A stretch of 64,000 nt of DNA from Marinifilaceae bacterium (lineage in GTDB: Bacteria; Bacteroidota; Bacteroidia; Bacteroidales; Marinifilaceae). The translations under genes were made by a program, and so were the position numbers. A model generated the notes under the pieces. The model was not told the DNA's origin, made no database searches, and was given only the letters and a program-made list of their open reading frames with translations. Positions 1 to 64,000 of the stretch are shown piece by piece. Numbering within the stretch: position 1 is the stretch's first letter; every line of letters starts with the position of its first letter. The DNA lies in NCBI GenBank assembly GCA_016936255.1, contig JAFGYE010000050.1:1-64000 (forward strand), given 5' to 3'.

Positions 1-21
1 CATGTACTTTATATATATATA

Positions 22-29
22 TATATTTG
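22..29 (+). promoter_or_regulatory. -7 promoter element of the HIT gene after an AT-dinucleotide tract
   Basis: TATATTTG at 22-29 fits the Bacteroidota -7 consensus TAnnTTTG exactly. The region just upstream (11-26) is an uninterrupted AT dinucleotide repeat. Any -33 box would lie at the very edge of the window (CATG at 1-4 is a poor match), so only the -7 half is supported. Confidence 0.45.
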
Positions 30-95
30 CTGTCGTGCAAATTGCTCGGATATAAAGTATGTAAAATACTTTTTTTTAATAAAATAAGCCTGTTT

Positions 96-521
96 ATGCC
101 AACTCCTGTTTCAGAATGTTTGTATTGTCAAGACAATGAATTACTGCACAGTTTAATGATTAAAATTTGTGATTTGGAAGTGTCGCAATTATTTCTGTTT
201 AAAGAACAATCGTATTTGGGGCGTTGTAATGTTGTGTACAAGGATCATGGTTTAGAATTTCATGAATTAAGTGATGAACAGCGCACTGCGTTTATGAATG
301 ATGTGGCTAAAACTGCCAAAGCAATGGATGCGGCGTTTCAACCTGCGAAAATTAATTACGGTGCCTATGCCGATACTTTATCGCATTTGCACATGCATAT
401 TGTTCCAAAATACAAAGATGGATATGGATTTGGTGGTGTTTTTGAAATGAATCCTCAAAAAACTACCCTTTCCGAAGCTGAATATTTGGCGGTGATAGAG
501 AAAATTAAAATGGGATTGTAG
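96..521 (+). CDS. HIT family hydrolase
   Basis: Small (141 aa) histidine-triad nucleotide hydrolase/transferase. The diagnostic HxHxHxx motif is visible as HLHMHIVPK near residues 98-106, and the N-terminus carries a CxxC pair (CLYC). The reading frame is open upstream to 27, but the ATG at 96 is preferred: the protein then begins MPTPVSECLYC, and the upstream stretch overlaps the promoter and 5' untranslated region. HIT proteins hydrolyse or transfer nucleoside phosphates; the substrate cannot be read from sequence. The gene is convergent with recG and shares a bidirectional terminator with it. Confidence 0.88.
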   Translation: MPTPVSECLYCQDNELLHSLMIKICDLEVSQLFLFKEQSYLGRCNVVYKDHGLEFHELSDEQRTAFMNDVAKTAKAMDAAFQPAKINYGAYADTLSHLHMHIVPKYKDGYGFGGVFEMNPQKTTLSEAEYLAVIEKIKMGL

Positions 522-612
522 CTTAGTCTTAGATCGAAATTCAATTGGATTCTTGAAATTGAACAACTTATTACTTGTATCAAGTAATAAGATATGCGGT
601 ATTCTCACAAAA

Positions 613-648
613 AAAAACAGCGACATCTGGATAGGTTTCGCTGTTTTT
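613..648. terminator. Bidirectional intrinsic terminator between HIT gene and recG
   Basis: An 11-bp perfect stem (AAAAACAGCGA at 613-623 with its complement at 638-648) encloses a 14-nt loop. The A/T-rich outer stem gives a U tract in both directions, which suits the convergent genes on either side. Confidence 0.8.
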
Positions 649-669
649 ATATTGCTATGTATTTGCTTT

Positions 670-2775
670 TTAACTGATTACGCTCCAGTTTATTTTGGTT
701 TTACTCAATCGTTTAACCTGTTTTGCAAGAATGAAATTTTCTTCTTTGTCCAGTAGGGGATCATTGTCCAGTATTTCCTGAGCAACATCTCTTGCATATT
801 GAAGCAACTGACCATCTTTACCTAGATTGGCAATTTTCAAGTTGTAAGAAATTCCGCTTTGCTGCGTTCCTTCAATATCTCCGGGACCACGAAGTTTTAA
901 ATCTACTTCGGCAATTTCGAAGCCATCATTTGTGCGAACCATCGTTTCAATTCGCTTTCGTGATTCGTTTGAAATTTTGTAGGAAGACATTAGTATGCAG
1001 TAAGATTGTTCGGCTCCACGACCAACCCGGCCACGTAGCTGATGAAGTTGGGATAAACCAAACCGTTCAGTACTTTCTATGATCATTACAGAGGCATTTG
1101 GAATGTTTACTCCAACTTCGATAACCGTTGTCGCTACCATTATTTGAGTTTCTCCTTTTGCAAACCGTTGCATTTCCGCTTCTTTTTCAGCTGGTTTCAT
1201 TTTCCCATGAACCATACTTATTCCATATTTTTCGGGAGGGAAATATTGAGAAACACTTTCATATCCTTCTTCCAGATTTTTGAAATCCATTTTTTCAGAT
1301 TCTTTAATCATTGGATAGACCAAATAAATTTGTCTTCCCAAATCAATCTGTTTTTTCATGAAATCGTAAACCTGTTTTCTTCTTTTCTCGAAGTAGTGAA
1401 CTGTTTGTATTGGTTTTCTTCCCGGCGGTAACTCATCTATAACCGAAACTTCCAAATCACCATATAAAGTCATGGCAAGAGTTCTGGGAATAGGTGTAGC
1501 AGTCATCACTAAAATATGAGGGGGAATATTATTTTTTTTCCACAATCGAGCCCGTTGCGCAACACCAAATCGATGTTGTTCATCAATAATTACCAAGCCC
1601 AGATTATTGAATTGAACAATGTCTTCAAGAAGAGCGTGAGTGCCAATCAAAATTTGCAGCTCACCACTTAGTAATTGTTCATGAATAATTTTTCGGTCTT
1701 TCTGTTTTGTTGATCCGGTAAGCAAAGCCACTTTAATATTGAGCCCCTCGAGAAATTCAGTGATTGATTCCATGTGTTGTGTGGCTAAAATTTCCGTTGG
1801 AGCCATCAAACAAGACTGACAACCATTGTCAAGTCCCATTAGCATGCACATTAGTCCAACCATTGTTTTGCCACTGCCCACATCGCCCTGCAAAAGACGA
1901 TTCATTTGTTTTCCCGAACCAACGTCTTTTCTAATTTCTTTGATAACTCTTTTTTGAGCATCCGTAAGTTCGAAAGGAAGATTATTTTGAAAGAATTGGT
2001 TAAAGTTTTCCCCTATTTTAGTGAACTGATGACCACGATAAAGCACCCTGCGCTTCATCTTCATTTTAAGAATGTTTAGCTGAATGTAAAACAGTTCTTC
2101 AAATTTTAATCGGTAGGTGGCTTTTTTTAGTATTTCTGCATTACTTGGGAAATGAATCTGCGTAAGCGCTTCGTGAAGATTAATTAATCCTAATTTACTC
2201 GTCAAACTTGCCGGAAGTGTTTCCGGAATTTTTCCATTTAATGATTGTAAGGCATTTTCCTGAAGTTTGTGAATTGCTTTAGAGTTGATAAAACTGCTTT
2301 TCATCTTTTCGGTAGTTAGATAAAAAGCCTGAAGGGAGGCATTCAATTTCCCATTTTTGGTCTCACTCTCTTCCAATTCAGGATGAACTACATTTATTTT
2401 CCGGTTAAATTCGGAAGGTTTACCAAAAATGATATATTCAGTCTTGGGTTTAAGGCTTGCTTTAATGTATTTAATTCCCTTAAACCAAACCAATTCCATT
2501 ACACCTTTTCCATCAGTAAAATATGCTACCAGTCTTTGTTGTCTTTTTTCTCCAATTACCTCAATACTGGTTATCTCACCTTTTACCTGTATGTATGGTA
2601 ACTTAGAGTGAATTTCACTGATTTCGTAGAACTTAGTTCTGTCGATATATTTGTAGGGAAAATGATACAGTAAATCTTCGTAACTGTAAATTGATAATTC
2701 CTGATTAAGGATGGAAGCCCTTTTGGGGCCAACGCCTGCTAAAAATTTTATGTCGAGTCCAGCTAATTCTGACAT
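670..2775 (-). CDS. recG: ATP-dependent DNA helicase RecG
   Basis: A 701-residue protein of normal RecG length. RecG is a DNA translocase that remodels stalled replication forks and Holliday junctions. The N-terminal wedge/OB-fold region comes first. Helicase motifs follow: Walker A GDVGSGKT near residue 300, the DEQH box (IIDEQHRFG), the SAT-like motif MTATPIPRT, and motif VI in QLRGRVGRG. The gene is transcribed alone. It has its own candidate promoter at 2859-2889 and a shared terminator at 613-648. Confidence 0.97.
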   Translation of the reverse strand: MSELAGLDIKFLAGVGPKRASILNQELSIYSYEDLLYHFPYKYIDRTKFYEISEIHSKLPYIQVKGEITSIEVIGEKRQQRLVAYFTDGKGVMELVWFKGIKYIKASLKPKTEYIIFGKPSEFNRKINVVHPELEESETKNGKLNASLQAFYLTTEKMKSSFINSKAIHKLQENALQSLNGKIPETLPASLTSKLGLINLHEALTQIHFPSNAEILKKATYRLKFEELFYIQLNILKMKMKRRVLYRGHQFTKIGENFNQFFQNNLPFELTDAQKRVIKEIRKDVGSGKQMNRLLQGDVGSGKTMVGLMCMLMGLDNGCQSCLMAPTEILATQHMESITEFLEGLNIKVALLTGSTKQKDRKIIHEQLLSGELQILIGTHALLEDIVQFNNLGLVIIDEQHRFGVAQRARLWKKNNIPPHILVMTATPIPRTLAMTLYGDLEVSVIDELPPGRKPIQTVHYFEKRRKQVYDFMKKQIDLGRQIYLVYPMIKESEKMDFKNLEEGYESVSQYFPPEKYGISMVHGKMKPAEKEAEMQRFAKGETQIMVATTVIEVGVNIPNASVMIIESTERFGLSQLHQLRGRVGRGAEQSYCILMSSYKISNESRKRIETMVRTNDGFEIAEVDLKLRGPGDIEGTQQSGISYNLKIANLGKDGQLLQYARDVAQEILDNDPLLDKEENFILAKQVKRLSKTKINWSVIS

Positions 2776-2858
2776 TCTTACGGTTCTAATTCTATTTTAT
2801 ATGGAGAGATAAAATTTCACCCTTTTGTGAAAATGCTTTAAAAATCTAAAAGTACAAA

Positions 2859-2889
2859 CAAAAGTAAATTGAAAAACTTTTATTTTAAA
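2859..2889 (-). promoter_or_regulatory. Candidate recG promoter
   Basis: On the minus strand, TACTTTTG (2866-2859) matches TAnnTTTG exactly. It is preceded by TTTA (2889-2886) at a 19-nt spacing, one mismatch from the -33 TTTG. It lies 84 nt upstream of the recG start. Confidence 0.5.
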
Positions 2890-2972
2890 GAAATGATTGC
2901 TTAATCTTATGCCATATTATCATTAATATTATCAGGATAATACCTGTGACAGGTGATATCTTGGCTTAAGAA

Positions 2973-3004
2973 TTTGAAGAAATTCAAATTTACGATTAAA
3001 TTCG
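2973..3004 (+). promoter_or_regulatory. Candidate promoter of the methyltransferase-like gene
   Basis: TTTG (2973-2976), a 20-nt spacer and TAAATTCG (2997-3004), one mismatch from TAnnTTTG. The predicted start near 3010 gives a short leader before the ATG at 3027. Confidence 0.55.
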
Positions 3005-3026
3005 CCAATTCTAGTTTATTGTAATT

Positions 3027-3794
3027 ATGGGTCGAATCCGCTACAAATTAAAGAAACGTTTATATCGCTTAAAGGCCTTTCGCCGAAAAGGATTTGGGAT
3101 TCATTCACCCTTTACTTTTCACCTGATTGTTAATGTAATTGAGGCAAAATTGTCTTACTATGCATTTGGTCAGTTATTTCCTTATCGGAAAATTATTGTG
3201 AATGCGTTAAAATCAAAATTGGAAGATGGTGAGATTAGTAAGGATTTGGCAAAGAAGTACAAAGAGGAAATTCAAATTATTAAATCCACAGAAGCATTGG
3301 ATCGATTGCTGTTTCGCCTGATGAACTTTTGGCATGCTGAAAAATCAGCTTATTTTGGTGAAGGAATAGGATTTACTCTTGCTTATATGGCAAAGCTTGA
3401 TTCCCGAAAAAGTGTTGCATGTCTGGATCGGGGAGGTGTTTTATCGGAATATTCGGATGATATTTTTCGGAACTATATGGGAATTCAGAATTATAAGAAT
3501 TTTAACTATAATGAGATTTTGGAGCAAAAACCAAATTATGATTTTCTTGTTTTTTCTGAAAATACGAGAAATGAAATTCTGTCTGATTTTATTTTGAATT
3601 ATGAATTGCTGCTTGCAGATAATTGCATGATTGTTATTCAAAATCCACATAAAAACGATGCTATTAACCTCTTTTGGATGCAGATGAAGAAATTAGAGAG
3701 AGTTTCCGTGAGTCTGGATTTGTTTCATTTGGGAATTCTTATTTCAAAAGACGGAATGCAGAAACAGGATTATGTAAGAAAGTATAGGTTCTAG
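3027..3794 (+). CDS. Conserved Bacteroidota protein, SAM-methyltransferase-like
   Basis: A 255-residue protein with a strongly basic N-terminus followed by RRKGFGIHSPFTFHLI. That GIHSP signature is typical of a Bacteroidota family often named class I SAM-dependent methyltransferase. The central segment YFGEGIGFTLAYMAKL resembles a degenerate motif I, and the C-terminal SLDLFHLGILI is a hydrophobic strand pair seen in that family. A canonical GxGxG SAM loop is not clear, so catalytic activity is uncertain. It is monocistronic, with its own promoter at 2973-3004. Confidence 0.55.
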   Translation: MGRIRYKLKKRLYRLKAFRRKGFGIHSPFTFHLIVNVIEAKLSYYAFGQLFPYRKIIVNALKSKLEDGEISKDLAKKYKEEIQIIKSTEALDRLLFRLMNFWHAEKSAYFGEGIGFTLAYMAKLDSRKSVACLDRGGVLSEYSDDIFRNYMGIQNYKNFNYNEILEQKPNYDFLVFSENTRNEILSDFILNYELLLADNCMIVIQNPHKNDAINLFWMQMKKLERVSVSLDLFHLGILISKDGMQKQDYVRKYRF

Positions 3795-3796
3795 CT

Positions 3797-3827
3797 ATTG
3801 CATAGATTCTACGAAATTTTATCTTTG
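3797..3827 (+). promoter_or_regulatory. Candidate promoter of the cobalamin adenosyltransferase gene
   Basis: ATTG (3797-3800), a 19-nt spacer and a perfect TATCTTTG (3820-3827). The predicted start lies about 55 nt before the ATG at 3890. Confidence 0.6.
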
Positions 3828-3889
3828 TAGTAGCTCTGCTGTAGGTATAAAAAATATCATGTATGTTGGAGCTAATTTAAAATTACACA

Positions 3890-4450
3890 ATGACTAAATT
3901 TAAAGTATATACAAAAACAGGTGATTCTGGTACCACAGGTTTGATTGGTGGAACAAGAGTTCCAAAGCATCACCTGCGATTGGAAGCCTATGGCACCGTT
4001 GATGAATTAAACTCTTATATTGGGTTGATTCGTTCAAATGATATTGAATCTAAATCAAAAGAGATTTTGTTAGAGATTCAAAATAAATTGTTTATGATTG
4101 GTTCTAGGTTGGCAACCGATGAAGAAAAATCTGATTTAAAGGAGAAGTTACCTATTGTGGAAGCAGACATTCTTTTATTGGAAAAAGAGATGGATCGGAT
4201 GGATGAAGAGTTGGCTGAACTTAATAATTTTGTATTACCGGGAGGTAGTTTGGCGAACGGGTTTTGTCATGTTGCAAGAACGGTATGCCGAAGGGCAGAA
4301 CGCCGGGCAAATCAACTATCAAATGATGTAGATATAAATCCACTATTGTTGAAGTATTTAAATCGTCTTTCGGACTATTTATTCGTGCTTTCGCGTAAGG
4401 TTTTACATGATGCAGGGGCAGGTGAAATTAAATGGGAGCTTGACTTGTAA
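3890..4450 (+). CDS. PduO-type cob(I)yrinic acid a,c-diamide / cobalamin adenosyltransferase
   Basis: A 186-residue enzyme that transfers the adenosyl group of ATP to cob(I)alamin to form coenzyme B12. Family motifs are clear: the ATP-binding N-terminus TKTGDSGTTGLIGG, then RLEAYGTVDELNSYIG, and the C-terminal helix LPGGSLANGFCHVARTVC followed by RRAERR. Length and start match the family. It stands alone rather than in a cobalamin cluster, so it probably serves salvage or adenosylation for B12 enzymes elsewhere in the genome. Confidence 0.93.
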   Translation: MTKFKVYTKTGDSGTTGLIGGTRVPKHHLRLEAYGTVDELNSYIGLIRSNDIESKSKEILLEIQNKLFMIGSRLATDEEKSDLKEKLPIVEADILLLEKEMDRMDEELAELNNFVLPGGSLANGFCHVARTVCRRAERRANQLSNDVDINPLLLKYLNRLSDYLFVLSRKVLHDAGAGEIKWELDL

Positions 4451-4474
4451 ATTCAAAAAAAAAAATTATATTCG
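4444..4474 (+). promoter_or_regulatory. Candidate promoter of the DUF2795 gene
   Basis: CTTG (4444-4447), a 19-nt spacer and TATATTCG (4467-4474), one mismatch in each box. The -33 overlaps the 3' end of the adenosyltransferase gene. Confidence 0.5.
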
Positions 4475-4509
4475 CAGAATATAAAGGAACCTAATAAAAT
4501 ATTGAATAT

Positions 4510-4731
4510 ATGTACTGGACACTTGAATTAGCCACTAAACTAGAAGATGCACCTTGGCCTGCTTCCAAAGATGAATTAATTGATTACGCAATCCGTTCCG
4601 GAGCTCCTTTGGAAGTGATTGAAAACTTGCAGGAAATTGAGGAAGAAGGTGAAATTTTCGAAAGTATTGAAGATATTTGGCCTGATTATCCAAGTAAAGG
4701 AGATTTTCTATTCAACGAAGATGAGTACTAA
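4510..4731 (+). CDS. DUF2795 family small protein
   Basis: A 73-residue acidic protein. SKDELIDYAIRSGAPLEVIENL fits the DUF2795 pattern: helical, with a conserved Tyr-Ala and a later Pro followed by the valine-rich helix. The C-terminus is very acidic (DIWPDYPSKGDFLFNEDEY). No function is known for this group in Bacteroidota. The gene has its own promoter and a terminator immediately after the stop codon. Confidence 0.75.
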   Translation: MYWTLELATKLEDAPWPASKDELIDYAIRSGAPLEVIENLQEIEEEGEIFESIEDIWPDYPSKGDFLFNEDEY

Positions 4732-4736
4732 AATAT

Positions 4737-4772
4737 AAAAAAAAGGGACTTTTTATAAAGTCCCTTTTTTTA
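4737..4772. terminator. Bidirectional terminator that overlaps the 3' end of the OstA-like gene
   Basis: GGGACTTT (4745-4752) pairs with its complement at 4757-4764 across a TTAT loop. The stem is flanked by eight A on the left and eight T on the right. The last codons and TAA of the minus-strand OstA-like gene lie inside the hairpin. Confidence 0.85.
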
Positions 4773-6333
4773 TTGGTTTTTTTTCGGATGTATTTAGTTT
4801 TCGAATTGGCGTATATTCTTTCCAGATAAATATGTCTTCCTTTGATTTTGGCTGGTATTCTTCAAGCCATTGAAAGTCTTTAAGAAATTTCATTTCATTT
4901 TCAACTTCGAATAAAGGATACATATTTCCATCAGGCTTTTTAAGAAAGATAATTTTGTCAATTTTATTGTTTTCGATAAGAATACTGATATTGCTGCTCT
5001 TGGCAATATTCATTCCCATAATTACTTCCTTGTCAACAGGGTAATATAAAGTTTCCCCATTTCCTTTAATGTCAAGTTTGTAAAGTTTGTTGTCTTTAAC
5101 ATGCCCGAGCATATTTCTACCTTTTATCTGATTGAAAAAAGTGGTGTCTTCTTTCGCTGTTAAAAAGGAAGATCCTCTAAAATGCAGATAACGAACTGCT
5201 TCATTTTGGGTTTCAATGCCAATTGTATCAGCCACCATCTGGTTTTGTTGGGCCCAAAGAACAGGATTATTGAATAATCTGACAGTAGAATCCTGCATGG
5301 TATAAACTAATGAATCGCACATTCCCTGCATATCCGTACGGTAAAATCTTACATGATGAAAAGCCTTAATCCGTTCAAAATTGGCTGTATCTTTTTCGAT
5401 CTTTAGAGTATCGGAATGAAGAAAAAGAGAATCTCTATCAGTAATCTGAATAAAGACTGCCGAATCGGTTATTAGAGCCTCCTCTGTATTCTTAAACGTT
5501 TCAAGATAATTGCCCTTCAATATTAAATTATTTACTGTGTCGCGCAATTCAACATTATTAAAGATACGGGCAAGTTCGTTGTTCCTGTCCAAATAAATAC
5601 TATCACCTTTAATTTGATAAGATTTACTGTCAAGAGTTGTATTTTTAAAGAATTGAGAGATATTTGATTCTGTATTGTACCAGCCATCTTCCGAATATAA
5701 GGTTTCTTTTTCTCCAACAATTTTAGTTGGTCCTAGAATAAAAGCAACCTTACTAACCGTATTGTATTTTAAAGTATCTGAATATAGCGTGTAATCTGTA
5801 GTTACAGCTTTTACACTATCTTTAAAAAACAGCAGTTCCTGTTTTGTATAATACCTTCCAATATCACTGGTAAGAGTATTTTCTGCGTCAACAATTTTTC
5901 CGCCGTTAAAGTAGTACCCTACGCTTTCGTTCATGTCAAAATCAAGAAATTGCGTAGTAACCGTTACCGATTTGTTTTTCAGTTTTACGTTATTTCTCAA
6001 TTCAGCAAATTTGGTATTGCCATAATATTTTAAGTAGTCTCCGTAAATATGAACGGTGTCGGCATTAATAATATGAACATTCCCAAATGCCTCTAAAGTG
6101 TTTAGTTTTTCGAATTGGTAAGCACTGTCACAATACATTTTTATATCGCCATGTGTAATAAAAACATTGCCTAAAAACTTATTGAGAACCGGATCTGAGT
6201 TTCTTACAAACTGAACCTCATCGGAATTTTTGATCAGAACTTTCGATTTCTTTTGAGCAGATGACGAAAGATTTGCCAGACAGATAATGCCTGTAAGTAA
6301 TGTAAATATGTATCGGTTAGCTTTGCTAAGCAT
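4753..6333 (-). CDS. OstA/LptA-like periplasmic protein
   Basis: A 526-residue exported protein (signal peptide ending about LSSSAQ). It is built from repeated beta strands of the OstA/LptA jelly-roll kind, with recurrent patterns such as GNVFITHGDIKMYCDSAYQF and GNVHIINADTVHIYGDYL. The family bridges LPS transport between inner and outer membrane. This long Bacteroidota version is larger than E. coli LptA and contains several such modules. It lies 6 nt after moxR and follows the envelope chaperone genes, consistent with outer-membrane biogenesis. The stop codon lies inside the terminator hairpin. Confidence 0.85.
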   Translation of the reverse strand: MLSKANRYIFTLLTGIICLANLSSSAQKKSKVLIKNSDEVQFVRNSDPVLNKFLGNVFITHGDIKMYCDSAYQFEKLNTLEAFGNVHIINADTVHIYGDYLKYYGNTKFAELRNNVKLKNKSVTVTTQFLDFDMNESVGYYFNGGKIVDAENTLTSDIGRYYTKQELLFFKDSVKAVTTDYTLYSDTLKYNTVSKVAFILGPTKIVGEKETLYSEDGWYNTESNISQFFKNTTLDSKSYQIKGDSIYLDRNNELARIFNNVELRDTVNNLILKGNYLETFKNTEEALITDSAVFIQITDRDSLFLHSDTLKIEKDTANFERIKAFHHVRFYRTDMQGMCDSLVYTMQDSTVRLFNNPVLWAQQNQMVADTIGIETQNEAVRYLHFRGSSFLTAKEDTTFFNQIKGRNMLGHVKDNKLYKLDIKGNGETLYYPVDKEVIMGMNIAKSSNISILIENNKIDKIIFLKKPDGNMYPLFEVENEMKFLKDFQWLEEYQPKSKEDIFIWKEYTPIRKLNTSEKKPIKKGTL

Positions 6334-6339
6334 TTTTTG

Positions 6340-7305
6340 TTACTTTAATAGTTCTTGTATGATATTTTCAATACTGATTCCTTCGGCTTCAGCTTTGTAA
6401 TTCTTCATGATTCTGTGTCGAAGAATTGATACTGCAACCTCTTTCACATCTTCAATATCCGGAGAATATTTTCCTGACAGCAAAGCGTTGGTTTTTGCCC
6501 CGATTACTAAATATTGCGATGCTCTGGGGCCTGCTCCCCAATTAATGTATTCGTTGGCCATACTATGAGAATGCTCTGTGTTTGGCCTTGTTTTGGCTGC
6601 TAAGTTAACAGCATATTCCAAAACATTTCTATTAATCGGGACTTTCTGAATCAATTTCTGATAGTACAGTATTTGTTCCGCCGACATTATTTTATCAAGT
6701 GCAATTTCTTTGCCAGAAGTTGTGTTTTCAACAATTGCCAACTCATCTTCAATTTTTGGATAATCAAGGTAGATGCTAAACATAAATCGATCCAATTGTG
6801 CTTCGGGAAGGGGATAGGTTCCTTCCTGCTCTATTGGATTCTGCGTAGCGAGAACAAAAAATGGCTTTTTAATCGGATAAGTTTTACCGTTTACAGTAAC
6901 CATTTGTTCCTGCATTGCTTCTAAAAGTGCTGATTGAGTTTTAGGAGGAGTCCGGTTTATTTCATCAGCAAGAAGAATATTTGCAAACAAAGGACCTTGA
7001 ATAAAGTTGAATTTTCTGTCATTGTTCAATATTTCAGTACCAATGATATCCGAAGGCATTAAGTCGGGAGTAAACTGAATTCTCTGGTATTTTAAATCGA
7101 GAACCTGAGCTATTGTGTTCACTAAGAGTGTTTTAGCTAATCCTGGAACGCCAACAAGTAAGCAATGTCCATTACTAAAAATGGAGATTAATACTTTTTT
7201 GATAATATCATCCTGGCCATAAATTTTTTTCCTGATTTCAGCAGTTAGTTTTTGGTAATCTGCTTGCAGGGTATTTGCGGCTTCAACTTCAGTTTTAAAA
7301 TTCAT
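6340..7305 (-). CDS. MoxR family AAA+ ATPase
   Basis: A 321-residue AAA+ ATPase of standard MoxR length. Walker A is GVPGLAKT (about residues 57-64), Walker B is LLADEINR, and sensor 1 is FFVLATQNPIEQEGTYPLPEAQ (residues FVLATQNP). The arginine-rich C-terminal lid ends the protein. MoxR proteins act as chaperone-like ATPases, usually with a DUF58/VWA partner; none is adjacent here. It is probably cotranscribed with the OstA-like gene (6-nt gap) and separated from surA by a perfect palindrome. Confidence 0.93.
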   Translation of the reverse strand: MNFKTEVEAANTLQADYQKLTAEIRKKIYGQDDIIKKVLISIFSNGHCLLVGVPGLAKTLLVNTIAQVLDLKYQRIQFTPDLMPSDIIGTEILNNDRKFNFIQGPLFANILLADEINRTPPKTQSALLEAMQEQMVTVNGKTYPIKKPFFVLATQNPIEQEGTYPLPEAQLDRFMFSIYLDYPKIEDELAIVENTTSGKEIALDKIMSAEQILYYQKLIQKVPINRNVLEYAVNLAAKTRPNTEHSHSMANEYINWGAGPRASQYLVIGAKTNALLSGKYSPDIEDVKEVAVSILRHRIMKNYKAEAEGISIENIIQELLK

Positions 7306-7330
7306 AGGATTCCTTCTTGATTATTGCCGT

Positions 7331-7370
7331 TAATAAATCAGACACAGCCTAGGCTGTGTCTGATTTATTA
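7331..7370. repeat. Perfect 40-bp palindrome with no loop
   Basis: The left arm TAATAAATCAGACACAGCCT (7331-7350) is followed directly by its exact reverse complement (7351-7370). The symmetry ends at both borders. It sits between the surA-like gene and moxR. In RNA it would form a long hairpin, but no clear U tract follows, so it is a weak terminator candidate and could instead trim or stabilise the mRNA or bind a dimeric protein. Confidence 0.9.
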
Positions 7371-7384
7371 TGTTGGTATTTTAT

Positions 7385-8737
7385 TTACTTTATCCAGCCT
7401 TTGAATCGGAATTTAGCATTTTTATAGGTGTCGTCAACATGAACATAGGTCTTTTCCTGTTTCTCGGAAATCCATTTGTTCAGAATTTTTTGTTGTTTCT
7501 GGTTTGTCAGCATATTTTCAAATATGCTCCAATCATCAGCTAAATTTGCTTTATGTGCTTTTGTTTCTGATTTTATTTTAATCACCTTATAGGCATCCTT
7601 ACCTCCTGTAACATCCAGAAAAGCTGAAGATATTTCATTTAATTTAAGGTCGTTTACAGTTTTAGATACTGCCGGAGGTAAATTATCCTTTTCGAATTTA
7701 GAGGCTCCGGTGTAAGGATTTACAAGTAATCCCCCGTTATTTCGGGTATCTTCATCATCTGAGAAATAAAAGGCAGCCTCTGCAAAATCCATTTTGTCCT
7801 CACGAATTAAATTGGCAATACTATCCAGTTTATTAATGGCAGAGGTTCTTTCAGCCTCTTCAATTTTCGGTTTTAGAAGTATATGACGCACATTGATGCG
7901 TTCCCCTTTTCTATCTATTAGTTGAATAATATGGAATCCAAATTCAGTCTCAACTATTTTCGAAACTTTATCTGTTTTTAAATTAAATGCAACATTTGCA
8001 AATTCAGTTACCAAACTGGATCGTGGCATATATCCAAGCTCTCCGCCTTTTTGTGCACTTCCAGGATCTTCCGAATAAAGAACTGCTAGTGTTGCAAAGC
8101 TATCGCCATTTAGAACTCTTTCCCGATATCCTCTTAACTTGGTTCTGATTCTGTCTTTTTCATTATCCGAAACCTGAGGGTATTTTACGAGTTGCTGAAT
8201 TTGAAGTTCTCCTGGAATAGTTGGCAGGCTATCCTGAGGAATCGAATTGTAAAATTCGCGTACTTCAGCAGGAGTGATATGAATATTCTTTGTGATTTCA
8301 GCCTGCATTTTTTCCTTTATACGTTCGTCGCGGGTATCGTCGCGAAGATCGTTTTTCATATCAATAATGCTTTTGTTGAAATATTGTTCCAGTTTTTCTT
8401 TGGATCCGATGCGCTGAATATACATTTCCATCTTGCGTTGCAACTGATCTTCAACTTCCTGATCGGTTACCTCGATACTATCAACTTGCGCTTGAGCAAT
8501 CATTAGTTGTTGAATCAAAAGATCTTCAAATATTTCAGTCTTTAAATCAACACTCCCGGAAGTGTATCCCTGAGCTTGCATGCTTAAAAATCTGTTTTCT
8601 ACATCCGATTTTAGAACCACTTGATTCCCAACAACAGCAATTACTTTATCTACCACATTATCTTGAGCATTGGCAGAAAAAACACCAATTAAAATCAAGG
8701 CTAAAAGAGTATTGAATTTCTTGAAAATGTTATGCAT
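7385..8737 (-). CDS. SurA-like periplasmic peptidyl-prolyl isomerase chaperone
   Basis: A 450-residue exported protein. It has a signal peptide (ending about GVFSANAQ), an N-terminal SurA-type chaperone region (VDKVIAVVGNQVVLKSDVENR), a parvulin domain about residues 170-280 (YSEDPGSAQKGGELGYMP, EFGFHIIQLIDRKG) and a second, weaker parvulin-like domain after VRHILLKP. The family escorts outer-membrane beta-barrel proteins through the periplasm. It is the third gene of a three-chaperone run and starts 10 nt after the preceding lipoprotein gene. Confidence 0.9.
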   Translation of the reverse strand: MHNIFKKFNTLLALILIGVFSANAQDNVVDKVIAVVGNQVVLKSDVENRFLSMQAQGYTSGSVDLKTEIFEDLLIQQLMIAQAQVDSIEVTDQEVEDQLQRKMEMYIQRIGSKEKLEQYFNKSIIDMKNDLRDDTRDERIKEKMQAEITKNIHITPAEVREFYNSIPQDSLPTIPGELQIQQLVKYPQVSDNEKDRIRTKLRGYRERVLNGDSFATLAVLYSEDPGSAQKGGELGYMPRSSLVTEFANVAFNLKTDKVSKIVETEFGFHIIQLIDRKGERINVRHILLKPKIEEAERTSAINKLDSIANLIREDKMDFAEAAFYFSDDEDTRNNGGLLVNPYTGASKFEKDNLPPAVSKTVNDLKLNEISSAFLDVTGGKDAYKVIKIKSETKAHKANLADDWSIFENMLTNQKQQKILNKWISEKQEKTYVHVDDTYKNAKFRFKGWIK

Positions 8738-8747
8738 ATTTTATGGA

Positions 8748-9590
8748 TTAATAAATTTTGAATTTGTTTTTGGATTCAGCATCCCTGTAAATGTTTTCTT
8801 CCAAATTTTTAATAAACTGAATTTTACGTTTGTTTAATAATATTTTTTTAATGTCTTCCTTAACAAAAGGTAAAGGAGCAAGATTGTCTTTTAGTTCAAA
8901 TTCCTGAATTTTCACAAAATAATGATGTGTTGAATCACTTGTTTCATAGTATTTTGTGTGCTTAAGAAACTTATCTTCATCTTTGATACTACCTGGAAGT
9001 TTATTCAAAAGTTCTTGAGCATAAATCCAACGATCGCTAAAATTATCAAATTTTGTGGCATTTTGAAAACAGTAGTCCTCCAATTCGGACCAATCGTCTT
9101 CTTTTTCCGATTTGTAAAGCTTTTGAACTTCTGAAAGATTGGGAACAGGAATAGGAACTTTTATGTACAATGCCTTAAGAATGTTTCGGTTTAAAATGAA
9201 ATTGGCAGAATAATTCCTATAATAATTTTCGATTTCAAATTGACTAACCAGAGTGTCAATTTTCTGTTCTATTAATTGTTGTTGGTATTTGTGAATTATT
9301 AGTGATGATCTGTAGTCTTCAACCATCTTACTAACATCTTTATCTTCCTCTGATAGGTTGAGTTCTGCTTTTGATATAATAAGTTGTTTTTTAATCCACT
9401 GATGGGTATAGTTTTGGGCAATAAGAAGACTGTCCTCCTTGCTTATGCCATTTGGAATCACCTCTTTAACGGTACTTAAATAAAGAATGTTGTCATTTAC
9501 TTTTGCTACAGGCTTGTCGTTTTTACTTTTATTCGAGTTGCATGAATAAAGAATTACAAAAAGTAGTAACAGTAAGGAATATTTAGTCAT
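8748..9590 (-). CDS. PpiC/SurA-like lipoprotein without a clear isomerase domain
   Basis: A 280-residue lipoprotein: MTKYSLLLLLFVILYSC gives a lipobox with Cys at about residue 17. The body is helical and resembles the chaperone part of SurA/PpiD (LIAQNYTHQWIKKQLIISKAELNL), but parvulin catalytic motifs are not evident. The ATG at 9590 is chosen over an upstream TTG at 9605. It overlaps the preceding gene's stop by 8 nt, which indicates translational coupling. It is probably a periplasm-facing folding factor made with its two parvulin neighbours. Confidence 0.75.
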   Translation of the reverse strand: MTKYSLLLLLFVILYSCNSNKSKNDKPVAKVNDNILYLSTVKEVIPNGISKEDSLLIAQNYTHQWIKKQLIISKAELNLSEEDKDVSKMVEDYRSSLIIHKYQQQLIEQKIDTLVSQFEIENYYRNYSANFILNRNILKALYIKVPIPVPNLSEVQKLYKSEKEDDWSELEDYCFQNATKFDNFSDRWIYAQELLNKLPGSIKDEDKFLKHTKYYETSDSTHHYFVKIQEFELKDNLAPLPFVKEDIKKILLNKRKIQFIKNLEENIYRDAESKNKFKIY

Positions 9591-11202
9591 TTTGTTGTTG
9601 AACAATTTTGTTTAATGTTGATTGTGAGATTTCAATTTTGTAATTGTTTCGCAATTGATCTTCCCAAACTTCTTTTAAATACATTTTGTAATCAGAAGTG
9701 ACCTCTTGTTTAATACTTTCAAAATCAACATTGTTGTTGTACCTATTTATTTGGTTTTGATAGAATTCCATCAAACCTTTATTATTTTGTTTTGCCGGCA
9801 ACCAAACTTTTTGTTTTGTAATGCCCAAAACCAACACTCTGTTTTCATAATTTTGAATCAGATTTATGAGATCGGTATTGCTCTCAAGTAACTGATTTTT
9901 GTAAAAGGCTAAGATACTATTGTTTGAGAAATTATCGTAAATTCGGTTGATGTATTCTATAAAATTTTCATAAATATCCTTAGATGCCTGCTGGCTAAGA
10001 TAATTTGCAAAATCTTCCTGGGTATATTCCTTTCCGTCGATTGTGAAAAGTGGCTCCCATAAATCAGCATAGGCATAATCTAAAATGGAATAAAAATTAG
10101 AAAGAAGCTCTCTGTTTTCTTTAAATTGATAGTCTTTTTTGATTTTAGCAATCAATTCTTCAGTACTTAGTTTTGAACGACTATCTGATGCAATTAGTCG
10201 TTGAATTTCTTCTCTGCAATCGTCTAATGAAGAGTAGTTTTTTTTATCGGTTAATTGTAAAATATGATATCCGAAATTGGTTTTAACGGGTTTCGATATT
10301 TCTCCAATTTCTTTTAATTGAAATGCTGTTTTTTCAATTTTCGGGTGTGTTTCAAATAATCCGAACCAAGGAAGAATGCCTCCTGATGGAGCTGATCTTT
10401 TATCTTCGGAATAATTTTTTGCTAATTGTGCGAAATCAGCACCTTTCATAAGTATTGTATAAAGCGAATCAATTTTTTGTTTTATTTCCGATTCATTTTC
10501 AGGTTGATAGTCGAGTAGTATGTGTCTGATTTTTACTTTTCCAGGATTTGGTATTTTTTCCAGAATTTGAATAATATGATACCCAAATTTCGTTCTTATG
10601 GGTTTTGAGAATTCGCCAATTTCCAATTTGTAAGCCGCAGATTCAAACCGATATTCCATGTCGAATGCGGTAAAATAACCTAATTCTCCATGGTTTTCTT
10701 TTACAGATTGATCATCTGATTTTTTTCGTGCCGTTTTTTCAAATGATTTTCCTTGCAGCAGTTCCAGGTAAATTTCCTGTGCTTTCTGATAAGCGGGAAG
10801 TGTATCGTTGGCCCGTTTGCTGATTTTCACTAAAATATGTCTCGCTCTAAGAAAATACTGGATCCGATTGAAAGCTTCCTGAGTTTTTTCTTCAGTTATA
10901 ACGGTAGGGTAAAGAAACGAGTTAAGAGCTATGTCTCTGTTGATTTGTAATTCGTGTTTTACTTCGGGAAGTGTATCAATCTTTAATTTTTTTGCTTCGG
11001 CTAATTTTACTTGAAACAGGATGTAAAGATCCAGAGCTTCTTCTATGGATAACTGATTGTTTGCTTGGTATAGTTCTTTAAACTCCTGAGAAGAGAAAGG
11101 AGTGTTGTTTATTGTAAAAAGGGTATCTGTTGGATGTGATTGTCCAAAGCTTGCCATTTGGCAGCATAAAATTATCGATAGATAAAAGAATACTCTCTTC
11201 AT
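9583..11202 (-). CDS. Periplasmic peptidyl-prolyl isomerase with two parvulin domains
   Basis: A 539-residue exported protein (signal peptide ending about MASFGQ). Two tandem parvulin domains are visible. The first, about residues 115-215, has RARHILVKI, GELGYFTAFDM and FGYHIIQIL. The second, about residues 222-320, has KIRHILLDY, GGILPWFGLFE and FGYHILQLTDKK. A helical C-terminal tail follows. It is the first gene of the PPIase-lipoprotein-SurA run, downstream of guaB but separated from it by a terminator. Confidence 0.9.
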   Translation of the reverse strand: MKRVFFYLSIILCCQMASFGQSHPTDTLFTINNTPFSSQEFKELYQANNQLSIEEALDLYILFQVKLAEAKKLKIDTLPEVKHELQINRDIALNSFLYPTVITEEKTQEAFNRIQYFLRARHILVKISKRANDTLPAYQKAQEIYLELLQGKSFEKTARKKSDDQSVKENHGELGYFTAFDMEYRFESAAYKLEIGEFSKPIRTKFGYHIIQILEKIPNPGKVKIRHILLDYQPENESEIKQKIDSLYTILMKGADFAQLAKNYSEDKRSAPSGGILPWFGLFETHPKIEKTAFQLKEIGEISKPVKTNFGYHILQLTDKKNYSSLDDCREEIQRLIASDSRSKLSTEELIAKIKKDYQFKENRELLSNFYSILDYAYADLWEPLFTIDGKEYTQEDFANYLSQQASKDIYENFIEYINRIYDNFSNNSILAFYKNQLLESNTDLINLIQNYENRVLVLGITKQKVWLPAKQNNKGLMEFYQNQINRYNNNVDFESIKQEVTSDYKMYLKEVWEDQLRNNYKIEISQSTLNKIVQQQND

Positions 11203-11231
11203 TTAGCGGATTTAATGTGATCATTGAATCG

Positions 11232-11267
11232 CAAAAAAATGGTAACCTGTGCGCGACAGACTACCAT
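11232..11267 (-). terminator. guaB terminator
   Basis: ATGGTA (11239-11244) pairs with TACCAT (11262-11267), and an inner CTGT/ACAG helix stacks on it after a two-base bulge. On the minus strand the hairpin is followed by seven T. It separates guaB from the envelope chaperone genes. Confidence 0.75.
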
Positions 11268-11283
11268 GAAATATCAGATATGA

Positions 11284-12753
11284 CTATCTGCTGTAATTTG
11301 GAGCTTCGCGGGTAATTGCAACATCATGAGGATGACTTTCTGCCATTCCCGAAGCAGTTATTTTTACAAATTTAGCATTGTGAAGTGCCTTGATGTTAGG
11401 AGCACCACAGTAACCCATTCCGGCTCTTAGTCCACCTACTAATTGATAGATAACTTCATAAAGGGTTCCCTTATAAGGCACACGGGCTACAATTCCTTCC
11501 GGAACTAATTTTTTGATGTCATCTTCAGCATCCTGAAAGTAACGGTCTTTTGATCCTTGCTGCATAGCTTCAATGGATCCCATACCTCGGTATGATTTAA
11601 ATTTACGACCATTATAAATGATTGTTTCTCCCGGAGATTCTTCAACGCCGGCAAATAATGAACCTGCCATAATTGAATCTGCACCGGCAGCAATTGCTTT
11701 TACAATGTCACCTGAATAACGTAAACCACCATCTGCAATCACAGGAACACCAGTTCCATCAAGGGCTTTGGCAATTTCATAAATTGCGGTAAGCTGAGGA
11801 ACACCAACACCTGCAATTACACGTGTAGTACAAATAGAACCAGGACCGATACCAACTTTTACAGCATCAGCACCTGCTTCAACTAAAAATAAAGCGGCTT
11901 CAGGGGTTGCAATGTTTCCAACAACAAACTGCATGTCGGGAAATCTTTTTTTCGCAATTTTAAGCAGATCGGCTACCCCTTTGGTGTGTCCGTGAGCTGT
12001 ATCGATAATAATTGCATCGGCATTTGCATGCACCAATGCTTCAATTCTGTCGAGAGTATCGCCGGAAACACCTACAGCAGCGGCTACTCTCAGTCTCCCT
12101 TTTTCATCTTTACATGCCAAAGGCTTGTCTTTTGCTTTGGTGATATCTTTATAAGTAACCAGACCAATTAATTTATTGTCGGAATCAATTACTGGTAATT
12201 TCTCAATTTTATAGGCCTGAAGAATTGCTGCTGCCTTTTCGAGGTCGGTTGAAACCGAAGTCGTCACCAGATTTTCTTTGGTCATTATTTCAGAAATAGG
12301 GCGATCCATATCCAACTCGAAACGAAGATCACGATTGGTTACAATACCTTTTAATGATTTGTCTGATTCGACAACAGGAATGCCGCCAATTTTAAATTCT
12401 TTCATTAATACCAATGCATCTTTAACTGTTTTGTAGGAAGCAATAGTGATAGGATCATAAATCATCCCATTTTCTGCTCTCTTGACAGTCATAACCTGTT
12501 TGGCCTGAGATTTAATACTCATATTTTTGTGGATAACGCCAATCCCACCTTCACGGGCAATAGAGATGGCTAAAGCCGATTCGGTTACAGTATCCATTGC
12601 AGCTGATACAATTGGAGTGTTCAGAGTAATGTTACGGGTGAAACGGGTTTTTAGATTTACATCTCTAGGTAATACTTCCGAGTATGCAGGAACTAAAAGT
12701 ACATCATCAAAAGTCAGGCCGTCAGAAATAATTTTATCAGAAACAAATGACAT
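11284..12753 (-). CDS. guaB: Inosine-5'-monophosphate dehydrogenase
   Basis: A 489-residue enzyme of normal length that oxidises IMP to XMP with NAD+, the first committed step of GMP synthesis. The TIM-barrel is interrupted by two CBS domains (about residues 95-205). The catalytic loop is [20 protein letters not shown] with the active-site Cys. The glycine-rich flap [13 protein letters not shown] and the mobile flap with the YRGMGS motif are present. It is divergent from recQ. Confidence 0.97.
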
Positions 12754-12932
12754 TATGCAATAATTTTAGATTTAAATTGCATGCGAAATTACAAAAAAAT
12801 AGTGGAACAGAGATTGTTCTGAATTCTAAAAAGTGTTAATTAGTTGATTCATTTCAAAAGTTACTATTTTTAATTTGTTATTTATCTTTCAAAATCATGT
12901 TTTTTTAATCAAATCACTTGTAATTCAGTTCG

Positions 12933-14840
12933 ATGGATCGTTTTAACGGGATTCTAAAAAAATATTGGGGCTATGTAGGTTTCCGACCTTTGCAGGATGA
13001 GATTATTAAATCTGTTGCAGAGGGGAAGGATACGCTTGGTTTAATGCCAACAGGAGGAGGGAAGTCATTAACTTTTCAGATTCCGGCATTGGCAATGGAA
13101 GGGATATGCCTTGTTGTTTCTCCTCTGGTAGCTCTAATGAAAGATCAGGTGCAAAACCTAAAAGACAAAGGCATTAAGGCTGAACTTCTGTATTCAGGAT
13201 TGACACATAAAGAAATTGAAATTATTCTGGATAAATGTTTATTCGGAAATATTAAGTTTCTGTATATCTCGCCCGAGCGGATAGGTTCAGATTTATTTCA
13301 GATAAAATTAAGGCAGATGAATGTTTGCCTGATTGCTGTTGATGAATCGCATTGTATATCGCAATGGGGTTATGATTTTCGGCCTGCTTACTTAAAAATC
13401 ACACACTTGCGGGAGTTGCTTCCCGAAGTGCCGGTTTTGGCTTTAACAGCCACGGCAACCCCTGATGTAGTTAATGATATTCAGGATAAACTGGGATTTA
13501 AGGAGAAGAACGTTTTTCGAAAGAGTTTTGAACGCAAGAATTTAATTTATCTGGTTAGGGAGGTTGAAGATAAAAAGAGATATCTGCTTAAAATATTCAG
13601 CAAGCAGAGGGGGAGTTCGGTTGTATATGTTCGAAGCAGAAAAAGGAGTAAGGAATTAGCCGATTTTTTAAAAACAAATAATATTAGGGCGGAATATTAT
13701 CATGCCGGCTTATCAAATGAGGTGAAGGATTTCCGTCAGGACAGATGGAAAAGGGGCATTTTTCAGGTTATGGTTGCGACCAATGCTTTCGGAATGGGAA
13801 TTGATAAAGCCGATGTGAGAACCGTAGTTCATATGGATTTGCCTGATTCGCTGGAGGCTTATTTTCAGGAGGCGGGTCGTGCCGGTCGCGATGGGAAAAA
13901 AGCCTTTGCTGTATTGCTGTATTCGAAGCCTGACAGAGTACAATTGTTGAAACGGATTTCTACTTCTTTTCCTGAAAAAGATACGATTAAAAGAGTATAT
14001 CAATCGGTGGGGAACTTTTTGCAGGTTGCCGAGGGGGCTGGAAAGGATGCAGTTTTCGATTTCGATTTAGCTTTGTTTTGCCATAATTTTAAATTTAATG
14101 TGCTTCAGGCTTTTAATAGTTTAAAGGTTTTGCAAAGAGCTGGATATTTAGAGCTTACAGATGATTTGGAACACGAATCGAGAATACATTTTCGAATTGA
14201 AAGAGATGATTTGTATAAATTTCAGGTGGCCAATAAAGATTTTGATGCGTTTATAAAAGTTCTTCTTCGGTCTTTTACCGGTTTATTTACCGATTTTGTT
14301 CCAGTTAATATAGATTTGCTGGCAAAACGGATAAAAACTTCCAAGGAGTTAATTATTTCTTATTTGAAAGAATTATCGAAATACAAGGTGATTCAATACA
14401 TTCCCAGAAAAAAGACACCGTTTATTATTTATACACAGGAACGGTTACCACTCAATTTTATAAAGTTTACGAAAGAAGTTTATCAGGATCGAAAGGAAAA
14501 TTTATCTCAGAAAATTAATGCAGTAATTAATTACGCTGAAACAACAACCATTTGTCGGTCGAAATATTTGTTGGAGTATTTCGGACAAAAATATGCTCCT
14601 GAATGCGGGCAGTGTGATATTTGCAAAGAGGCGGAAGGAAATGACTTAAGCAAGGACGAGTTTGCTAAGATTTATAATGAAATTTGTGCCACATTGGGCA
14701 AGGAAACTTTATGTGTTGATGAGATTATTAAAGTGTCGAAATACTCGGAAGAATCTGTTTTGGAGGTGATTCGTTTTTTGAAAGACAATGAAGAGCTTGA
14801 GTCCTTAGATGGCAATCGTGTTCGTTATATATCCTTTTAA
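12933..14840 (+). CDS. RecQ family ATP-dependent DNA helicase, short form
   Basis: A 635-residue RecQ-type helicase. Walker A MPTGGGKSLTFQIP is near residue 38, with DESHC near 137, SAT-like ALTATATPDVV, and motif VI QEAGRAGRDGKKA. The zinc-binding cysteines are in CRSKYLLEYF followed by CGQCDIC near residue 540. A winged-helix region follows but no HRDC domain is apparent, unlike the second RecQ at 42290. It heads a plus-strand run with DUF5063 and the exonuclease, an arrangement I recognise from other Bacteroidales. Confidence 0.93.
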   Translation: MDRFNGILKKYWGYVGFRPLQDEIIKSVAEGKDTLGLMPTGGGKSLTFQIPALAMEGICLVVSPLVALMKDQVQNLKDKGIKAELLYSGLTHKEIEIILDKCLFGNIKFLYISPERIGSDLFQIKLRQMNVCLIAVDESHCISQWGYDFRPAYLKITHLRELLPEVPVLALTATATPDVVNDIQDKLGFKEKNVFRKSFERKNLIYLVREVEDKKRYLLKIFSKQRGSSVVYVRSRKRSKELADFLKTNNIRAEYYHAGLSNEVKDFRQDRWKRGIFQVMVATNAFGMGIDKADVRTVVHMDLPDSLEAYFQEAGRAGRDGKKAFAVLLYSKPDRVQLLKRISTSFPEKDTIKRVYQSVGNFLQVAEGAGKDAVFDFDLALFCHNFKFNVLQAFNSLKVLQRAGYLELTDDLEHESRIHFRIERDDLYKFQVANKDFDAFIKVLLRSFTGLFTDFVPVNIDLLAKRIKTSKELIISYLKELSKYKVIQYIPRKKTPFIIYTQERLPLNFIKFTKEVYQDRKENLSQKINAVINYAETTTICRSKYLLEYFGQKYAPECGQCDICKEAEGNDLSKDEFAKIYNEICATLGKETLCVDEIIKVSKYSEESVLEVIRFLKDNEELESLDGNRVRYISF

Positions 14841-14907
14841 CTCTTGTTTTTATTCTTTTATAAGCAGTAGTATATTACTATTCTGCCAAATATTCGTAAA
14901 ATCTTGT

Positions 14908-14915
14908 TATTTTTG
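14908..14915 (+). promoter_or_regulatory. -7 element before the DUF5063 gene
   Basis: TATTTTTG matches TAnnTTTG exactly, 25 nt before the ATG at 14940. The -33 partner (TCTG at 14882-14885, 22-nt spacing) is poor, so this is a partial promoter call. Confidence 0.4.
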
Positions 14916-14939
14916 CATGCTTATAGTATTAGATAGAAG

Positions 14940-15569
14940 ATGAAAGATCAGTTTGACCATATTGTTTATTCAAAAAATGTTATCGAGTTTGTAGCAGTTG
15001 CCAATGAGTTTTGTTTGCTATTGGAAACCTGCGCTAAGATATCAAAGATTGAATTTATTGAAACAGCTCAGAAGTTATTGCCTTTGCTTTACTTAAAGGC
15101 ATGTTTGTTGCCTAAAAATGAAACAGACCTGGAGGAAGAGATTGAAAAATTTGTGTCTGAATCGGATTGGGAATTTATTCATTCATCGGTTCAGTCAAAA
15201 ATGGGAGCTCACGATCAGTATCTTGAAGTGTTCGAAGAGGATATGGAATATAGTGAAACGCCTGTTATTGCTTCAGTTTCAGAGAATTTTGCCGATGTTT
15301 ATCAGGATTTAAAGGATTTTCTTACTTCCTACAGAATTGGCACAATGGATGTGATGAACGAGGCATTGTGGGATCTAAACAATAGTTTCTATCAACATTG
15401 GGGACAGAATTTAGTAAATTCATTGCGGTCAATCCATAATTTGGTGGCAAAAAACGAAAATCTTGATGAGGAGATTGAAGATTCTGATCGCACTAAATTA
15501 GATAATATCGACTTAAGTGACTCAATCTTTTCGCAGAGGAAAAGAGAATGGGGAGAAGACGATCAATAG
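14940..15569 (+). CDS. DUF5063 domain-containing protein
   Basis: A 209-residue acidic, all-helical protein without signal peptide or membrane segment. The N-terminal helices (YSKNVIEFVAVANEFCLLLE) and the C-terminal LTSYRIGTMDVMNEALWDLN followed by SFYQHWGQNLVNSLRSIHNL are the recognisable parts of the DUF5063 family. Its function is unknown. It lies directly upstream of a 3'-5' exonuclease gene and downstream of recQ; that conserved neighbourhood hints at nucleic-acid metabolism, which is inference only. Confidence 0.7.
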   Translation: MKDQFDHIVYSKNVIEFVAVANEFCLLLETCAKISKIEFIETAQKLLPLLYLKACLLPKNETDLEEEIEKFVSESDWEFIHSSVQSKMGAHDQYLEVFEEDMEYSETPVIASVSENFADVYQDLKDFLTSYRIGTMDVMNEALWDLNNSFYQHWGQNLVNSLRSIHNLVAKNENLDEEIEDSDRTKLDNIDLSDSIFSQRKREWGEDDQ

Positions 15570-15612
15570 ATGGGAAAATAAATTCATGTTTTCCTTAGAA
15601 AAAGAGTAATAG

Positions 15613-16197
15613 ATGTTACCATTTCAAAAATCAATTACAAAGGAAGAAGTAAACGAATTGCCATTACAGGGCTTTGATGGTGAAATTGTTCTAGTCGATC
15701 GAGACATGGAACTGGATGATGCTGTTCAGTATTTGAAAAAGTTTCCAATTTTGGGATTCGATACCGAAACACGACCGTCGTTTAAAAAAGGTAGAGTGAA
15801 TGATGTAGCTCTACTGCAATTGGCGGCTAATTCCAAGACTTTCCTTTTCAGGATTAATAAAATAGGTTTACCGGAGCAATTGCTTGATCTCCTTGCTGAT
15901 CCGAAAATTATGAAAGTAGGGGCTGCTATAAAAGATGATATTCGGGGATTGCAAAAATTGAATGATTTTGATGCCAACGGTTTTCTTGAGTTGCAGGAAT
16001 ATGTCTCAAAATTTGGGATTGAAAGTTTTTCTCTGAAAAAATTGTCAGCGATTGTTCTTAATTTCAGAATCTCGAAGCGCCAGCAGGTTTCCAACTGGGA
16101 AGCTGAAGAGCTAAGTTCAGGACAATTAAAATATGCAGCTACTGATGCTTGGGTATCCCTTAAAATATTCGAAAAGCTAAAGGCTTCAATCGTATAG
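15613..16197 (+). CDS. 3'-5' exonuclease, RNase D-like
   Basis: A 194-residue DnaQ-like exonuclease. Exo I is FPILGFDTETRP (Asp and Glu ligands, about residues 45-56), Exo II follows in KVGAAIKDDIRGLQKLN, and Exo III is LKYAATDAWVSLKIFEKL, with the Asp of the YxxxD motif. There is no helicase, HRDC or polymerase domain, so this is a stand-alone nuclease acting on RNA or DNA ends. It follows DUF5063 by 43 nt. Confidence 0.9.
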   Translation: MLPFQKSITKEEVNELPLQGFDGEIVLVDRDMELDDAVQYLKKFPILGFDTETRPSFKKGRVNDVALLQLAANSKTFLFRINKIGLPEQLLDLLADPKIMKVGAAIKDDIRGLQKLNDFDANGFLELQEYVSKFGIESFSLKKLSAIVLNFRISKRQQVSNWEAEELSSGQLKYAATDAWVSLKIFEKLKASIV

Positions 16198-16226
16198 TAA
16201 ACAAAGTTTTATTAAGAGAATTCTTC

Positions 16227-16256
16227 TTTAGTATCTGTCCTAATTAAATAAATTTG
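16227..16256 (+). promoter_or_regulatory. Candidate promoter of the rlmI-like gene
   Basis: TTTA (16227-16230), an 18-nt spacer and a perfect TAAATTTG (16249-16256), about 90 nt before the ATG at 16345. Confidence 0.45.
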
Positions 16257-16344
16257 AATTGTTATTTTTAAGGAGAGAATCAGAGGCGAAAATTATTTTC
16301 CCGACTGGATTTCTCTCTATTCAAAAAGAAAAGAAATTTCCAAA

Positions 16345-17532
16345 ATGATAAATTATCCAAAAGTTATCCTTAAGCAAGGGAAAGAACATTCTATTAAACG
16401 ATTTCATCCCTGGATTTTTTCGGGAGCGGTAAGTAGAGTGGACGAAGGGTTGGAAGAAGGAGATTTGGTTGCTGTTTATTCGGCAAAAGAAGAGTTTTTA
16501 GGGATCGGGCATATTGCTATTGGATCCATTGTGGTGAGAATTATTTCTTTCGAAAAGGTAGAGATCAATCTTGATTTTTGGGTGGGAAAATTCGAATCGG
16601 CCTGCAATATGCGTAAAGCAATTGGTTTGTATGGAACTGCAGATAACAATGTTTGTCGTTTGGTGCATGGTGAGGGAGATGGATTATCTGGATTAATCAT
16701 CGATTTTTATGCGGGAACAGCGGTGATTCAATGTCATTCGGTTGGGATGTATTTGCATCGCGAAGAAATTGCGAAAGCACTACTAGCCGTTTTGGGTGAT
16801 GATTTAAAAGCTGTTTACGATAAATCGGAAGGAACAATTCCTTTTAAATCAGGAATTGAGCCGAAGAATGAATATTTGTATGGAAATACAGATTCGTTTG
16901 TTGCTCTGGAGAATGGATTGAAATTCAATGTTGATTGGTTAAAAGGACAAAAAACAGGATTTTTTATCGATCAGCGGGAGAACAGAAGCCTTTTGGAGCA
17001 ATACTCAAAGGGACGATCGGTGTTGAATATGTTTTGTTATACCGGAGGATTCTCCTTTTATGCAATGCGTGGAGGTGCCGATTTGGTGCATTCTGTTGAC
17101 AGTTCGGCAAGAGCTATTGAGATTACAAAAGAAAATGTTGAATTAAATTTCCCGGAGGATGCCCGTCATGAGGCATTTTCAGAGGATGCATTCAAATATT
17201 TGGATCGGTCAGCAGGAAAATATGATTTGATTGTATTGGATCCACCCGCTTTTGCAAAACACAAAAATGTGCTTGCGAATGCTTTAAAAGGATACAAACG
17301 ATTAAATACAATAGGTTTTGAACAGATAAAGAGTGGTGGAATTCTATTTACTTTTTCTTGTTCGCAGGCGGTAAGTAAGGAGGATTTTCGAAAAGCCATT
17401 TTTGCAGCAGCAACGAGTGCCGGAAGAACAGTACGGATTCTTCATCAGTTAACACAACCGGCCGACCATCCTGTTAATATTTACCATCCTGAGGGAGAGT
17501 ACCTGAAAGGACTGGTTTTATATGTAGAGTAG
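16345..17532 (+). CDS. Class I SAM-dependent 23S rRNA methyltransferase, RlmI family
   Basis: A 395-residue RlmI/RlmK-type enzyme. The N-terminal PUA domain begins with KQGKEHSIKRFHPWIFSGAV. The Rossmann methyltransferase domain has motif I VLNMFCYTGGFSFYAMRGGA (about residue 230) and the substrate motif LIVLDPPAFAKHK. Family members methylate a cytosine of 23S rRNA (m5C1962 in E. coli numbering). Length is typical. Confidence 0.9.
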   Translation: MINYPKVILKQGKEHSIKRFHPWIFSGAVSRVDEGLEEGDLVAVYSAKEEFLGIGHIAIGSIVVRIISFEKVEINLDFWVGKFESACNMRKAIGLYGTADNNVCRLVHGEGDGLSGLIIDFYAGTAVIQCHSVGMYLHREEIAKALLAVLGDDLKAVYDKSEGTIPFKSGIEPKNEYLYGNTDSFVALENGLKFNVDWLKGQKTGFFIDQRENRSLLEQYSKGRSVLNMFCYTGGFSFYAMRGGADLVHSVDSSARAIEITKENVELNFPEDARHEAFSEDAFKYLDRSAGKYDLIVLDPPAFAKHKNVLANALKGYKRLNTIGFEQIKSGGILFTFSCSQAVSKEDFRKAIFAAATSAGRTVRILHQLTQPADHPVNIYHPEGEYLKGLVLYVE

Positions 17533-17656
17533 TATAAATATTTTCACAGAGGAATTAGTAACAGAATTATCAGTTTTTTGTATCTTCCCTGTCGCTTGAT
17601 ATTTAGTTGGTTTTCAAATTTGAAAATCCAGTAATCAATAAGTAAATCGAAAAAAA

Positions 17657-18865
17657 TTGAAGTTTTCAGAATTTAACTTTACACCTGAATTAATGGATGG
17701 GCTTGCAGCCATGGGGTTCGAAACTCCTTCTCCTGTTCAGGAACTTGCTATACCTCAAATCATCGACAACAAGGATTTAATTTGTTGTGCACAGACAGGT
17801 ACCGGAAAAACCGCAGCCTATTTGCTGCCAATAATGGATAAAATACAAAAGAATAAAATTGATGGTTTTAGCACTTTAATTTTAGTGCCAACCCGTGAAC
17901 TGGCGATGCAAATTGATCAGCAAATGGAAGGTTTTGGCTATTTCGTATCGATTACATCGCTTTCGGTTTATGGAGGTGGAGACTCTTCAGTTTGGGATCA
18001 GCAGAAAAAGGGATTAATGGAAGGCGCTGATATTGTAATCGCCACTCCTGGCCGAATGATTTCTCATTTGAGTCTGGGCTATGTAAACACATCTAAATTA
18101 AAGCATTTAATTTTAGATGAGGCGGATAGAATGCTCGATATGGGGTTCTTTGACGATTTAATGCAAATTATTGGTCATTTGCCGAAAGAGCGTCAGAATT
18201 TAATGTTTTCGGCTACTATGCCATCTAAAATTCGCGAATTGGCAGGAACTATGATGAATAATCCTGAGAGCATCAATATTGCCATTTCTAAACCGGCCGA
18301 AGGAGTTTTGCAAGCGGCATACATGCTTTATCCTGAGCAAAAAATACCTTTGATAAATCATTTGTTAAGAGACAAGGATATTAAGAGTATTATTATTTTT
18401 TCTGCTACAAAGTTGAATGTAAAAGCAATTACCAAAGATCTAATAAGGCATAAATTTAAAGCGGCAGGGATTCAATCTGATTTGGAGCAAAAGGAACGGG
18501 AAGATGTTCTTCGTGATTTCAAAAACAGAAAGTATCAGATTTTGGTGGCCACAGATATAATTGCCCGGGGAATCGATATCGATTCAATCGACTTGGTGAT
18601 CAATTTTGATGTGCCTCATGATGCGGAAGATTATGTGCATCGAGTAGGTAGAACAGCTAGAGCCGAAACCGAAGGTGTTGCGATTACACTGATAACTCCA
18701 AAAGATCAGAACGATTTTAAGAAGATAGAAGATCTGATTGAATCATCAATTTATAAAATTCCTGTTCCTGAAGAATTAGGAGAAGCTCCTGAGTACAATC
18801 CAAAGTCATATAGTGGCGGTGGGAAAAAGAAATTTTTCAAGAAAAAGAATTTCAAAAAGAAATAA
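17657..18865 (+). CDS. DEAD-box RNA helicase, RhlE-like
   Basis: A 402-residue DEAD-box helicase. The Q motif MGFETPSPVQELAIP comes first, then Walker A AQTGTGKTAAYLLP, DEAD in LDEADRMLDMGF, SAT in MFSATMP, and HRVGRTARAE. The tail is lysine-rich (KKKFFKKKNFKKK). The start is TTG at 17657: no ATG precedes the Q motif, and MKFSEFNFTPELMDGL is the usual beginning of this family. It probably acts in ribosome assembly or RNA decay. The next gene starts 20 nt downstream. Confidence 0.92.
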   Translation: MKFSEFNFTPELMDGLAAMGFETPSPVQELAIPQIIDNKDLICCAQTGTGKTAAYLLPIMDKIQKNKIDGFSTLILVPTRELAMQIDQQMEGFGYFVSITSLSVYGGGDSSVWDQQKKGLMEGADIVIATPGRMISHLSLGYVNTSKLKHLILDEADRMLDMGFFDDLMQIIGHLPKERQNLMFSATMPSKIRELAGTMMNNPESINIAISKPAEGVLQAAYMLYPEQKIPLINHLLRDKDIKSIIIFSATKLNVKAITKDLIRHKFKAAGIQSDLEQKEREDVLRDFKNRKYQILVATDIIARGIDIDSIDLVINFDVPHDAEDYVHRVGRTARAETEGVAITLITPKDQNDFKKIEDLIESSIYKIPVPEELGEAPEYNPKSYSGGGKKKFFKKKNFKKK

Positions 18866-18884
18866 ACTTAAACGAACCCAAATC

Positions 18885-20087
18885 ATGACCCATCCTAAAG
18901 TATACGACATGATCGTTGTGGGCGCCGGTATCAGCGGATTAAGCCTGGCCTTTCAAGTGGCCCAAAACGGAAAGCAAGTTCTTGTATTAGAAGGTGATAA
19001 TAGGATTGGCGGTTGTTTAAACACTCATTATCAGGATAAAAATGATTTTTGGGTAGAAATGGGAGCACATACTTTTTACGCTTCCTATACAAACCTGATT
19101 GCGTTAATTCAGTCTGCAGGATTGGAACCAAGTATTGAGCCAAGAGCCAAGGTGGGAATGAAAGTGTTTACCGACCGGCACGAGAAAATCATGTCGGGGG
19201 TAAGCAAATGGGAATTGTTAACATCCGGGCCAAAATTGTTTTTCTCGAAACGAGATGGCAAAACGGTGAAGGAATATTTCGGGAATATTGTTGGTAAAAA
19301 GAACTATGACAAGGTTTTTAACCGCATGTTTAGTGCAGTAATTGTTCAAAATGCAGATGACTTTTCTGCAGAATTTTTCTTGAAGCGACGAAAAACAAAA
19401 AGTAAGGAACATCCTAAAAGTTTTATCCTGAAAAAGGGAATGCAGAGTTTTATGAATGCATTGTCCGAAACTGAAAATATTACTTTGCTTACAGGGCAGG
19501 AAGTGGTTTTGGTTCAAAAAGAGAATGAGGTGAGCGTAACAACAGAATCAGGAGAAGAATTCAACGCGAAAGATATTGCTTTTGCTGTAACTCCATCGGT
19601 TGCCGGAGGTTTACTTGCTGAGATAAATTCCGATTTGGCTGCTAAACTGAAAGAATATACCACCAAAAATATTTTATCGAGAACTGTTGTCCTGCCAAAG
19701 GAAAAATTGTCTTTCGATCCGGTTTCTTTTATTATTCCTTTGCAAGGCTCTTGCCTTTCGATGGTGACACGAGATGTAATGGAGCACAAGGAATCGAGAG
19801 GATTTGCTTTTCATTTCGAAGAAAATAATATCCGAAAAGAAGAACAAGTGGCTTTAATGGCTGAAATGCTTGGTGTTGATGAATCTGATTTGGATGAGAC
19901 TATTGTGGCAAATCACCGGTTACCTGTACTGGATTTGGGACACAAAGAAAGAATTCAGGAGATTCAGAAATTGGCAGAACAGGCAGGAGTTTATTTGACC
20001 GGCAATTATTTTAACGGACTTTCGTTAGAAGATTGTGTAGAGCGTTCGCGGCATGAATGTGAACGGTACATGAAAAATAACAGCTAA
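18885..20087 (+). CDS. FAD-dependent oxidoreductase, protoporphyrinogen-oxidase-like
   Basis: A 400-residue flavoprotein. The dinucleotide-binding motif MIVVGAGISGLSLAFQVAQN (about residues 10-29) and VLVLEGDNRIGGCLNT (E at the ribose position, RIGG) mark the amine oxidase/protoporphyrinogen oxidase superfamily. The C-terminal FAD motif is GVYLTGNYFNGLSLEDCV. The ATG at 18885 is chosen; the frame is open back to 18813 but that part overlaps the helicase gene. No haem genes are adjacent, so the substrate is uncertain. Confidence 0.82.
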   Translation: MTHPKVYDMIVVGAGISGLSLAFQVAQNGKQVLVLEGDNRIGGCLNTHYQDKNDFWVEMGAHTFYASYTNLIALIQSAGLEPSIEPRAKVGMKVFTDRHEKIMSGVSKWELLTSGPKLFFSKRDGKTVKEYFGNIVGKKNYDKVFNRMFSAVIVQNADDFSAEFFLKRRKTKSKEHPKSFILKKGMQSFMNALSETENITLLTGQEVVLVQKENEVSVTTESGEEFNAKDIAFAVTPSVAGGLLAEINSDLAAKLKEYTTKNILSRTVVLPKEKLSFDPVSFIIPLQGSCLSMVTRDVMEHKESRGFAFHFEENNIRKEEQVALMAEMLGVDESDLDETIVANHRLPVLDLGHKERIQEIQKLAEQAGVYLTGNYFNGLSLEDCVERSRHECERYMKNNS

Positions 20088-20114
20088 AAATACAGTCTTA
20101 TTATCAAAAATAAC

Positions 20115-22247
20115 ATGACGCAAAAATACATAGATCACATAAAGAAAAGCTTGCAGTTGCAGGCTTTTCAGGTTGAAAATACCTTGCAGCTTTTAAGTGA
20201 AGGAGCTACTTTGCCATTTATTTCCCGTTATAGAAAAGAGATGACAGGTAGTTTGGACGAGGTGCAGATTGGCAATATAAAAGACGAAATTGCCCGGTTA
20301 GCGGAGCTGGATAAACGACGCGAAAGTATTCTTGATTCCATTGAGAAACAGGACAAGCTGACTGATGATTTGAAGCAACGCATTATGGCATGTGGAGAGT
20401 TAAATCAGTTGGAAGATTTGTATTTGCCTTACAAACAAAAAAGAAAAACCAAAGCGGTAAAGGCCAGGGAAAAAGGACTGGAACCACTGGCGAAAATTTT
20501 GATGAAGCAGGAGGAACGTGATGTAGAAGGTCGTGCAGCTCAGTTTTTGTCGGATGAAGTGCCAAACACCGAGGAAGCTTTGCAGGGGGCACGCGATATT
20601 ATTGCCGAGTGGGTGAACGAGAATGAGACAGCCAGAAATTCGGTTCGAAGTATATTTCAGCGTCAGGCGGTAATCCGTTCCAAAGTGGTTAAGGGAAAAG
20701 AGGAAGAAGGCGAGAAATTCAAAGATTATTTTGAGTCGGAAGAGCCTCTGAAACGAGTAGCTTCTCATAGAATACTGGCTTTACGAAGAGGCGAGGCTGA
20801 AGGGATTTTGCGGGTAAGTATTGCTCCGGATGAAGAAGAAGTATTGGATCGTCTGGATCGTCTTTTTGTAAAAGGAAATACTGCCGCTTCCCAACAGGTT
20901 GAACTGGCAGTTAAAGATGCCTACAAAAGATTATTGGGATCGTCACTGGAAACAGAGTTTGCAAACACGTCCAAAGAAGCTGCCGATAAGGAAGCCATTC
21001 GTGTGTTTTCAGAGAATTTGAGACAACTGCTTCTTTCATCTCCGCTGGGACAAAAACGTGTTTTGGCTTTAGATCCGGGTTACCGAAGTGGTTGTAAAGT
21101 GGTTTGTTTGGATGCGCAGGGAAATTTACTGCACAACGAAACAATTTATCCGCATCCTCCGCAAAACCAGGGAAGTATGGCGGCCAAAAAGCTGACCAAT
21201 ATGGTCGAGACTTACAACATTCAGGCCATTGCTATTGGTAACGGAACAGCCAGCAGGGAAACCGAACGTTTTGTAACAAATTTGCATTACGACCGCAAGG
21301 TGCAGGTTTTTGTGGTGAGCGAGGCCGGAGCTTCTATTTATTCCGCATCGAAAGTGGCCCGCGAAGAGTTTCCCGAATACGATGTTACCGTGCGTGGTGC
21401 GGTTTCCATTGGTCGCCGCTTAATGGATCCATTGGCCGAGTTGGTGAAAATTGAAGCCAAATCTATCGGTGTTGGGCAGTACCAGCATGATGTAGATCAG
21501 AATTTACTACAGCAAAGCCTCGATCAGGTGGTTGAATCATGTGTAAACAAGGTGGGCGTTAACTTGAACACGGCCAGTAAGCATTTGTTGAACTATGTGT
21601 CGGGTTTAGGCCCGCAATTGGCTCAGAATATTGTTGATTACCGTGCTGAAAACGGAGCTTTCAATACCCGCAAAGAAATATCAAAAGTGAAACGAATGGG
21701 TGCTAAAGCATTCGAGCAATGTGCAGGCTTTCTTCGTATTCCCAATTCCGATAATCCATTGGATAACTCAGCTGTGCATCCCGAATCGTATGGCATTGTG
21801 AAACAAATGGCGAAGGATCTAAAGTGTTCGGTGGCCGATTTAATTGCCGATCAGGAATTGCGTAAGCAAATCGACTTGAATAAATATGTTAGCGACGAGG
21901 TCGGATTGCCTACCCTGAAAGATATTATGGAGGAATTGGAAAAGCCGGGCCGCGATCCGCGAACCATTATTAAGGTATTCCAGTTTAAAGAAGGAATTTA
22001 TAAAGTAGAGCAGTTGGAAGTGGGTATGGAGTTGCCGGGAATTGTAACCAATATCACCAATTTTGGCGCCTTTGTTGATGTTGGCGTGAAACAGGATGGT
22101 TTGGTTCATATCTCGCAGCTGGCAAACCGGTTCGTGTCCAATCCGGCCGATGTGGTTCAATTGCATCAGCACGTAAATGTAAAAGTTACCGAGGTTGATG
22201 TTGCCCGAAAAAGAATTCAATTATCAATGAAAGATTGCGAGCAGTAA
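20115..22247 (+). CDS. tex: Tex family RNA-binding transcription accessory protein
   Basis: A 710-residue protein with the full Tex architecture. The N-terminal helical domain has the LPFISRYRKEMTGSLDE signature. The YqgF/RuvC-like domain is LALDPGYRSGCKVVCLD (about residue 320). Helix-hairpin-helix motifs include LNTASKHLLNYVSGLG, and a C-terminal S1 domain is NITNFGAFVDVGVKQDGLVH (about residues 640-700). Tex binds nucleic acids and affects transcription. It is 28 nt from the oxidoreductase gene and 40 nt from the zinc-ribbon gene, so probably cotranscribed. Confidence 0.95.
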   Translation: MTQKYIDHIKKSLQLQAFQVENTLQLLSEGATLPFISRYRKEMTGSLDEVQIGNIKDEIARLAELDKRRESILDSIEKQDKLTDDLKQRIMACGELNQLEDLYLPYKQKRKTKAVKAREKGLEPLAKILMKQEERDVEGRAAQFLSDEVPNTEEALQGARDIIAEWVNENETARNSVRSIFQRQAVIRSKVVKGKEEEGEKFKDYFESEEPLKRVASHRILALRRGEAEGILRVSIAPDEEEVLDRLDRLFVKGNTAASQQVELAVKDAYKRLLGSSLETEFANTSKEAADKEAIRVFSENLRQLLLSSPLGQKRVLALDPGYRSGCKVVCLDAQGNLLHNETIYPHPPQNQGSMAAKKLTNMVETYNIQAIAIGNGTASRETERFVTNLHYDRKVQVFVVSEAGASIYSASKVAREEFPEYDVTVRGAVSIGRRLMDPLAELVKIEAKSIGVGQYQHDVDQNLLQQSLDQVVESCVNKVGVNLNTASKHLLNYVSGLGPQLAQNIVDYRAENGAFNTRKEISKVKRMGAKAFEQCAGFLRIPNSDNPLDNSAVHPESYGIVKQMAKDLKCSVADLIADQELRKQIDLNKYVSDEVGLPTLKDIMEELEKPGRDPRTIIKVFQFKEGIYKVEQLEVGMELPGIVTNITNFGAFVDVGVKQDGLVHISQLANRFVSNPADVVQLHQHVNVKVTEVDVARKRIQLSMKDCEQ

Positions 22248-22286
22248 ATTTTCTACCATTTTTACAAAATCAGAAAACGAGAAATT

Positions 22287-22523
22287 ATGGAATTTAACGA
22301 TCAGGAAGTAATTGTTGATTGCCCGCATTGCAAGGGTGAAATCATTGTGAATATTTTAGAAATCACAAATCATCATACAGTAAGTTGTCCAAAGTGTGGG
22401 AAGAAAGTAGATTTATCGGCAAATGATCCTTCTGCAAAATTAGGCATTCCGAAAACCTACATGCCGTTCGAAGGTCTGGGTGATTATCTGAAACAGGTAG
22501 AGGAGAAGAAAAAGAAGAAATAA
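22287..22523 (+). CDS. Small zinc-ribbon protein
   Basis: A 78-residue protein with two CxxC knuckles (CPHCKGE at residues 13-19 and CPKCGKK about residues 37-43), likely to bind one zinc. The C-terminus is a lysine tract (VEEKKKKK). No catalytic domain is visible and its function is unknown. It follows tex by 40 nt and is probably in the same operon. Confidence 0.72.
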   Translation: MEFNDQEVIVDCPHCKGEIIVNILEITNHHTVSCPKCGKKVDLSANDPSAKLGIPKTYMPFEGLGDYLKQVEEKKKKK

Positions 22524-22527
22524 TTCA

Positions 22528-22616
22528 TAAACCTCTGTGTCCCTCAGTGCTCTCTGTGGGAGAAAAAAATAAAAATAAATTTTGACCATAGAGTACACAA
22601 AGTATCGCAGAGAAAA
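22528..22616. repeat. Degenerate CTCTGTGT-type intergenic repeat
   Basis: The spacer holds CCTCTGTGTCCC, TCTCTGTGGGAG and, inverted, CCATAGAGTACACAAAG and CGCAGAG. These low-complexity CTCTGTG/CACAGAG strings recur between genes in many genomes. A related fragment (ACCACAAAGGGAACACAAAG) is at 24422-24441. Confidence 0.5.
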
Positions 22617-22629
22617 AAGGTGAGAATTG

Positions 22630-22661
22630 AAAGAGGCATTTCCGAAAAGAAATGCCTCTTT
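22630..22661. terminator. Hairpin between convergent zinc-ribbon and head-GIN genes
   Basis: A 13-bp perfect stem, AAAGAGGCATTTC (22630-22642) with its complement (22649-22661), closes a CGAAAA loop. The flanking T tracts are short on both strands, so it would terminate weakly or protect 3' ends of either convergent gene. Confidence 0.65.
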
Positions 22662-22667
22662 GTAGCT

Positions 22668-23393
22668 CTAACGACGATTAACATCTCCACCGCTCGAGTC
22701 ACTTACGTTTACTTTTGAAGGATTACCGTAGTAGTTGACATCACCACCGGAACTTGCGCTGGCTTCAATTTCTTCTTCTGCATAAACAGTAACATCGCCA
22801 CCACTTGACGCTTTTGCTTTACAAACTTTTGCGATTAATTCTTTCGCTTTTAGATCGCTGCCACTGCTTGCTTTACCAGCAAAAAAATCAGCTTTTCCTC
22901 TTAGTGTGGCATCAGCACCAGAGCTAACACTGCAGCTTAATTCTTTAGCATTTAATTCCATTTTGGCATCGGCGCCGCTGCTTACCGAAATATCTAATTT
23001 CTCTGCGTTTATCATGTTTCTGGTTTTGAAATCTGCTCCGCTTGAAACGTGTATTTCGGTAACATTTACCAGAGTAAGGTAAATATTCATTTTAGTTGCC
23101 CTGCGGATATTACCATCTACTTTAAGAATCAGTTCGTTTCCTTTTACACGGGTAATAATGTATTCCATAAGATTTTCGTCAGCTTCAACACGTAAAGATT
23201 CTTTGTCGCCCTGAGTCACATATACGTTCAATCCACTACTTGCCGAAATTGCAGAGAATGATCCAATTTCACGATCTTGAGTCTGAACATTACCGTTCCC
23301 TTTTTCGCCCCAAAACTGGGCACTTGTATTTCCTGTAAGCAGAAAAGTAAGACCTACAATTAGAAGGGAGGCCTTTTGGATAATTTTTTTCAT
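22668..23393 (-). CDS. Head-GIN (DUF2807) domain exported protein
   Basis: A 241-residue exported protein (signal peptide ending about GNTSAQ). The head-GIN beta-helix-like domain has the N-terminal FSAISASSGLNVYVTQGDKE. About eight regularly spaced SSG[AGS]D elements follow (VSSGADFK, VSSGADAK, KASSGGDV and others), each turning one rung of a parallel beta structure. Such proteins are common in Bacteroidota envelopes; their function is unknown, with adhesion or polysaccharide contact suggested only by fold. Confidence 0.88.
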   Translation of the reverse strand: MKKIIQKASLLIVGLTFLLTGNTSAQFWGEKGNGNVQTQDREIGSFSAISASSGLNVYVTQGDKESLRVEADENLMEYIITRVKGNELILKVDGNIRRATKMNIYLTLVNVTEIHVSSGADFKTRNMINAEKLDISVSSGADAKMELNAKELSCSVSSGADATLRGKADFFAGKASSGSDLKAKELIAKVCKAKASSGGDVTVYAEEEIEASASSGGDVNYYGNPSKVNVSDSSGGDVNRR

Positions 23394-23470
23394 AGGTATT
23401 TGTGTTTTAAGTGAAAATGTTAATCAGTATATAAGACGCCGTGAACGTGAATTAAGTTACAGCTTAAATA

Positions 23471-23504
23471 AAAAAAGCAGAAATTCATAAGAAAGTCTGC
23501 TTTT
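23471..23504 (-). terminator. Terminator of the sulfite reductase operon
   Basis: On the minus strand AAAAGCAGA (23504-23496) pairs with its complement (23481-23473) across 14 nt and is followed by a T tract. It lies 84 nt after the cobA stop. Confidence 0.7.
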
Positions 23505-23587
23505 GATATTTTGAAGAAAAGACGAGTAAATTGAGTGGAGTGTTGCACAGAATCTATTTGTTCTGTATTGCATATTCATCTGAATTT

Positions 23588-24406
23588 TTAAAACAGGTTT
23601 AAAAATGGTTGTCTGATAAAGTTTTTAATTCTACTCGAAACGGCTGCTTTGCCTCTTAAACTAACTTCTCTGCTTCCAGGAATTTGAGTGTGATTTCCCA
23701 ATACTATTACTGCTGGTGACGCCGGCAATCCGCTGTTTTTTATTTGGCTGAAAAACTTTGTGTTCCCGCTTATCACATCACTGTCTGTATAGCTAACCTT
23801 CGATACTACATTGATATTGGTTTCCTTAGATAATTTTTTGTGAAGCTCATCAGCCATGTCTTTTAAATGTTCAAGCCCCATATAGATTACAACGGTATCA
23901 TTGTTCTCAATTTCCCTGATAATTTCGTTTAAAGCACTTTTTTCACCACCAACTTTTACGGCAGAATGAAAATGAATGCCCGATGATTTCCCTCTTTCAG
24001 TAAGGGGAATCCAAAACTCACTGGAGGCGGCCATAGCAGCGCTGATTCCTGGAATCAGTTCAAACTCTAAACCCGCTTCCAGCAGGAAACGAATTTCCTC
24101 AACCCCTCTGCCGTAAACCATTGGGTCGCCCGACTTCAATCTCACTACCTCACTGCCCAGCAAGTAATACATCAGCATCTGATCATGAATATATTCTTGT
24201 CTGCTTACCGGATTTTTGCCATCACCTGATCGCTTCCCTACATTAATAAGAATCGCTTTGTTGGGAAACAGAGCACGAACTTCATCGGTAATTAAGGCAT
24301 CGTATAAAATAACATCTGCATTCTGAATGCTTCGTAAAGCTTTTATTGTGAGCAGATCGGCAGCACCGGGTCCGGCACCAACAATCCATATTTTTCCTTT
24401 TTTCAT
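23588..24406 (-). CDS. cobA: Uroporphyrinogen-III C-methyltransferase (SUMT)
   Basis: A 272-residue enzyme that methylates uroporphyrinogen III twice with SAM to give precorrin-2, the precursor of siroheme. Motifs: the N-terminal IVGAGPGAADLLTIKAL, YDALI, the central LKSGDPMVYGRGVEEI, and PGISAAMAAS. It is the last gene of the sulfite reductase operon and, with the separate siroheme synthase at 28114, supplies the CysI cofactor. An AGTCCCC-type repeat separates it from cysI. Confidence 0.95.
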   Translation of the reverse strand: MKKGKIWIVGAGPGAADLLTIKALRSIQNADVILYDALITDEVRALFPNKAILINVGKRSGDGKNPVSRQEYIHDQMLMYYLLGSEVVRLKSGDPMVYGRGVEEIRFLLEAGLEFELIPGISAAMAASSEFWIPLTERGKSSGIHFHSAVKVGGEKSALNEIIREIENNDTVVIYMGLEHLKDMADELHKKLSKETNINVVSKVSYTDSDVISGNTKFFSQIKNSGLPASPAVIVLGNHTQIPGSREVSLRGKAAVSSRIKNFIRQPFLNLF

Positions 24407-24420
24407 ATAATGATATTTTT

Positions 24421-24477
24421 AACCACAAAGGGAACACAAAGGACTTCTCAAAGTCCCCTTCAGGGGATTTAGGGGTT
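24421..24477. repeat. Bacteroidota-type AGTCCCC/AGGGGATTTAGGGG intergenic repeat
   Basis: AGTCCCCTTCAGGGGATTTA (24452-24471) is continued by GGGGTT. CCCCTT/AGGGG can fold into a short hairpin. I recognise this string as a common interspersed element in Bacteroidota genomes. It is preceded by an ACCACAAAGG-type fragment like the one near 22.5 kb. It lies inside the operon between cysI and cobA. Confidence 0.55.
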
Positions 24478-24519
24478 TCTAGACTTTCGACCTTTCAAGA
24501 CCTTTTGACTTTCCTATGT

Positions 24520-26223
24520 TTAATGCTTAAAATCCTTGGGATTCACAATTTCTGCTATGTATTGTTTGCGGATCACGAAATCACCAAATTCTTCACCTTT
24601 TGTTCTGTTTTCGGAATAATCTTTAAGAATCGGACGAAGCTCATTCAGTATTTCTATCTCGTTCACATTTTCGCGATACAGGTTGTTCAGGCGTGTTCCC
24701 TTAAAATTGCCACCCAAATAGAAATTGTACCTTCCAGGAGCTTTTCCGATAAAGCCTATTTCGGCTACGTAAGGTCTTCCACAACCATTGGCACAACCCG
24801 TCATTCGAATCACAATTTCATCCTTGGTTAAGCCAAATTCCTGAAGGCTGTCATCAATTTTATCGATCAAGAAAGGAAGATATCTTTCTGCTTCAGCAAA
24901 AGCCAGACTGCATGTGTTTAGAGCAACACAGGCAATAGAGTTGGCTCTTGTCCCGGAAATTGTCTGAGGCAAAAGCTGGTGTTTTTTCAGAATCTGACTG
25001 ATTTTACCTTTGTTTTCTTCCTCAATCTTGCCTAGAATCAGGTTTTGATTCCCCGTTAACCTGAAATCTGAAATATTAAAATTTGCAATTTCCTGCAATG
25101 CCGATTTTATTTTGATCTGATCAACATCTTTCACTCTTCCGCCTTCAATAAAAAGACCCAAATACCAAAGGCCATCTTTGGCTTTTTGCCATCCGAATTT
25201 ATCGCCGTTGCGTACTAAGGCATAGCTTTTTTCAGGCTCTAATGAATAACCAAGCTTCTCATTCAGTAGTTCTTTAAATGCATCAACCCCAATTCTGTCG
25301 ATGGTGTATTTTAAACGGGCATTCTTTCTCACTTTTCTATTTCCCAACTCCTTTTGCAAGAGCACTATTTTTTCAGCAACATCTACAGTGTTCTCTGCCG
25401 AGGCAAAACCCAGAACATTTCCCAATCGGGGATAGGTTTCCGCATCGCCAAAAGTTGTTCCCATTCCGCCGCCAACAACAATGTTGAATCCTTCCAGAAC
25501 ACCATTGTTTTCAATGGCAATAAATCCCAAATCCTGAGTGAAAATATCTGTATCGTTAAAAGGAGGAGTGGTAAATCCAATTTTGAACTTTCGTGGCAGA
25601 TAAACGGGTCCGTACAAAGGCTCTACTTCGCCGGCACTCCCTTCGGCCACTTTCTTTTGGTCTAGCCAGATTTCGTAGTAGGCCGGAGTTCTTGGGCTTA
25701 AATGATCGCTCACTTTGCCAGCCAATTCCTGTACCTGATCGAAAACTTCGGATGCATACGGATGAGGACTGGCCATCACATTTCGGTTTACATCACCACA
25801 GGCTGCAATGGTATCGAGCAATGCCTTGTTTATGGATTGGATACTTGGCTTTAGGTTTCCTTTCAAAACACCATGAAACTGAAATGCCTGTCTGGTGGTT
25901 AATTTGATGGTTCCGTTGGCATATTCATCTGATATTTGATCGATTTGCAGCCATTGCTTTGCATTTACAACACCGCCAGGCACTCTCACGCGAATTAAAA
26001 AGGAGTAATCTGGTTCCAGTTTGGTTTTCTTTCTTTCCCGTTCGTTATCCCGATCAAATTGTTGGTAAATGCCATGAAATTTAGAGACTTGTCTGTCATC
26101 AAGAGCAATGGCTCCTGTAATTGGGTCGGCAAGACTTGCCTCCAGTGTTCCGCGCAAATAGTTGCTTTCGGTTTTTATTTTTTCGACTTCGGACAATTCT
26201 GCCCAGTTGATATTATCTGACAT
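24520..26223 (-). CDS. cysI: Assimilatory sulfite reductase haemoprotein subunit
   Basis: A 567-residue siroheme/[4Fe-4S] enzyme that reduces sulfite to sulfide with six electrons. The siroheme and sulfite-binding arginines lie in TTRQAFQFHGV and CGDVNRNVMASPHP. The cluster cysteines are in CVALNTCSLAFAEAERYLP (about residues 431-437) and MTGCANGCGRPYVAEIG (about residues 474-478). Normal CysI length. Its flavoprotein partner cysJ is immediately upstream, and cobA and siroheme synthase flank the pair. Confidence 0.97.
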   Translation of the reverse strand: MSDNINWAELSEVEKIKTESNYLRGTLEASLADPITGAIALDDRQVSKFHGIYQQFDRDNERERKKTKLEPDYSFLIRVRVPGGVVNAKQWLQIDQISDEYANGTIKLTTRQAFQFHGVLKGNLKPSIQSINKALLDTIAACGDVNRNVMASPHPYASEVFDQVQELAGKVSDHLSPRTPAYYEIWLDQKKVAEGSAGEVEPLYGPVYLPRKFKIGFTTPPFNDTDIFTQDLGFIAIENNGVLEGFNIVVGGGMGTTFGDAETYPRLGNVLGFASAENTVDVAEKIVLLQKELGNRKVRKNARLKYTIDRIGVDAFKELLNEKLGYSLEPEKSYALVRNGDKFGWQKAKDGLWYLGLFIEGGRVKDVDQIKIKSALQEIANFNISDFRLTGNQNLILGKIEEENKGKISQILKKHQLLPQTISGTRANSIACVALNTCSLAFAEAERYLPFLIDKIDDSLQEFGLTKDEIVIRMTGCANGCGRPYVAEIGFIGKAPGRYNFYLGGNFKGTRLNNLYRENVNEIEILNELRPILKDYSENRTKGEEFGDFVIRKQYIAEIVNPKDFKH

Positions 26224-26304
26224 AGGTTTTTTAATTATGAGTTGAGTAAGATTGAAATTGGATGCTTTGTGTTGTAAAAATTCATAATTTTTAACTCAGA
26301 ATGA

Positions 26305-28080
26305 TTAATATACATCAAGCAACAATCGCTTTTCTTTTTTCATATTTTTTAGATATTCTTCTGCTTTTTCAGAAGTTATTCCACCTTCGTTCTGAATAAT
26401 TTCCAGTAAGCTTGTCTGAACATCTTTGGCCATGTATTTTTTGTCTCCGCAGATGTAAAAATGAGCACCGTTTTCGAGCCATTGAAATATTTCTTTCCCA
26501 TTTTCCTTCAGTCGGTGCTGCACGTAAGCTTTTTCTTCCTGATCTCTTGAAAATGCAACATCTAATTTCTGAAGTATTCCTTTTTTAAGGAATTTCTGCC
26601 ACTCAAGTTGATATAAAAAGTCTTTTTTGAACCGTTGATTTCCAAAGAATAACCAGCTTTTTCCTTTTGCTTTATTTTGTTCCCGTTCTTGCAAAAAGCT
26701 TCGGTAAGGAGCCACGCCGGTTCCTGCGCCAACCATAATCAGCGGTTTGTTTTCATCATCCGGCAAACGGAACGACTCATTTTTATCAATGTAAATGGGC
26801 AAATGATCGCCTACATTAATTTCATCGGTGATGTAAGAGGAACAAGCACCGTTTCTGTCGCGTTTTTTACGATTGTATCTTACCGAAGCAATGGTAATGT
26901 GAACTTCCTCAGGATTCGCTCTCGGACCTGAAGAGATAGAGTAGAGGCGTGCATATAAAACCCGAAGAGTAGATAAAAATTGATTGCTGGTAATTTCTCC
27001 AGGGTAATCTTCCAATAAGTCATATGCATCAGCTCCGTGAAGATAGTTTTCCAACTCATCCTCATTATTCAATAACAGTTCAAGATCCTTATTCTGAGTT
27101 ATGGCCTTGTACTTTTCAAGAACCTCGCGGTTCAAAACGGTTATCTCCAGCTTGTTTTGCAAAGCCCGAAATAAACTGATTTCTTTCTCATCAATTGTAA
27201 CTATTCGTTCCGGATCATCTTCCAATTTGTCAATTATCAAGTCCACCAAATCAATAGGATTATTGGGCAAAATACCAATGCTGTCTCCCGCTGTATATTC
27301 AATACCTGAATTTTCTAATGAGATTTCAACATGGTAAATTTCTTTTTCAGAATCAGTCGTTGTGATTCTCACTTTTTCCAAAACTTCGGCATAGTATGGA
27401 TTGGCGCGGTTAAATTTCTTCTTTGGCACAGAAGCGCTTGCAGATTGGGTTGAAGCAGTAACTTCCGGCACCAAGCTCTTCAATTCACCAGTCACTTTTT
27501 CGATCCATTGTTCGGCGACTTCTTCGTAAGCAACATCACTGGTTTGAACTGGCAAAATTGCCTGCGCACCTAATTTTGTAAAAGCTAGATCGAAATCAAT
27601 TCCTGTCTGGCAATACTTCTTGTAGGTTTTGTCACCCAAAGCAAGTACCGCATATTTGGTATCGGGTAGTTTTGGTGCTCTTTTGCCGTGCACATATTCG
27701 TACAAATCTTCAGCCTGAATAGGAGCTTCACCTTCACCATGTGTACTTACGATCAGGAAAAGGTATTTTTCCTTTTTCAAATCATTTTTCGTGTAAAAGT
27801 CAAGGCCTTGTATCTTCGCATCGAAGCCCAGTGCTAAAACTCTATCGTGAAGATCCATAGCTATTTCCTTGCTGTGTCCGGTATGCGTGCCAAATAAAAT
27901 AGTGATACTTTCGGAAGATTTTTGATCGGAAATTATCGGAACATCAATTGCATTCTTTTTTCCATTAATAATCCCCGATAGGTATCCATTTACCCAAACC
28001 AATTGCTCGGCAGATAAATCTTGAATCAGCTTATTTAGCTGAGATAATTGTTCTTGATTGATTTGGAATTCTTTTCCCAT
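26305..28080 (-). CDS. cysJ: Assimilatory sulfite reductase flavoprotein subunit
   Basis: A 591-residue diflavin reductase carrying NADPH electrons to CysI. The flavodoxin domain starts with ITILFGTHTGHSKEIAMDL (FMN loop). The FAD domain has RLYSISSGP and NGACSSYI. The NADPH domain has MVGAGTGVAPYRSFLQER and FFGNQRFKKDFLYQLEW. The C-terminus LLLDVY carries the conserved aromatic residue. It lies 33 nt after the siroheme synthase gene. Confidence 0.96.
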   Translation of the reverse strand: MGKEFQINQEQLSQLNKLIQDLSAEQLVWVNGYLSGIINGKKNAIDVPIISDQKSSESITILFGTHTGHSKEIAMDLHDRVLALGFDAKIQGLDFYTKNDLKKEKYLFLIVSTHGEGEAPIQAEDLYEYVHGKRAPKLPDTKYAVLALGDKTYKKYCQTGIDFDLAFTKLGAQAILPVQTSDVAYEEVAEQWIEKVTGELKSLVPEVTASTQSASASVPKKKFNRANPYYAEVLEKVRITTTDSEKEIYHVEISLENSGIEYTAGDSIGILPNNPIDLVDLIIDKLEDDPERIVTIDEKEISLFRALQNKLEITVLNREVLEKYKAITQNKDLELLLNNEDELENYLHGADAYDLLEDYPGEITSNQFLSTLRVLYARLYSISSGPRANPEEVHITIASVRYNRKKRDRNGACSSYITDEINVGDHLPIYIDKNESFRLPDDENKPLIMVGAGTGVAPYRSFLQEREQNKAKGKSWLFFGNQRFKKDFLYQLEWQKFLKKGILQKLDVAFSRDQEEKAYVQHRLKENGKEIFQWLENGAHFYICGDKKYMAKDVQTSLLEIIQNEGGITSEKAEEYLKNMKKEKRLLLDVY

Positions 28081-28113
28081 GTTCTTTCAGTTATAGAAAA
28101 TGTTATGCCACTA

Positions 28114-28596
28114 TTAGTTAGCAATTAGTTGTTTTTGAAGCTGGTAATTTTCAAAGTAATCTTTCAGTTGATTTCGCATGCGAATCGATTCGTAAACATC
28201 TTCACCATTAGAACTTACAGCAACACTAATGTTTGAATGTTTGTAAATGGCGGGGGAAATGAACTCACAAAAATCTGGTTGATCGTGCACATTTAATAAT
28301 ACCCCGGCTTCTTTTGTGTCTCGCATTAATTGTCTTACAAAGGCAGGATCTTCAACACAGCTGTAGATTAAAAAATAATCTTTTAGCACTTCCTTGCTGT
28401 ATTGTTTCTCGTGATAAACAACACCTGAATTTTTAATCCAGCTAATGATTTGAGGAGCAATCACCTCAATTAGATTTGTGCTCCGTTGTAATATTTTAAG
28501 TTTTTTATAGGCATCTTCATCGCCTCCAATAATTAAGATTTTTTTATCTGTTATATCTAAGGCTATTGGTAAAAAATGTTTTATCTGTTTCGACAT
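28114..28596 (-). CDS. Siroheme synthase, precorrin-2 dehydrogenase (CysG N-terminal/Met8-like)
   Basis: A 160-residue protein equal to the NAD-dependent dehydrogenase part of CysG/Met8, which oxidises precorrin-2 to sirohydrochlorin and may insert iron. Visible parts: the dinucleotide fold ILIIGGDEDAYKKLKIL, the central LNVHDQPDFCEFISPAIY and ISVAVSSNGEDVYESIRMR. The family loop usually reads GGxxVAxRK; here alanine is kept but valine is replaced by aspartate. The downstream helical domain of long CysG versions is absent. It lies in the sulfite reductase operon. Confidence 0.9.
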   Translation of the reverse strand: MSKQIKHFLPIALDITDKKILIIGGDEDAYKKLKILQRSTNLIEVIAPQIISWIKNSGVVYHEKQYSKEVLKDYFLIYSCVEDPAFVRQLMRDTKEAGVLLNVHDQPDFCEFISPAIYKHSNISVAVSSNGEDVYESIRMRNQLKDYFENYQLQKQLIAN

Positions 28597-28607
28597 GATT
28601 TCTCTTT

Positions 28608-28838
28608 TTAAATGTGATAATCAATGGGATGTTCTTTTTCTTTTCCTAATTGAATTTTATTCCATGTTCTTTCATGGATAAAATAGAGTCCCATTTTTGT
28701 AAACAACTCAACTCCGCCAATCGACATGGCCCATTTTAAATCTCCAATCACTAAATAGGAGATTAAGATGGTATCAATGGTTCCAATCGTTCTCCACGAA
28801 ATGGTTTTTAGTACACTTCGGTATGTTTTTTCCTTCAT
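28608..28838 (-). CDS. DUF2061 membrane protein, first gene of the sulfite reductase operon
   Basis: A 76-residue protein with the DUF2061 signature: KTISWRTIGTIDTILISYLV, then SIGGVELFTKMGLYFIHERTWNKI, and two predicted membrane segments. The frame stays open to 29063, but the extra 75 codons run through the second leader and its terminator. The ATG at 28838, just downstream of that terminator's U tract, gives the normal family length and is chosen. DUF2061 proteins recur in sulfur assimilation operons; their role is unknown. Expression is predicted to depend on readthrough of two attenuators. Confidence 0.8.
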   Translation of the reverse strand: MKEKTYRSVLKTISWRTIGTIDTILISYLVIGDLKWAMSIGGVELFTKMGLYFIHERTWNKIQLGKEKEHPIDYHI

Positions 28839-28855
28839 TTTAATCGACTTACAAG

Positions 28856-28889
28856 AATAAAAAAAGTCCTTCTGCGCAGCAGAAAGACT
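28856..28889 (-). terminator. Attenuator terminator 2 of the sulfite reductase operon
   Basis: On the minus strand AGTCTTTCTGC (28889-28879), loop TGC, then GCAGAAGGACT (28875-28865): an 11-bp stem with one G-U pair. It is followed by seven T (28865-28859). It ends about 20 nt before the DUF2061 ATG, so it must be bypassed for any structural gene to be expressed. Its 5' arm and loop (TTCTGCT, 28884-28878) can instead pair with AGCAGAA at 28929-28923 in leader 2. Confidence 0.85.
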
Positions 28890-28927
28890 CGATATGTAAT
28901 GTTCATTTAGGTACATAACGAATTCTG

Positions 28928-29011
28928 CTAGGGTGGATTCCATAACATACACACACAACAACATGTTGCTGAATTGGTTCTGTTTGTTGTATGATTTGAA
29001 TTTATATTCAT
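28928..29011 (-). CDS. Cysteine-rich leader peptide 2 (27 aa)
   Basis: A mini-ORF with ATG at 29011 and TAG at 28930-28928. The C-terminal half reads SATCCCVCMLWNPP: codons 17, 18, 19 and 21 are all TGT. It is in a different frame from the open frame that runs into DUF2061. The stop codon overlaps the segment AGCAGAA (28929-28923), which can pair with the 5' arm of terminator 2. A ribosome paused on the Cys run would leave that segment free about 19 nt ahead; a ribosome at the stop codon would cover it. The start codon is the only ATG in frame, but its use is not proven. Confidence 0.65.
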   Translation of the reverse strand: MNINSNHTTNRTNSATCCCVCMLWNPP

Positions 29012-29070
29012 CCTTGTGCGAAAAATATATTCTTGAATTGATTAAGTCTGTTGTTGAGATCATTTTGTCG

Positions 29071-29105
29071 AATAAAAAAAGCCTTTTTGCTGTTGCAAAA
29101 AGGCT
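29071..29105 (-). terminator. Attenuator terminator 1 of the sulfite reductase operon
   Basis: On the minus strand AGCCTTTTTGC (29105-29095), loop AACA, then GCAAAAAGGCT (29090-29080): a perfect 11-bp stem followed by a T tract. Nine bases of its 5' arm (CCTTTTTGC, 29103-29095) are perfectly complementary to GCAAAAAGG (29156-29148) inside leader 1, giving a competing antiterminator. Confidence 0.88.
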
Positions 29106-29137
29106 CTTGAGAATATTCTGATATCTAATTCGTCAAT

Positions 29138-29209
29138 TTAAGCTGTTCCTTTTTGCATAACAATACTTTCCATACACATACAACATGTTGTACACATACA
29201 CAAAGACAT
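29138..29209 (-). CDS. Cysteine-rich leader peptide 1 (23 aa)
   Basis: A mini-ORF with ATG at 29209 and TAA at 29140-29138, beginning MSLCMCTTCCMCMES. Codons 4, 6, 9, 10 and 12 are all TGT (five Cys in twelve codons), interspersed with Met. Codons 18-21 contain GCAAAAAGG, the antiterminator strand for the terminator starting 33 nt downstream. The last Cys codon lies 17 nt before that strand, nearly the same spacing as in leader 2. The arrangement matches classical amino-acid attenuation with cysteine as the sensed amino acid. Confidence 0.75.
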   Translation of the reverse strand: MSLCMCTTCCMCMESIVMQKGTA

Positions 29210-29271
29210 TTTGTTATTTTGAAGAAATTGACTCATTGCTAAATAGGATATTTTGATCTGTTTATCGGATA

Positions 29272-29303
29272 CAAGTTTAGGAAGATATATTGAGGATTCC
29301 AAC
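29272..29303 (-). promoter_or_regulatory. Candidate promoter of the sulfite reductase operon
   Basis: On the minus strand GTTG (29303-29300), a 20-nt spacer and TAAACTTG (29279-29272), each one mismatch from TTTG and TAnnTTTG. It predicts a start near 29265, about 55 nt before leader peptide 1, so both leaders and both terminators would be in the transcript. Confidence 0.42.
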
Positions 29304-29311
29304 AAAGAGAT

Positions 29312-29340
29312 AATAAAAAAGACTGTGTTGTCTTTTTATT
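29312..29340. terminator. Terminator-like hairpin upstream of the sulfite reductase promoter
   Basis: AAAAAGAC (29316-29323) pairs with its complement (29330-29337) over TGTGTT, with T or A tracts on both sides. There is no gene immediately upstream on either strand, so what it terminates is unclear; it may insulate the operon promoter. Confidence 0.5.
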
Positions 29341-29345
29341 ATTTA

Positions 29346-29860
29346 AAAGAAACGTTTGCACTAGAAATCATTTTTATTGCGTAATTACATTGTTAGTTAG
29401 GTTGTTGTGTTTGTTTTTTAAGGGTGGGTAATTTAAACTGTATTTTTTAAGATGACAACATCTTTAAGGGTGGAAGAAAAAAATATGATAATTTTACATT
29501 AAATTATTCATTTGGTAGATCTTTCATAGTAAAATTATAAGCTGATATATTAATAATATCTCCCAAGAATAGAATTGTAAGCTTTTATAAGATGAAGCGG
29601 GAAGCTGTGCATCTGATTCATGAAAAATATCCTTTCGGTTACAATGATGAGATTAAATTTTAATGATTAGGAGACGGAAAAGGTTTTTAAGCTTTTAATT
29701 TTATAAGGGATGAGTAAAATTATCGGGTTAAAGTTGATATGAATGTTGTTTTTTTGCAGCGGGAGTTGAGTTTGAAGAAGCTAAAAATGAGGATACTGAT
29801 TCATATTAAGTTTACTTGAGAAATAAAAAATCAGAATTAGTAAATAGTTAAGTCTATTTT
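29346..29860. other. 515-nt spacer with a possible decayed small gene
   Basis: No intact gene is visible. A 23-codon frame from 29592 (KREAVHLIHEKYPFGYNDEI) ends in TAA, and another short frame near 29757-29808 (GVEFEEAKNEDTDSY) also reads like real protein, in the same direction with stops between. This could be one small gene broken by frameshifts, but I cannot identify a parent. The rest is A/T-rich with no evident RNA gene. Confidence 0.3.
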
Positions 29861-29892
29861 TTTGCTTGGAGTTCAATCTCTTCCTATATTTA
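29861..29892 (+). promoter_or_regulatory. Promoter of the small acidic protein and PspC genes
   Basis: TTTG (29861-29864), a 20-nt spacer and TATATTTA (29885-29892), differing from TAnnTTTG only in the last base. It lies 25 nt before the ATG at 29917 and shows that an upstream in-frame ATG at 29866 is inside the promoter. Confidence 0.6.
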
Positions 29893-29916
29893 CATCACGA
29901 AATTAAATCAAAAATT

Positions 29917-30171
29917 ATGCTCCCAAAGTTTTTATTAGCAGACAATTCACAAGAGTTACCAGATACTCTTTTTATCGTTCACACACGTTCACCAAAGTGT
30001 ATTATCGAATGTGATGTTGAAGATTTCAATTCCAACCAAACTGTTTATTGGCTGGAGAAAACCCCGGAAGATCAAAATCTGATTGAAGATTTGATGGATG
30101 AGGCTGAAACCTTCTATAATGATGAGTTAGAGAATCAGGAAGATCTTTATGATGAGGAGTTTGATGACTAA
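29917..30171 (+). CDS. Small acidic hypothetical protein
   Basis: An 84-residue protein without signal peptide or membrane segment. It begins MLPKFLLADNSQELPDTLFI, has a compact middle (KCIIECDVEDF, VYWLEKTPEDQ) and ends in a strongly acidic tail (DELENQEDLYDEEFDD). I recognise it only as a conserved Bacteroidota hypothetical type. The start at 29917 is chosen because the upstream ATG falls within the promoter. The PspC gene follows 21 nt downstream. Confidence 0.68.
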   Translation: MLPKFLLADNSQELPDTLFIVHTRSPKCIIECDVEDFNSNQTVYWLEKTPEDQNLIEDLMDEAETFYNDELENQEDLYDEEFDD

Positions 30172-30192
30172 TTAATTTGTAAAACAAAGATC

Positions 30193-30381
30193 ATGAGTAA
30201 GAAATTGAAACGATCATCGGATAAGATGATTGCAGGTGTTTGTGCAGGTATTGCCGAATATTTAGGATGGGAAATTAGTCTTGTTCGGGTAGCCTATGTG
30301 CTGCTCTCAATATTTAGTGCTGGTTTTCCGGGTCTTTTGGTTTATATTATTCTTTGGTTTGTATTACCTGATGACAATTAG
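30193..30381 (+). CDS. PspC domain membrane protein
   Basis: A 62-residue PspC-domain protein: KLKRSSDKMIAGVCAGIAEYLG, then LVRVAYVLLSIFSAGFPGLL and a membrane segment ending in ILWFVLPDD. PspC domains are linked to phage-shock-type membrane stress responses; in this minimal form the protein is a single-pass membrane protein of unknown partner. No PspA or PspB homologue is nearby. Confidence 0.88.
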   Translation: MSKKLKRSSDKMIAGVCAGIAEYLGWEISLVRVAYVLLSIFSAGFPGLLVYIILWFVLPDDN

Positions 30382-30403
30382 AAAATACAATGTTAAGATA
30401 TAT

Positions 30404-30434
30404 AGGGGAGAGCAATAGCTTTCCCCTTTTTTTT
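30404..30434 (+). terminator. Terminator after the PspC gene
   Basis: A 10-bp stem, AGGGGAGAGC (30404-30413) with GCTTTCCCCT (30418-30427), containing one G-U pair and an AATA loop, followed by a run of T. Confidence 0.82.
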
Positions 30435-30658
30435 ATGTGTAAATCCGCGCAGTTTATCGGGGATAATAGTGGACAATTTGCTGTGTTTAATAACAGTTGA
30501 CATAGGAGATATTTATCATGATTTCCGTTTTCTATTTCTTCTATTTTTGCACCGATTTTAAACAAGCAGGAGGGAATGCTGACTAAAGTAAAATGGAATT
30601 TTATTTTAAAATGCAATCTCTTTTTATACCAACAACAACACCTTAATTTTTTTTACTG

Positions 30659-31372
30659 ATGAAGTTTTTTAAATCTATCGTATTGATAGGATTATTACTT
30701 GTCTGCGGCGGAGTAAAAGCAGACAATTTACCATCAAAAACCAGAGTAAACAGCAGTATTGATCTGGTTAGCCGCCATTTGTGGCGAGGCTTCAATAGTG
30801 GCACGGCACCAACTATCGAGCCTACTTTAGAATTGCAAACCGGCAAGTTCACTGTTGGTGCCTGGGGTGCATATTCTTTTGATGAGAGTTATCAGGAAAT
30901 CGATTTGTATTTACAGTACAACACACCATTGTTTCAATTTAGTCTATTCGATTTTTATTGTCCGGCTCCTGATTTTTCAAATTCAAAGTTTTTTGATTTT
31001 GACAGCAATGAAAGTGTTCATTTATTTGATGTTTCGGCAAAGTATAAAGGTTGTGCTAAATTTCCAATTTCGATTATGACTTCCATATTATTTTATGGAG
31101 AAATGGATCGTGATGAAAACAATGATCAGAAATATTCCAGTTATATAGAATTGGGTTATTCGAATATGATTGGCGGAAAGAAATTCTCATGGGCAATGGG
31201 TTTTACACTTTACGATGGAATGTATGATGACAAGGCAAACCTTGTTAATGCAAGCGTTACCATGTACGATAAAATTAAATTAAGTGATCAGTTTTCACTG
31301 CCGGTTCGAGGTGGTCTTACATTGAATCCAGTAACTGAAAAACTATTTCTGACATTTGCTATCACATTATAA
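30659..31372 (+). CDS. Outer-membrane protein, TorF/Gcw_chp-like
   Basis: A 237-residue exported protein (signal peptide MKFFKSIVLIGLLLVCGGVK followed by AD). The VSRHLWRGFNSG motif near residue 40 is typical of the TorF/Gcw_chp group of small porin-like barrels. Alternating amphipathic strands run to the C-terminus, which ends in the beta-barrel pattern EKLFLTFAITL. Transported substrate is unknown. It is monocistronic, with a strong terminator 20 nt after the stop. Confidence 0.7.
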   Translation: MKFFKSIVLIGLLLVCGGVKADNLPSKTRVNSSIDLVSRHLWRGFNSGTAPTIEPTLELQTGKFTVGAWGAYSFDESYQEIDLYLQYNTPLFQFSLFDFYCPAPDFSNSKFFDFDSNESVHLFDVSAKYKGCAKFPISIMTSILFYGEMDRDENNDQKYSSYIELGYSNMIGGKKFSWAMGFTLYDGMYDDKANLVNASVTMYDKIKLSDQFSLPVRGGLTLNPVTEKLFLTFAITL

Positions 31373-31391
31373 TTACAATGAAATATATTTG

Positions 31392-31419
31392 AAAAGGCTG
31401 CCATGTGCAGCCTTTTTTT
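31392..31419 (+). terminator. Terminator after the TorF-like gene
   Basis: AAAAGGCTGC (31392-31401) pairs with its complement (31407-31416) across CATGT and runs into a seven-T tract. Confidence 0.85.
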
Positions 31420-31501
31420 ATGCAATCTGCCCGACAATTATAAAAGAATTGGTGATATTTAAACTTTAAAGTCGTTTTATGGAAAATTGAATGAAAAGAG
31501 T

Positions 31502-31882
31502 ATGACAGCATTAGAAAAGGTGAATGAATTTCATGAAGCATTTGGTGTGAATGTTGAAAATACACCGGTAATTCCCGCTAAGGAAAGATGTGAATTAAGA
31601 CAAAATATCATTCAGGAAGAAGTTGATGAACTGAAAGTTGCCTGGGAATCGGGGAATTTGGTTGAGGTGGCAGATGCTTTGGCAGATATTCACTACTTGA
31701 TAATGGGCACTGTGCTCGAATTTGGTCTTCAGGACAAATATGCTGAGATTTTTAGCGAAGTTCATCGAAGTAACATGAGTAAGTTGGATGAAAATGGGAA
31801 TCCGATCTATCGGGAAGATGGGAAAGTGATTAAGTCGGAATTGTATTCAAAACCAGAGATTGCGAAAATCTTAAACCGTTAG
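31502..31882 (+). CDS. MazG-like nucleotide pyrophosphohydrolase
   Basis: A 126-residue all-alpha NTP pyrophosphohydrolase of the MazG/PRA-PH superfamily. The metal-binding EExxEL motif appears as QEEVDELKVAW and the second EVADALAD (ExxD type) as LVEVADALADIHYLIMG, both needed for Mg2+. The C-terminal EVHRSNMSKLDENGNPIYR is typical of this branch. The ATG at 31502 is preferred to an upstream TTG at 31487. It may hydrolyse non-canonical nucleotides. Confidence 0.85.
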   Translation: MTALEKVNEFHEAFGVNVENTPVIPAKERCELRQNIIQEEVDELKVAWESGNLVEVADALADIHYLIMGTVLEFGLQDKYAEIFSEVHRSNMSKLDENGNPIYREDGKVIKSELYSKPEIAKILNR

Positions 31883-31899
31883 GATAAAATATCAGTATG

Positions 31900-31970
31900 A
31901 TGAAACGGCCATGATTGAATAATGATTAACTCACATACGAAAATGATTAGTCACGAATGGTAAGTTTCAT
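31900..31970 (+). promoter_or_regulatory. Conserved 5' leader hairpin element, copy A (upstream of phzF-like gene)
   Basis: ATGAAAC (31900-31906) pairs with GTTTCAT (31964-31970), and nested inside CCAT (31909-31912) pairs with ATGG (31957-31960). The same blocks (TGAAACGxCCAT, AATGATT, ATGGTAAGTTxCAT) occur in the same order and spacing at 44560-44626. Both copies end 28-29 nt before a start codon. Likely a structured cis-acting RNA; ligand or role unknown. Confidence 0.6.
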
Positions 31971-31998
31971 CGAACAACTAAAAAAAAATTATAAACAG

Positions 31999-32784
31999 AT
32001 GAAACTTCAGAAATATCATGTTGATGCCTTTACAAATAAATTGTTTGGAGGAAATCCCGCTTGTGTTATCCCATTAGAAGGTTGGTTGGCTGATGAGATC
32101 ATGTTCTCCATCACCAAAGAGAATAATTTAGCAGAGACCGCTTTTTTTGTAACTCATAAAAATGATTTTCACATAAGATGGTTTACACCTGAAGTAGAGA
32201 TGGATTTATGTGGGCACGCAACTTTAGCAACGGCGCATGTGATTAAAAAGCATCTTAATTATAAAGGTGATGTAATTCGGTTTCGATCGGCAAGCGGAGA
32301 ACTGCAGGTGAGTTTTGAGGCTGATAAATATGTGCTGGACTTTCCTTCCCGTATGCCTAAATTAGCTGAATTGCCCGAAATTATAAGTGCAAGTTTAACT
32401 ATTCAGCCAAAAGAGGTTTATTTGGCCAGGGATTATGTATTGGTTTATGAATCGGAAGAGGAAGTGAAGGCATTAAATCCTGATAAAAATAAATTGGAAC
32501 AAATCGATTTAGGACATGGCGGAATAATTTGCACTGCATTAGGTAATGAAGCCGATTTTGTGTCCCGATTCTTTACCCCCGGAGCCAGTATCTTTGAAGA
32601 TCCGGTAACGGGTTCGGCTCATTGTAGTTTAGTACCTTTCTGGAGTGACCGGCTCAAAAAAAATGATTTGTTAGCTTATCAGATATCTGATCGACATGGT
32701 GTTTTGAATTGTACAAATATGAATCATCGTGTGTTGCTTCGAGGAAATGCAATAACGTATAGTGTTGGTGAGATTTATTTATAG
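31999..32784 (+). CDS. PhzF family isomerase/epimerase-like protein
   Basis: A 261-residue PhzF-fold protein. YHVDAFTNKLFGGNPACVI opens the N-terminal lobe, NNLAETAFF carries the family's catalytic Glu, and GHATLATAHVI and DPVTGSAHC are the two lobes' signature loops. The family contains isomerases of small amino-acid-derived metabolites; here no phenazine genes are present, so the substrate is unknown. The ATG at 31999 is chosen because the frame's earlier ATG at 31957 lies inside the leader hairpin. It is 17 nt from the pentapeptide gene. Confidence 0.88.
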   Translation: MKLQKYHVDAFTNKLFGGNPACVIPLEGWLADEIMFSITKENNLAETAFFVTHKNDFHIRWFTPEVEMDLCGHATLATAHVIKKHLNYKGDVIRFRSASGELQVSFEADKYVLDFPSRMPKLAELPEIISASLTIQPKEVYLARDYVLVYESEEEVKALNPDKNKLEQIDLGHGGIICTALGNEADFVSRFFTPGASIFEDPVTGSAHCSLVPFWSDRLKKNDLLAYQISDRHGVLNCTNMNHRVLLRGNAITYSVGEIYL

Positions 32785-32801
32785 AAGAAGGAATTGTAAT
32801 T

Positions 32802-33374
32802 ATGCCAAAGGTGTATATAGAGGATCAGGTTTTTGAAAAGAAGAATTATTCCTTGGAAGCTTTGCCAAAAGGAGAGTATGAGAATTGCCGTTTTGTGAAT
32901 TGCTCATTTGCCAACAGTGATTTGTCTGAAAATATTTTTTTAGAATGTGAGTTTGATCAATGCGATTTAAGTCTGGCTAAATTAAATTATACCGCTTTTC
33001 GTGATGTGATTTTCAAATCGTGCAAAATGCTTGGACTTGGCTTTCAGGACTGCAATCAATTACTACTCTCGGTTCAATTTGAAGATTGTCAGTTAAAATT
33101 GGCTTCTTTTTACAAGTTAAAATTAAAGGCAACCAAATTCATTAATTGCAATTTGCAGGAGGTAGATTTTACCGAAACTGATCTTACCGGGGCGACAATG
33201 GACAATTGTGATTTGGGTAGAGCCGTTTTTGAGTATACAAATATTGAGAAATCAGATCTAAGAAGCTCTTTTAACTATTTGATTAATCCTGAAATTAATA
33301 AAATAAAAAAAGCAAAATTTTCTTTGTCGGGTGTAATTGGATTGTTAAGCCAGTTCGATATTGAGATTGAATGA
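32802..33374 (+). CDS. Pentapeptide repeat protein
   Basis: A 190-residue protein made almost wholly of A(D/N)LxX pentapeptides (CRFVNCSFANSDLSENIFLE, CDLSLAKLNYTAF and CNLQEVDFTETDLTGATMDN are examples), folding as a right-handed quadrilateral beta helix. Related proteins of about this size include Qnr-like gyrase protectors, but many have no known role, and nothing here shows gyrase binding. No signal peptide. Probably cotranscribed with the phzF-like gene. Confidence 0.88.
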   Translation: MPKVYIEDQVFEKKNYSLEALPKGEYENCRFVNCSFANSDLSENIFLECEFDQCDLSLAKLNYTAFRDVIFKSCKMLGLGFQDCNQLLLSVQFEDCQLKLASFYKLKLKATKFINCNLQEVDFTETDLTGATMDNCDLGRAVFEYTNIEKSDLRSSFNYLINPEINKIKKAKFSLSGVIGLLSQFDIEIE

Positions 33375-33390
33375 AAGAAATTCATTACAG

Positions 33391-33419
33391 CAAAAAAAGA
33401 GACTCGTTTTGAGTCTCTT
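33391..33419. terminator. Terminator between pentapeptide gene and Na+/alanine symporter gene
   Basis: AAGAGACTC (33397-33405) pairs with its complement (33411-33419) across GTTTT. The minus strand has a clear seven-T tract, so it best serves the symporter gene; the plus side lacks a T run. Confidence 0.78.
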
Positions 33420-33436
33420 GAGGTATATGGGATGAT

Positions 33437-35107
33437 TTAAATTTCTCCAGGATGTTCTTTTGAAAATTTATCAAGATAATTGTTCATTGTTCCTTTCATA
33501 TCTTTTCGCAGTAATAAAATACCAATGAGGTTGGGAAGTGCCATAAGTGCAATGGTAATTCCCGAAAGGGTCCAGATAATGGTTGTATCAGCAAACGAAG
33601 CGATAAAGAAGCCAATGCAATAGATGATTCGGTAGGGAAGAACACCTTTTGCACCAAACAGGTAGGTTACCGATCGACCACCGTAATATGCCCAGGCAAT
33701 AGCTGTTGAAAAGGCAAACAGAAGCAATCCAAGGGAAACAATCCATTTTCCCCATTCTCCAAAATAACTACGGGTGAAGGCTTCTGCGGTTAGGGGAGCC
33801 GAATGCATTAACGAATTGCCTTGAAAATATTCCCCATTTTCATTTACGTACTTTCCATTTTCAATGCGAAGTGTTCCGCTGTACAATTCTTCATCGTTTT
33901 TGTAAACTTTTACTTCTTCGGCAAGTGAGCGGGAGTTGATGATTGAAACAGGATTTTGAACAATTCCATTTTTCACCTGTAATTCACCAGAGAAAACGGG
34001 CAAATCTTTTTTCCCATTTAAAAAATTAAAAAGTTTATCCTGATCTTTTTTATCCGAATCGTTATATTGATCGGCCATAATCACCATGTCCGTATTTTGA
34101 AATCGGTTGGGAAGTTTTTCTTTCCAAACACCTGATGATAATATCACCAAACCAGTTAGAGAACAAATAATGATGGTATCAATAAAAGGTTCCAATATGG
34201 CAACCATTCCTTCGGATACGGGTTCTTCGGTTCGGGCAGCGGCGTGAGCAATAGGAGCAGAACCTTGTCCGGCCTCATTACTAAACAAACCTCTGTTTAC
34301 TCCTCGGTTAAAAGCATAAGCAAAACCTGCCCCCAGAAAACCACCTGTTGCGGCAGTGCCGGTAAATACATTTGCAAATACAGAAACCAAAGCTGGAATG
34401 ATGTTCTCGTAGTTGTAAAAAATAACAGATATTGCACCCACAAAGTAGATGATTGCCATAGCAGGCACCAGTTTATCAGTAACCTTTACAATTCTTTTTA
34501 TGCCTCCCAAAATTACAATTCCGAGCAGCACAGCCAGAATTCCTCCGGTAATCATTTGATCGAAGCCAAAAGTAGAATAAAGTGAACTGGATATGGAATT
34601 AATTTGAGGCAAGCTACCTGTACCAAAAGAGGAAACAATTGTCATGGCAGCAAAAAATCCGGCAAGCCAGGGCATTTTCAGTTTGTTTTTCATGTAATAC
34701 ATCGGTCCGCCGGATATAAAACCTTTTTCGTCTGTTTCGCGATATTTGTGCGAAAGAGTAACCTCGACAAATTTGGTCGTCATTCCTAAAAAAGCAGTTA
34801 CCAACATCCAGAATAAAGCGGCAGGTCCGCCAAGGTATATTGCAAAGGCAACACCGGCAATATTTCCTGTTCCAACGGTACCCGAAAGCGCAGTGGCTAA
34901 GGCCTGAAAATGAGAAGCGTCTCCCTTTTCTCCTGGCTTGTCGTATTTTCCCCGCACTACTTTAAGAGCATGTTTGAAAAATCTGATTTGTGGAAATTTT
35001 AGATATATGGTGAAAAAAACACCAGTGAGAAGCAGCAATAGGGTAAACCAATCGCTTCCTCCCAGATAGATTTCGATTCCGGCTAAAAAGTCATTTAGTT
35101 TGTGCAT
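33437..35107 (-). CDS. Sodium:alanine symporter (AGCS) family transporter
   Basis: A 556-residue inner-membrane transporter. Family signatures are ATALSGTVGTGNIAGVAFAI, GGPMYYMKNKLKMPWLAGFF and NRGLFSNEAGQGSAPIAHAA. The protein is longer than the usual 450-500 residues because of a hydrophilic insert of about 110 residues (roughly 345-455, from NRFQNTDMVIMADQYN to MHSAPLTAEAF) before the last membrane helices. Import of alanine or a related amino acid with Na+ is inferred from family. Confidence 0.92.
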   Translation of the reverse strand: MHKLNDFLAGIEIYLGGSDWFTLLLLLTGVFFTIYLKFPQIRFFKHALKVVRGKYDKPGEKGDASHFQALATALSGTVGTGNIAGVAFAIYLGGPAALFWMLVTAFLGMTTKFVEVTLSHKYRETDEKGFISGGPMYYMKNKLKMPWLAGFFAAMTIVSSFGTGSLPQINSISSSLYSTFGFDQMITGGILAVLLGIVILGGIKRIVKVTDKLVPAMAIIYFVGAISVIFYNYENIIPALVSVFANVFTGTAATGGFLGAGFAYAFNRGVNRGLFSNEAGQGSAPIAHAAARTEEPVSEGMVAILEPFIDTIIICSLTGLVILSSGVWKEKLPNRFQNTDMVIMADQYNDSDKKDQDKLFNFLNGKKDLPVFSGELQVKNGIVQNPVSIINSRSLAEEVKVYKNDEELYSGTLRIENGKYVNENGEYFQGNSLMHSAPLTAEAFTRSYFGEWGKWIVSLGLLLFAFSTAIAWAYYGGRSVTYLFGAKGVLPYRIIYCIGFFIASFADTTIIWTLSGITIALMALPNLIGILLLRKDMKGTMNNYLDKFSKEHPGEI

Positions 35108-35301
35108 AAAGATAGGGGGCTTAGTAATTTTTGGATTGATAGATTTATTTAAAATCTTCCTAAGATAACGGTTTATTTTGAAAAGGCTAAAGTATTGGAT
35201 GGACTAATCGCTTTCCTGTATTAGATAATTGGTTAAGTGTAGACTGAATATGAATAATCATAATTTGTAAAAATGACAGCCAACATAAGAATTGTATTTA
35301 T

Positions 35302-35309
35302 TATATTTG
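35302..35309 (+). promoter_or_regulatory. -7 element before the MtfA-like gene
   Basis: TATATTTG fits TAnnTTTG exactly, 52 nt upstream of the ATG at 35362. No good -33 is found at the right spacing. Confidence 0.4.
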
Positions 35310-35361
35310 GTGTTACGAGATATTTATTATAATTTTTTCTTCTGTAATCTAAATTTTACTA

Positions 35362-36243
35362 ATGAATGGACTTATTGTAGTAGCTGTTGCGATCTTATTT
35401 ATTTTCTATTTACTAAAGAAAACAAAGAAGAGTAGTTGGATGAGCCCGTCTTTACCTTTTCCGAAAGACTGGAAAGCTATTCTAGCTGATAAAGTTGTGT
35501 TTTATAATGCTCTTTCATCGGAGGAAAAAAAGCGTTTTGAGTTTAAAATACAGGAGTTTTTGCTGAATTGCAGAATTACAGGAATTCATGTAGATGTTGA
35601 TGTTACTGACGAGGTATTGGTTGCATCGAGTGCTATCATTCCCATATTTGGATTCCCGGAATGGAAATACACCAATCTTCATGAAGTTCTTCTTTATCCG
35701 GCAGGTTTTAATGACAAATTTGAAACTTCAGGTACAGATGCCAATATTTTGGGAATGGTTGGAACCGGATATATGGAAGGAAAAATGATTTTGTCGAAAC
35801 CAGCTCTTCATCTCGGTTTTGTGAACGAATCCGATAAGAAAAACACCGCCATTCATGAGTTTGTTCATTTAATCGATAAAATGGATGGATCAGTTGATGG
35901 ACTTCCCTCAATTCTATTGGAAAAACAGTATGCAATTCCGTGGTTGGATTTAATTAATCAGAAAATTGAAGAAATCTACAAGGATAAGTCTGATATAAAC
36001 CCTTACGGAGGAACCAATAAAGCTGAATTTTTTGCTGTGGCGAGTGAGTACTTTTTCGAAAGACCAAAATTATTTGCCAGAACTCATCCAGAACTTTATA
36101 AATTAATGAGTGAGGTATTTAATCAGAATATTCAGGTTCGTAATATGAAAAAAATGAACCAAATACTTGGGCGAAACAGCCCTTGTCCGTGTGGCAGTGG
36201 CGTTAAGTTTAAGAAATGTTGTGGACGGATACATTACAATTAA
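35362..36243 (+). CDS. MtfA/M90-like zinc peptidase with C-terminal SEC-C motif
   Basis: A 293-residue protein. An N-terminal membrane anchor (residues 3-19) is followed by the MtfA/peptidase M90 domain with HEFVH (residues 165-169) and a downstream glutamate in NKAEFFAVASEYFFE that can complete the zinc site. The C-terminus is a SEC-C zinc knuckle, NSPCPCGSGVKFKKCCGRIH. E. coli MtfA links to the Mlc/PTS sugar regulator; that partner is not expected here, so the substrate is unknown. Confidence 0.85.
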   Translation: MNGLIVVAVAILFIFYLLKKTKKSSWMSPSLPFPKDWKAILADKVVFYNALSSEEKKRFEFKIQEFLLNCRITGIHVDVDVTDEVLVASSAIIPIFGFPEWKYTNLHEVLLYPAGFNDKFETSGTDANILGMVGTGYMEGKMILSKPALHLGFVNESDKKNTAIHEFVHLIDKMDGSVDGLPSILLEKQYAIPWLDLINQKIEEIYKDKSDINPYGGTNKAEFFAVASEYFFERPKLFARTHPELYKLMSEVFNQNIQVRNMKKMNQILGRNSPCPCGSGVKFKKCCGRIHYN

Positions 36244-36303
36244 ATATTAAAAAGAGTTGGCCGAAAATCAAAAGAGTAGGCGTATTCATTAAATTACACT
36301 AAA

Positions 36304-36930
36304 ATGAGAAAATTATTTTTGACAGGCTTTGCAATTGCATTTTCGTTATTTGTAATGGCACAGGAAAAAACGAAACAAAAAGAAGTCGGACTTTCCTTTA
36401 GTAATCTGGATGAATTTGGAATTACCTACAAAGTAGGTACACAAAAATCGATGTGGAGATTTAATACTCTTCTTTTAACCGGAGGAAAGACTACCATGAA
36501 ATATCCGGAGCAATATCGGCAGGTTCGAGATGAGTATTCAGATAAAGACTTTGGCTTAAACTTAATGGTAGGTAGAGAGTATAGAACATCGATTGATGAT
36601 AACTTCGAGTTTAGATGCGGTTTTGATTTGTCTTTTAGCAACTATAAGCTAACGCATGAGGATAAAACGATGGAAGACTCACATGATTGGAGAAAAACGG
36701 TAAGTAAAGAGTCGAGATATGGGTTTAATTTGGTTTTCGGGTTTAATTATGTGTTTAAAAATAAGCTTGTTGTTGGAGTGGAAGCACTTCCAAATGTAAG
36801 TATTATAGACGGTGAAATTAAGAAAAGTGCTTACTATGGAGATTTTGAGACGGAGAAATCGGATATTTCAGGTTCTAGATATGGATTGAAGAATAGTTCT
36901 GTTCTATTAACTCTCGCCTATCGATTTTAA
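36304..36930 (+). CDS. Exported beta-barrel-like hypothetical protein
   Basis: A 208-residue protein with a signal peptide (MRKLFLTGFAIAFSLFVMAQ). Alternating strands, glycine/aromatic-rich turns and a final aromatic (LLTLAYRF) suggest an eight-stranded outer-membrane barrel. No specific family was recognised. It lies 60 nt downstream of the MtfA-like gene and has a hairpin after its stop. Confidence 0.65.
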   Translation: MRKLFLTGFAIAFSLFVMAQEKTKQKEVGLSFSNLDEFGITYKVGTQKSMWRFNTLLLTGGKTTMKYPEQYRQVRDEYSDKDFGLNLMVGREYRTSIDDNFEFRCGFDLSFSNYKLTHEDKTMEDSHDWRKTVSKESRYGFNLVFGFNYVFKNKLVVGVEALPNVSIIDGEIKKSAYYGDFETEKSDISGSRYGLKNSSVLLTLAYRF

Positions 36931-36953
36931 GAAATAGAATAATTCTTATTTTT

Positions 36954-36989
36954 AATGCTGAATTGGACAGTTGTTCGATTCAGCATTTT
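36954..36989 (+). terminator. Hairpin terminator after the beta-barrel gene
   Basis: AATGCTGAAT (36954-36963) pairs with its complement (36978-36987) across 14 nt and ends in a short T run. Confidence 0.6.
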
Positions 36990-37045
36990 AATTGATTCTT
37001 AACCTTTTGTTATATTACAAGTGGTTAATACCTAAATTTTAATTT

Positions 37046-37723
37046 ATGAAATTAATAATACCTTTTCTCTTATTATTAGTTGCTCTTCAATTTACTGTGC
37101 AAGCACAAGTTTACGACGTTTCTCTTGCTGATAGGAACAAAGCGATCGAATTATACAATCTTGCAATTGAGAATAACAAGAATAGTAAGGTGAGCGAAGC
37201 ATTTGAACAGTTTACTAAAGCAATTTCAACAGACTCAACTTTTCGCAATCCATATTTGCAATTATATACTGTCGCTATGAACGATTCTACTAAAATCGAC
37301 ACAGCTATATCCATTTTGCAGAAATCTAAAAAAATATTTCAGCAAGACGATGAGATCTGTTACTATTTGGGCGAAATGTACAAGGCGAAAGGAGAAGTGA
37401 AAAGAGCAATGGCAGAGTATAGTATGGCAATTGCTTACAGTAAAATGAATGGTGAAGATTTCTACTTGGTGCATAAGTATTACTTTAACCGGGCTAATAT
37501 TTGTCTGGAAAAAAACATGATTAGTACTGCAGTTTTAGATTATACCTACGCACTTAGTTTAAATCCCGATTATGGTGTCGCTTTTGCAAACCGAGGCATT
37601 TGTTTCTTTAAGATGGGAGAGATAGAAGCAGCATGTAAAGATTGGAAACAAGCCGTAAGCTTGGGAGTAAGTCAGTCTGAAGAATATGTCGGGAAAAATT
37701 GCAAAACAGAAGTTCCTCAATAA
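37046..37723 (+). CDS. Exported tetratricopeptide repeat protein
   Basis: A 225-residue protein with a signal peptide (cleavage about QFTVQAQ) and at least three TPR units: VSEAFEQFTKAISTDSTFRN, VKRAMAEYSMAIAYSK and ISTAVLDYTYALSLNPDYGV with AFANRGICFFKMGEIEAACK. It is likely a periplasmic protein-protein interaction module. The following mutS2 reading frame begins about 100 nt downstream. Confidence 0.82.
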   Translation: MKLIIPFLLLLVALQFTVQAQVYDVSLADRNKAIELYNLAIENNKNSKVSEAFEQFTKAISTDSTFRNPYLQLYTVAMNDSTKIDTAISILQKSKKIFQQDDEICYYLGEMYKAKGEVKRAMAEYSMAIAYSKMNGEDFYLVHKYYFNRANICLEKNMISTAVLDYTYALSLNPDYGVAFANRGICFFKMGEIEAACKDWKQAVSLGVSQSEEYVGKNCKTEVPQ

Positions 37724-37821
37724 TATCAAGGAATAGCACAAGTGTGTTGTTCCTTTCTTTTTGTGCATCCAAGTCTTTTATTAATTTTGCAGAAGAAATA
37801 ATTAAGATTGTAGAGCAGCGC

Positions 37822-40314
37822 GTGATATATCCGGAAAATTTTGAAGCAAAAATACGGTTCGATAAAGTAAGAGAACTGGTTAAAAAACAATGTTTAAGTT
37901 CATTGGGACGCGATTTGGTGGATGCCATTCAGTTTTCCTCTTCTTTTAACATGATAAATCGTTTGGTGAATGAAACCAACGAGTTTAAAACCATTTGTTT
38001 AGATGAGGATAGCTTTCCTTTAGGATATTTTATTGATGTTCGTCAAAGTCTCGAAAAAGCAAGAATTGAAGGAACTTATCTGGAATTGGAAGAACTCTAC
38101 AATCTAAAAAGATCTCTGGAATCTATTTCTGCCATACTTCGCTTTTTTCAGAATACAGAAGAAAAAGAATATCCATATCTGAAAAAGTTGACAGGGAATG
38201 TGAAAATGTATCCCTTCATTTTTGATCGGATCAATGCGATTATCACTAAAAACGGCAGAATAAAAGACAATGCCTCGCCGGCACTGCAGCAGATCCGCAG
38301 TAGCCTGATTCAGAAACAATCGACTATTTCGAAACGGATGCAAACTTTGCTGCGTGCAGCACAAAAAGAGGGTTGGGTCGATCAGGATGTGGCTCTTTCT
38401 ATTCGCGATGGAAGGGCCGTTATTCCCATTCCGTCGGCTCACAAACGAAAAATAAAAGGAATTGTTCACGATGAATCGGCAACCGGTAAAACCAGTTATA
38501 TCGAGCCATCGGAAATTGTTGAAACAAACAATGAAATTCGTGAGTTGGAATATGCCGAACGTCGCGAGATTATTAAAATATTACAGGATTTTACTGCTCA
38601 GCTTCGCCCCTATATAGGCGATTTATTTACGGCATTCGGGTTTTTGGCAAAAATGGATTTTATTCGTGCCAAGGCGATGTTTGCCATACAGGTAAAAGCG
38701 GTACTACCCAAAATGGTGAAAACGCCGACTGCCCTTTGGGAGAAAGCCGTTCATCCCTTGCTTTACCTAACCCTGCAGAAAGAAGGACGAAAAGTAGTTC
38801 CTCTGAGCATTGAGATTAGCGATGAGCAGAGAATGGTGTTGATTTCCGGACCAAATGCCGGAGGTAAATCGGTCTGCCTTCAATCTTTGGGACTGATGCA
38901 ATATATGTTTCAGTGTGGTTTGTTGGTTTCTATGGGCGAGGAATCTAAAATTGGAATTTTCGACAACATTTTCATGGATATGGGTGACGAGCAGTCTATT
39001 GAGAATGATTTGAGTACTTACAGTTCTCATTTGATGAACATGAAGCATTTTCTTCGTCACTCGAATACTGATACAATGATTTTGATTGATGAATTTGGTT
39101 CTGGAACCGAACCCGCATTGGGGGGAGCCATTGCCGAATCAATTTTAGATAAGCTAAACCGCAAGAAGGTACGAGGCGTAATCACAACTCACTATTCGGG
39201 CTTAAAGCATTTTGCATCAGAGGCCGATGGGATTGAAAACGGAGCCATGTTGTACGATTCGCACCAAATGCAGCCTTTATTTCAGTTAGCAGTGGGGAAA
39301 CCAGGCTCATCTTTTGCATTCGAAATTGCGCGTAAAATTGGTTTGCCCGAGGAGATTTTGAAAGATGCTACGGAAAAAATTGGTGAAGATCATATCAATT
39401 TCGACAAGCACTTGCGTGATATTGTCCGCGATAAACGATACTGGGAAAGCAAACGCGATAATATTCGTAAAAGCGATAAGCGGTTGAATGAGCTGGTAGA
39501 ACAATACGATAAAGAGTTGAAAGAAGCCAGTAAGCTTCGAAAGGAAATTATAGAAAAAGCAAAAGAAGAAGCAGCTCAGCTATTGAACAGCGCAAACAAA
39601 TCCATCGAAAAAACCATTCGGGAAATTAAGGAAAATAAGGCTGAAAAAGAGCGTACACGACAAATCCGAAAAGAATTTGAGCAGGTTAAAATTCAATTGA
39701 CTGAGGGGGAATTGGAAGAAGAGGAGAGAATCAATAAGAAGATTCAGAAGCTGAAAGAGCGCTCAAATAAGACAAAAAAAGAGAAATCAGGAGATGAAGC
39801 CAAAGCTTCCCTTACAGCAAAAGCTAAAGTTCAGTTCAATCCTGATGTGATTGAAAAAGCCGATTTGGTGAAGCTTGATAATCAATCAGCCGTAGGCGAA
39901 GTAATCGAAATAAACAAAAAAACTGCTGTGGTGGCCTTTGGCAGTATTCTAACTTCGGTTAAAGTGAATCGATTGACAAAAGTGAGTCGGTCGCAGGTTA
40001 AAAAGGAAGAAAAAACTTACAACAGAACCTCTTCCTTAATTCAGGAAAAAATATCGACACGAAAATTGAGTTTTAAAGCTGATTTGGATGTAAGGGGAAT
40101 GCGTGGCGAAGAGGCATTGCAGGTGGTGATTGATCACATTGATGATATCATTATGCTGGATGTTCACGAATTTCGTATTCTTCATGGAACGGGAGGCGGA
40201 ATTCTTCGCCAAATGATTCGCGAGTACCTACAAACTGTAGATTTGGTGCAGCACTTTCGTGATGAAAAAATTCAGATGGGTGGTGCTGGAATCACCGTAG
40301 TTACCATGGAGTAA
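37822..40314 (+). CDS. mutS2: Endonuclease MutS2
   Basis: An 830-residue MutS2. The core/lever domain comes first (MIYPENFEAKIRFDKVRELV when GTG is read as Met). The ABC ATPase follows with Walker A ISGPNAGGKSVCLQ near residue 340 and Walker B MILIDEFGSGTEP. A long coiled coil (about residues 500-680) leads to the C-terminal Smr nuclease domain with LDVRGMRGEEAL and LHGTGGGILRQMIREYL from about residue 755. The GTG at 37822 is the likely start; the frame is open back to 37699, but that part overlaps the TPR gene's end and lacks homology. MutS2 acts in recombination control and rescue of collided ribosomes in other bacteria. Confidence 0.93.
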   Translation: MIYPENFEAKIRFDKVRELVKKQCLSSLGRDLVDAIQFSSSFNMINRLVNETNEFKTICLDEDSFPLGYFIDVRQSLEKARIEGTYLELEELYNLKRSLESISAILRFFQNTEEKEYPYLKKLTGNVKMYPFIFDRINAIITKNGRIKDNASPALQQIRSSLIQKQSTISKRMQTLLRAAQKEGWVDQDVALSIRDGRAVIPIPSAHKRKIKGIVHDESATGKTSYIEPSEIVETNNEIRELEYAERREIIKILQDFTAQLRPYIGDLFTAFGFLAKMDFIRAKAMFAIQVKAVLPKMVKTPTALWEKAVHPLLYLTLQKEGRKVVPLSIEISDEQRMVLISGPNAGGKSVCLQSLGLMQYMFQCGLLVSMGEESKIGIFDNIFMDMGDEQSIENDLSTYSSHLMNMKHFLRHSNTDTMILIDEFGSGTEPALGGAIAESILDKLNRKKVRGVITTHYSGLKHFASEADGIENGAMLYDSHQMQPLFQLAVGKPGSSFAFEIARKIGLPEEILKDATEKIGEDHINFDKHLRDIVRDKRYWESKRDNIRKSDKRLNELVEQYDKELKEASKLRKEIIEKAKEEAAQLLNSANKSIEKTIREIKENKAEKERTRQIRKEFEQVKIQLTEGELEEEERINKKIQKLKERSNKTKKEKSGDEAKASLTAKAKVQFNPDVIEKADLVKLDNQSAVGEVIEINKKTAVVAFGSILTSVKVNRLTKVSRSQVKKEEKTYNRTSSLIQEKISTRKLSFKADLDVRGMRGEEALQVVIDHIDDIIMLDVHEFRILHGTGGGILRQMIREYLQTVDLVQHFRDEKIQMGGAGITVVTME

Positions 40315-40680
40315 GCTTCCCGCAAGCATTTAAGACCTAAAATTTGTTCGTAGTTTGGTGTCCTTCACTAGCTTGGAGCCCCAAATTAAACAGTTGGTAG
40401 GTACCATGCATAGCCTGGAGCCTCCAATTAAATAGTCTGAAGGTTCCCTGCAAAGCTGGGGACCCTGTTTCGGTATTGGAATTGTGCTCTCGCAAGCGTG
40501 TTTACCTGCACCGTAAATGTAGTTTTGTGTCCTGCACTAATGAAATACTCAAAATAAGCGGTGATGGGGCCATCTGCAAGTGTGAAGGGCAGCATCCGAC
40601 TATTTTTGGCGAGGCTCTCAGCTATGCAGGGAGTGTTCATTCTATCGCTGGCAAGGCTTTTAATACATGTATGATCATGT
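40312..40680. repeat. Degenerate tandem repeat with a 42-43 bp period
   Basis: Three best units begin at 40357, 40400 and 40442. They share GGTxxCCxTGCAxAGC, TGGAGCCxCCAATTAAA and a GTTGG-like end. Weaker units can be followed before (from 40312, CTTCCCGCAAGC) and after (near 40482, 40525, 40570 and 40610), each with a CTGCAAGC-like core. No ORF, spacer uniqueness or IS end is apparent. It fills most of the 553-nt gap after mutS2. Confidence 0.55.
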
Positions 40681-40813
40681 TTTTTCAGTTTTGCAGTGAT
40701 TCTAACAAGGTTGAATGATAGAAAATACGAAGTCAAATAAGGCTTTCACTATTGTTAGAAGCTAAATCGAAAACACTTTGAGGGTAAACAGATTCGCAGA
40801 TCAATCCCAATTA

Positions 40814-40843
40814 TAAAAAAATGCCATCTCAACAAGATGGCAT
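40814..40843 (-). terminator. Terminator of the Gate-domain membrane protein gene
   Basis: On the minus strand ATGCCATCT (40843-40835) pairs with AGATGGCAT (40829-40821) across TGTTG and is followed by a T tract. Confidence 0.8.
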
Positions 40844-40867
40844 TCAAAATATAGGTGTGAAATATAT

Positions 40868-42046
40868 TTATTGAAATAGAGTTGTAAGTACGTAGAGGTA
40901 ATGGGCAAACGTACCCGCGATTATTCCTCCAATTGTGTGTGACAGTAGGGCTTTCGATGTTAATTCCCGATAGTTAAGTGTGTCAAGCATGGCCGTGTGA
41001 GTGCTTAAATAACCACTCCAGCACATTCCCATTGCAGTAAATACAGCAATAACATTTCCGTCAATAATTCCCTTGGCAATAAATGCTTTTACCAATGACA
41101 TTGCCGCACCAACAGCACCCAATGATGTTACAGGGAATGCAATTAATTCAGGATGCTTGAACCCAAACAAACCTTCAAACAACCACCAGATGTGTCCTGC
41201 TAATTCAGGTAGTAATGGAACTCCTTCGTAAGCAATTCCCTGATAACCTAAAGCCGCATCTTTAGGGCCGAAGGTCAGCATCATTACCATGGTCGAAATA
41301 ATAAGTACGCCAGGAATAATAGCCAATCCTAAATCAACACCCGATTTTCCTCCATCCAAAATAGAGTTCAGAAACCGCAGAAATACTCCACCTTCCGATT
41401 TAAAACTGATTTTTTCAGTGGCTCCTTCAAAATCTGTATCTTTTCTTACAGGAATGTGATCTTTTATTAAGCGCTGCATCAATCTGGTCGAAACAACTGC
41501 ACCAGCCAAAGCTCCTGCCAGGCCGATCAATGCTGGTAAAAATAGGTTTTCTTCGCTGCCTGGTATTTTAAGAGTCGACATAAAAGTGATTACGATCAAA
41601 CCCATTCCAAAAGCAGTACCAAAATTGGTTAAAGAAACCAGTTGATAATTTTTAAAATACTTGCTGAAATTTTTATCCTTTGCCAAACTAATAATAGCCG
41701 GGTTGTCGGATAGAAAAGTTAGAACTCCGGCTAAAGCGGCAACACCTGGAAGGTTAAACAGTGGCCTCATTAAAGGAGCCAGAATTTTTTCCAGTAAACG
41801 AACAACCCCAAATTCAATGAGTAACTTGCCTAGTGCTCCTGAAAGTACAGTAATCCCCATGATGTAGAATACGGTATTCATTAATAGATCCCATGCCGTA
41901 TTCATAATGGTGTTTAGCATATTGGCAACACCCATTTGGTGACCAACATAACCGAAAATTCCAAAAAAGGTTAGCAGAAACATTACCGCTTCATACCTGC
42001 GTTTCTTAAGGAAATCAGTTTCCTTAATCGACTTGATTGCATTCAT
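40868..42046 (-). CDS. Nucleoside-recognition (Gate) domain membrane protein, CD0519-like
   Basis: A 392-residue polytopic membrane protein with about nine to ten hydrophobic segments. The Gate-domain core is seen in FYIMGITVLSGALGKLLIEF and again in VDLGLAIIPGVLIISTMVMM. FLSDNPAIISLAKDKNFSKY and MGMCWSGYLSTHTAMLD are conserved loops of the CD0519/CD1768-type family. Transport activity is suggested by fold, substrate unknown. It is not adjacent to nucleoside or sporulation genes. Confidence 0.75.
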   Translation of the reverse strand: MNAIKSIKETDFLKKRRYEAVMFLLTFFGIFGYVGHQMGVANMLNTIMNTAWDLLMNTVFYIMGITVLSGALGKLLIEFGVVRLLEKILAPLMRPLFNLPGVAALAGVLTFLSDNPAIISLAKDKNFSKYFKNYQLVSLTNFGTAFGMGLIVITFMSTLKIPGSEENLFLPALIGLAGALAGAVVSTRLMQRLIKDHIPVRKDTDFEGATEKISFKSEGGVFLRFLNSILDGGKSGVDLGLAIIPGVLIISTMVMMLTFGPKDAALGYQGIAYEGVPLLPELAGHIWWLFEGLFGFKHPELIAFPVTSLGAVGAAMSLVKAFIAKGIIDGNVIAVFTAMGMCWSGYLSTHTAMLDTLNYRELTSKALLSHTIGGIIAGTFAHYLYVLTTLFQ

Positions 42047-42083
42047 AATTTTTGTTTGTGTGTTTGTTGTTTGTATTTCGCTG

Positions 42084-42091
42084 CAAAAGTA
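42084..42091 (-). promoter_or_regulatory. -7 element of the Gate-domain gene
   Basis: TACTTTTG on the minus strand, 38 nt upstream of the ATG at 42046, matches TAnnTTTG exactly. A -33 box is not evident at the expected spacing. Confidence 0.45.
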
Positions 42092-42236
42092 ATTTTTTGG
42101 CTATTGATGGTGTTTTTTTTTTGTATGATCTTTATCAGGTTTAGGATATCATTGATATGTTTTAAAAAAGACACAGAGAAATCTTGTTTTACTTGTATTA
42201 TTAATGAATTGAGACCTGTTGTGTTGATAAAATCAT

Positions 42237-42267
42237 TTTTTAGCCAGGCACAATTGTAGTAGCTTTG
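42237..42267 (+). promoter_or_regulatory. Candidate promoter of the second recQ
   Basis: TTTT (42237-42240), a 19-nt spacer and TAGCTTTG (42260-42267). The -7 is perfect; the -33 has one mismatch. The ATG is at 42290. Confidence 0.4.
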
Positions 42268-42289
42268 CTGTCCCTTTCAAAATTGATCG

Positions 42290-44404
42290 ATGACTACAGC
42301 CAGACGCGCCTTAAAAAAATATTTTGGATACGACCATTTCCGGCCTTTACAGGAGGAAGTGATTAAATCAGTACTTCAGGGTGAAGATGCCCTGGTAATT
42401 ATGCCAACAGGTGGTGGTAAATCCATCTGCTATCAGATACCTGCCTTAATATTGGAAGGTGTAACTGTGGTTGTTTCTCCCTTGATCGCTCTAATGAAGG
42501 ATCAGGTAGAAGGTTTACATGCCAACGGAGTGGATGCTGCTTTTTTAAACAGCTCACAGTCTTCGAAGCAACAGGCTGATGTTTTTGAAAGAATCTCCGA
42601 AGGAAAGCTAAAGCTTCTGTATGTTTCCCCTGAGAAATTACTCAGTCAGGATTTTTATTACATCCTGATGCAATTGAAGGTTAACCTTTTTGCAATCGAC
42701 GAGGCACATTGTATCTCTGTTTGGGGGCACGATTTTAGACCCGAATACACCAAGATGGCTTATCTGAAAAAGCAATTTCCTCATGTTCCGGTAATTGCTT
42801 TAACCGCTACTGCTGATAATTTAACACAGAGAGATATTGTCAATCAATTGGGGCTCGTAAATCCAAAAAAATATAATTCTTCATTCGACCGGCCCAATTT
42901 AAGTTTGAATGTGGCACCGGGTAAGGATAAATTTAAAACCATACTTGGATTTTTACGTCAACGACCACATCAGGCAGGAATCATTTATTGCTTAAGCAGA
43001 AAAGCGACGGAAGGCCTGTCTGAAAAATTAAAAAATGCCGGCGTAAATGCTTCTTATTATCATGCAGGTTTATCATCTGAAGAAAGAGCCAGGCGACAAG
43101 AGGATTTTATAAATGATGAGGTACCTATAATCTGTGCTACCATTGCTTTCGGAATGGGAATTGACAAATCAAATGTACGTTGGGTGATTCATTACAATCT
43201 ACCACGAAATATCGAGTCTTACTATCAGGAGATCGGTCGTGCCGGACGGGATGGATTAAAGGCAGATACATTATTGTTCTACAGCTTTTCGGATGTAATT
43301 GTTCACCGAAAATTTATAGAGGAATCGGCACAAAAAGAAGTTTCGCATGCCAAATTGGAACGAATCCAGCAATTTTGTGATGCTCAAATATGCCGGAGAA
43401 AAATTTTACTGAATTATTTCGGCGAGCATTTGGAGGAAAATTGCAACAATTGTGATGTATGTAAAAATCCTCCCCGCGTATTTGATGGAACAATCATCGC
43501 ACAAAAGGCATTTTCAGCCATTGTTCGCTTAAAAGAAAAAGTCCCCGCAGGAATTTTAATTGATGTGATTCGGGGTTCATCACGTCAGGAAATTTTGAGT
43601 AAGGGCTATCATAAAATTAAAACTTATGGCGTTGGTAAGGATATTGCACATCAGGATTGGCAGCAATACATGCTTCAACTTTTAAATTTAGGTTTCATCT
43701 CGGTTGCCTACGATGATGGGAATGCTTTAAAGTTAACAGCTCAGGGCCGGGAAGTTCTTTTCGGTGAACGACTTGTAAATTTGGTTCATTTGGCTTCTAT
43801 GAAGTCCGATCCGGAGGTAAAACCTATCCTGAAAACCGGGAAGCAAGAAGCCAGAGAGGGTTTGTTCGAAGCATTGCGAAAATTGCGTTTGCAAATTTCA
43901 AGAGAAGAGAACATTCCTCCGTATTTAGTATTCTCTGATGCCAGTTTGCAGGAAATGGCTCAGGAAGAACCTACAAGTGAATTTGAAATGAAATTGATAT
44001 CGGGTGTAGGAGTCCGGAAATATCAGTTGTACGGAGACTTATTCATTAATGAAATTGTAGAGTTTGGTCAGAAGAAGAATCAGGAAGCCAAAAAGAGCGG
44101 TGAATCATTTTATCAAACTTATGAATATTACAAGCAGGGTTTTTCGGTAGAAGAAATTGCGAGCATCCGGAAAATTAATCCGGTAACCATTTATTCTCAC
44201 TTGGCTTCCTTGTACGAAAAAGGAGCCGATATTGATTTGTCGGAGTATCTGAATTCCTCAGAGTTAGAGCAGATTGAAGATGCTTACCGGACTTTAAATG
44301 AGACTGGTAATGTGAAAGATCTCTATTTGTTTATGAAAGAAGAGGTTGAATATTATAAAATCCGACTTGGCATTTCTTATCTAAAAGTGCTTTCATCCAG
44401 TTAA
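42290..44404 (+). CDS. recQ: ATP-dependent DNA helicase RecQ, full-length with HRDC
   Basis: A 704-residue RecQ of the classical plan. The helicase core has MPTGGGKSICYQIP near residue 40, DEAHC and QEIGRAGRDG. The zinc cysteines are in CRRKILLNYFGEHLEENCNN and CDVC. An RQC winged helix is followed by HRDC (EALRKLRLQISREENIPPYL to LISGVGVRKYQLYG, about residues 525-600) and a C-terminal helicase-associated HTH (QGFSVEEIASIRKINPVTIY). This is the better candidate for the housekeeping RecQ; the shorter paralogue lies at 12933. Confidence 0.96.
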   Translation: MTTARRALKKYFGYDHFRPLQEEVIKSVLQGEDALVIMPTGGGKSICYQIPALILEGVTVVVSPLIALMKDQVEGLHANGVDAAFLNSSQSSKQQADVFERISEGKLKLLYVSPEKLLSQDFYYILMQLKVNLFAIDEAHCISVWGHDFRPEYTKMAYLKKQFPHVPVIALTATADNLTQRDIVNQLGLVNPKKYNSSFDRPNLSLNVAPGKDKFKTILGFLRQRPHQAGIIYCLSRKATEGLSEKLKNAGVNASYYHAGLSSEERARRQEDFINDEVPIICATIAFGMGIDKSNVRWVIHYNLPRNIESYYQEIGRAGRDGLKADTLLFYSFSDVIVHRKFIEESAQKEVSHAKLERIQQFCDAQICRRKILLNYFGEHLEENCNNCDVCKNPPRVFDGTIIAQKAFSAIVRLKEKVPAGILIDVIRGSSRQEILSKGYHKIKTYGVGKDIAHQDWQQYMLQLLNLGFISVAYDDGNALKLTAQGREVLFGERLVNLVHLASMKSDPEVKPILKTGKQEAREGLFEALRKLRLQISREENIPPYLVFSDASLQEMAQEEPTSEFEMKLISGVGVRKYQLYGDLFINEIVEFGQKKNQEAKKSGESFYQTYEYYKQGFSVEEIASIRKINPVTIYSHLASLYEKGADIDLSEYLNSSELEQIEDAYRTLNETGNVKDLYLFMKEEVEYYKIRLGISYLKVLSSS

Positions 44405-44460
44405 TTTTAGTCTTAATCGTTCTCAGATCCACTGTATCGAAAATATTCGCGTGCTGCAAT

Positions 44461-44468
44461 TATTTTTG
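44461..44468 (+). promoter_or_regulatory. -7 element upstream of the prolyl oligopeptidase leader
   Basis: TATTTTTG matches TAnnTTTG exactly, 186 nt upstream of the start codon. The transcript would then carry a leader of about 180 nt containing the conserved hairpin at 44560-44626. The -33 box is weak. Confidence 0.42.
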
Positions 44469-44559
44469 TTAAATTAGTTACGGTTTTTTAACAAAATGCC
44501 TGCAGTTATCAAAGGAGTTAATTGCAGGTGAAGCTTACACCTTTAAATAACCTACTAAT

Positions 44560-44626
44560 ATGAAACGTCCATAATAGATAATTGTGACTCGCAGAGGAAT
44601 GATTCTTCCAGCATGGTAAGTTCCAT
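44560..44626 (+). promoter_or_regulatory. Conserved 5' leader hairpin element, copy B (upstream of prolyl oligopeptidase)
   Basis: ATGAAAC (44560-44566) against GTTCCAT (44620-44626) gives six pairs and one A-C mismatch; CCAT (44569-44572) pairs with ATGG (44613-44616). An extra GGAA/TTCC hairpin surrounds the conserved AATGATT block (44598-44604). Similarity with copy A (31900-31970) continues to the start codon. Confidence 0.6.
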
Positions 44627-44653
44627 ATGGCATAAACTTAAAATTATAATCAT

Positions 44654-46771
44654 ATGAAATTTAAATTGTTTTTTAGCATTGCTGTAACTTCACTTTTAGC
44701 AATGTCTTGTGGTCCAAAGGCAACAACGCCGAAACCACCTGTTGCAAAAAAAATAGCGAAAGAACTTACAATCCATGGTGATACCCGGATTGATAATTAT
44801 TATTGGATGAATCAGAGGGAAGATACAGCCGTAATTAATTATTTGAATGCAGAGAACAGCTACACTGATGCTATGATGAAGCATACAGAGGAGTTTCAAA
44901 CAAAGTTGTTTGATGAAATGATTGCCCGGATTAAGAAAACAGATGAATCCGTTCCTGCTAAATCCAATGGATTTTATTACTACAGCAGAACCGAAGGAGA
45001 TGCAGAATACCCTTTGTATTGCAGAAAAGAAGGGGATTTAGATGCAGAAGAACAAATCATGCTTAATGTTCCTGAAATGGCACAAGGCTATAGTTTCTTT
45101 AGTATAGGAGATTATTCGGTTAGTGAAAACAATAAAATTCTTGCCTATTCAGAAGATACTTTAAGTCGTAGAAGATATACCATAAAGTTTAAAAGTCTGG
45201 TTGATGACAAAGTTTATGCTGATGAAATTGTAAATACAACAGGAGGCATTACATGGGCAAGTGATAATAAAACAGTTTTTTATACGGTAAAACACCCTGA
45301 AACTTTATTGCCTTATAAAGTATTTAAGCATGTTTTGGGTACACCAGTTGAAAAAGATGAATTGGTTTACGAAGAAAAAGACAATACTTTCTATACATTT
45401 TGTTACAAAACAAAATCCAGAAAATATATTATAATTGGTTCAACCAGTACTCTTTCTGCTGAATACAGATATATCGATGCAAGCAAGCCTAATAGTGAAT
45501 TCAGTATTTTTCAGGCCCGCGAAAAAGATTTAGAATATAGCATTGATCATTTTAAAGGAGATTTTTACATCAGAACTAATTATCAGGCAAAAAACTTTCG
45601 TTTGATGAAAACTCCGGTGACTAAAACAACGAAAGAGAATTGGATGGAAGTGATTCCAAATAGAGACGACGTATATTTAAGTAATTTTGAGATTTTTGAA
45701 AAATATCTTGTTGTAGGTGAAAGAAAGAATGGTTTGAATCAGCTGCGAATCAGACGTTGGGAAGATAATGAGGAACATTACCTCGATTTTGGTGAAGAAA
45801 CCTACGATGCCTGGATTTCGACAAATCCTGAATTTGAAACAGATGTTCTTCGTTACGGTTATACTTCTTTAACAACACCATCGTCTACTATAGATTACAA
45901 CATGACTACGAAGGTGAAAACGGTAATGAAACAGCAGGAAGTTGTTGGTGATTTCGATAAGTCAAACTACGAGGCCAAAAGAATTTGGGCAACAGCCGAA
46001 GATGGAACAAAGGTGCCTGTTTCGTTGGTTTATCGTAAAGATAAATTCAAAAAAGGAACCAATCCGCTGTGGTTATCTGCTTATGGTTCTTACGGCAGTA
46101 GTTCCGATGTATATTTTAGTTCTGTTCGGTTGAGCTTATTGGATAGAGGATTTGTTGTAGCTACGGCACATGTACGCGGTGGTCAGGAAATGGGACGCTA
46201 TTGGTATGAAGATGGAAAACTTTTAAAGAAGAAAAATACCTTTACCGATTTTAATACTTGTGCTGAATACATGGTATCCGAAGGATATGCAGCAAAAGAC
46301 AAAGTTTTTGCCTGGGGCGGAAGTGCCGGAGGATTGCTGATGGGAGCAATTAGTAATATGCGGCCAGACCTTTATAAAGGAATTATTGCTGCGGTTCCAT
46401 TTGTTGATGTTGTAACAACAATGTTGGATGAATCGATTCCATTAACCACTGGTGAGTTTGATGAATGGGGGAATCCAAAGAATAAGGAGTATTACGACTA
46501 CATGCTTTCCTATTCTCCTTACGATAATGTGGAAGCGAAAGATTATCCTGCTATGTTGGTTACAACCGGATTGCATGACTCTCAGGTTCAATATTGGGAA
46601 CCTGCAAAATGGGTGGCTAAATTGCGCGATATGAAAACAGATCATAATCCTTTGCTGATAAAAATTAATATGGATTTTGGACATGGTGGTGCTTCCGGGC
46701 GATTTGAACGTTATCACGAAGTTGCATTAGAATATGCCTTTGTTCTTGATCTTGTTGGAATTACTAAATAA
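44654..46771 (+). CDS. S9 family prolyl oligopeptidase lipoprotein, oligopeptidase B-like
   Basis: A 705-residue serine peptidase with a lipoprotein signal (TSLLAMSC, Cys at residue 19). An N-terminal beta-propeller (about residues 70-430) is followed by an alpha/beta hydrolase domain. The nucleophile is in WGGSAGGLLMG (Ser about 556), the Asp in GLHDSQVQYWEPAKWV (about 640) and the His in FGHGGASGRF (about 676). The RxxEYP-like segment and the overall order fit oligopeptidase B. It probably trims peptides in the periplasm or at the surface. Confidence 0.92.
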   Translation: MKFKLFFSIAVTSLLAMSCGPKATTPKPPVAKKIAKELTIHGDTRIDNYYWMNQREDTAVINYLNAENSYTDAMMKHTEEFQTKLFDEMIARIKKTDESVPAKSNGFYYYSRTEGDAEYPLYCRKEGDLDAEEQIMLNVPEMAQGYSFFSIGDYSVSENNKILAYSEDTLSRRRYTIKFKSLVDDKVYADEIVNTTGGITWASDNKTVFYTVKHPETLLPYKVFKHVLGTPVEKDELVYEEKDNTFYTFCYKTKSRKYIIIGSTSTLSAEYRYIDASKPNSEFSIFQAREKDLEYSIDHFKGDFYIRTNYQAKNFRLMKTPVTKTTKENWMEVIPNRDDVYLSNFEIFEKYLVVGERKNGLNQLRIRRWEDNEEHYLDFGEETYDAWISTNPEFETDVLRYGYTSLTTPSSTIDYNMTTKVKTVMKQQEVVGDFDKSNYEAKRIWATAEDGTKVPVSLVYRKDKFKKGTNPLWLSAYGSYGSSSDVYFSSVRLSLLDRGFVVATAHVRGGQEMGRYWYEDGKLLKKKNTFTDFNTCAEYMVSEGYAAKDKVFAWGGSAGGLLMGAISNMRPDLYKGIIAAVPFVDVVTTMLDESIPLTTGEFDEWGNPKNKEYYDYMLSYSPYDNVEAKDYPAMLVTTGLHDSQVQYWEPAKWVAKLRDMKTDHNPLLIKINMDFGHGGASGRFERYHEVALEYAFVLDLVGITK

Positions 46772-46780
46772 TTAGCATAA

Positions 46781-46820
46781 ATATAAAAAAAGCACTCTAT
46801 ATAGAGTGCTTTTTTTATAT
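46781..46820. terminator. Perfect 40-bp palindromic terminator
   Basis: ATATAAAAAAAGCACTCTAT (46781-46800) is followed by its exact reverse complement (46801-46820). The GC-rich core and seven-T tract make a strong terminator for the peptidase gene. The downstream TATATTTA may also serve as a -7 for the LytTR gene. Confidence 0.88.
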
Positions 46821-46852
46821 ATTTAGGTTCAATATTAACCTAATAAAGGCTC

Positions 46853-47620
46853 ATGATTAAGACCCTAATTATTGATGATGAATTAAAAAGTCAATCAACT
46901 CTGCATAAATTGTTAGAGATGTATTGTCCCGGAGCAGAAGTTATTGGGTTTGCACATAATGTTGAATCGGGGATTGAAGCGATTGAAAATTTAAAACCTG
47001 ATTTGGTTTTTTTGGATATTTCAATGCCGGATGGAGATGGCTTTGAGGTGTTGGAAAGAGTAAAGAATCGTAATTTTGAGGTGGTTTTTACAACTGCATT
47101 TAATGATTATGCAATTAAGGCTTTTCAGTTTGCGGCATTGCATTATTTGTTAAAACCTATTAATTATATTGAGTTACAGAGTGCTGTTAAACGTTTTCAA
47201 CAAAATCATCAGGATGTTGATCTAAATGAGAAAATAAAGATTCTGTGTGATAGTTTAAGCAATCATCATCAGAAAATAATTCTCCCCACATCAAATGGAC
47301 TTCGAATTGTAGAATTAAACCAGATTCATCGCTGCGAAGCTGATGGCAGTTACACCAATTTTTATTTGAGTGATAACACAGTACTGATGGTTTCCAAGGT
47401 ACTTTCCAATTTTGAGGATATATTGCCGGAGGAAATATTCTGCAGAGTTCACAGCAAGCATTTGGTCAATCTAAATTACATCAGCCAGTACATTAAAGGA
47501 AGAGGGGGACGTATTATTTTAAGCTCAGGAAAGGAAGTTGAGGTTTCTGAAAGCAAGAAAAAAGATTTTCTGAAAAGACTGAAGTATCTCGCTCATTCAT
47601 TAACAAATGTGAAGAAATAA
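46853..47620 (+). CDS. LytTR family response regulator
   Basis: A 255-residue response regulator. The receiver domain (residues 1-120) has the acidic pair LIIDDE, the phospho-acceptor Asp in LVFLDISMPDGDG, the Thr/Ser in VVFTTAFNDYAIKAF, and the Lys in LLKPINYIEL. The LytTR DNA-binding domain follows with HRCEADGSYTNFYL and CRVHSKHLVNLNYI. It is an orphan: no histidine kinase is encoded next to it. The NACHT-like ATPase gene follows after 460 nt. Confidence 0.93.
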   Translation: MIKTLIIDDELKSQSTLHKLLEMYCPGAEVIGFAHNVESGIEAIENLKPDLVFLDISMPDGDGFEVLERVKNRNFEVVFTTAFNDYAIKAFQFAALHYLLKPINYIELQSAVKRFQQNHQDVDLNEKIKILCDSLSNHHQKIILPTSNGLRIVELNQIHRCEADGSYTNFYLSDNTVLMVSKVLSNFEDILPEEIFCRVHSKHLVNLNYISQYIKGRGGRIILSSGKEVEVSESKKKDFLKRLKYLAHSLTNVKK

Positions 47621-48082
47621 AAATATTGGCTATTGTCGGTGATAGTGAAAAAAAAGGAAAAAATTGGTTGATTGAAAAGAGATAGAACCAGCTATTACTG
47701 ATTCTTCAGAACATGAATTTAAGGATGAAATCAATATACAAACTCCAGGTATTTATTATTTTGGTTGCAGATCTAAACTCAGGTGATTTTTAATTTTTAA
47801 AAAGAACAAGTCCCATCGTTTCAAGTCCGGAAAATGATTTATAGATATAGGCTGTTCAATGTTTTTTTGGCTTATGATTCCTTTTTGAATAATAAACAGA
47901 CCCGTTTCCCCCCTTTTAACTAGTTGTTTTAATCGATAGTTTTATAAACGCCATTATAAGCTGAAACAACATAGATATGAATTTGTTGTCCCTGAAGATA
48001 AATTGGTGATTGCCTCCGTAATATTTCTTGCCTATTTTCACTCGAAATTTGATCAAAATCACGACCACACACTACTACAACA
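47621..48082. other. 462-nt spacer, nothing recognised
   Basis: A/T-rich spacer between the response regulator and the NACHT-like gene. I see no ORF with protein-like composition, no strong hairpin with a T run and no repeat. It may simply hold the ATPase gene promoter. Confidence 0.5.
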
Positions 48083-50635
48083 ATGATTGAGAGGCTAAAA
48101 TCGGAGGTTTTAAAAAAGTTTGGTTCACAGCTCATGTATACGAAGGCTTGTAGGACTTTAGCTGATGAAATTTATGATGAAACAGAATATCGGATAAGTA
48201 CCACAACTATTCGTCGAATTTTTGGGTTCTTAAAAACGAATACAACCCCAGCAAAATTTACTTTAAACACCTTAGCCATTTACATTGGATATGAATCTTG
48301 GGAGGCATTTTTCTCTTTACAGGATGATGTGTCCGAAACTTCCGGGAAGCAGAAAAAAAATTGGAATGATTTGTATGAAAAATCTCTTGCCTTAAGTAAA
48401 GAAACGTATAAATTAATTGTCGGGCAATCGGGTATTCCATTTCATTCGGTTGTTAGTCGGTCTCATGCTGAAGAAAGAATTAGATGTTTTTTGAATTCAT
48501 CAAAAATGGCAACAGGATTTATTGCACCGGGAGGTTTTGGTAAATCAAGTATGTTAGCAAAATGGTTCGAGAAAAATTGGATAAGAAAACAGTCTGATGA
48601 TGTCATTCTATATATAAATGCATCATTCATGTTGAGTTTTTTGAATAAAGATTTCAGATTGGATCGTTGGATTCAGGATCAGGTGGATTTTGAGGAGAAG
48701 GATACTTTGAAATATTTTCTGGAAAATCCTGAGGCTTGTGAAGCTCGTATTATTTTTGTTGTTGATGCACTGGATGAAATTACCTATGATAACATTAAAT
48801 TGGAGAGGCTTTTTCTTCAGCTAAAATATTTTATATCAAACTATAAGGAGTCCAAAAAGGTTAAATTAATAATTACTTCTCGATGTTCTACCTGGGAGAA
48901 ATTTGCTTTGCCGTTTGTGATAAAAGGGAATTCTATTCAAAATAGTTGGTACGAGTTGGGTTTGAAAGTAGACACCCAGGATCATCAGAACTTAAATCCT
49001 CTTTCCAACGAAGAAATTCAATATGTTATTGATCGTACCATAAATACGAATTTCGCACCGAATTTTTCGGTTAGCGAATTATCTTTTCGGCAAAAGAAAA
49101 TGATTTCTAATCCGTTCTTCTTAGAATTGTTTGTGAAACTATATAATCCCGATAAGCATTATGTTTGTTATGAAGAGCAGAAACTATTAAATGAATTCTT
49201 ACGAAATAAAGTGTTCTATTCCCGATTCTCTGAAGAGAAAATGGATATTCTGTATGGATTTTTGAAATTAATCGAGCATGGTAAGAATGGTGTAGCTGCA
49301 AAAAAAATGGAATTACGAGATGCCTTTCCCATTCATCTTAAAACTGCCGGAAATTATTTTTATGCCTACGAGGAATTAATTTCATATGGTTTGTTAACCG
49401 AATTTATAACCATAAACGAACACAATAGCTATTGTAAGTTTGTTAAAATCACCAGTGAACAATTATTGGAGACTTTGATTGGAATGGATCTTGTACAGAA
49501 AAATGGCGGGGTTGATTTTCAGTTGATTAAGACTGTTGAAAAGGAGTATGAAGGTTTTGATATCAAAAATAGATTGATTGGCTTTTTATATTCCAGTGCT
49601 TTCTATATTGGAAATCATTTGGAGTTAAAAAACTTTTTCCAATTGAGTGATGAAACTCTTTCTGACCGTGATCTGATTGACACAATACTTAATTCATCTA
49701 TTTTTTTAGATGTGCAGAGAATGGAATTGATGGAGCATTTTGTAAATCAGGAAAGAGCTGAAAAGTATCTGTTTGGTAATTTTCCTGAAATCTATAATCT
49801 TACCAGAGGGAATAAAGCTATTTTAGAAATATTTGCACGAAAAGGGCGGTCTAAAAGTGTTCGCATAAAATCGTTGTCAGTATTGCTTTTGAGTTCTGTT
49901 TTTACTTTGGATATAGATGGGGCACAGCAATATTATCACGATTTGAATGATGAAGAAATTGATCAGTCATGCACTGGATTTGATATTTCTATCAGGCTTG
50001 CAAGTAGGTTGATTTACAATTATTTTATTAGCCGCGAATCCAATGAAATTGAAATTCTAAAAATGTTTTATTATAGGGAGATGGCTTATAATCAGTTGGG
50101 TGAAGATCATGGAGCACTTAATGGTGAGTTTGAGCTTATTCTTTGTATGGTATTAATTTATATGAAATCTTTTCATAAAGTGCTTCAGTTGATTGATGAT
50201 GTTGAACATTTGTATAAAAATGCGAAGTCGAAAAAATCAAATTTTAATTACAACGTTCTACAATGCTATAAATTATCTGCACAGCATAGTTTGGGGATGG
50301 AAATGAATACCACTCAAATTGAGTTTTTACAATCATGTGAAAGTGACATTACAGCTTCCGAAAATTATTTCTTGCAAATATATTATCATTCGTTTCTTAG
50401 CTCTGTGCAATTTGCAAAAGGAAATCGGATTGAAGTGGAACGGCATTTTAATGTGGCACTGGAAATTTGTGAAGATGTTAATTATGGATTGTGTTCTGCA
50501 GGGATTCTAAAGAAAATGGCGAAATATTATAATGAATGGGGTGAGAAAACAAAAGAAAGTATTTGTTTGTCTGAGGAAAAGGAAATTTTAAAGGATGTAA
50601 TTTCTGTATTTAATCAGGAAACCCTTTTTGTTTAA
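48083..50635 (+). CDS. NACHT/STAND-like ATPase with N-terminal HTH-like domain
   Basis: An 850-residue protein. Residues 1-80 form a compact helical domain (KACRTLADEI, ISTTTIRRIFGFLKT, FTLNTLAIYIGYESWEAFF) resembling the DNA-binding-like N-termini of Bacteroidota regulators. A P-loop ATPase follows, with Walker A APGGFGKSS (K at 154) and Walker B IIFVVDALDEI (DALDE, residues 228-232), the NACHT style. The C-terminal 500 residues are helical and may be TPR-like. STAND ATPases serve signalling or antiphage defence; neither can be assigned here because no effector domain is visible. Confidence 0.75.
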   Translation: MIERLKSEVLKKFGSQLMYTKACRTLADEIYDETEYRISTTTIRRIFGFLKTNTTPAKFTLNTLAIYIGYESWEAFFSLQDDVSETSGKQKKNWNDLYEKSLALSKETYKLIVGQSGIPFHSVVSRSHAEERIRCFLNSSKMATGFIAPGGFGKSSMLAKWFEKNWIRKQSDDVILYINASFMLSFLNKDFRLDRWIQDQVDFEEKDTLKYFLENPEACEARIIFVVDALDEITYDNIKLERLFLQLKYFISNYKESKKVKLIITSRCSTWEKFALPFVIKGNSIQNSWYELGLKVDTQDHQNLNPLSNEEIQYVIDRTINTNFAPNFSVSELSFRQKKMISNPFFLELFVKLYNPDKHYVCYEEQKLLNEFLRNKVFYSRFSEEKMDILYGFLKLIEHGKNGVAAKKMELRDAFPIHLKTAGNYFYAYEELISYGLLTEFITINEHNSYCKFVKITSEQLLETLIGMDLVQKNGGVDFQLIKTVEKEYEGFDIKNRLIGFLYSSAFYIGNHLELKNFFQLSDETLSDRDLIDTILNSSIFLDVQRMELMEHFVNQERAEKYLFGNFPEIYNLTRGNKAILEIFARKGRSKSVRIKSLSVLLLSSVFTLDIDGAQQYYHDLNDEEIDQSCTGFDISIRLASRLIYNYFISRESNEIEILKMFYYREMAYNQLGEDHGALNGEFELILCMVLIYMKSFHKVLQLIDDVEHLYKNAKSKKSNFNYNVLQCYKLSAQHSLGMEMNTTQIEFLQSCESDITASENYFLQIYYHSFLSSVQFAKGNRIEVERHFNVALEICEDVNYGLCSAGILKKMAKYYNEWGEKTKESICLSEEKEILKDVISVFNQETLFV

Positions 50636-50656
50636 AGGGTTGTTGAAATATTTTGT

Positions 50657-50690
50657 AAAGCTGTTTGTTCCTGCAAACAGCTTTATTTTG
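50657..50690 (+). terminator. Terminator after the NACHT-like gene
   Basis: AAAGCTGTTTG (50657-50667) pairs with its complement (50674-50684) across TTCCTG, an 11-bp perfect stem, followed by a T-rich stretch. Confidence 0.8.
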
Positions 50691-50820
50691 TTTGTAATCC
50701 TGAGTTTTCAGTTCAAAATTTTACCTTTACCATTATTGCATTAGATTTTATTAATTTGCAATGAGAAGTGGCTGATAGGTCTTTTTTTTTTAATGGTAAA
50801 GTAAAAGCGTTTTGTTTGAT

Positions 50821-53800
50821 ATGAATAATTCTTCAAAATTTCACATATTAATAGTTTTTTCTATTTTCTTATTCTTTTTATTTAGTCTTCCTGATTTGGC
50901 TGTAGCTCAGGATAAATATTCAATTTTTGGAAAAGTAAAGATTGAAAACGGAAGTATTGAAAATACTCGAATTACCATTTTAAAAAATGCAAAAAAAATG
51001 GAGTCGGGAATTATAGATAATAGCGGCAAGTTTGAATACGAATTGGATTTTGGGAATGAATATATTCTTGAATTTTCGAAAAAAGGATTTGTTACCAAAA
51101 AAGTTAGTATTTCTACTTTTGTACCAATAGATATTCTTAGTAGAGACAATCAATTTCCACCCTTTAAATTTATGGTTTCCCTATTTCCTGCATACGAGGG
51201 GCTTGATCTTTCTGTTTTTGATCAACCTATGGGAATGATCATGTATGATAAGGAGTTAGATGACTTTGATTATGATCGGGATTACGATTCTCAAATTAGA
51301 GATGCAATTAAAAAAGCAGAAGAAGAAGCCAAGAAACGAGCAGCAGAGCTAGAGGCGCAAAGATTGGCAAAAGAACGAGCTTATAAGGCAGCGATTCAAA
51401 GAGGTGATATTAATTTTAATGCTCAGAAATATGACTTGTCGAAAGCTGGTTATAAAGAGGCTTTGGCAATTATGCCTGATGAGGATTATCCAAAAACACA
51501 ATTGCAAAAGATTGATGAATTGGTTGGGCTGGAACTGGCTAATGCAGAGGAAAAAGCCCGTATAGAAGCAGAACGAAAAGCCTTGGACGAAAAATATTTA
51601 ACATTGATTACTCAAGCTGATAGCCAATTTGAGGCTAAAGATTACGAACTTTCTAAAACGAACTATACAAGTGCTTTAGAAGTAAAACCAAACGAAGGAT
51701 ATCCTAAAAACCAAATTCAGAAAATTAGTGATTTACTGGCGCAGCAAGCACAGTTAGCTGCCGATAAAAAAGCAATGGAAGAGAAATATGCATCAGCAAT
51801 TGCTATGGCAGATTCTCAGTTTTCAATTGGCGATTATCAGTCTTCCAAAACAGCTTATGCTGAAGCTTTGAGTTTGAAGGCTGAAGAGGTTTATCCAAAA
51901 TCTCAAATACAGAAGATTGATGGGATTCTTGCTAATCAGAAAGCAGAAGCTGATGAAGCTGCTCGATTACTAGCGAAAGAGAAAGCCCTGGAAGAAAAAT
52001 ATGCTGCAATTATTAATTTGGCTGATTCACAGTTTTTATCAGGTGATTATCAATCTTCCAGAACCAGTTATTCAGATGCTTTAGGTTTGAAAGCTAAGGA
52101 GGTTTATCCAAAATCTCAGATACAGAAGATTGATGGGATATTGGCTGTGCAAAAAGCAGAAGCTGATGAGGCCGCTCGCTTGCTTGCTGAAAATAAAGCG
52201 TTGGAAGAAAAATATACATCGATAATTAATTTGGCCGATTCTCAATTTTCAGCAGGAGATTATCAGTTGTCTAAAACCAGTTATTCTGAAGCAATGGATT
52301 TGAAAGAAGAGGAAGCATATCCAAAATCTCAGATACAAAAGATTGATGGGATATTGGCTGTGCAAAAAGCAGAAGCTGATGAGGCCGCTCGCTTGCTTGC
52401 TGAAAATAAAGCTTTGGAAGAAAAATATGCATCGATAATTAATTTGGCTGATTCTCAATTTTATGCTGGCGACTATCAGACTTCTATGACCACTTACTCC
52501 GATGCGTTGAGTTTAAAAGCAAACGAAACATATCCAAGATCTCAAATCCAAAAGATTGATGGAATGTTGGCAAAGCAGTTAGCAGAAGCTGACGAAGCAG
52601 CAAGATTGGCATCTCAAAAGAAAGTCTTGGATGAAAAATACGCATCTGTTGTTGCCTTGGCCGATTCACAGTTTTCATCCGGAGGTTATGATTCTGCAAA
52701 AAATACCTACAAAGATGCTTTAAATTTAAAGTTGGCAGAGGCTTATCCAAAAACTCAAATTCAAAAAATCAATGAAATATTGGATGCTCAGCAGGCGGAA
52801 GCTGATAAGGTGGCTCGTTTACTAGCTGAAAAGAAAACCTTGGACGAAAAATATGCATCTGTTATCAAATTAGCTGACTCACAGTTTGTGTCTGCTGACT
52901 ATCAGTCTTCTAAATCAAACTATTCAGAAGCTTTAAGCTTAAAGGATAACGAAGTTTATCCAAAATCCCAAATGCAAAAGATTGATGAAATATTGGCCGC
53001 TCAGCAAGCTGAAGCGGAAAATGCAAAACGCCTGTTGGCGGAGAAAAAAGCCTTGGATGAAAAATATACTTCTGTTATCAAGTTGGCTGATTCTCAATTT
53101 TCATCAGAAGAATTTCAATTGGCCAAAACTAATTATACTGAAGCTCTAAGCTTGAAATCTGGAGAAGCGTATCCAAAAACTCAAATTCAAAAGATTGATG
53201 ACTTATTGGCAAACCAACAGGCAGAGGCTAGTGAAGCCGCTCGATTGGCATCTCAAAAGAAAGCTTTAGATGATAAATATGCATCAATTATTGCATTAGC
53301 TGACTCACAGTTTTCCAGCTGTGATTACCAATCGTCTCGAACAAGCTATACGGATGCTTTAGAATTGAAGGGAAAAGAATCTTACCCAAAAGTTCAAATT
53401 AAAAGAATCGATGATATTTTGTCTGAACAGAAACGTTTGGCCGAGGAAGAGGCTAGGTTAGCACTAGAGAAAAAAGGATTGGATGAAAAATACAATTCAT
53501 TTATTGGTTTAGCTGATTCTCAATTTTTTTCAGAAGCTTATGAATCGTCAAGAAACAATTATGCTTCAGCTTTGGAAATCAGGAGTGACGAAAGTTATCC
53601 GAAAACTCAGATTCAGAAGATTGACGAAATCGTGAAACAGCTGAAAGCCAAGGCTGAAGAAGAAGCCGGAATTGCTGAGGCTTTGCGAGCCACAGAAAGA
53701 GAGTATAGTAATTGCATCGCTCTTGCTGATAAATATTATGAAGGAAAAAGATGGCAATCTGCAATTGGGGAGTATGAAAAGGCTCAAAAGCTGAAACCTA

Positions 53801-54825
53801 CGGAGGTTTATCCTCCTAATCAAATAGAAGAAATTAAATTGATATTGAAAGAGTTGGAGAAATTGGAAGAGGAAAAATCAACATTGCAATTTCAGTACAA
53901 AGCATTGATTGAGCAAGCAGATCAGTTTTTTAGCCGGGAAGAGTACACAGCATCAATGGTAAAATATCAGGGAGCATTGGATTTGAAACCGGCAGAATCT
54001 TATCCTAAAAATCAGCTAAAGAGAATTGAAGTATTACAGGAGCAGCAAGCAAGAGAAGCTGAAAAATTGAAAGAGTTGAATCGTTTGTATGGTGTGGAAA
54101 TTAAATTAGGAGATAAATTTCTGAAAGAAGAGCAATTTAGTGTTGCACGTCATCATTTCAATTCAGCACTTAATATGAAGCCGGAAGAGGAGTATCCTAA
54201 GCAGAAATTGCAAGAGATTGAAAAATTAGTGGCAGCATTAAAGTTAGCTGACAAGGAGGCTGTTTTAAATAACCCAACCAATTTTGAAAAGAAATTGTCT
54301 ATTGCGAAGGAAAGGGAATATGCATCGATGATTACAAAAGGGGATGATTCATTTAAAGCATCTCATTTTACGGTTGCAAAGGTAATGTATGAAAGAGCGC
54401 TTGAATTATTTGATCGGGATTATCCTAAAAAGAAATTAAAGGAAATTGATAAATTGATAAGAGAAGGCAGGAATTCTGAATTAACAGAGGAATATCGTAA
54501 GTTAATTGCTAAAGGTGATGAAGAATTAACGAAAAAGAATTATTCTGTAGCAAAATTTTATTATCAAAAAGCCAGGGAGTTAGATGCTTCTGAAAAGTAC
54601 GCCGATAAGCAATTGGATAAAATTGAGGAGTTTATAAATTCGAAAAAAAATCAGAAGCTGGATGCTGAGTATAAAAAACTTATTAATCAGGCAGATGAAG
54701 CCTACAATAAGGGAAATTATTCAGTTGCCCGTTTCTATTACAGAAAGGCTGCAAATCTAAAATCAAATGAGTCTTATCCAAAGGAAAGATTGCAATTGAT
54801 AAAAGAAAACCAGAGTAACAAGTAG
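50821..54825 (+). CDS. Exported protein with 17 tandem TPR-like repeats of about 68-71 residues
   Basis: A 1334-residue protein. It has a signal peptide (cleavage about LAVAQ), a carboxypeptidase-regulatory-like beta sandwich (about residues 30-125), an acidic linker (DDFDYDRDYDSQ) and then a charged helical region to the end. The repeat consensus is ADSQFSxxDYQSSKTSYSEA, LxLKxxExYPKSQIQKIDxI and a helical EAxRLLAEKKALEEKYAS; 17 YPK-type units can be counted. The ATG at 50821 is preferred over a TTG at 50812. Neighbouring units at 52108-52250 and 52321-52462 are almost identical in DNA. Function unknown; a periplasmic scaffold is plausible. Confidence 0.85.
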   Translation: MNNSSKFHILIVFSIFLFFLFSLPDLAVAQDKYSIFGKVKIENGSIENTRITILKNAKKMESGIIDNSGKFEYELDFGNEYILEFSKKGFVTKKVSISTFVPIDILSRDNQFPPFKFMVSLFPAYEGLDLSVFDQPMGMIMYDKELDDFDYDRDYDSQIRDAIKKAEEEAKKRAAELEAQRLAKERAYKAAIQRGDINFNAQKYDLSKAGYKEALAIMPDEDYPKTQLQKIDELVGLELANAEEKARIEAERKALDEKYLTLITQADSQFEAKDYELSKTNYTSALEVKPNEGYPKNQIQKISDLLAQQAQLAADKKAMEEKYASAIAMADSQFSIGDYQSSKTAYAEALSLKAEEVYPKSQIQKIDGILANQKAEADEAARLLAKEKALEEKYAAIINLADSQFLSGDYQSSRTSYSDALGLKAKEVYPKSQIQKIDGILAVQKAEADEAARLLAENKALEEKYTSIINLADSQFSAGDYQLSKTSYSEAMDLKEEEAYPKSQIQKIDGILAVQKAEADEAARLLAENKALEEKYASIINLADSQFYAGDYQTSMTTYSDALSLKANETYPRSQIQKIDGMLAKQLAEADEAARLASQKKVLDEKYASVVALADSQFSSGGYDSAKNTYKDALNLKLAEAYPKTQIQKINEILDAQQAEADKVARLLAEKKTLDEKYASVIKLADSQFVSADYQSSKSNYSEALSLKDNEVYPKSQMQKIDEILAAQQAEAENAKRLLAEKKALDEKYTSVIKLADSQFSSEEFQLAKTNYTEALSLKSGEAYPKTQIQKIDDLLANQQAEASEAARLASQKKALDDKYASIIALADSQFSSCDYQSSRTSYTDALELKGKESYPKVQIKRIDDILSEQKRLAEEEARLALEKKGLDEKYNSFIGLADSQFFSEAYESSRNNYASALEIRSDESYPKTQIQKIDEIVKQLKAKAEEEAGIAEALRATEREYSNCIALADKYYEGKRWQSAIGEYEKAQKLKPTEVYPPNQIEEIKLILKELEKLEEEKSTLQFQYKALIEQADQFFSREEYTASMVKYQGALDLKPAESYPKNQLKRIEVLQEQQAREAEKLKELNRLYGVEIKLGDKFLKEEQFSVARHHFNSALNMKPEEEYPKQKLQEIEKLVAALKLADKEAVLNNPTNFEKKLSIAKEREYASMITKGDDSFKASHFTVAKVMYERALELFDRDYPKKKLKEIDKLIREGRNSELTEEYRKLIAKGDEELTKKNYSVAKFYYQKARELDASEKYADKQLDKIEEFINSKKNQKLDAEYKKLINQADEAYNKGNYSVARFYYRKAANLKSNESYPKERLQLIKENQSNK
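52108..52462 (+). repeat. Near-identical intragenic repeat units (213-bp period)
   Basis: About 142 bp at 52108-52250 recurs at 52321-52462 with only a few mismatches, mostly at third codon positions. The offset of 213 bp (71 codons) keeps the frame. This points to recent unequal crossing over or conversion within the repeat gene. Confidence 0.85.
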
Positions 54826-54861
54826 TATTTAACCACATTTTAATACATTAAAAATAATTTT

Positions 54862-56094
54862 ATGGCCTTAAATTATCTTTGGATTTTCTTTTTTGTTGTT
54901 GCATTTGTTGTAGGATTGATCAAGTTGATCGTTTTTGGCGATATGGAGGTATTTCCTAATATGGTGAATTCAACATTCGATATGGCTAAAACAGGTTTTG
55001 ATATTTCTTTAGGCCTGACGGGTGTTCTGACTTTGTGGTTAGGAATAATGAAAATCGGGGAAAATGGAGGAATTGTAAAAGTTTTTTCACGTTTGATTGG
55101 TCCGTTTTTCAACAAGTTGTTTCCTGAAATACCCAAAGGACATGCTGCACACGGTTCGATAATGATGAATTTAGCTGCAAACATGCTCGGTTTGGATAAT
55201 GCAGCTACGCCATTAGGATTAAAGGCGATGAAGGAAATGCAGTCTGTTAATCCATCGGAGGACACCGCATCCAATGCACAAATTATGTTTTTGGTGCTGA
55301 ATACTTCCGGATTAACGATTATTCCAATATCCATCATGGTTTACAGGGCGCAATTAGGAGCTGTGAATCCTTCTGATATTTTTATCCCCATATTACTGGC
55401 AACTTATTTTTCTACACTGGCCGGTTTGATTAGTGTTGCAATTGTACAGAAAATAAAACTTTGGGATAAAGTTATTTTGGCTTATCTGGGAGGATTAACT
55501 GTCTTTATTATTGGGTTGATAACTTATTTCTCAAGCTTGGAAAAGGATCAAATAACTCAAATTTCTACAGTAGTTAGTAATGTATTCTTATTTTCTGTCA
55601 TTATTGCATTTATACTTTTGGCCGCACGAAAAAAGGTGAATGTTTATGAGAGTTTTATTGATGGAGCAAAAGAGGGATTTTCAATCGCCATTAAAATAAT
55701 TCCTTATTTGGTTGCTATTTTGGTTGCAATTGGGGTATTTAGAGCATCAGGAACAATGGATTTGGTGATTGAAGGAGCGCGAAGATTTTGTGTTTTTGTT
55801 GGTGTAAATTCCGATTTTGTAGAAGCTTTACCTACCGCATTGATGAAACCATTGAGTGGTAGTGGTGCCAGAGGCATGATGGTGGATGCGATGCAAACGC
55901 ACGGAGCAGATAGCTTTGTTGGCAGATTAGCATCAACACTGCAAGGAGCTACAGATACTACTTTTTATATTATTGCTGTCTATTTTGGAGCTGTGGGAAT
56001 TAAGAATACAAGATATGCTGTTACCTGTGGACTAATTGCTGATTTTGCTGGTATTGTTGCGGCAATAGCAATTGCTTATTTGTTCTTTCATTAA
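54862..56094 (+). CDS. SpmA-SpmB fusion, nucleoside-recognition domain membrane protein
   Basis: A 410-residue membrane protein that joins the two Gate-domain proteins known in Bacillus as SpmA and SpmB. The first half has the SpmA-like AAHGSIMMNLAANMLGLDNA followed by ATPLGLKAM. The second half has SpmB-like AIKIIPYLVAILVAIGVFRA and KPLSGSGARGMMVDAM. In Firmicutes the pair acts in spore-core dehydration; in a non-sporulating Bacteroidota the role is unknown, probably small-molecule transport. It starts 36 nt after the repeat-protein gene. Confidence 0.88.
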   Translation: MALNYLWIFFFVVAFVVGLIKLIVFGDMEVFPNMVNSTFDMAKTGFDISLGLTGVLTLWLGIMKIGENGGIVKVFSRLIGPFFNKLFPEIPKGHAAHGSIMMNLAANMLGLDNAATPLGLKAMKEMQSVNPSEDTASNAQIMFLVLNTSGLTIIPISIMVYRAQLGAVNPSDIFIPILLATYFSTLAGLISVAIVQKIKLWDKVILAYLGGLTVFIIGLITYFSSLEKDQITQISTVVSNVFLFSVIIAFILLAARKKVNVYESFIDGAKEGFSIAIKIIPYLVAILVAIGVFRASGTMDLVIEGARRFCVFVGVNSDFVEALPTALMKPLSGSGARGMMVDAMQTHGADSFVGRLASTLQGATDTTFYIIAVYFGAVGIKNTRYAVTCGLIADFAGIVAAIAIAYLFFH

Positions 56095-56138
56095 GAGGAG
56101 AAAAAGATTACTTTTGCGATTCAAATTACTGGATAGGG

Positions 56139-56345
56139 ATGATAAAATTTAAGATTGAAACTGAATATATTGAGTTGATTAAGTTGATTAAAGTAACTCG
56201 TATTAGTGAGAGTGGCGCTCAGGCTAAGATTTTTGTTGAAGATGGAATTGTATTTCGAAATGGAGAAGTGGAAACTCGTAAAAGAGCAAAAATTCGTCCC
56301 GGTGACAAAATTGAAATTTTCGATGAAGTGATTATCGTAGAATAA
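56139..56345 (+). CDS. S4 domain RNA-binding protein, YbcJ-like
   Basis: A 68-residue protein that is a single S4 domain: EYIELIKLIKVTRISESGAQ, then VFRNGEVETRKRAKIRPGDK and IEI. This is the YbcJ/YaaA-like small class, presumed to bind RNA or ribosomal particles. It lies 44 nt after the SpmAB-like gene and ends just before a bidirectional terminator. Confidence 0.88.
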   Translation: MIKFKIETEYIELIKLIKVTRISESGAQAKIFVEDGIVFRNGEVETRKRAKIRPGDKIEIFDEVIIVE

Positions 56346-56361
56346 TTTTTCTGAAAAAATA

Positions 56362-56402
56362 GAAAAGCGCAGGTACTGTAAATTGCCTGCGCTTTCTTTT
56401 TG
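56362..56402. terminator. Bidirectional terminator between S4 and SRPBCC genes
   Basis: AAAGCGCAGG (56364-56373) pairs with its complement (56386-56395) across 12 nt, flanked by a TCTTTTT run on the plus side and a T-rich run on the minus side. Confidence 0.82.
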
Positions 56403-56433
56403 CCATAAGCTAAGGGCTGGTGGCAAAAGTCTA

Positions 56434-56817
56434 TTAATAAAATTCTAAAAAGTTCTTAACCGACCCTAAATAGTAATCTTTCCAACCTTCAACAATCTCA
56501 TCGTAAGCTTCATCAGGTATGTTGGTATGAGTTAGTTCAATCCGGGATCTTGAACCGGCTTTTTTTATCAGCAAGGTCACAATTGATGGACTTTCAGTTT
56601 CTCCAAAGAACCACTCCTGAACTATCTTATAATCTTTTACAATCTCCAGATTAACACCTGTAATATCTCCTTCCCAAAGAGAGAAAATAGTGCCGGGGTT
56701 TTCATCCATTACAGCTGGATATCCGGTCCAAAGTTCAATTTGAAAAGAATTGGTTAGGGCATTATATACTTCTTCCTGCGAGGAAGTGATTTCTAGGCTA
56801 AATGTGAATTCTTTCAT
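56434..56817 (-). CDS. SRPBCC (START-like) domain protein
   Basis: A 127-residue Bet v1/AHSA1-like fold: EFTFSLEITSSQEEVYNALT opens the sheet, and DITGVNLEIVKDYKIVQEWF and IELTHTNIPDEAYDEIVEGW are the AHSA1-type middle and C-terminal helix region. Such proteins bind small hydrophobic ligands or Hsp90; specific function unknown. The gene is monocistronic on the minus strand. Confidence 0.82.
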   Translation of the reverse strand: MKEFTFSLEITSSQEEVYNALTNSFQIELWTGYPAVMDENPGTIFSLWEGDITGVNLEIVKDYKIVQEWFFGETESPSIVTLLIKKAGSRSRIELTHTNIPDEAYDEIVEGWKDYYLGSVKNFLEFY

Positions 56818-56982
56818 TTCATGTTATTTTTCAGTCTCAAAATTAATCTGAATAATAAGAATGTGGTAACTTTTGTAAAAGAATTTTGCCCTTATCAAGG
56901 AAATCTATACGATAATAAAAAATTGTAATGTGGAGATTACAATTATTAATAGCTTTAATAAATCTAAATAAGAATAAATTTT

Positions 56983-56990
56983 TATATTTG
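56983..56990 (+). promoter_or_regulatory. -7 element of the E2-E1 dehydrogenase operon
   Basis: TATATTTG fits the consensus TAnnTTTG, 46 nt upstream of the ATG at 57037. A clear -33 is not seen. Confidence 0.48.
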
Positions 56991-57036
56991 TATCGAAACA
57001 TTTAAATATGATTATAAATATTAAACTATAAGTTAT

Positions 57037-58335
57037 ATGTCTAGCTTTGAAATCATAATGCCTAAGTTGGGCGAGAGCGTACAAGAAGCTACTATCACGA
57101 AAATGTTCGTGAAGTTGAATGATCAGGTGGAAGAAGATGATATGCTTTTTGAAATTGCAACAGATAAAGTGGATTCTGAAATACCTTGTCCGGTAGACGG
57201 AAAAGTAATTGAAATCCGATTTAAAGAAAATGACGTTGTTCCTGTTGGCGAAGTCGTTGCGATCATTGCCTTAGGTGATGCAGATGATGTAGAAGAACCA
57301 GTTAAAGCAAGCGTTAGCACTTCTGTATCCGAAACAATTCCTCAGGAAGCTGCAGGAAGTGTAAGTTCCTCTGATATTCAATCTGCTTCAGGCCGATTTT
57401 ATTCTCCGCTTGTGAAAAGCATTGCGAAAAGTGAAAATATTACTGTTCAAGAGCTGGAAACAATTACTGGACATGGTACCGAGGGAAGAGTTCAAAAACA
57501 AGATGTTTTGGATTACTTGTCCAGTCGCAATGGAACAACTGTTTCTGCTCCTGAAGTTAAAACTGTTTCTGCTCCTGCTAAAGCTCCAGCAGCTGAAAAG
57601 CCTAAAGTTTCAATGTCAATTGGAGCACAGGATCAGATTGTGGAAATGGATCGTATGAGAAGAATCATTGCCGATCACATGGTAATGTCGAAGCAAACCT
57701 CTCCGCATGTTACTGCCATGGTTGAAGCGGATGTTACCGATATGGTTAATTGGAGAAATAAAGTAAAGGATGAATTCTTTAAAAAAGAAGGAACCAAGAT
57801 TACTTACATGCCGATTATTATAGAAGCTGTTTCTAAAGCTTTGCGTGAGTTTCCCGGAGTGAATGCTTCGGTTGACGGATACAACGTTATTCTCAGAAAG
57901 AATATTAATGTTGGTGTTGCGGTAGCTCTGCCAAGTGGAAACTTAATCGTGCCGGTAATAAAGAATTCAGATCAGAAAAACCTAATTGGTTTGGCAAATG
58001 ATATGAATCGTTTGGCAACCGATGCACGAAATAATAAATTAAGTCCAGATGATATTCAGGGGGGGACATTTACAATATCAAATTTTGGATCCTTCAAAAA
58101 TGTAATGGGAACGCCAATTATCAATCAGCCACAGGTTGCAATTTTAGCAGTTGGAACCATAGAAAAGAAGCCTGCCGTAATTGAAACTCCAGCTGGAGAT
58201 GCAATTGTTGTCCGCCAAAAAATGTTCTTGTCTCTTTCTTATGACCACCGTGTTGTAGATGGAGCTTTAGGTGGAGCATTTTTGCGAAGAATCGCAGATT
58301 ATCTTGAAGATATTGATAGTAATAGAGCATTTTAA
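57037..58335 (+). CDS. 2-oxo acid dehydrogenase E2 (dihydrolipoamide acyltransferase)
   Basis: A 432-residue acyltransferase core of a 2-oxoacid dehydrogenase complex. One lipoyl domain carries the lipoyl lysine in EIATDKVDSEI (Lys44). A peripheral-subunit-binding domain is near residues 115-165 (SPLVKSIAKSENITV, GTEGRVQKQDVLDYL). An Ala/Pro-rich linker leads to the catalytic domain ending in SLSYDHRVVDGALGG with the active-site His. The fused E1 gene starts 3 nt downstream. Confidence 0.95.
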   Translation: MSSFEIIMPKLGESVQEATITKMFVKLNDQVEEDDMLFEIATDKVDSEIPCPVDGKVIEIRFKENDVVPVGEVVAIIALGDADDVEEPVKASVSTSVSETIPQEAAGSVSSSDIQSASGRFYSPLVKSIAKSENITVQELETITGHGTEGRVQKQDVLDYLSSRNGTTVSAPEVKTVSAPAKAPAAEKPKVSMSIGAQDQIVEMDRMRRIIADHMVMSKQTSPHVTAMVEADVTDMVNWRNKVKDEFFKKEGTKITYMPIIIEAVSKALREFPGVNASVDGYNVILRKNINVGVAVALPSGNLIVPVIKNSDQKNLIGLANDMNRLATDARNNKLSPDDIQGGTFTISNFGSFKNVMGTPIINQPQVAILAVGTIEKKPAVIETPAGDAIVVRQKMFLSLSYDHRVVDGALGGAFLRRIADYLEDIDSNRAF

Positions 58336-58338
58336 ATC

Positions 58339-60435
58339 ATGGAAACATTGGAAATAACATCCGTAGAAAATACTACAAACAAAACTGATAAGATGACTGA
58401 AAGTAAAAAGTTTAGCATAAAAAAAACCTCAAAGGAATTGCTTGGTCGTTGGTTTCATTTGATGACCTTGGGTAGAGCGTTGGACGAAAAAGCTCCAAAC
58501 TACTTAAAGCAGGCAATAGGCTGGTCTTACCATGCTCCTTATGCCGGACATGATGGAATTCAATTGGCTATTGGGCAGGTATTCGATCGTAAAACAGATC
58601 ACTTATTCCCTTACTACAGAGATATGCTCACCTCTATTTCGGCGGGTTTAACTGCTGAAGAGATCATTTTTAACGGGATATCAAAAGATACAGATGTAGC
58701 AGGTGGCGGTCGTCACATGTCGAATCACTTTGCAAAGCCTGAATGGAATGTTCACAATGTATCTTCCTGTACAGGAAATCATACTTTGCATGCAGTAGGT
58801 TTAGGCCGCGCAGTAAAAAAATACAAGCACAAAGGAGTTGTAATTAGTTCTCAGGGAGAATCGTCGGTATCGGAAGGATATGTTTACGAGGCCATTAACG
58901 GAGCAACCAATGAGCAGCTTCCTGTAGTATTTGTATTTCAGGATAACGGATATGGAATTTCGGTTCCTAAGAAAGATCAGACAGCGAACAGAAAAGTTGC
59001 TGATAACTTCCGTGGAATGAAGTACCTGAAAATTATTCATTGTAACGGAAAAGATGTTTTCGATTCGATGAATGCAATGACTGAAGCAAAACAAATTGCA
59101 TTGGATACTTCAACTCCGGTAATTGTTCAGGCCAACTGTGTTCGTATGGGGTCGCATTCCAATTCCGATAAGCATGAATTGTACCGCGATAATGCTGAAT
59201 TAAACTACGTTACAGAATACGATCCATTGGCGAAGTACCGAAGGTTATTGGTTCGTTACAAGCGTTTTACCGAAGAGGAACTGTTGGCTATTGAAGCAGA
59301 AGTGAAACTGGAAGTTAAAAAAGCGCATAAAGCAGGTTTAAGTGCACCGGATCCTGATCCGGCATCCATTCACGATTTTGTGATTCCGGAACCTTATGTT
59401 TCTGAGAAATATCCAGAAGGGTTGCACAATTTCACCGGCAACAACAAAAAGTTGATTGAAGGATTGAATGAGACACTAAAGGCAGAATTCCGTCTTAATC
59501 CAGATACTTTTATTTGGGGACAGGATATTGCCAATAAAGATAAAGGCGGGATTTTCAACGTTTCCAAAGGGATGCAGCAGGAATTTGGTAAAGACAGGGT
59601 ATTTAATGCTCCAATTGCCGAAGATTACATCATGGGAACAGCAAATGGAATGAGCCGTTTCAACGATAAAATCAGAATTGTTGTTGAAGGAGCTGAATTT
59701 GCTGATTATTTTTGGCCTGCAATGGAGCAGTTTGTAGAAACAACTCACGAATATTGGAGAACAAAAGGACAGTATTCACCGAATATCACAGTGCGTTTAG
59801 CATCTGGTGGATATATTGGCGGCGGATTGTATCACTCGCAAAATATTGAAGGAGCATTGGCAACTTTTCCGGGTGTTCGCATTGTTTACCCATCGTATGC
59901 TGATGATGCTGCAGGTTTGTTGCGTACTAGTATCCGTTCGAAGGGAATGACTGTGTTTATGGAGCCTAAGGCTTTGTATAACGATCCGAAAGCATCGGCT
60001 GCTGTACCTGATGACTTTGAAGTTCCGTTTGGAAAAGCAAGAGTACGAAGAGAAGGTGCTGATTTAACGATCGTGACTTATGGAAATACAACCCATATGT
60101 GTGTTGAGGTGGCCGATAAGTTGGCCGAAGATACAGGAAAACAGGTTGAGGTAATTGATCTTCGCTCATTGGTTCCGATGGATATAGAAACAATACTAAA
60201 ATCGGTAGCGAAGACCAATAAAGTAATGGTTGTTCATGAAGACAAAGTATTTTCAGGATTTGGAGCTGAAATTTCGGCAACAATTACCGAAAAAGCTTTT
60301 GATAAATTGGATGCTCCGGTAAAACGTGTTGGATCTGAATTTACACCGGTTGGTTTCAATCGGATATTGGAAAAAGCAGTACTTCCAAATAATGATAAAA
60401 TTTACGCTGCTGCAAAAGAGCTGATAGAGTATTAA
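58339..60435 (+). CDS. Fused E1 alpha/beta subunit of a 2-oxoacid dehydrogenase
   Basis: A 698-residue thiamine-diphosphate enzyme joining alpha and beta subunits in one chain. The alpha part (to about residue 340) has HAPYAGHDGIQLAIG, GGRHMSNHFAKPEWNV and the TPP-binding GESSVSEGYVYEAINGA. The beta part (from about 370) has FIWGQDIANKDKGGIFNVSK, NAPIAEDYIMGTANGM and VIDLRSLVPMDIETIL. It decarboxylates pyruvate or a branched-chain 2-oxoacid and acylates E2. The E3 gene is not in the window. Confidence 0.95.
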   Translation: METLEITSVENTTNKTDKMTESKKFSIKKTSKELLGRWFHLMTLGRALDEKAPNYLKQAIGWSYHAPYAGHDGIQLAIGQVFDRKTDHLFPYYRDMLTSISAGLTAEEIIFNGISKDTDVAGGGRHMSNHFAKPEWNVHNVSSCTGNHTLHAVGLGRAVKKYKHKGVVISSQGESSVSEGYVYEAINGATNEQLPVVFVFQDNGYGISVPKKDQTANRKVADNFRGMKYLKIIHCNGKDVFDSMNAMTEAKQIALDTSTPVIVQANCVRMGSHSNSDKHELYRDNAELNYVTEYDPLAKYRRLLVRYKRFTEEELLAIEAEVKLEVKKAHKAGLSAPDPDPASIHDFVIPEPYVSEKYPEGLHNFTGNNKKLIEGLNETLKAEFRLNPDTFIWGQDIANKDKGGIFNVSKGMQQEFGKDRVFNAPIAEDYIMGTANGMSRFNDKIRIVVEGAEFADYFWPAMEQFVETTHEYWRTKGQYSPNITVRLASGGYIGGGLYHSQNIEGALATFPGVRIVYPSYADDAAGLLRTSIRSKGMTVFMEPKALYNDPKASAAVPDDFEVPFGKARVRREGADLTIVTYGNTTHMCVEVADKLAEDTGKQVEVIDLRSLVPMDIETILKSVAKTNKVMVVHEDKVFSGFGAEISATITEKAFDKLDAPVKRVGSEFTPVGFNRILEKAVLPNNDKIYAAAKELIEY

Positions 60436-60535
60436 TAGCAGATTAGGAGATATAAGCTATGAGATTTGAGACATTTTTAAAGCGCTCAATTTTTTTCTCA
60501 TCTCTCAGTTCTCACATCTAAAACCCAAAGATAAA
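60436..60535. repeat. TGAGATTTGAGAC / CTCATCTCTCAG-type spacer element
   Basis: The 100-nt spacer contains TATGAGATTTGAGAC and, after an A/T core, TCTCATCTCTCAGTTCTCAC. These direct and inverted GAGA/TCTC strings resemble interspersed low-complexity elements common between Bacteroidota genes. Confidence 0.45.
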
Positions 60536-61045
60536 ATGAAAAAAATAGGTTTATTCTATAGTTTCAATACGAACAAAACAGCTAAGAATGCTGAGAAAAT
60601 AAAGAAAGCTTTCGGGACTTCTGCCGAGGTGGAAAGCGTAAATGTTGAGGAAGTTGACGAAGAAATGTTTCTTGCTTACGATAATTTAATATTAGGTGTT
60701 CCAACATGGTTCGATGGTGAATTGCCAAACTATTGGGACGAGTTTATGCCTGCTATTGAGGATCTAAAGCTAAAAGGCAAAACAGTTGCTTTGTTTGGTT
60801 TAGGCGATCAGGTTGGATATCCTGAAAATTTTGTAGATGCAATTGGTCTTTTGGCAATTGCACTGGAAGAACGAGGAGCAAAAGTAATTGGATTGACTTC
60901 TCCGGAAGGCTATAAATTTGAAAAGTCTGTTGCTTTACGCGATGGCAAATTCTTAGGTTTGGCTCTCGATATCGAGAATCAGGCAGGTTTGTCAAACGAA
61001 AGAATTGAAGCTTGGGTAGAGCAATTAAAAAAAGAGTTTAAATAG
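60536..61045 (+). CDS. fldA: Flavodoxin
   Basis: A 169-residue long-chain flavodoxin, an FMN electron carrier. The phosphate loop is GLFYSFNTNKTAKNAEKI (residues 5-22). The 60-loop region is LILGVPTWFDGELPNYWDEF and the 90-loop region is LFGLGDQVGYPENFVDAIG (aromatic stacking on FMN). Electron partner is unknown; it is downstream of the dehydrogenase genes but separated by a 100-nt repeat-containing spacer. Confidence 0.95.
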   Translation: MKKIGLFYSFNTNKTAKNAEKIKKAFGTSAEVESVNVEEVDEEMFLAYDNLILGVPTWFDGELPNYWDEFMPAIEDLKLKGKTVALFGLGDQVGYPENFVDAIGLLAIALEERGAKVIGLTSPEGYKFEKSVALRDGKFLGLALDIENQAGLSNERIEAWVEQLKKEFK

Positions 61046-61073
61046 ATTCCTTTATTGTAATTAAATAGTTGAC

Positions 61074-61103
61074 AGGCTTCTCCGAAAGGGGAAGCTTTTT
61101 TTT
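61074..61103 (+). terminator. Flavodoxin terminator
   Basis: AGGCTTCTCC (61074-61083), a GAAA tetraloop, then GGGGAAGCTT (61088-61097), with two G-U pairs, followed by a run of T. Confidence 0.88.
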
Positions 61104-61206
61104 GTGGATAGAATCACGGAATAATTTTTTCAAATTATTTTTTTGTGATATTATTATGTTTTTCTATTTTTAAAAGCTTCTAACTTTAATTTCAAGTATT
61201 GTCCCA

Positions 61207-62736
61207 ATGAAAAATATTAATCAATGTCCTTCAGGATTAATTTATAATGGTTTATCCATTGTCTATTTACATTCCTTTTCGATAGGAAATAAAGTGAAAT
61301 TTGATGATCAACATGTATTTGTTGAAACCCTTACTAATTCTATTGACCATCAAATTTTTAATTTGCAGGGACTTGGTGATGAGAAGTTAATTTGCAGGTA
61401 CAAATTGAAAGGTTTCAGAACCATTATAAAACTTGAAGATAATGGCTCTGAGATCAATGGATATGTGCATGTTGAAGCATCTTTATTTTTTAATAATACA
61501 GTATGTATTTCCTATCGGTTGGTGATTGATTCAACCAAAGATTTAGACTGGGATCATGAAGGTTTTTGTGAATCAAGTACTTCATTAAATACTGATGAGC
61601 TAATTGCGCTTGCAGGAATCCCATTGGCTACTGAGCATTGGTCGCAAAATGGAGATTTGGATTGTTCTGATATAGATAACGATGTTGAAAGCATCAGTAT
61701 CTCAGAATTGTATCTTGATGAATCGACCAACTGGTTAGATATTCCTGTTGAAAAAACGGGTAAGAAAGAGGTATTTTTAAAAGTTCTTGAGCGATACAAA
61801 TTTTTGTTTACTAAGAGCAATTCCGAAAGTTCGATAGTTGATCCAATATATGTTTTTATTGATGTTTGGGAGAATGTTGGTCATCAGCAGGGAATAAGCT
61901 TTGCAAAAATGGCTGAAGATGAAATTATCGAACATATCGAAAATCATCATCAATCTGAAATGATAGGCTTGCTTACTCTTTATCCGTATGAATGGCCCTA
62001 TCGGTTGAGTTCTGATTTTGAAGAGATATGTGGAAAGAATATTGCTATTGACACAGATGATCTTGTTTTAGCAAATCAAAATATTTGTATTGTATTTGGG
62101 ACTTATGGTTTAAGAGGGAAGGATTCGCCAACCGATTGGAAAGAGCATTTGGCCGAAAGAGCAAAATATCATGTGTCTTGGCCTGAATATTTGTTGATTG
62201 TTGAAATGATAATCGCTAAGAAACAAGCAATAAATAATGCTCTTTCTCATTTTATCAATAACACAATTAAGGTGTCCCGACAAAAAAACACACGCAAATT
62301 GATCGAAGAAAATGCCTTGCTTACACTTGAAATATCAAATACCTTATTAAAGCTTGATGCAGTAAGATTTTCCCGATTTGTTTCTCATAAAATTATGTAT
62401 GAGCGTACGGAGAAAAGACTTGGTTTGGAGAGAGATTACAATCAGTTACAGAATGCAATTAGTCAAATTGACCAATCTTTAAATAATGTGACAAACAGCA
62501 GGGAGATAAAGCAAGCAAATTTATTAAATCTCATTTTAGGAATTATTTCGGTAGCCTCGCTTTTTAGTATTTTACTGACTCCGGCAGAATTGCCGTTTTT
62601 TAAGGCAATTGCTGCCGATGAAAGGCTTGCATTCAATGGAGGTGTAACAATTATCATCCTTACATTTTTATTAATATTTTTAAGTGTCGTGTTTGGTGCA
62701 TTCAGACTGATTAGAACTATTTTTTATAGAAAATAA
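61207..62736 (+). CDS. Unknown protein with C-terminal membrane hairpin
   Basis: A 509-residue protein with no family I can name. Residues 1-310 are soluble and contain strands, turns and a possible regulatory segment (FIDVWENVGHQQGISFAKMA). About residues 340-430 are helical and likely coiled coil (KLIEENALLTLEISNTLLKL, RDYNQLQNAISQIDQSLNNV). Two membrane helices follow (LLNLILGIISVASLFSILLT and TIIILTFLLIFLSVVFGAFR). The long helix plus two-helix anchor resembles CorA-like topology, but no GMN motif is present. Its stop overlaps the start of the GNAT gene. Confidence 0.72.
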   Translation: MKNINQCPSGLIYNGLSIVYLHSFSIGNKVKFDDQHVFVETLTNSIDHQIFNLQGLGDEKLICRYKLKGFRTIIKLEDNGSEINGYVHVEASLFFNNTVCISYRLVIDSTKDLDWDHEGFCESSTSLNTDELIALAGIPLATEHWSQNGDLDCSDIDNDVESISISELYLDESTNWLDIPVEKTGKKEVFLKVLERYKFLFTKSNSESSIVDPIYVFIDVWENVGHQQGISFAKMAEDEIIEHIENHHQSEMIGLLTLYPYEWPYRLSSDFEEICGKNIAIDTDDLVLANQNICIVFGTYGLRGKDSPTDWKEHLAERAKYHVSWPEYLLIVEMIIAKKQAINNALSHFINNTIKVSRQKNTRKLIEENALLTLEISNTLLKLDAVRFSRFVSHKIMYERTEKRLGLERDYNQLQNAISQIDQSLNNVTNSREIKQANLLNLILGIISVASLFSILLTPAELPFFKAIAADERLAFNGGVTIIILTFLLIFLSVVFGAFRLIRTIFYRK

Positions 62737-63221
62737 TGATACGTAAAGCAACAGAGCACGATAAGGAACAGATTGTTAATCTGTTTTGTGAAAACATAAA
62801 GAAGCAAAAATCTTATATATCTCATGGTGAAATACAAATGGGAATTGCTTTGGATACAGGAATATTGGCTGAAAATTATTCTTTGCTATGGAAAGAATAT
62901 TTAGATGCCCAAATGAATGAGTTTAAGGATACGGTTTTAGTTTCGGAAGAAAACGGGATTGTAAATGGGTTTATTATTGGAGAAATTGCGAAGGATCGAA
63001 ATGAATGTTTTGGTGTAATTTGTGATATTGTGGTTGATCAATCATGCCGGAATATGGGCGTTGGAGTCTTGTTGTTGGAGTCATTAATAAGCACTTATCA
63101 ATCTAAAGGTGTTACCGATTACTATTTAGAATCTGGAATTAATAATCATGAGGCTCATCAGTTTTTCGAAAAGATGGGATTCGGGAAAGTTTCAGTTATT
63201 TATCGGAGGAAGGATACGTGA
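62736..63221 (+). CDS. GNAT family N-acetyltransferase
   Basis: A 161-residue acetyltransferase. The acetyl-CoA motif A is in VICDIVVDQSCRNMGVGVLLLESLI, and the C-terminal YYLESGINNHEAHQFFEKMG, with FGKVS, is the usual GNAT ending. The ATG shares its A with the last base of the upstream stop (TAATG), so it is translationally coupled to the unknown membrane protein, which may be its partner or substrate. Acceptor unknown. Confidence 0.9.
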   Translation: MIRKATEHDKEQIVNLFCENIKKQKSYISHGEIQMGIALDTGILAENYSLLWKEYLDAQMNEFKDTVLVSEENGIVNGFIIGEIAKDRNECFGVICDIVVDQSCRNMGVGVLLLESLISTYQSKGVTDYYLESGINNHEAHQFFEKMGFGKVSVIYRRKDT

Positions 63222-63586
63222 AATTGCAATCGGAATTGTAGTGAAATTTAATTAGAACCTTTTTAAATCAGTTGTATAAGCTGTCATCTCCAATTACAGG
63301 TCCGAAAAAAATTATAGATTTACCACGTCGAGAAAAACTTATGAATAGAATTATTCCCATACTACACAAACATTCCTACAAAGGCCTCTACGAATGCTGG
63401 ATTTGTTGATCCAGCCTTTTCCATTTTTATTCAACCCGAAGTTTTCTTGCTTAGCCTAACTACCTAAAATTCATACTTGGTTGATGATATTCTGCACGGT
63501 ATCAATTGATGTGACGTTTACTATTTTAATGTGGCATCAGTAGATTGCGGTATTTGACTCAAAACTCAACAAACACTAAAAAAAAC
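63222..63586. other. 365-nt spacer with a weak hairpin
   Basis: Intergenic region before the dipeptidyl peptidase gene. Apart from the hairpin at 63396-63415, I see no gene or repeat. A 22-codon frame at 63341-63409 ends inside that hairpin and is not supported as a gene. Confidence 0.5.
63396..63420 (+). terminator. Weak terminator hairpin after the GNAT gene
   Basis: GCTGGAT (63396-63402) pairs with ATCCAGC (63409-63415) across TTGTTG and is followed by CTTTT. Confidence 0.5.
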
Positions 63587-64000
63587 ATGAAAAAACTGAC
63601 ACTTATTTTATTTGCTCTGTTAAGCCTGACTCTGGTGCAGGCACAAAAGAGTTTCACACTTGAAGATATCACCAATAATGGAACCTTCCACGCCCGTTCG
63701 GTTTACGGATTACGGTCTATGAACAGCGGAGAGTCTTATACCGTTTTAAAACAGGGAATTCGAATTGAGAAATTTTCTTACGCTACAGGCGAATCTGAAG
63801 AAATAATTTTCGATTTAGCAGAAGTTGGTACTGATAAAATTAAAAGAATAGATTCTTACCAGTTCTCTTCCGATGAGCGTAAGATTTTGATTGCAAGTAA
63901 TCGTCAGAATATTTACCGACATTCTTATTCCGCAGAATTTTATGTGTACGACCGCGATAAAAAGACTTTGGAAGCTTTGTCGGCAGGCAGACAGCAATTG
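63587..64000 (+). CDS. Dipeptidyl peptidase IV-like S9 peptidase, N-terminal part (runs off the window)
   Basis: The reading frame is open from ATG 63587 to the window edge (138 codons). It has a signal peptide (LTLILFALLSLTLVQAQ) and then FTLEDITNNGTFHARSVYGL and YQFSSDERKILIASNRQNIY followed by RHSYSAEFYVYD, the first blades of the DPP IV beta-propeller. The catalytic domain lies beyond the end. It probably removes N-terminal X-Pro dipeptides outside the cytoplasm. Confidence 0.9.
   Translation, partial: MKKLTLILFALLSLTLVQAQKSFTLEDITNNGTFHARSVYGLRSMNSGESYTVLKQGIRIEKFSYATGESEEIIFDLAEVGTDKIKRIDSYQFSSDERKILIASNRQNIYRHSYSAEFYVYDRDKKTLEALSAGRQQL

Follow-up and report, generated by a model that had tools for sequence, protein, structure and literature searches.

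The trp, his and ilv attenuators of Proteobacteria rely on a codon run, on the position of the ribosome and on mutually exclusive antiterminator and terminator folds. All of these elements are predicted for the leader described in this report. It differs from those attenuators in that the amino acid is Cys (and Met), the arrangement is duplicated and no protector stem is established. To our knowledge, little has been described of how Bacteroidota sense sulfur limitation.

According to the passages of a 2010 survey drawn on here, leader-peptide systems were known only from Proteobacteria and Actinobacteria until that survey added a case of its own from Firmicutes (PMC2965389). Poly-cysteine leaderless sORFs before mycobacterial genes are presented in citing papers as translation attenuation (Canestrari et al. 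2020). For actinobacteria, cys leaders were predicted, with no conserved terminators in the portions of the source used (PMC1262725). Going by these partial accounts, both resemble the present locus in the Cys-rich mini-ORF upstream of sulfur genes and in the proposed response to cysteine, whereas here there are intrinsic terminators and explicit antiterminators, two units stand in series, Met is interspersed and the phylum is another one. Neither class accommodates the locus, in which, judged by the predicted start, 35 nt separate the candidate -7 element from ORF1 and two strong terminators are present. The uORFC-8-2 motif before Rhodobacterales cysS, for which a Cys uORF and a terminator are proposed, is alike in its short Cys ORF, in its terminator with a U tract and in the proposed ribosome-mediated attenuation. 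Compared by the description in the relevant passages, it is unlike the present leader in having two Cys codons and in controlling cysteinyl-tRNA synthetase (PMC8632094).

Within the same phylum, a 2021 transcriptome of Flavobacterium psychrophilum suggests leader-peptide attenuation from structured 5' regions and leader-peptide clues at amino-acid operons. It names pheA and hisG, and its main-text passages name no cysteine or sulfur operon (PMC9723704). A Bacteroides map mentions, in the part used, sORFs in long 5' UTRs (PMC7366714), and the word cysteine is absent from the main text of two noncoding-RNA surveys (PMC11109978, PMC6429828). The sequence-only reading of this DNA that preceded the present analysis knew of no example in Bacteroidota; likewise, no Cys attenuator of this phylum was found among the matches listed from open-licence literature. 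Our best reading of the sequences is that the principle is a known one and that its doubled form, apparently reading Cys and Met and using intrinsic terminators, in Bacteroidota, is what is new.

In the window, i.e. the whole stretch of 64,000 nucleotides from a Marinifilaceae bacterium, a candidate promoter opens the region 29306-28838 of the minus strand. It is followed by leader ORF1 with terminator 1, by leader ORF2 with terminator 2 and then by the operon DUF2061-sirC-cysJ-cysI-cobA (Table 1). Two complete units of leader peptide, antiterminator and terminator stand in series ahead of this operon. The genes under putative control are those of sulfite reductase and siroheme synthesis, matching the Cys-codon run in the leaders. 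The tandem layout had been proposed from the sequence-only reading and is borne out by the sequence itself, by 13 of 13 relatives and by shuffled controls. The leader has an end-product codon run, an intrinsic terminator before the first gene and an antiterminator sharing the 5' arm of the terminator. Most likely, it consists of two ribosome-mediated transcription attenuators in series that control the sulfur-assimilation operon; on the sequence evidence we put the probability at about 0.85. The promoter elements were assigned as candidates by what we take to be the Bacteroidota consensus. Rfam gave zero matches above the gathering score in the 64 kb, and all of its matches in 28600-29700 lay below that score. 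A riboswitch or a T-box was set aside because no Rfam family exceeded its threshold and the conserved elements are ORFs.

Table 1. Leader elements and operon genes in the window, in the direction of transcription.
Feature	Position	Strand	Remarks
Candidate -33 element of the leader promoter (TTTG/TTG)	29300..29306	-	Overlaps TTTG position of the g5 rows; 20 nt before the -7 element
Candidate -7 element, TAAACTTG	29272..29279	-	TAAACTTG or TAAAATTG in 12/13 rows; TATCCTTG in G015
Leader ORF1, MSQFLQNNKMSLCMCTTCCMCMESIVMQKGTA	29138..29236	-	Conserved start 29236; 29209 used in the sequence-only reading
Unit 1 Cys/Met core, C-M-C-T-T-C-C-M-C-M	29171..29200	-	Sequence and alignment
Unit 1 antiterminator segment, TGCAAAAAGG	29148..29157	-	Pairs with 29094-29103
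Terminator 1, stem-loop followed by T tract	29077..29108	-	14 pairs
Leader ORF2, MNINSNHTTNRTNSATCCCVCMLWNPP and stop	28928..29011	-	Sequence, alignment and scan
Unit 2 Cys run, TGT TGT TGT GTG TGT	28949..28963	-	Sequence
Unit 2 antiterminator segment, GCAGAATTCGTTATG	28914..28928	-	Pairs with 28879-28896
Terminator 2, stem-loop followed by T tract	28864..28890	-	12 pairs
DUF2061 membrane protein, first gene of the operon	28608..28838	-	Pfam PF09834
sirC-like precorrin-2 dehydrogenase (siroheme synthase N-terminal domain)	28114..28596	-	TIGR01470 over cut-off
cysJ, sulfite reductase flavoprotein	26305..28080	-	TIGR01931 over cut-off
cysI, sulfite reductase hemoprotein	24520..26223	-	NF010029 over cut-off
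cobA, uroporphyrinogen-III C-methyltransferase	23588..24406	-	TIGR01469 over cut-off

Read from the ATG at 29209, ORF1 is MSLCMCTTCCMCMESIVMQKGTA followed by a stop and has TGT at codons 4, 6, 9, 10 and 12, the five that had been counted in its first twelve codons. This inner ATG is absent from four rows of the alignment, all from genus g5 (Marinifilum), whereas all 13 rows have an ATG at the place of the one at 29236 (MSQFLQNNKMSLCMC...). Most likely, ORF1 starts at 29236 rather than at 29209, the start assumed before. Its TGT-TGT-ATG-TGT core is invariant across the rows. The Cys codons before the core are replaced in some of them, by Ser in G016 and G027, by Pro in G001 and by other residues in g5.

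ORF2 has 27 codons in 13 of 13 rows. Its TGT codons are 17, 18, 19 and 21, as expected from the four noted earlier in codons 17-21, and across the rows they vary between TGT and TGC only. Except in G001, where the last two residues are Gln-Pro, the ORF ends with Pro-Pro-stop (12 of 13 rows); Leu-Trp precedes this end in 11 of 13. It is speculation that the Pro-Pro-stop might slow release and thereby prolong ribosome cover. In both units, the leader segment is complementary to the 5' arm of its own terminator, as had been pointed out. In unit 1 this segment lies close to the end of ORF1 and is perfectly complementary to CCTTTTTGCA, which belongs to the 5' arm of terminator 1. The segment of unit 2 starts at the last base of the ORF2 stop and forms 13 pairs with CATATCGAGTCTTTCTGC, which takes in the 5' arm of terminator 2.

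Such leaders were searched for with a scan for short ORFs with at least four Cys in six codons and a terminator; 100 dinucleotide shuffles of the window served as the null. This strict scan found ORF2 in the window and no match in the 100 shuffles. A relaxed scan, which also admitted runs of Cys and Met, picked out ORF1 and ORF2 as its sole matches in the actual 64 kb and gave two matches in 100 shuffles. ORFs with a frame open for more than 75 codons are skipped, and the scan under-reports accordingly (e.g. unit 1 of L024 and L026, seen by alignment).

A search of 96 genomes gave 14 family members, window included, with a CysI of at least 84% identity. Both units are present in all 13 family genomes with an aligned region upstream of the operon, belonging to four genera (g1, g5, g9 and g10; g5 includes Marinifilum). 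G006 was left out; its contig ends before the leader. Among 56 family genomes, a covariance model of unit 2 scored 120–141 bits in 14, namely the 13 just mentioned and G096, which is listed as the window's species and in which this model revealed both units with DUF2061 downstream. The model also matches unit 1 in 11 genomes (27.8–46.7 bits), which is consistent with a duplication. Its remaining matches are the leaders of a second sulfate operon (40.9 and 38.4 bits) and others of at most 36 bits; in the window's own genome it found the two window units and no further unit. The core, the antiterminator and the terminator are conserved, and the first halves of the peptides diverge with the ORF kept open. 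The sequence-only reading had proposed to look for the Cys codons and the alternative pairing in relatives; both are conserved.

The second sulfate operon is non-homologous to the window operon. In G027 its order is NIR_SIR protein, tetrapyrrole methylase (cobA-like), sirC-like, cysH-like PAPS reductase, cysD and cysN-like GTPase, and MRKEKLHIVKSKQNNCCCCMYIPIDKG and MKSTIQNIVKNRIDSSNTMMCCICCMCCCMRIILTYPGYYNYDCTMF stand in tandem before it, each followed by a terminator. The leaders of G007 are near-identical to these; its operon comprises the first four genes, and of cysD only a remnant was found. Tandem poly-Cys units are thus present before this operon in two related genomes. Its second leader has a 9-bp antiterminator; for its first leader the automatic test gave a complement of only 5 bp. 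No leader was found in the flanks examined of 13 cysD loci from 11 family genomes, nor in 10.7 kb with cysC-cysD-cysN of the window genome. One match in 16 kb around the G035 cysD was rejected: it follows the apparent end of a prolyl-tRNA synthetase gene and precedes no recognised sulfur gene.

Further loci were taken from named organisms by CysI (best 80 of 590 relatives), six of which are Marinifilaceae or Prolixibacteraceae. Both units are present in the two Marinifilum loci (L122 and L123); L122, from Marinifilum sp. D714, encodes the same pair of peptides as G011 of g5. The four Prolixibacteraceae loci have one unit each, which resembles unit 1: L124 and L125 (MAGs), L126 (Maribellus maritimus) and L127 (Mariniphaga sp. 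MAG). The other 74 loci are mostly from Bacillota, plus Hymenobacter, Paludibacter and other Bacteroidota. Outside the two families, these best 80 of 590 loci (3.36 Mb on both strands, in which the loci L202-L231 from the order query are included) gave three matches, all spurious-looking; nine of the 74 loci hold less than 3.5 kb upstream and therefore could not reveal a distant leader. With Marinifilum, Maribellus and Mariniphaga as named relatives, the leaders offer a codon-level, testable answer on sulfur sensing.

In 13 of 13 family genomes, the last core Cys codon and the antiterminator are 16 nt apart in unit 1 and 20 nt apart in unit 2. The distance is 18 nt in unit 2 when the UA before GCAGAA is counted. 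The sequence-only reading had given 17–19 nt. The antiterminator lies where a ribosome at the stop, and not one in the run, would cover it. Exceptions are the four g5 rows and G015, in which ORF1 has an extra Cys codon after the core, 7 or 4 nt before the antiterminator. This late codon counts against the model, because a ribosome stalled there would cover the antiterminator. L127 too has a Cys codon at its antiterminator segment.

Terminator 2 pairs in 100% of the alignment cells and shows one compensatory change (U-A to C-G). The antiterminator, the structures of which were derived from the same sequences as were used for scoring, pairs in 98.2% of the cells of unit 2 (13 rows) and in 100% of those of unit 1 (10 distinct rows). 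Since these pairs hardly vary, they are not in themselves evidence of covariation within the family. Pairing between families was examined in 18 rows (13 family rows, Marinifilum caeruleilacunae and the four Prolixibacteraceae). MAFFT misplaced the antiterminator segment of Prolixibacteraceae in the two-family alignment, and anchored 10-mers were paired instead. In the four Prolixibacteraceae, the 10-bp helix has G-C in place of A-U at positions 5 and 8, and M. caeruleilacunae has G-U at position 5. Mismatches occur at position 2 in L124, at positions 9-10 in L125 and L127 and at position 10 in L126. The trp/his-type attenuation suggested by the sequence-only reading is supported by the conserved Cys runs, the alternative pairing, the compensatory changes at two of 10 positions and the tandem leaders of the second operon.

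Folding was calculated with the ribosome as a mask, either stalled at the last core Cys codon or at the stop. For the stalled ribosome and with the 3' arm of the terminator absent, the mean pairing probability of the antiterminator is 0.66–0.99 in 26 of 26 units. For the ribosome at the stop, this mask model gives 0.00 for the antiterminator and 0.91–1.00 for the terminator. With the 3' arm present, the terminator still wins over the antiterminator when the ribosome is stalled (0.80–1.00 vs 0–0.11). The terminator is the more stable fold at equilibrium; therefore, control must be kinetic and decided during transcription. In a search for a protector (1:2) stem, the antiterminator segment pairs upstream with a probability of 0.15–0.78. 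Unit 1 has a recurrent weak partner about 28–43 nt before the Cys run (0.42–0.68), and the partners in unit 2 are variable. A ribosome at the stop codon may take over the role of the protector stem.

In the proposed mechanism, RNA polymerase would start near 29270 and produce leader ORF1. With an ample supply of Cys-tRNA, and probably of Met-tRNA, a translating ribosome should reach the stop of the mini-ORF and cover the antiterminator, upon which terminator 1 would fold and transcription would end. When charged tRNA is short, the ribosome would stall in the Cys/Met run, 16–20 nt before the antiterminator. The segment, left free, could then capture the 5' arm of the terminator immediately after its synthesis, and the polymerase would pass; kinetic trapping is needed for this step. 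Unit 2, immediately ahead of DUF2061, would pose the same choice again. DUF2061-sirC-cysJ-cysI-cobA, the genes that lead to reduced sulfur, would be transcribed only by polymerases having passed both presumed gates. The direction of the response, the role of Met and the translation of the leaders are what we infer from the sequences. That two units sharpen the response, as had been suggested, we only infer. The serial pair is a natural test of what the doubling of a gate brings: tighter shut-off, a wider range or two inputs.

Met accounts for 30 of the 61 non-Cys residues in the Cys clusters vs 15 of 306 outside (Fisher p 2e-16, which is overstated because the peptides are related and were chosen as representatives). 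The count covers the clusters and one residue on each side in 14 peptides from the window family, the second sulfate operon, Prolixibacteraceae and G296; L124 alone among them has fewer than three core Cys. It leaves out the f65 peptides as well as G091 and two f132 peptides, which have no core Met (0/3, 0/4 and 0/4). In four proteins of the window operon Met amounts to 1.1%. The leaders probably sense the supply of both Cys and Met, and the interleaved codons would then mean a two-amino-acid sensor. The enrichment of Met as well as Cys, and the Pro-Pro-stop end of ORF2 with Leu-Trp before it, would also suit peptides that are sensors themselves, halting the ribosome from within the exit tunnel when they bind copper(I) or respond to thiol redox, with the same terminator switch downstream. 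CCCMCM-type motifs could bind soft metals. However, the arrangement of Cys and Met differs by family (CMMCMCC, CMVCMC, CCICCMCCCM, CCGCPCCC), unlike in arrest peptides, and the accepted cases precede sulfur or siroheme genes. Sensing by the peptide has a small probability compared to the reading of codons by the ribosome.

Beyond these families, leaders were sought from several sides. Across the order (393 genomes), the unit-2 model gave a match with an E-value of at most 0.1 in 22 genomes other than that of the window. Among 16 matched loci that were read, G296 has the sole poly-Cys leader, and the others include look-alike terminators and one CRISPR array; the remaining loci of this search were covered by the leader scan alone. 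A siroheme-synthase search in the phylum matched 152 of 296 genomes, and 50 scanned loci gave leaders in five, all of f132 (same phylum, another class). The five listed f132 genomes all carry peptides such as MQVPGLFPCCGCPCCCPHTGGACCTCSLCG before cobA-sirC, with a complement of 10–13 bp to the 5' arm of the terminator. A DUF2061 search matched 70 of 393 genomes. Among 30 scanned loci, leaders are present in the window, G315, G383 and G091; one match (L329) is spurious. The other 25 gave no leader, among them those of G119 (f65) and G370 (f38), and the trait is therefore patchy. SiR queries yielded no leader at 30 loci across the order, the 1.5 kb flanks of which need not reach the start of the operon, and no further one at the SiR loci of f38, f65 and f132 (L334-L344).

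Altogether, poly-Cys leaders precede sirC-hemA in f38 (G296, G091) and f65 (G315, G383). In G091, G315 and G383, DUF2061 lies between the leader and sirC-hemA, and cysI follows on the same strand of the contig at a distance of about 8 kb. Behind the leader, G296 has a strong terminator and G315 a weak one; none is evident in G383 or G091. Therefore, not every poly-Cys leader need work in the manner proposed here. By the automatic test, G296 has a 5-bp complement only. That some f38 and f65 leaders are without strong terminators is compatible with translational coupling or Rho-dependent attenuation in place of intrinsic termination, as proposed for the actinobacterial cysteine leaders, for which Rho was suggested in the passages at hand (PMC1262725). 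Against this stand the stems, T tracts and complementary segments of both family units and of the Prolixibacteraceae and f132 units, and we give such a mechanism only a slight chance here.

In total, the relaxed scan of 344 loci (5.19 Mb on both strands, many overlapping) yielded 39 distinct peptides. Thirty-two read as leaders of sulfur or siroheme operons, a rate that is not unbiased, many loci having been chosen for sulfur genes. The other seven were judged not to be leaders (L085, L110, L147, L180, L193, L298 and L329). The leaders of f38, f65 and f132 may show the repeated invention of one solution. A wider reading, tentative and in our estimate a little short of even odds, is that control of sulfur starvation in these Bacteroidota works free of a regulator protein: leaders would read Cys and Met, the two gates would have been duplicated from one ancestral unit and the device would have been reinvented before the second sulfate operon and the distant siroheme operons.

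The core UGUUGURUGUGUAUG is nearly invariant in nucleotides in both family units, as might be expected if the UGU/UGUAUG repeats were an array for an RNA-binding protein, following TRAP- or HutP-like logic, and the ORFs were incidental. Against this stands the pattern of change. Much of each ORF has diverged, yet the start, the stop and the open frame persist. In unit 2, and likewise in the first leader of the second operon, the Cys codons vary between T and C at the third position only. Furthermore, other families encode Cys-rich peptides with different nucleotides, UGC codons included. A protein-binding array is thus very unlikely, and attenuation by a translating ribosome remains the preferred reading. 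Chance, i.e. a TGT tract and hairpins arising at random in AT-rich intergenic DNA, is practically negligible given the conservation across genera and families and the shuffles, in spite of the TG-rich core and of 58 places with a CCCxC-type pattern in the window's own genome. Thirty of these 58 places, the window's own lying outside the 30, were examined; two are in short ORFs and none passes the leader scan. Among 15 terminator-like sites in 10 kb (7.3 expected from shuffles), terminators 1 and 2 have the most pairs.

Poly-Cys leaders recur in families distant from that of the window. At five loci of f132, a family in another class of the same phylum (L237, L240, L244, L245 and L246), a Cys-rich leader is located upstream of cobA-sirC, with Pro/Gly in place of Met. 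Judged by its sequence, the gene preceding these leaders reads like the end of a putative cystathionine synthase family protein. Poly-Cys leaders are also present at L312, L315 and L319, from families f38 and f65, where the terminator is weak or none is evident. At L312, a predicted helix with the region ahead of DUF2061 overlaps the second Cys cluster. A second sulfate assimilation operon with a nirA-type sulfite reductase and its own tandem poly-Cys leaders was found in genomes G027 (L296) and G007 (L297); in the latter, the only trace of cysD found was a remnant.

The sulfite reductase/siroheme operons of the window's family begin with the DUF2061 gene, as do those at two of the four Prolixibacteraceae loci and those of G091 (f38), G315 and G383 (both f65). 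This first-gene position hints at a role of DUF2061 in sulfur metabolism.

Features of the window
Feature	Position	Strand	Remark
DUF2061 small membrane protein	28608-28838	minus	first gene of the operon
Inverted repeat AATAAAAAGAC..GTCTTTTTTATT	29310-29342		directly upstream of the candidate leader promoter

In unit 1, whose ORF1 spans 29138-29236, the antiterminator segment shows recurrent weak predicted pairing (probability 0.42-0.68) with ORF1 codons ~28-43 nt upstream of the Cys run, which possibly act as a protector segment.

In the family alignment, some members of genus g1 retain the inverted repeat; in others it is eroded or missing. Perhaps it is a bidirectional terminator that insulates the leader.

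At L117, the order-wide model search matched a CRISPR-like array by chance. The array repeat, AATCTACAATAGTAGAAATTATTATGTCTTAATAGAC, presumably resembles Cas12a-type repeats.
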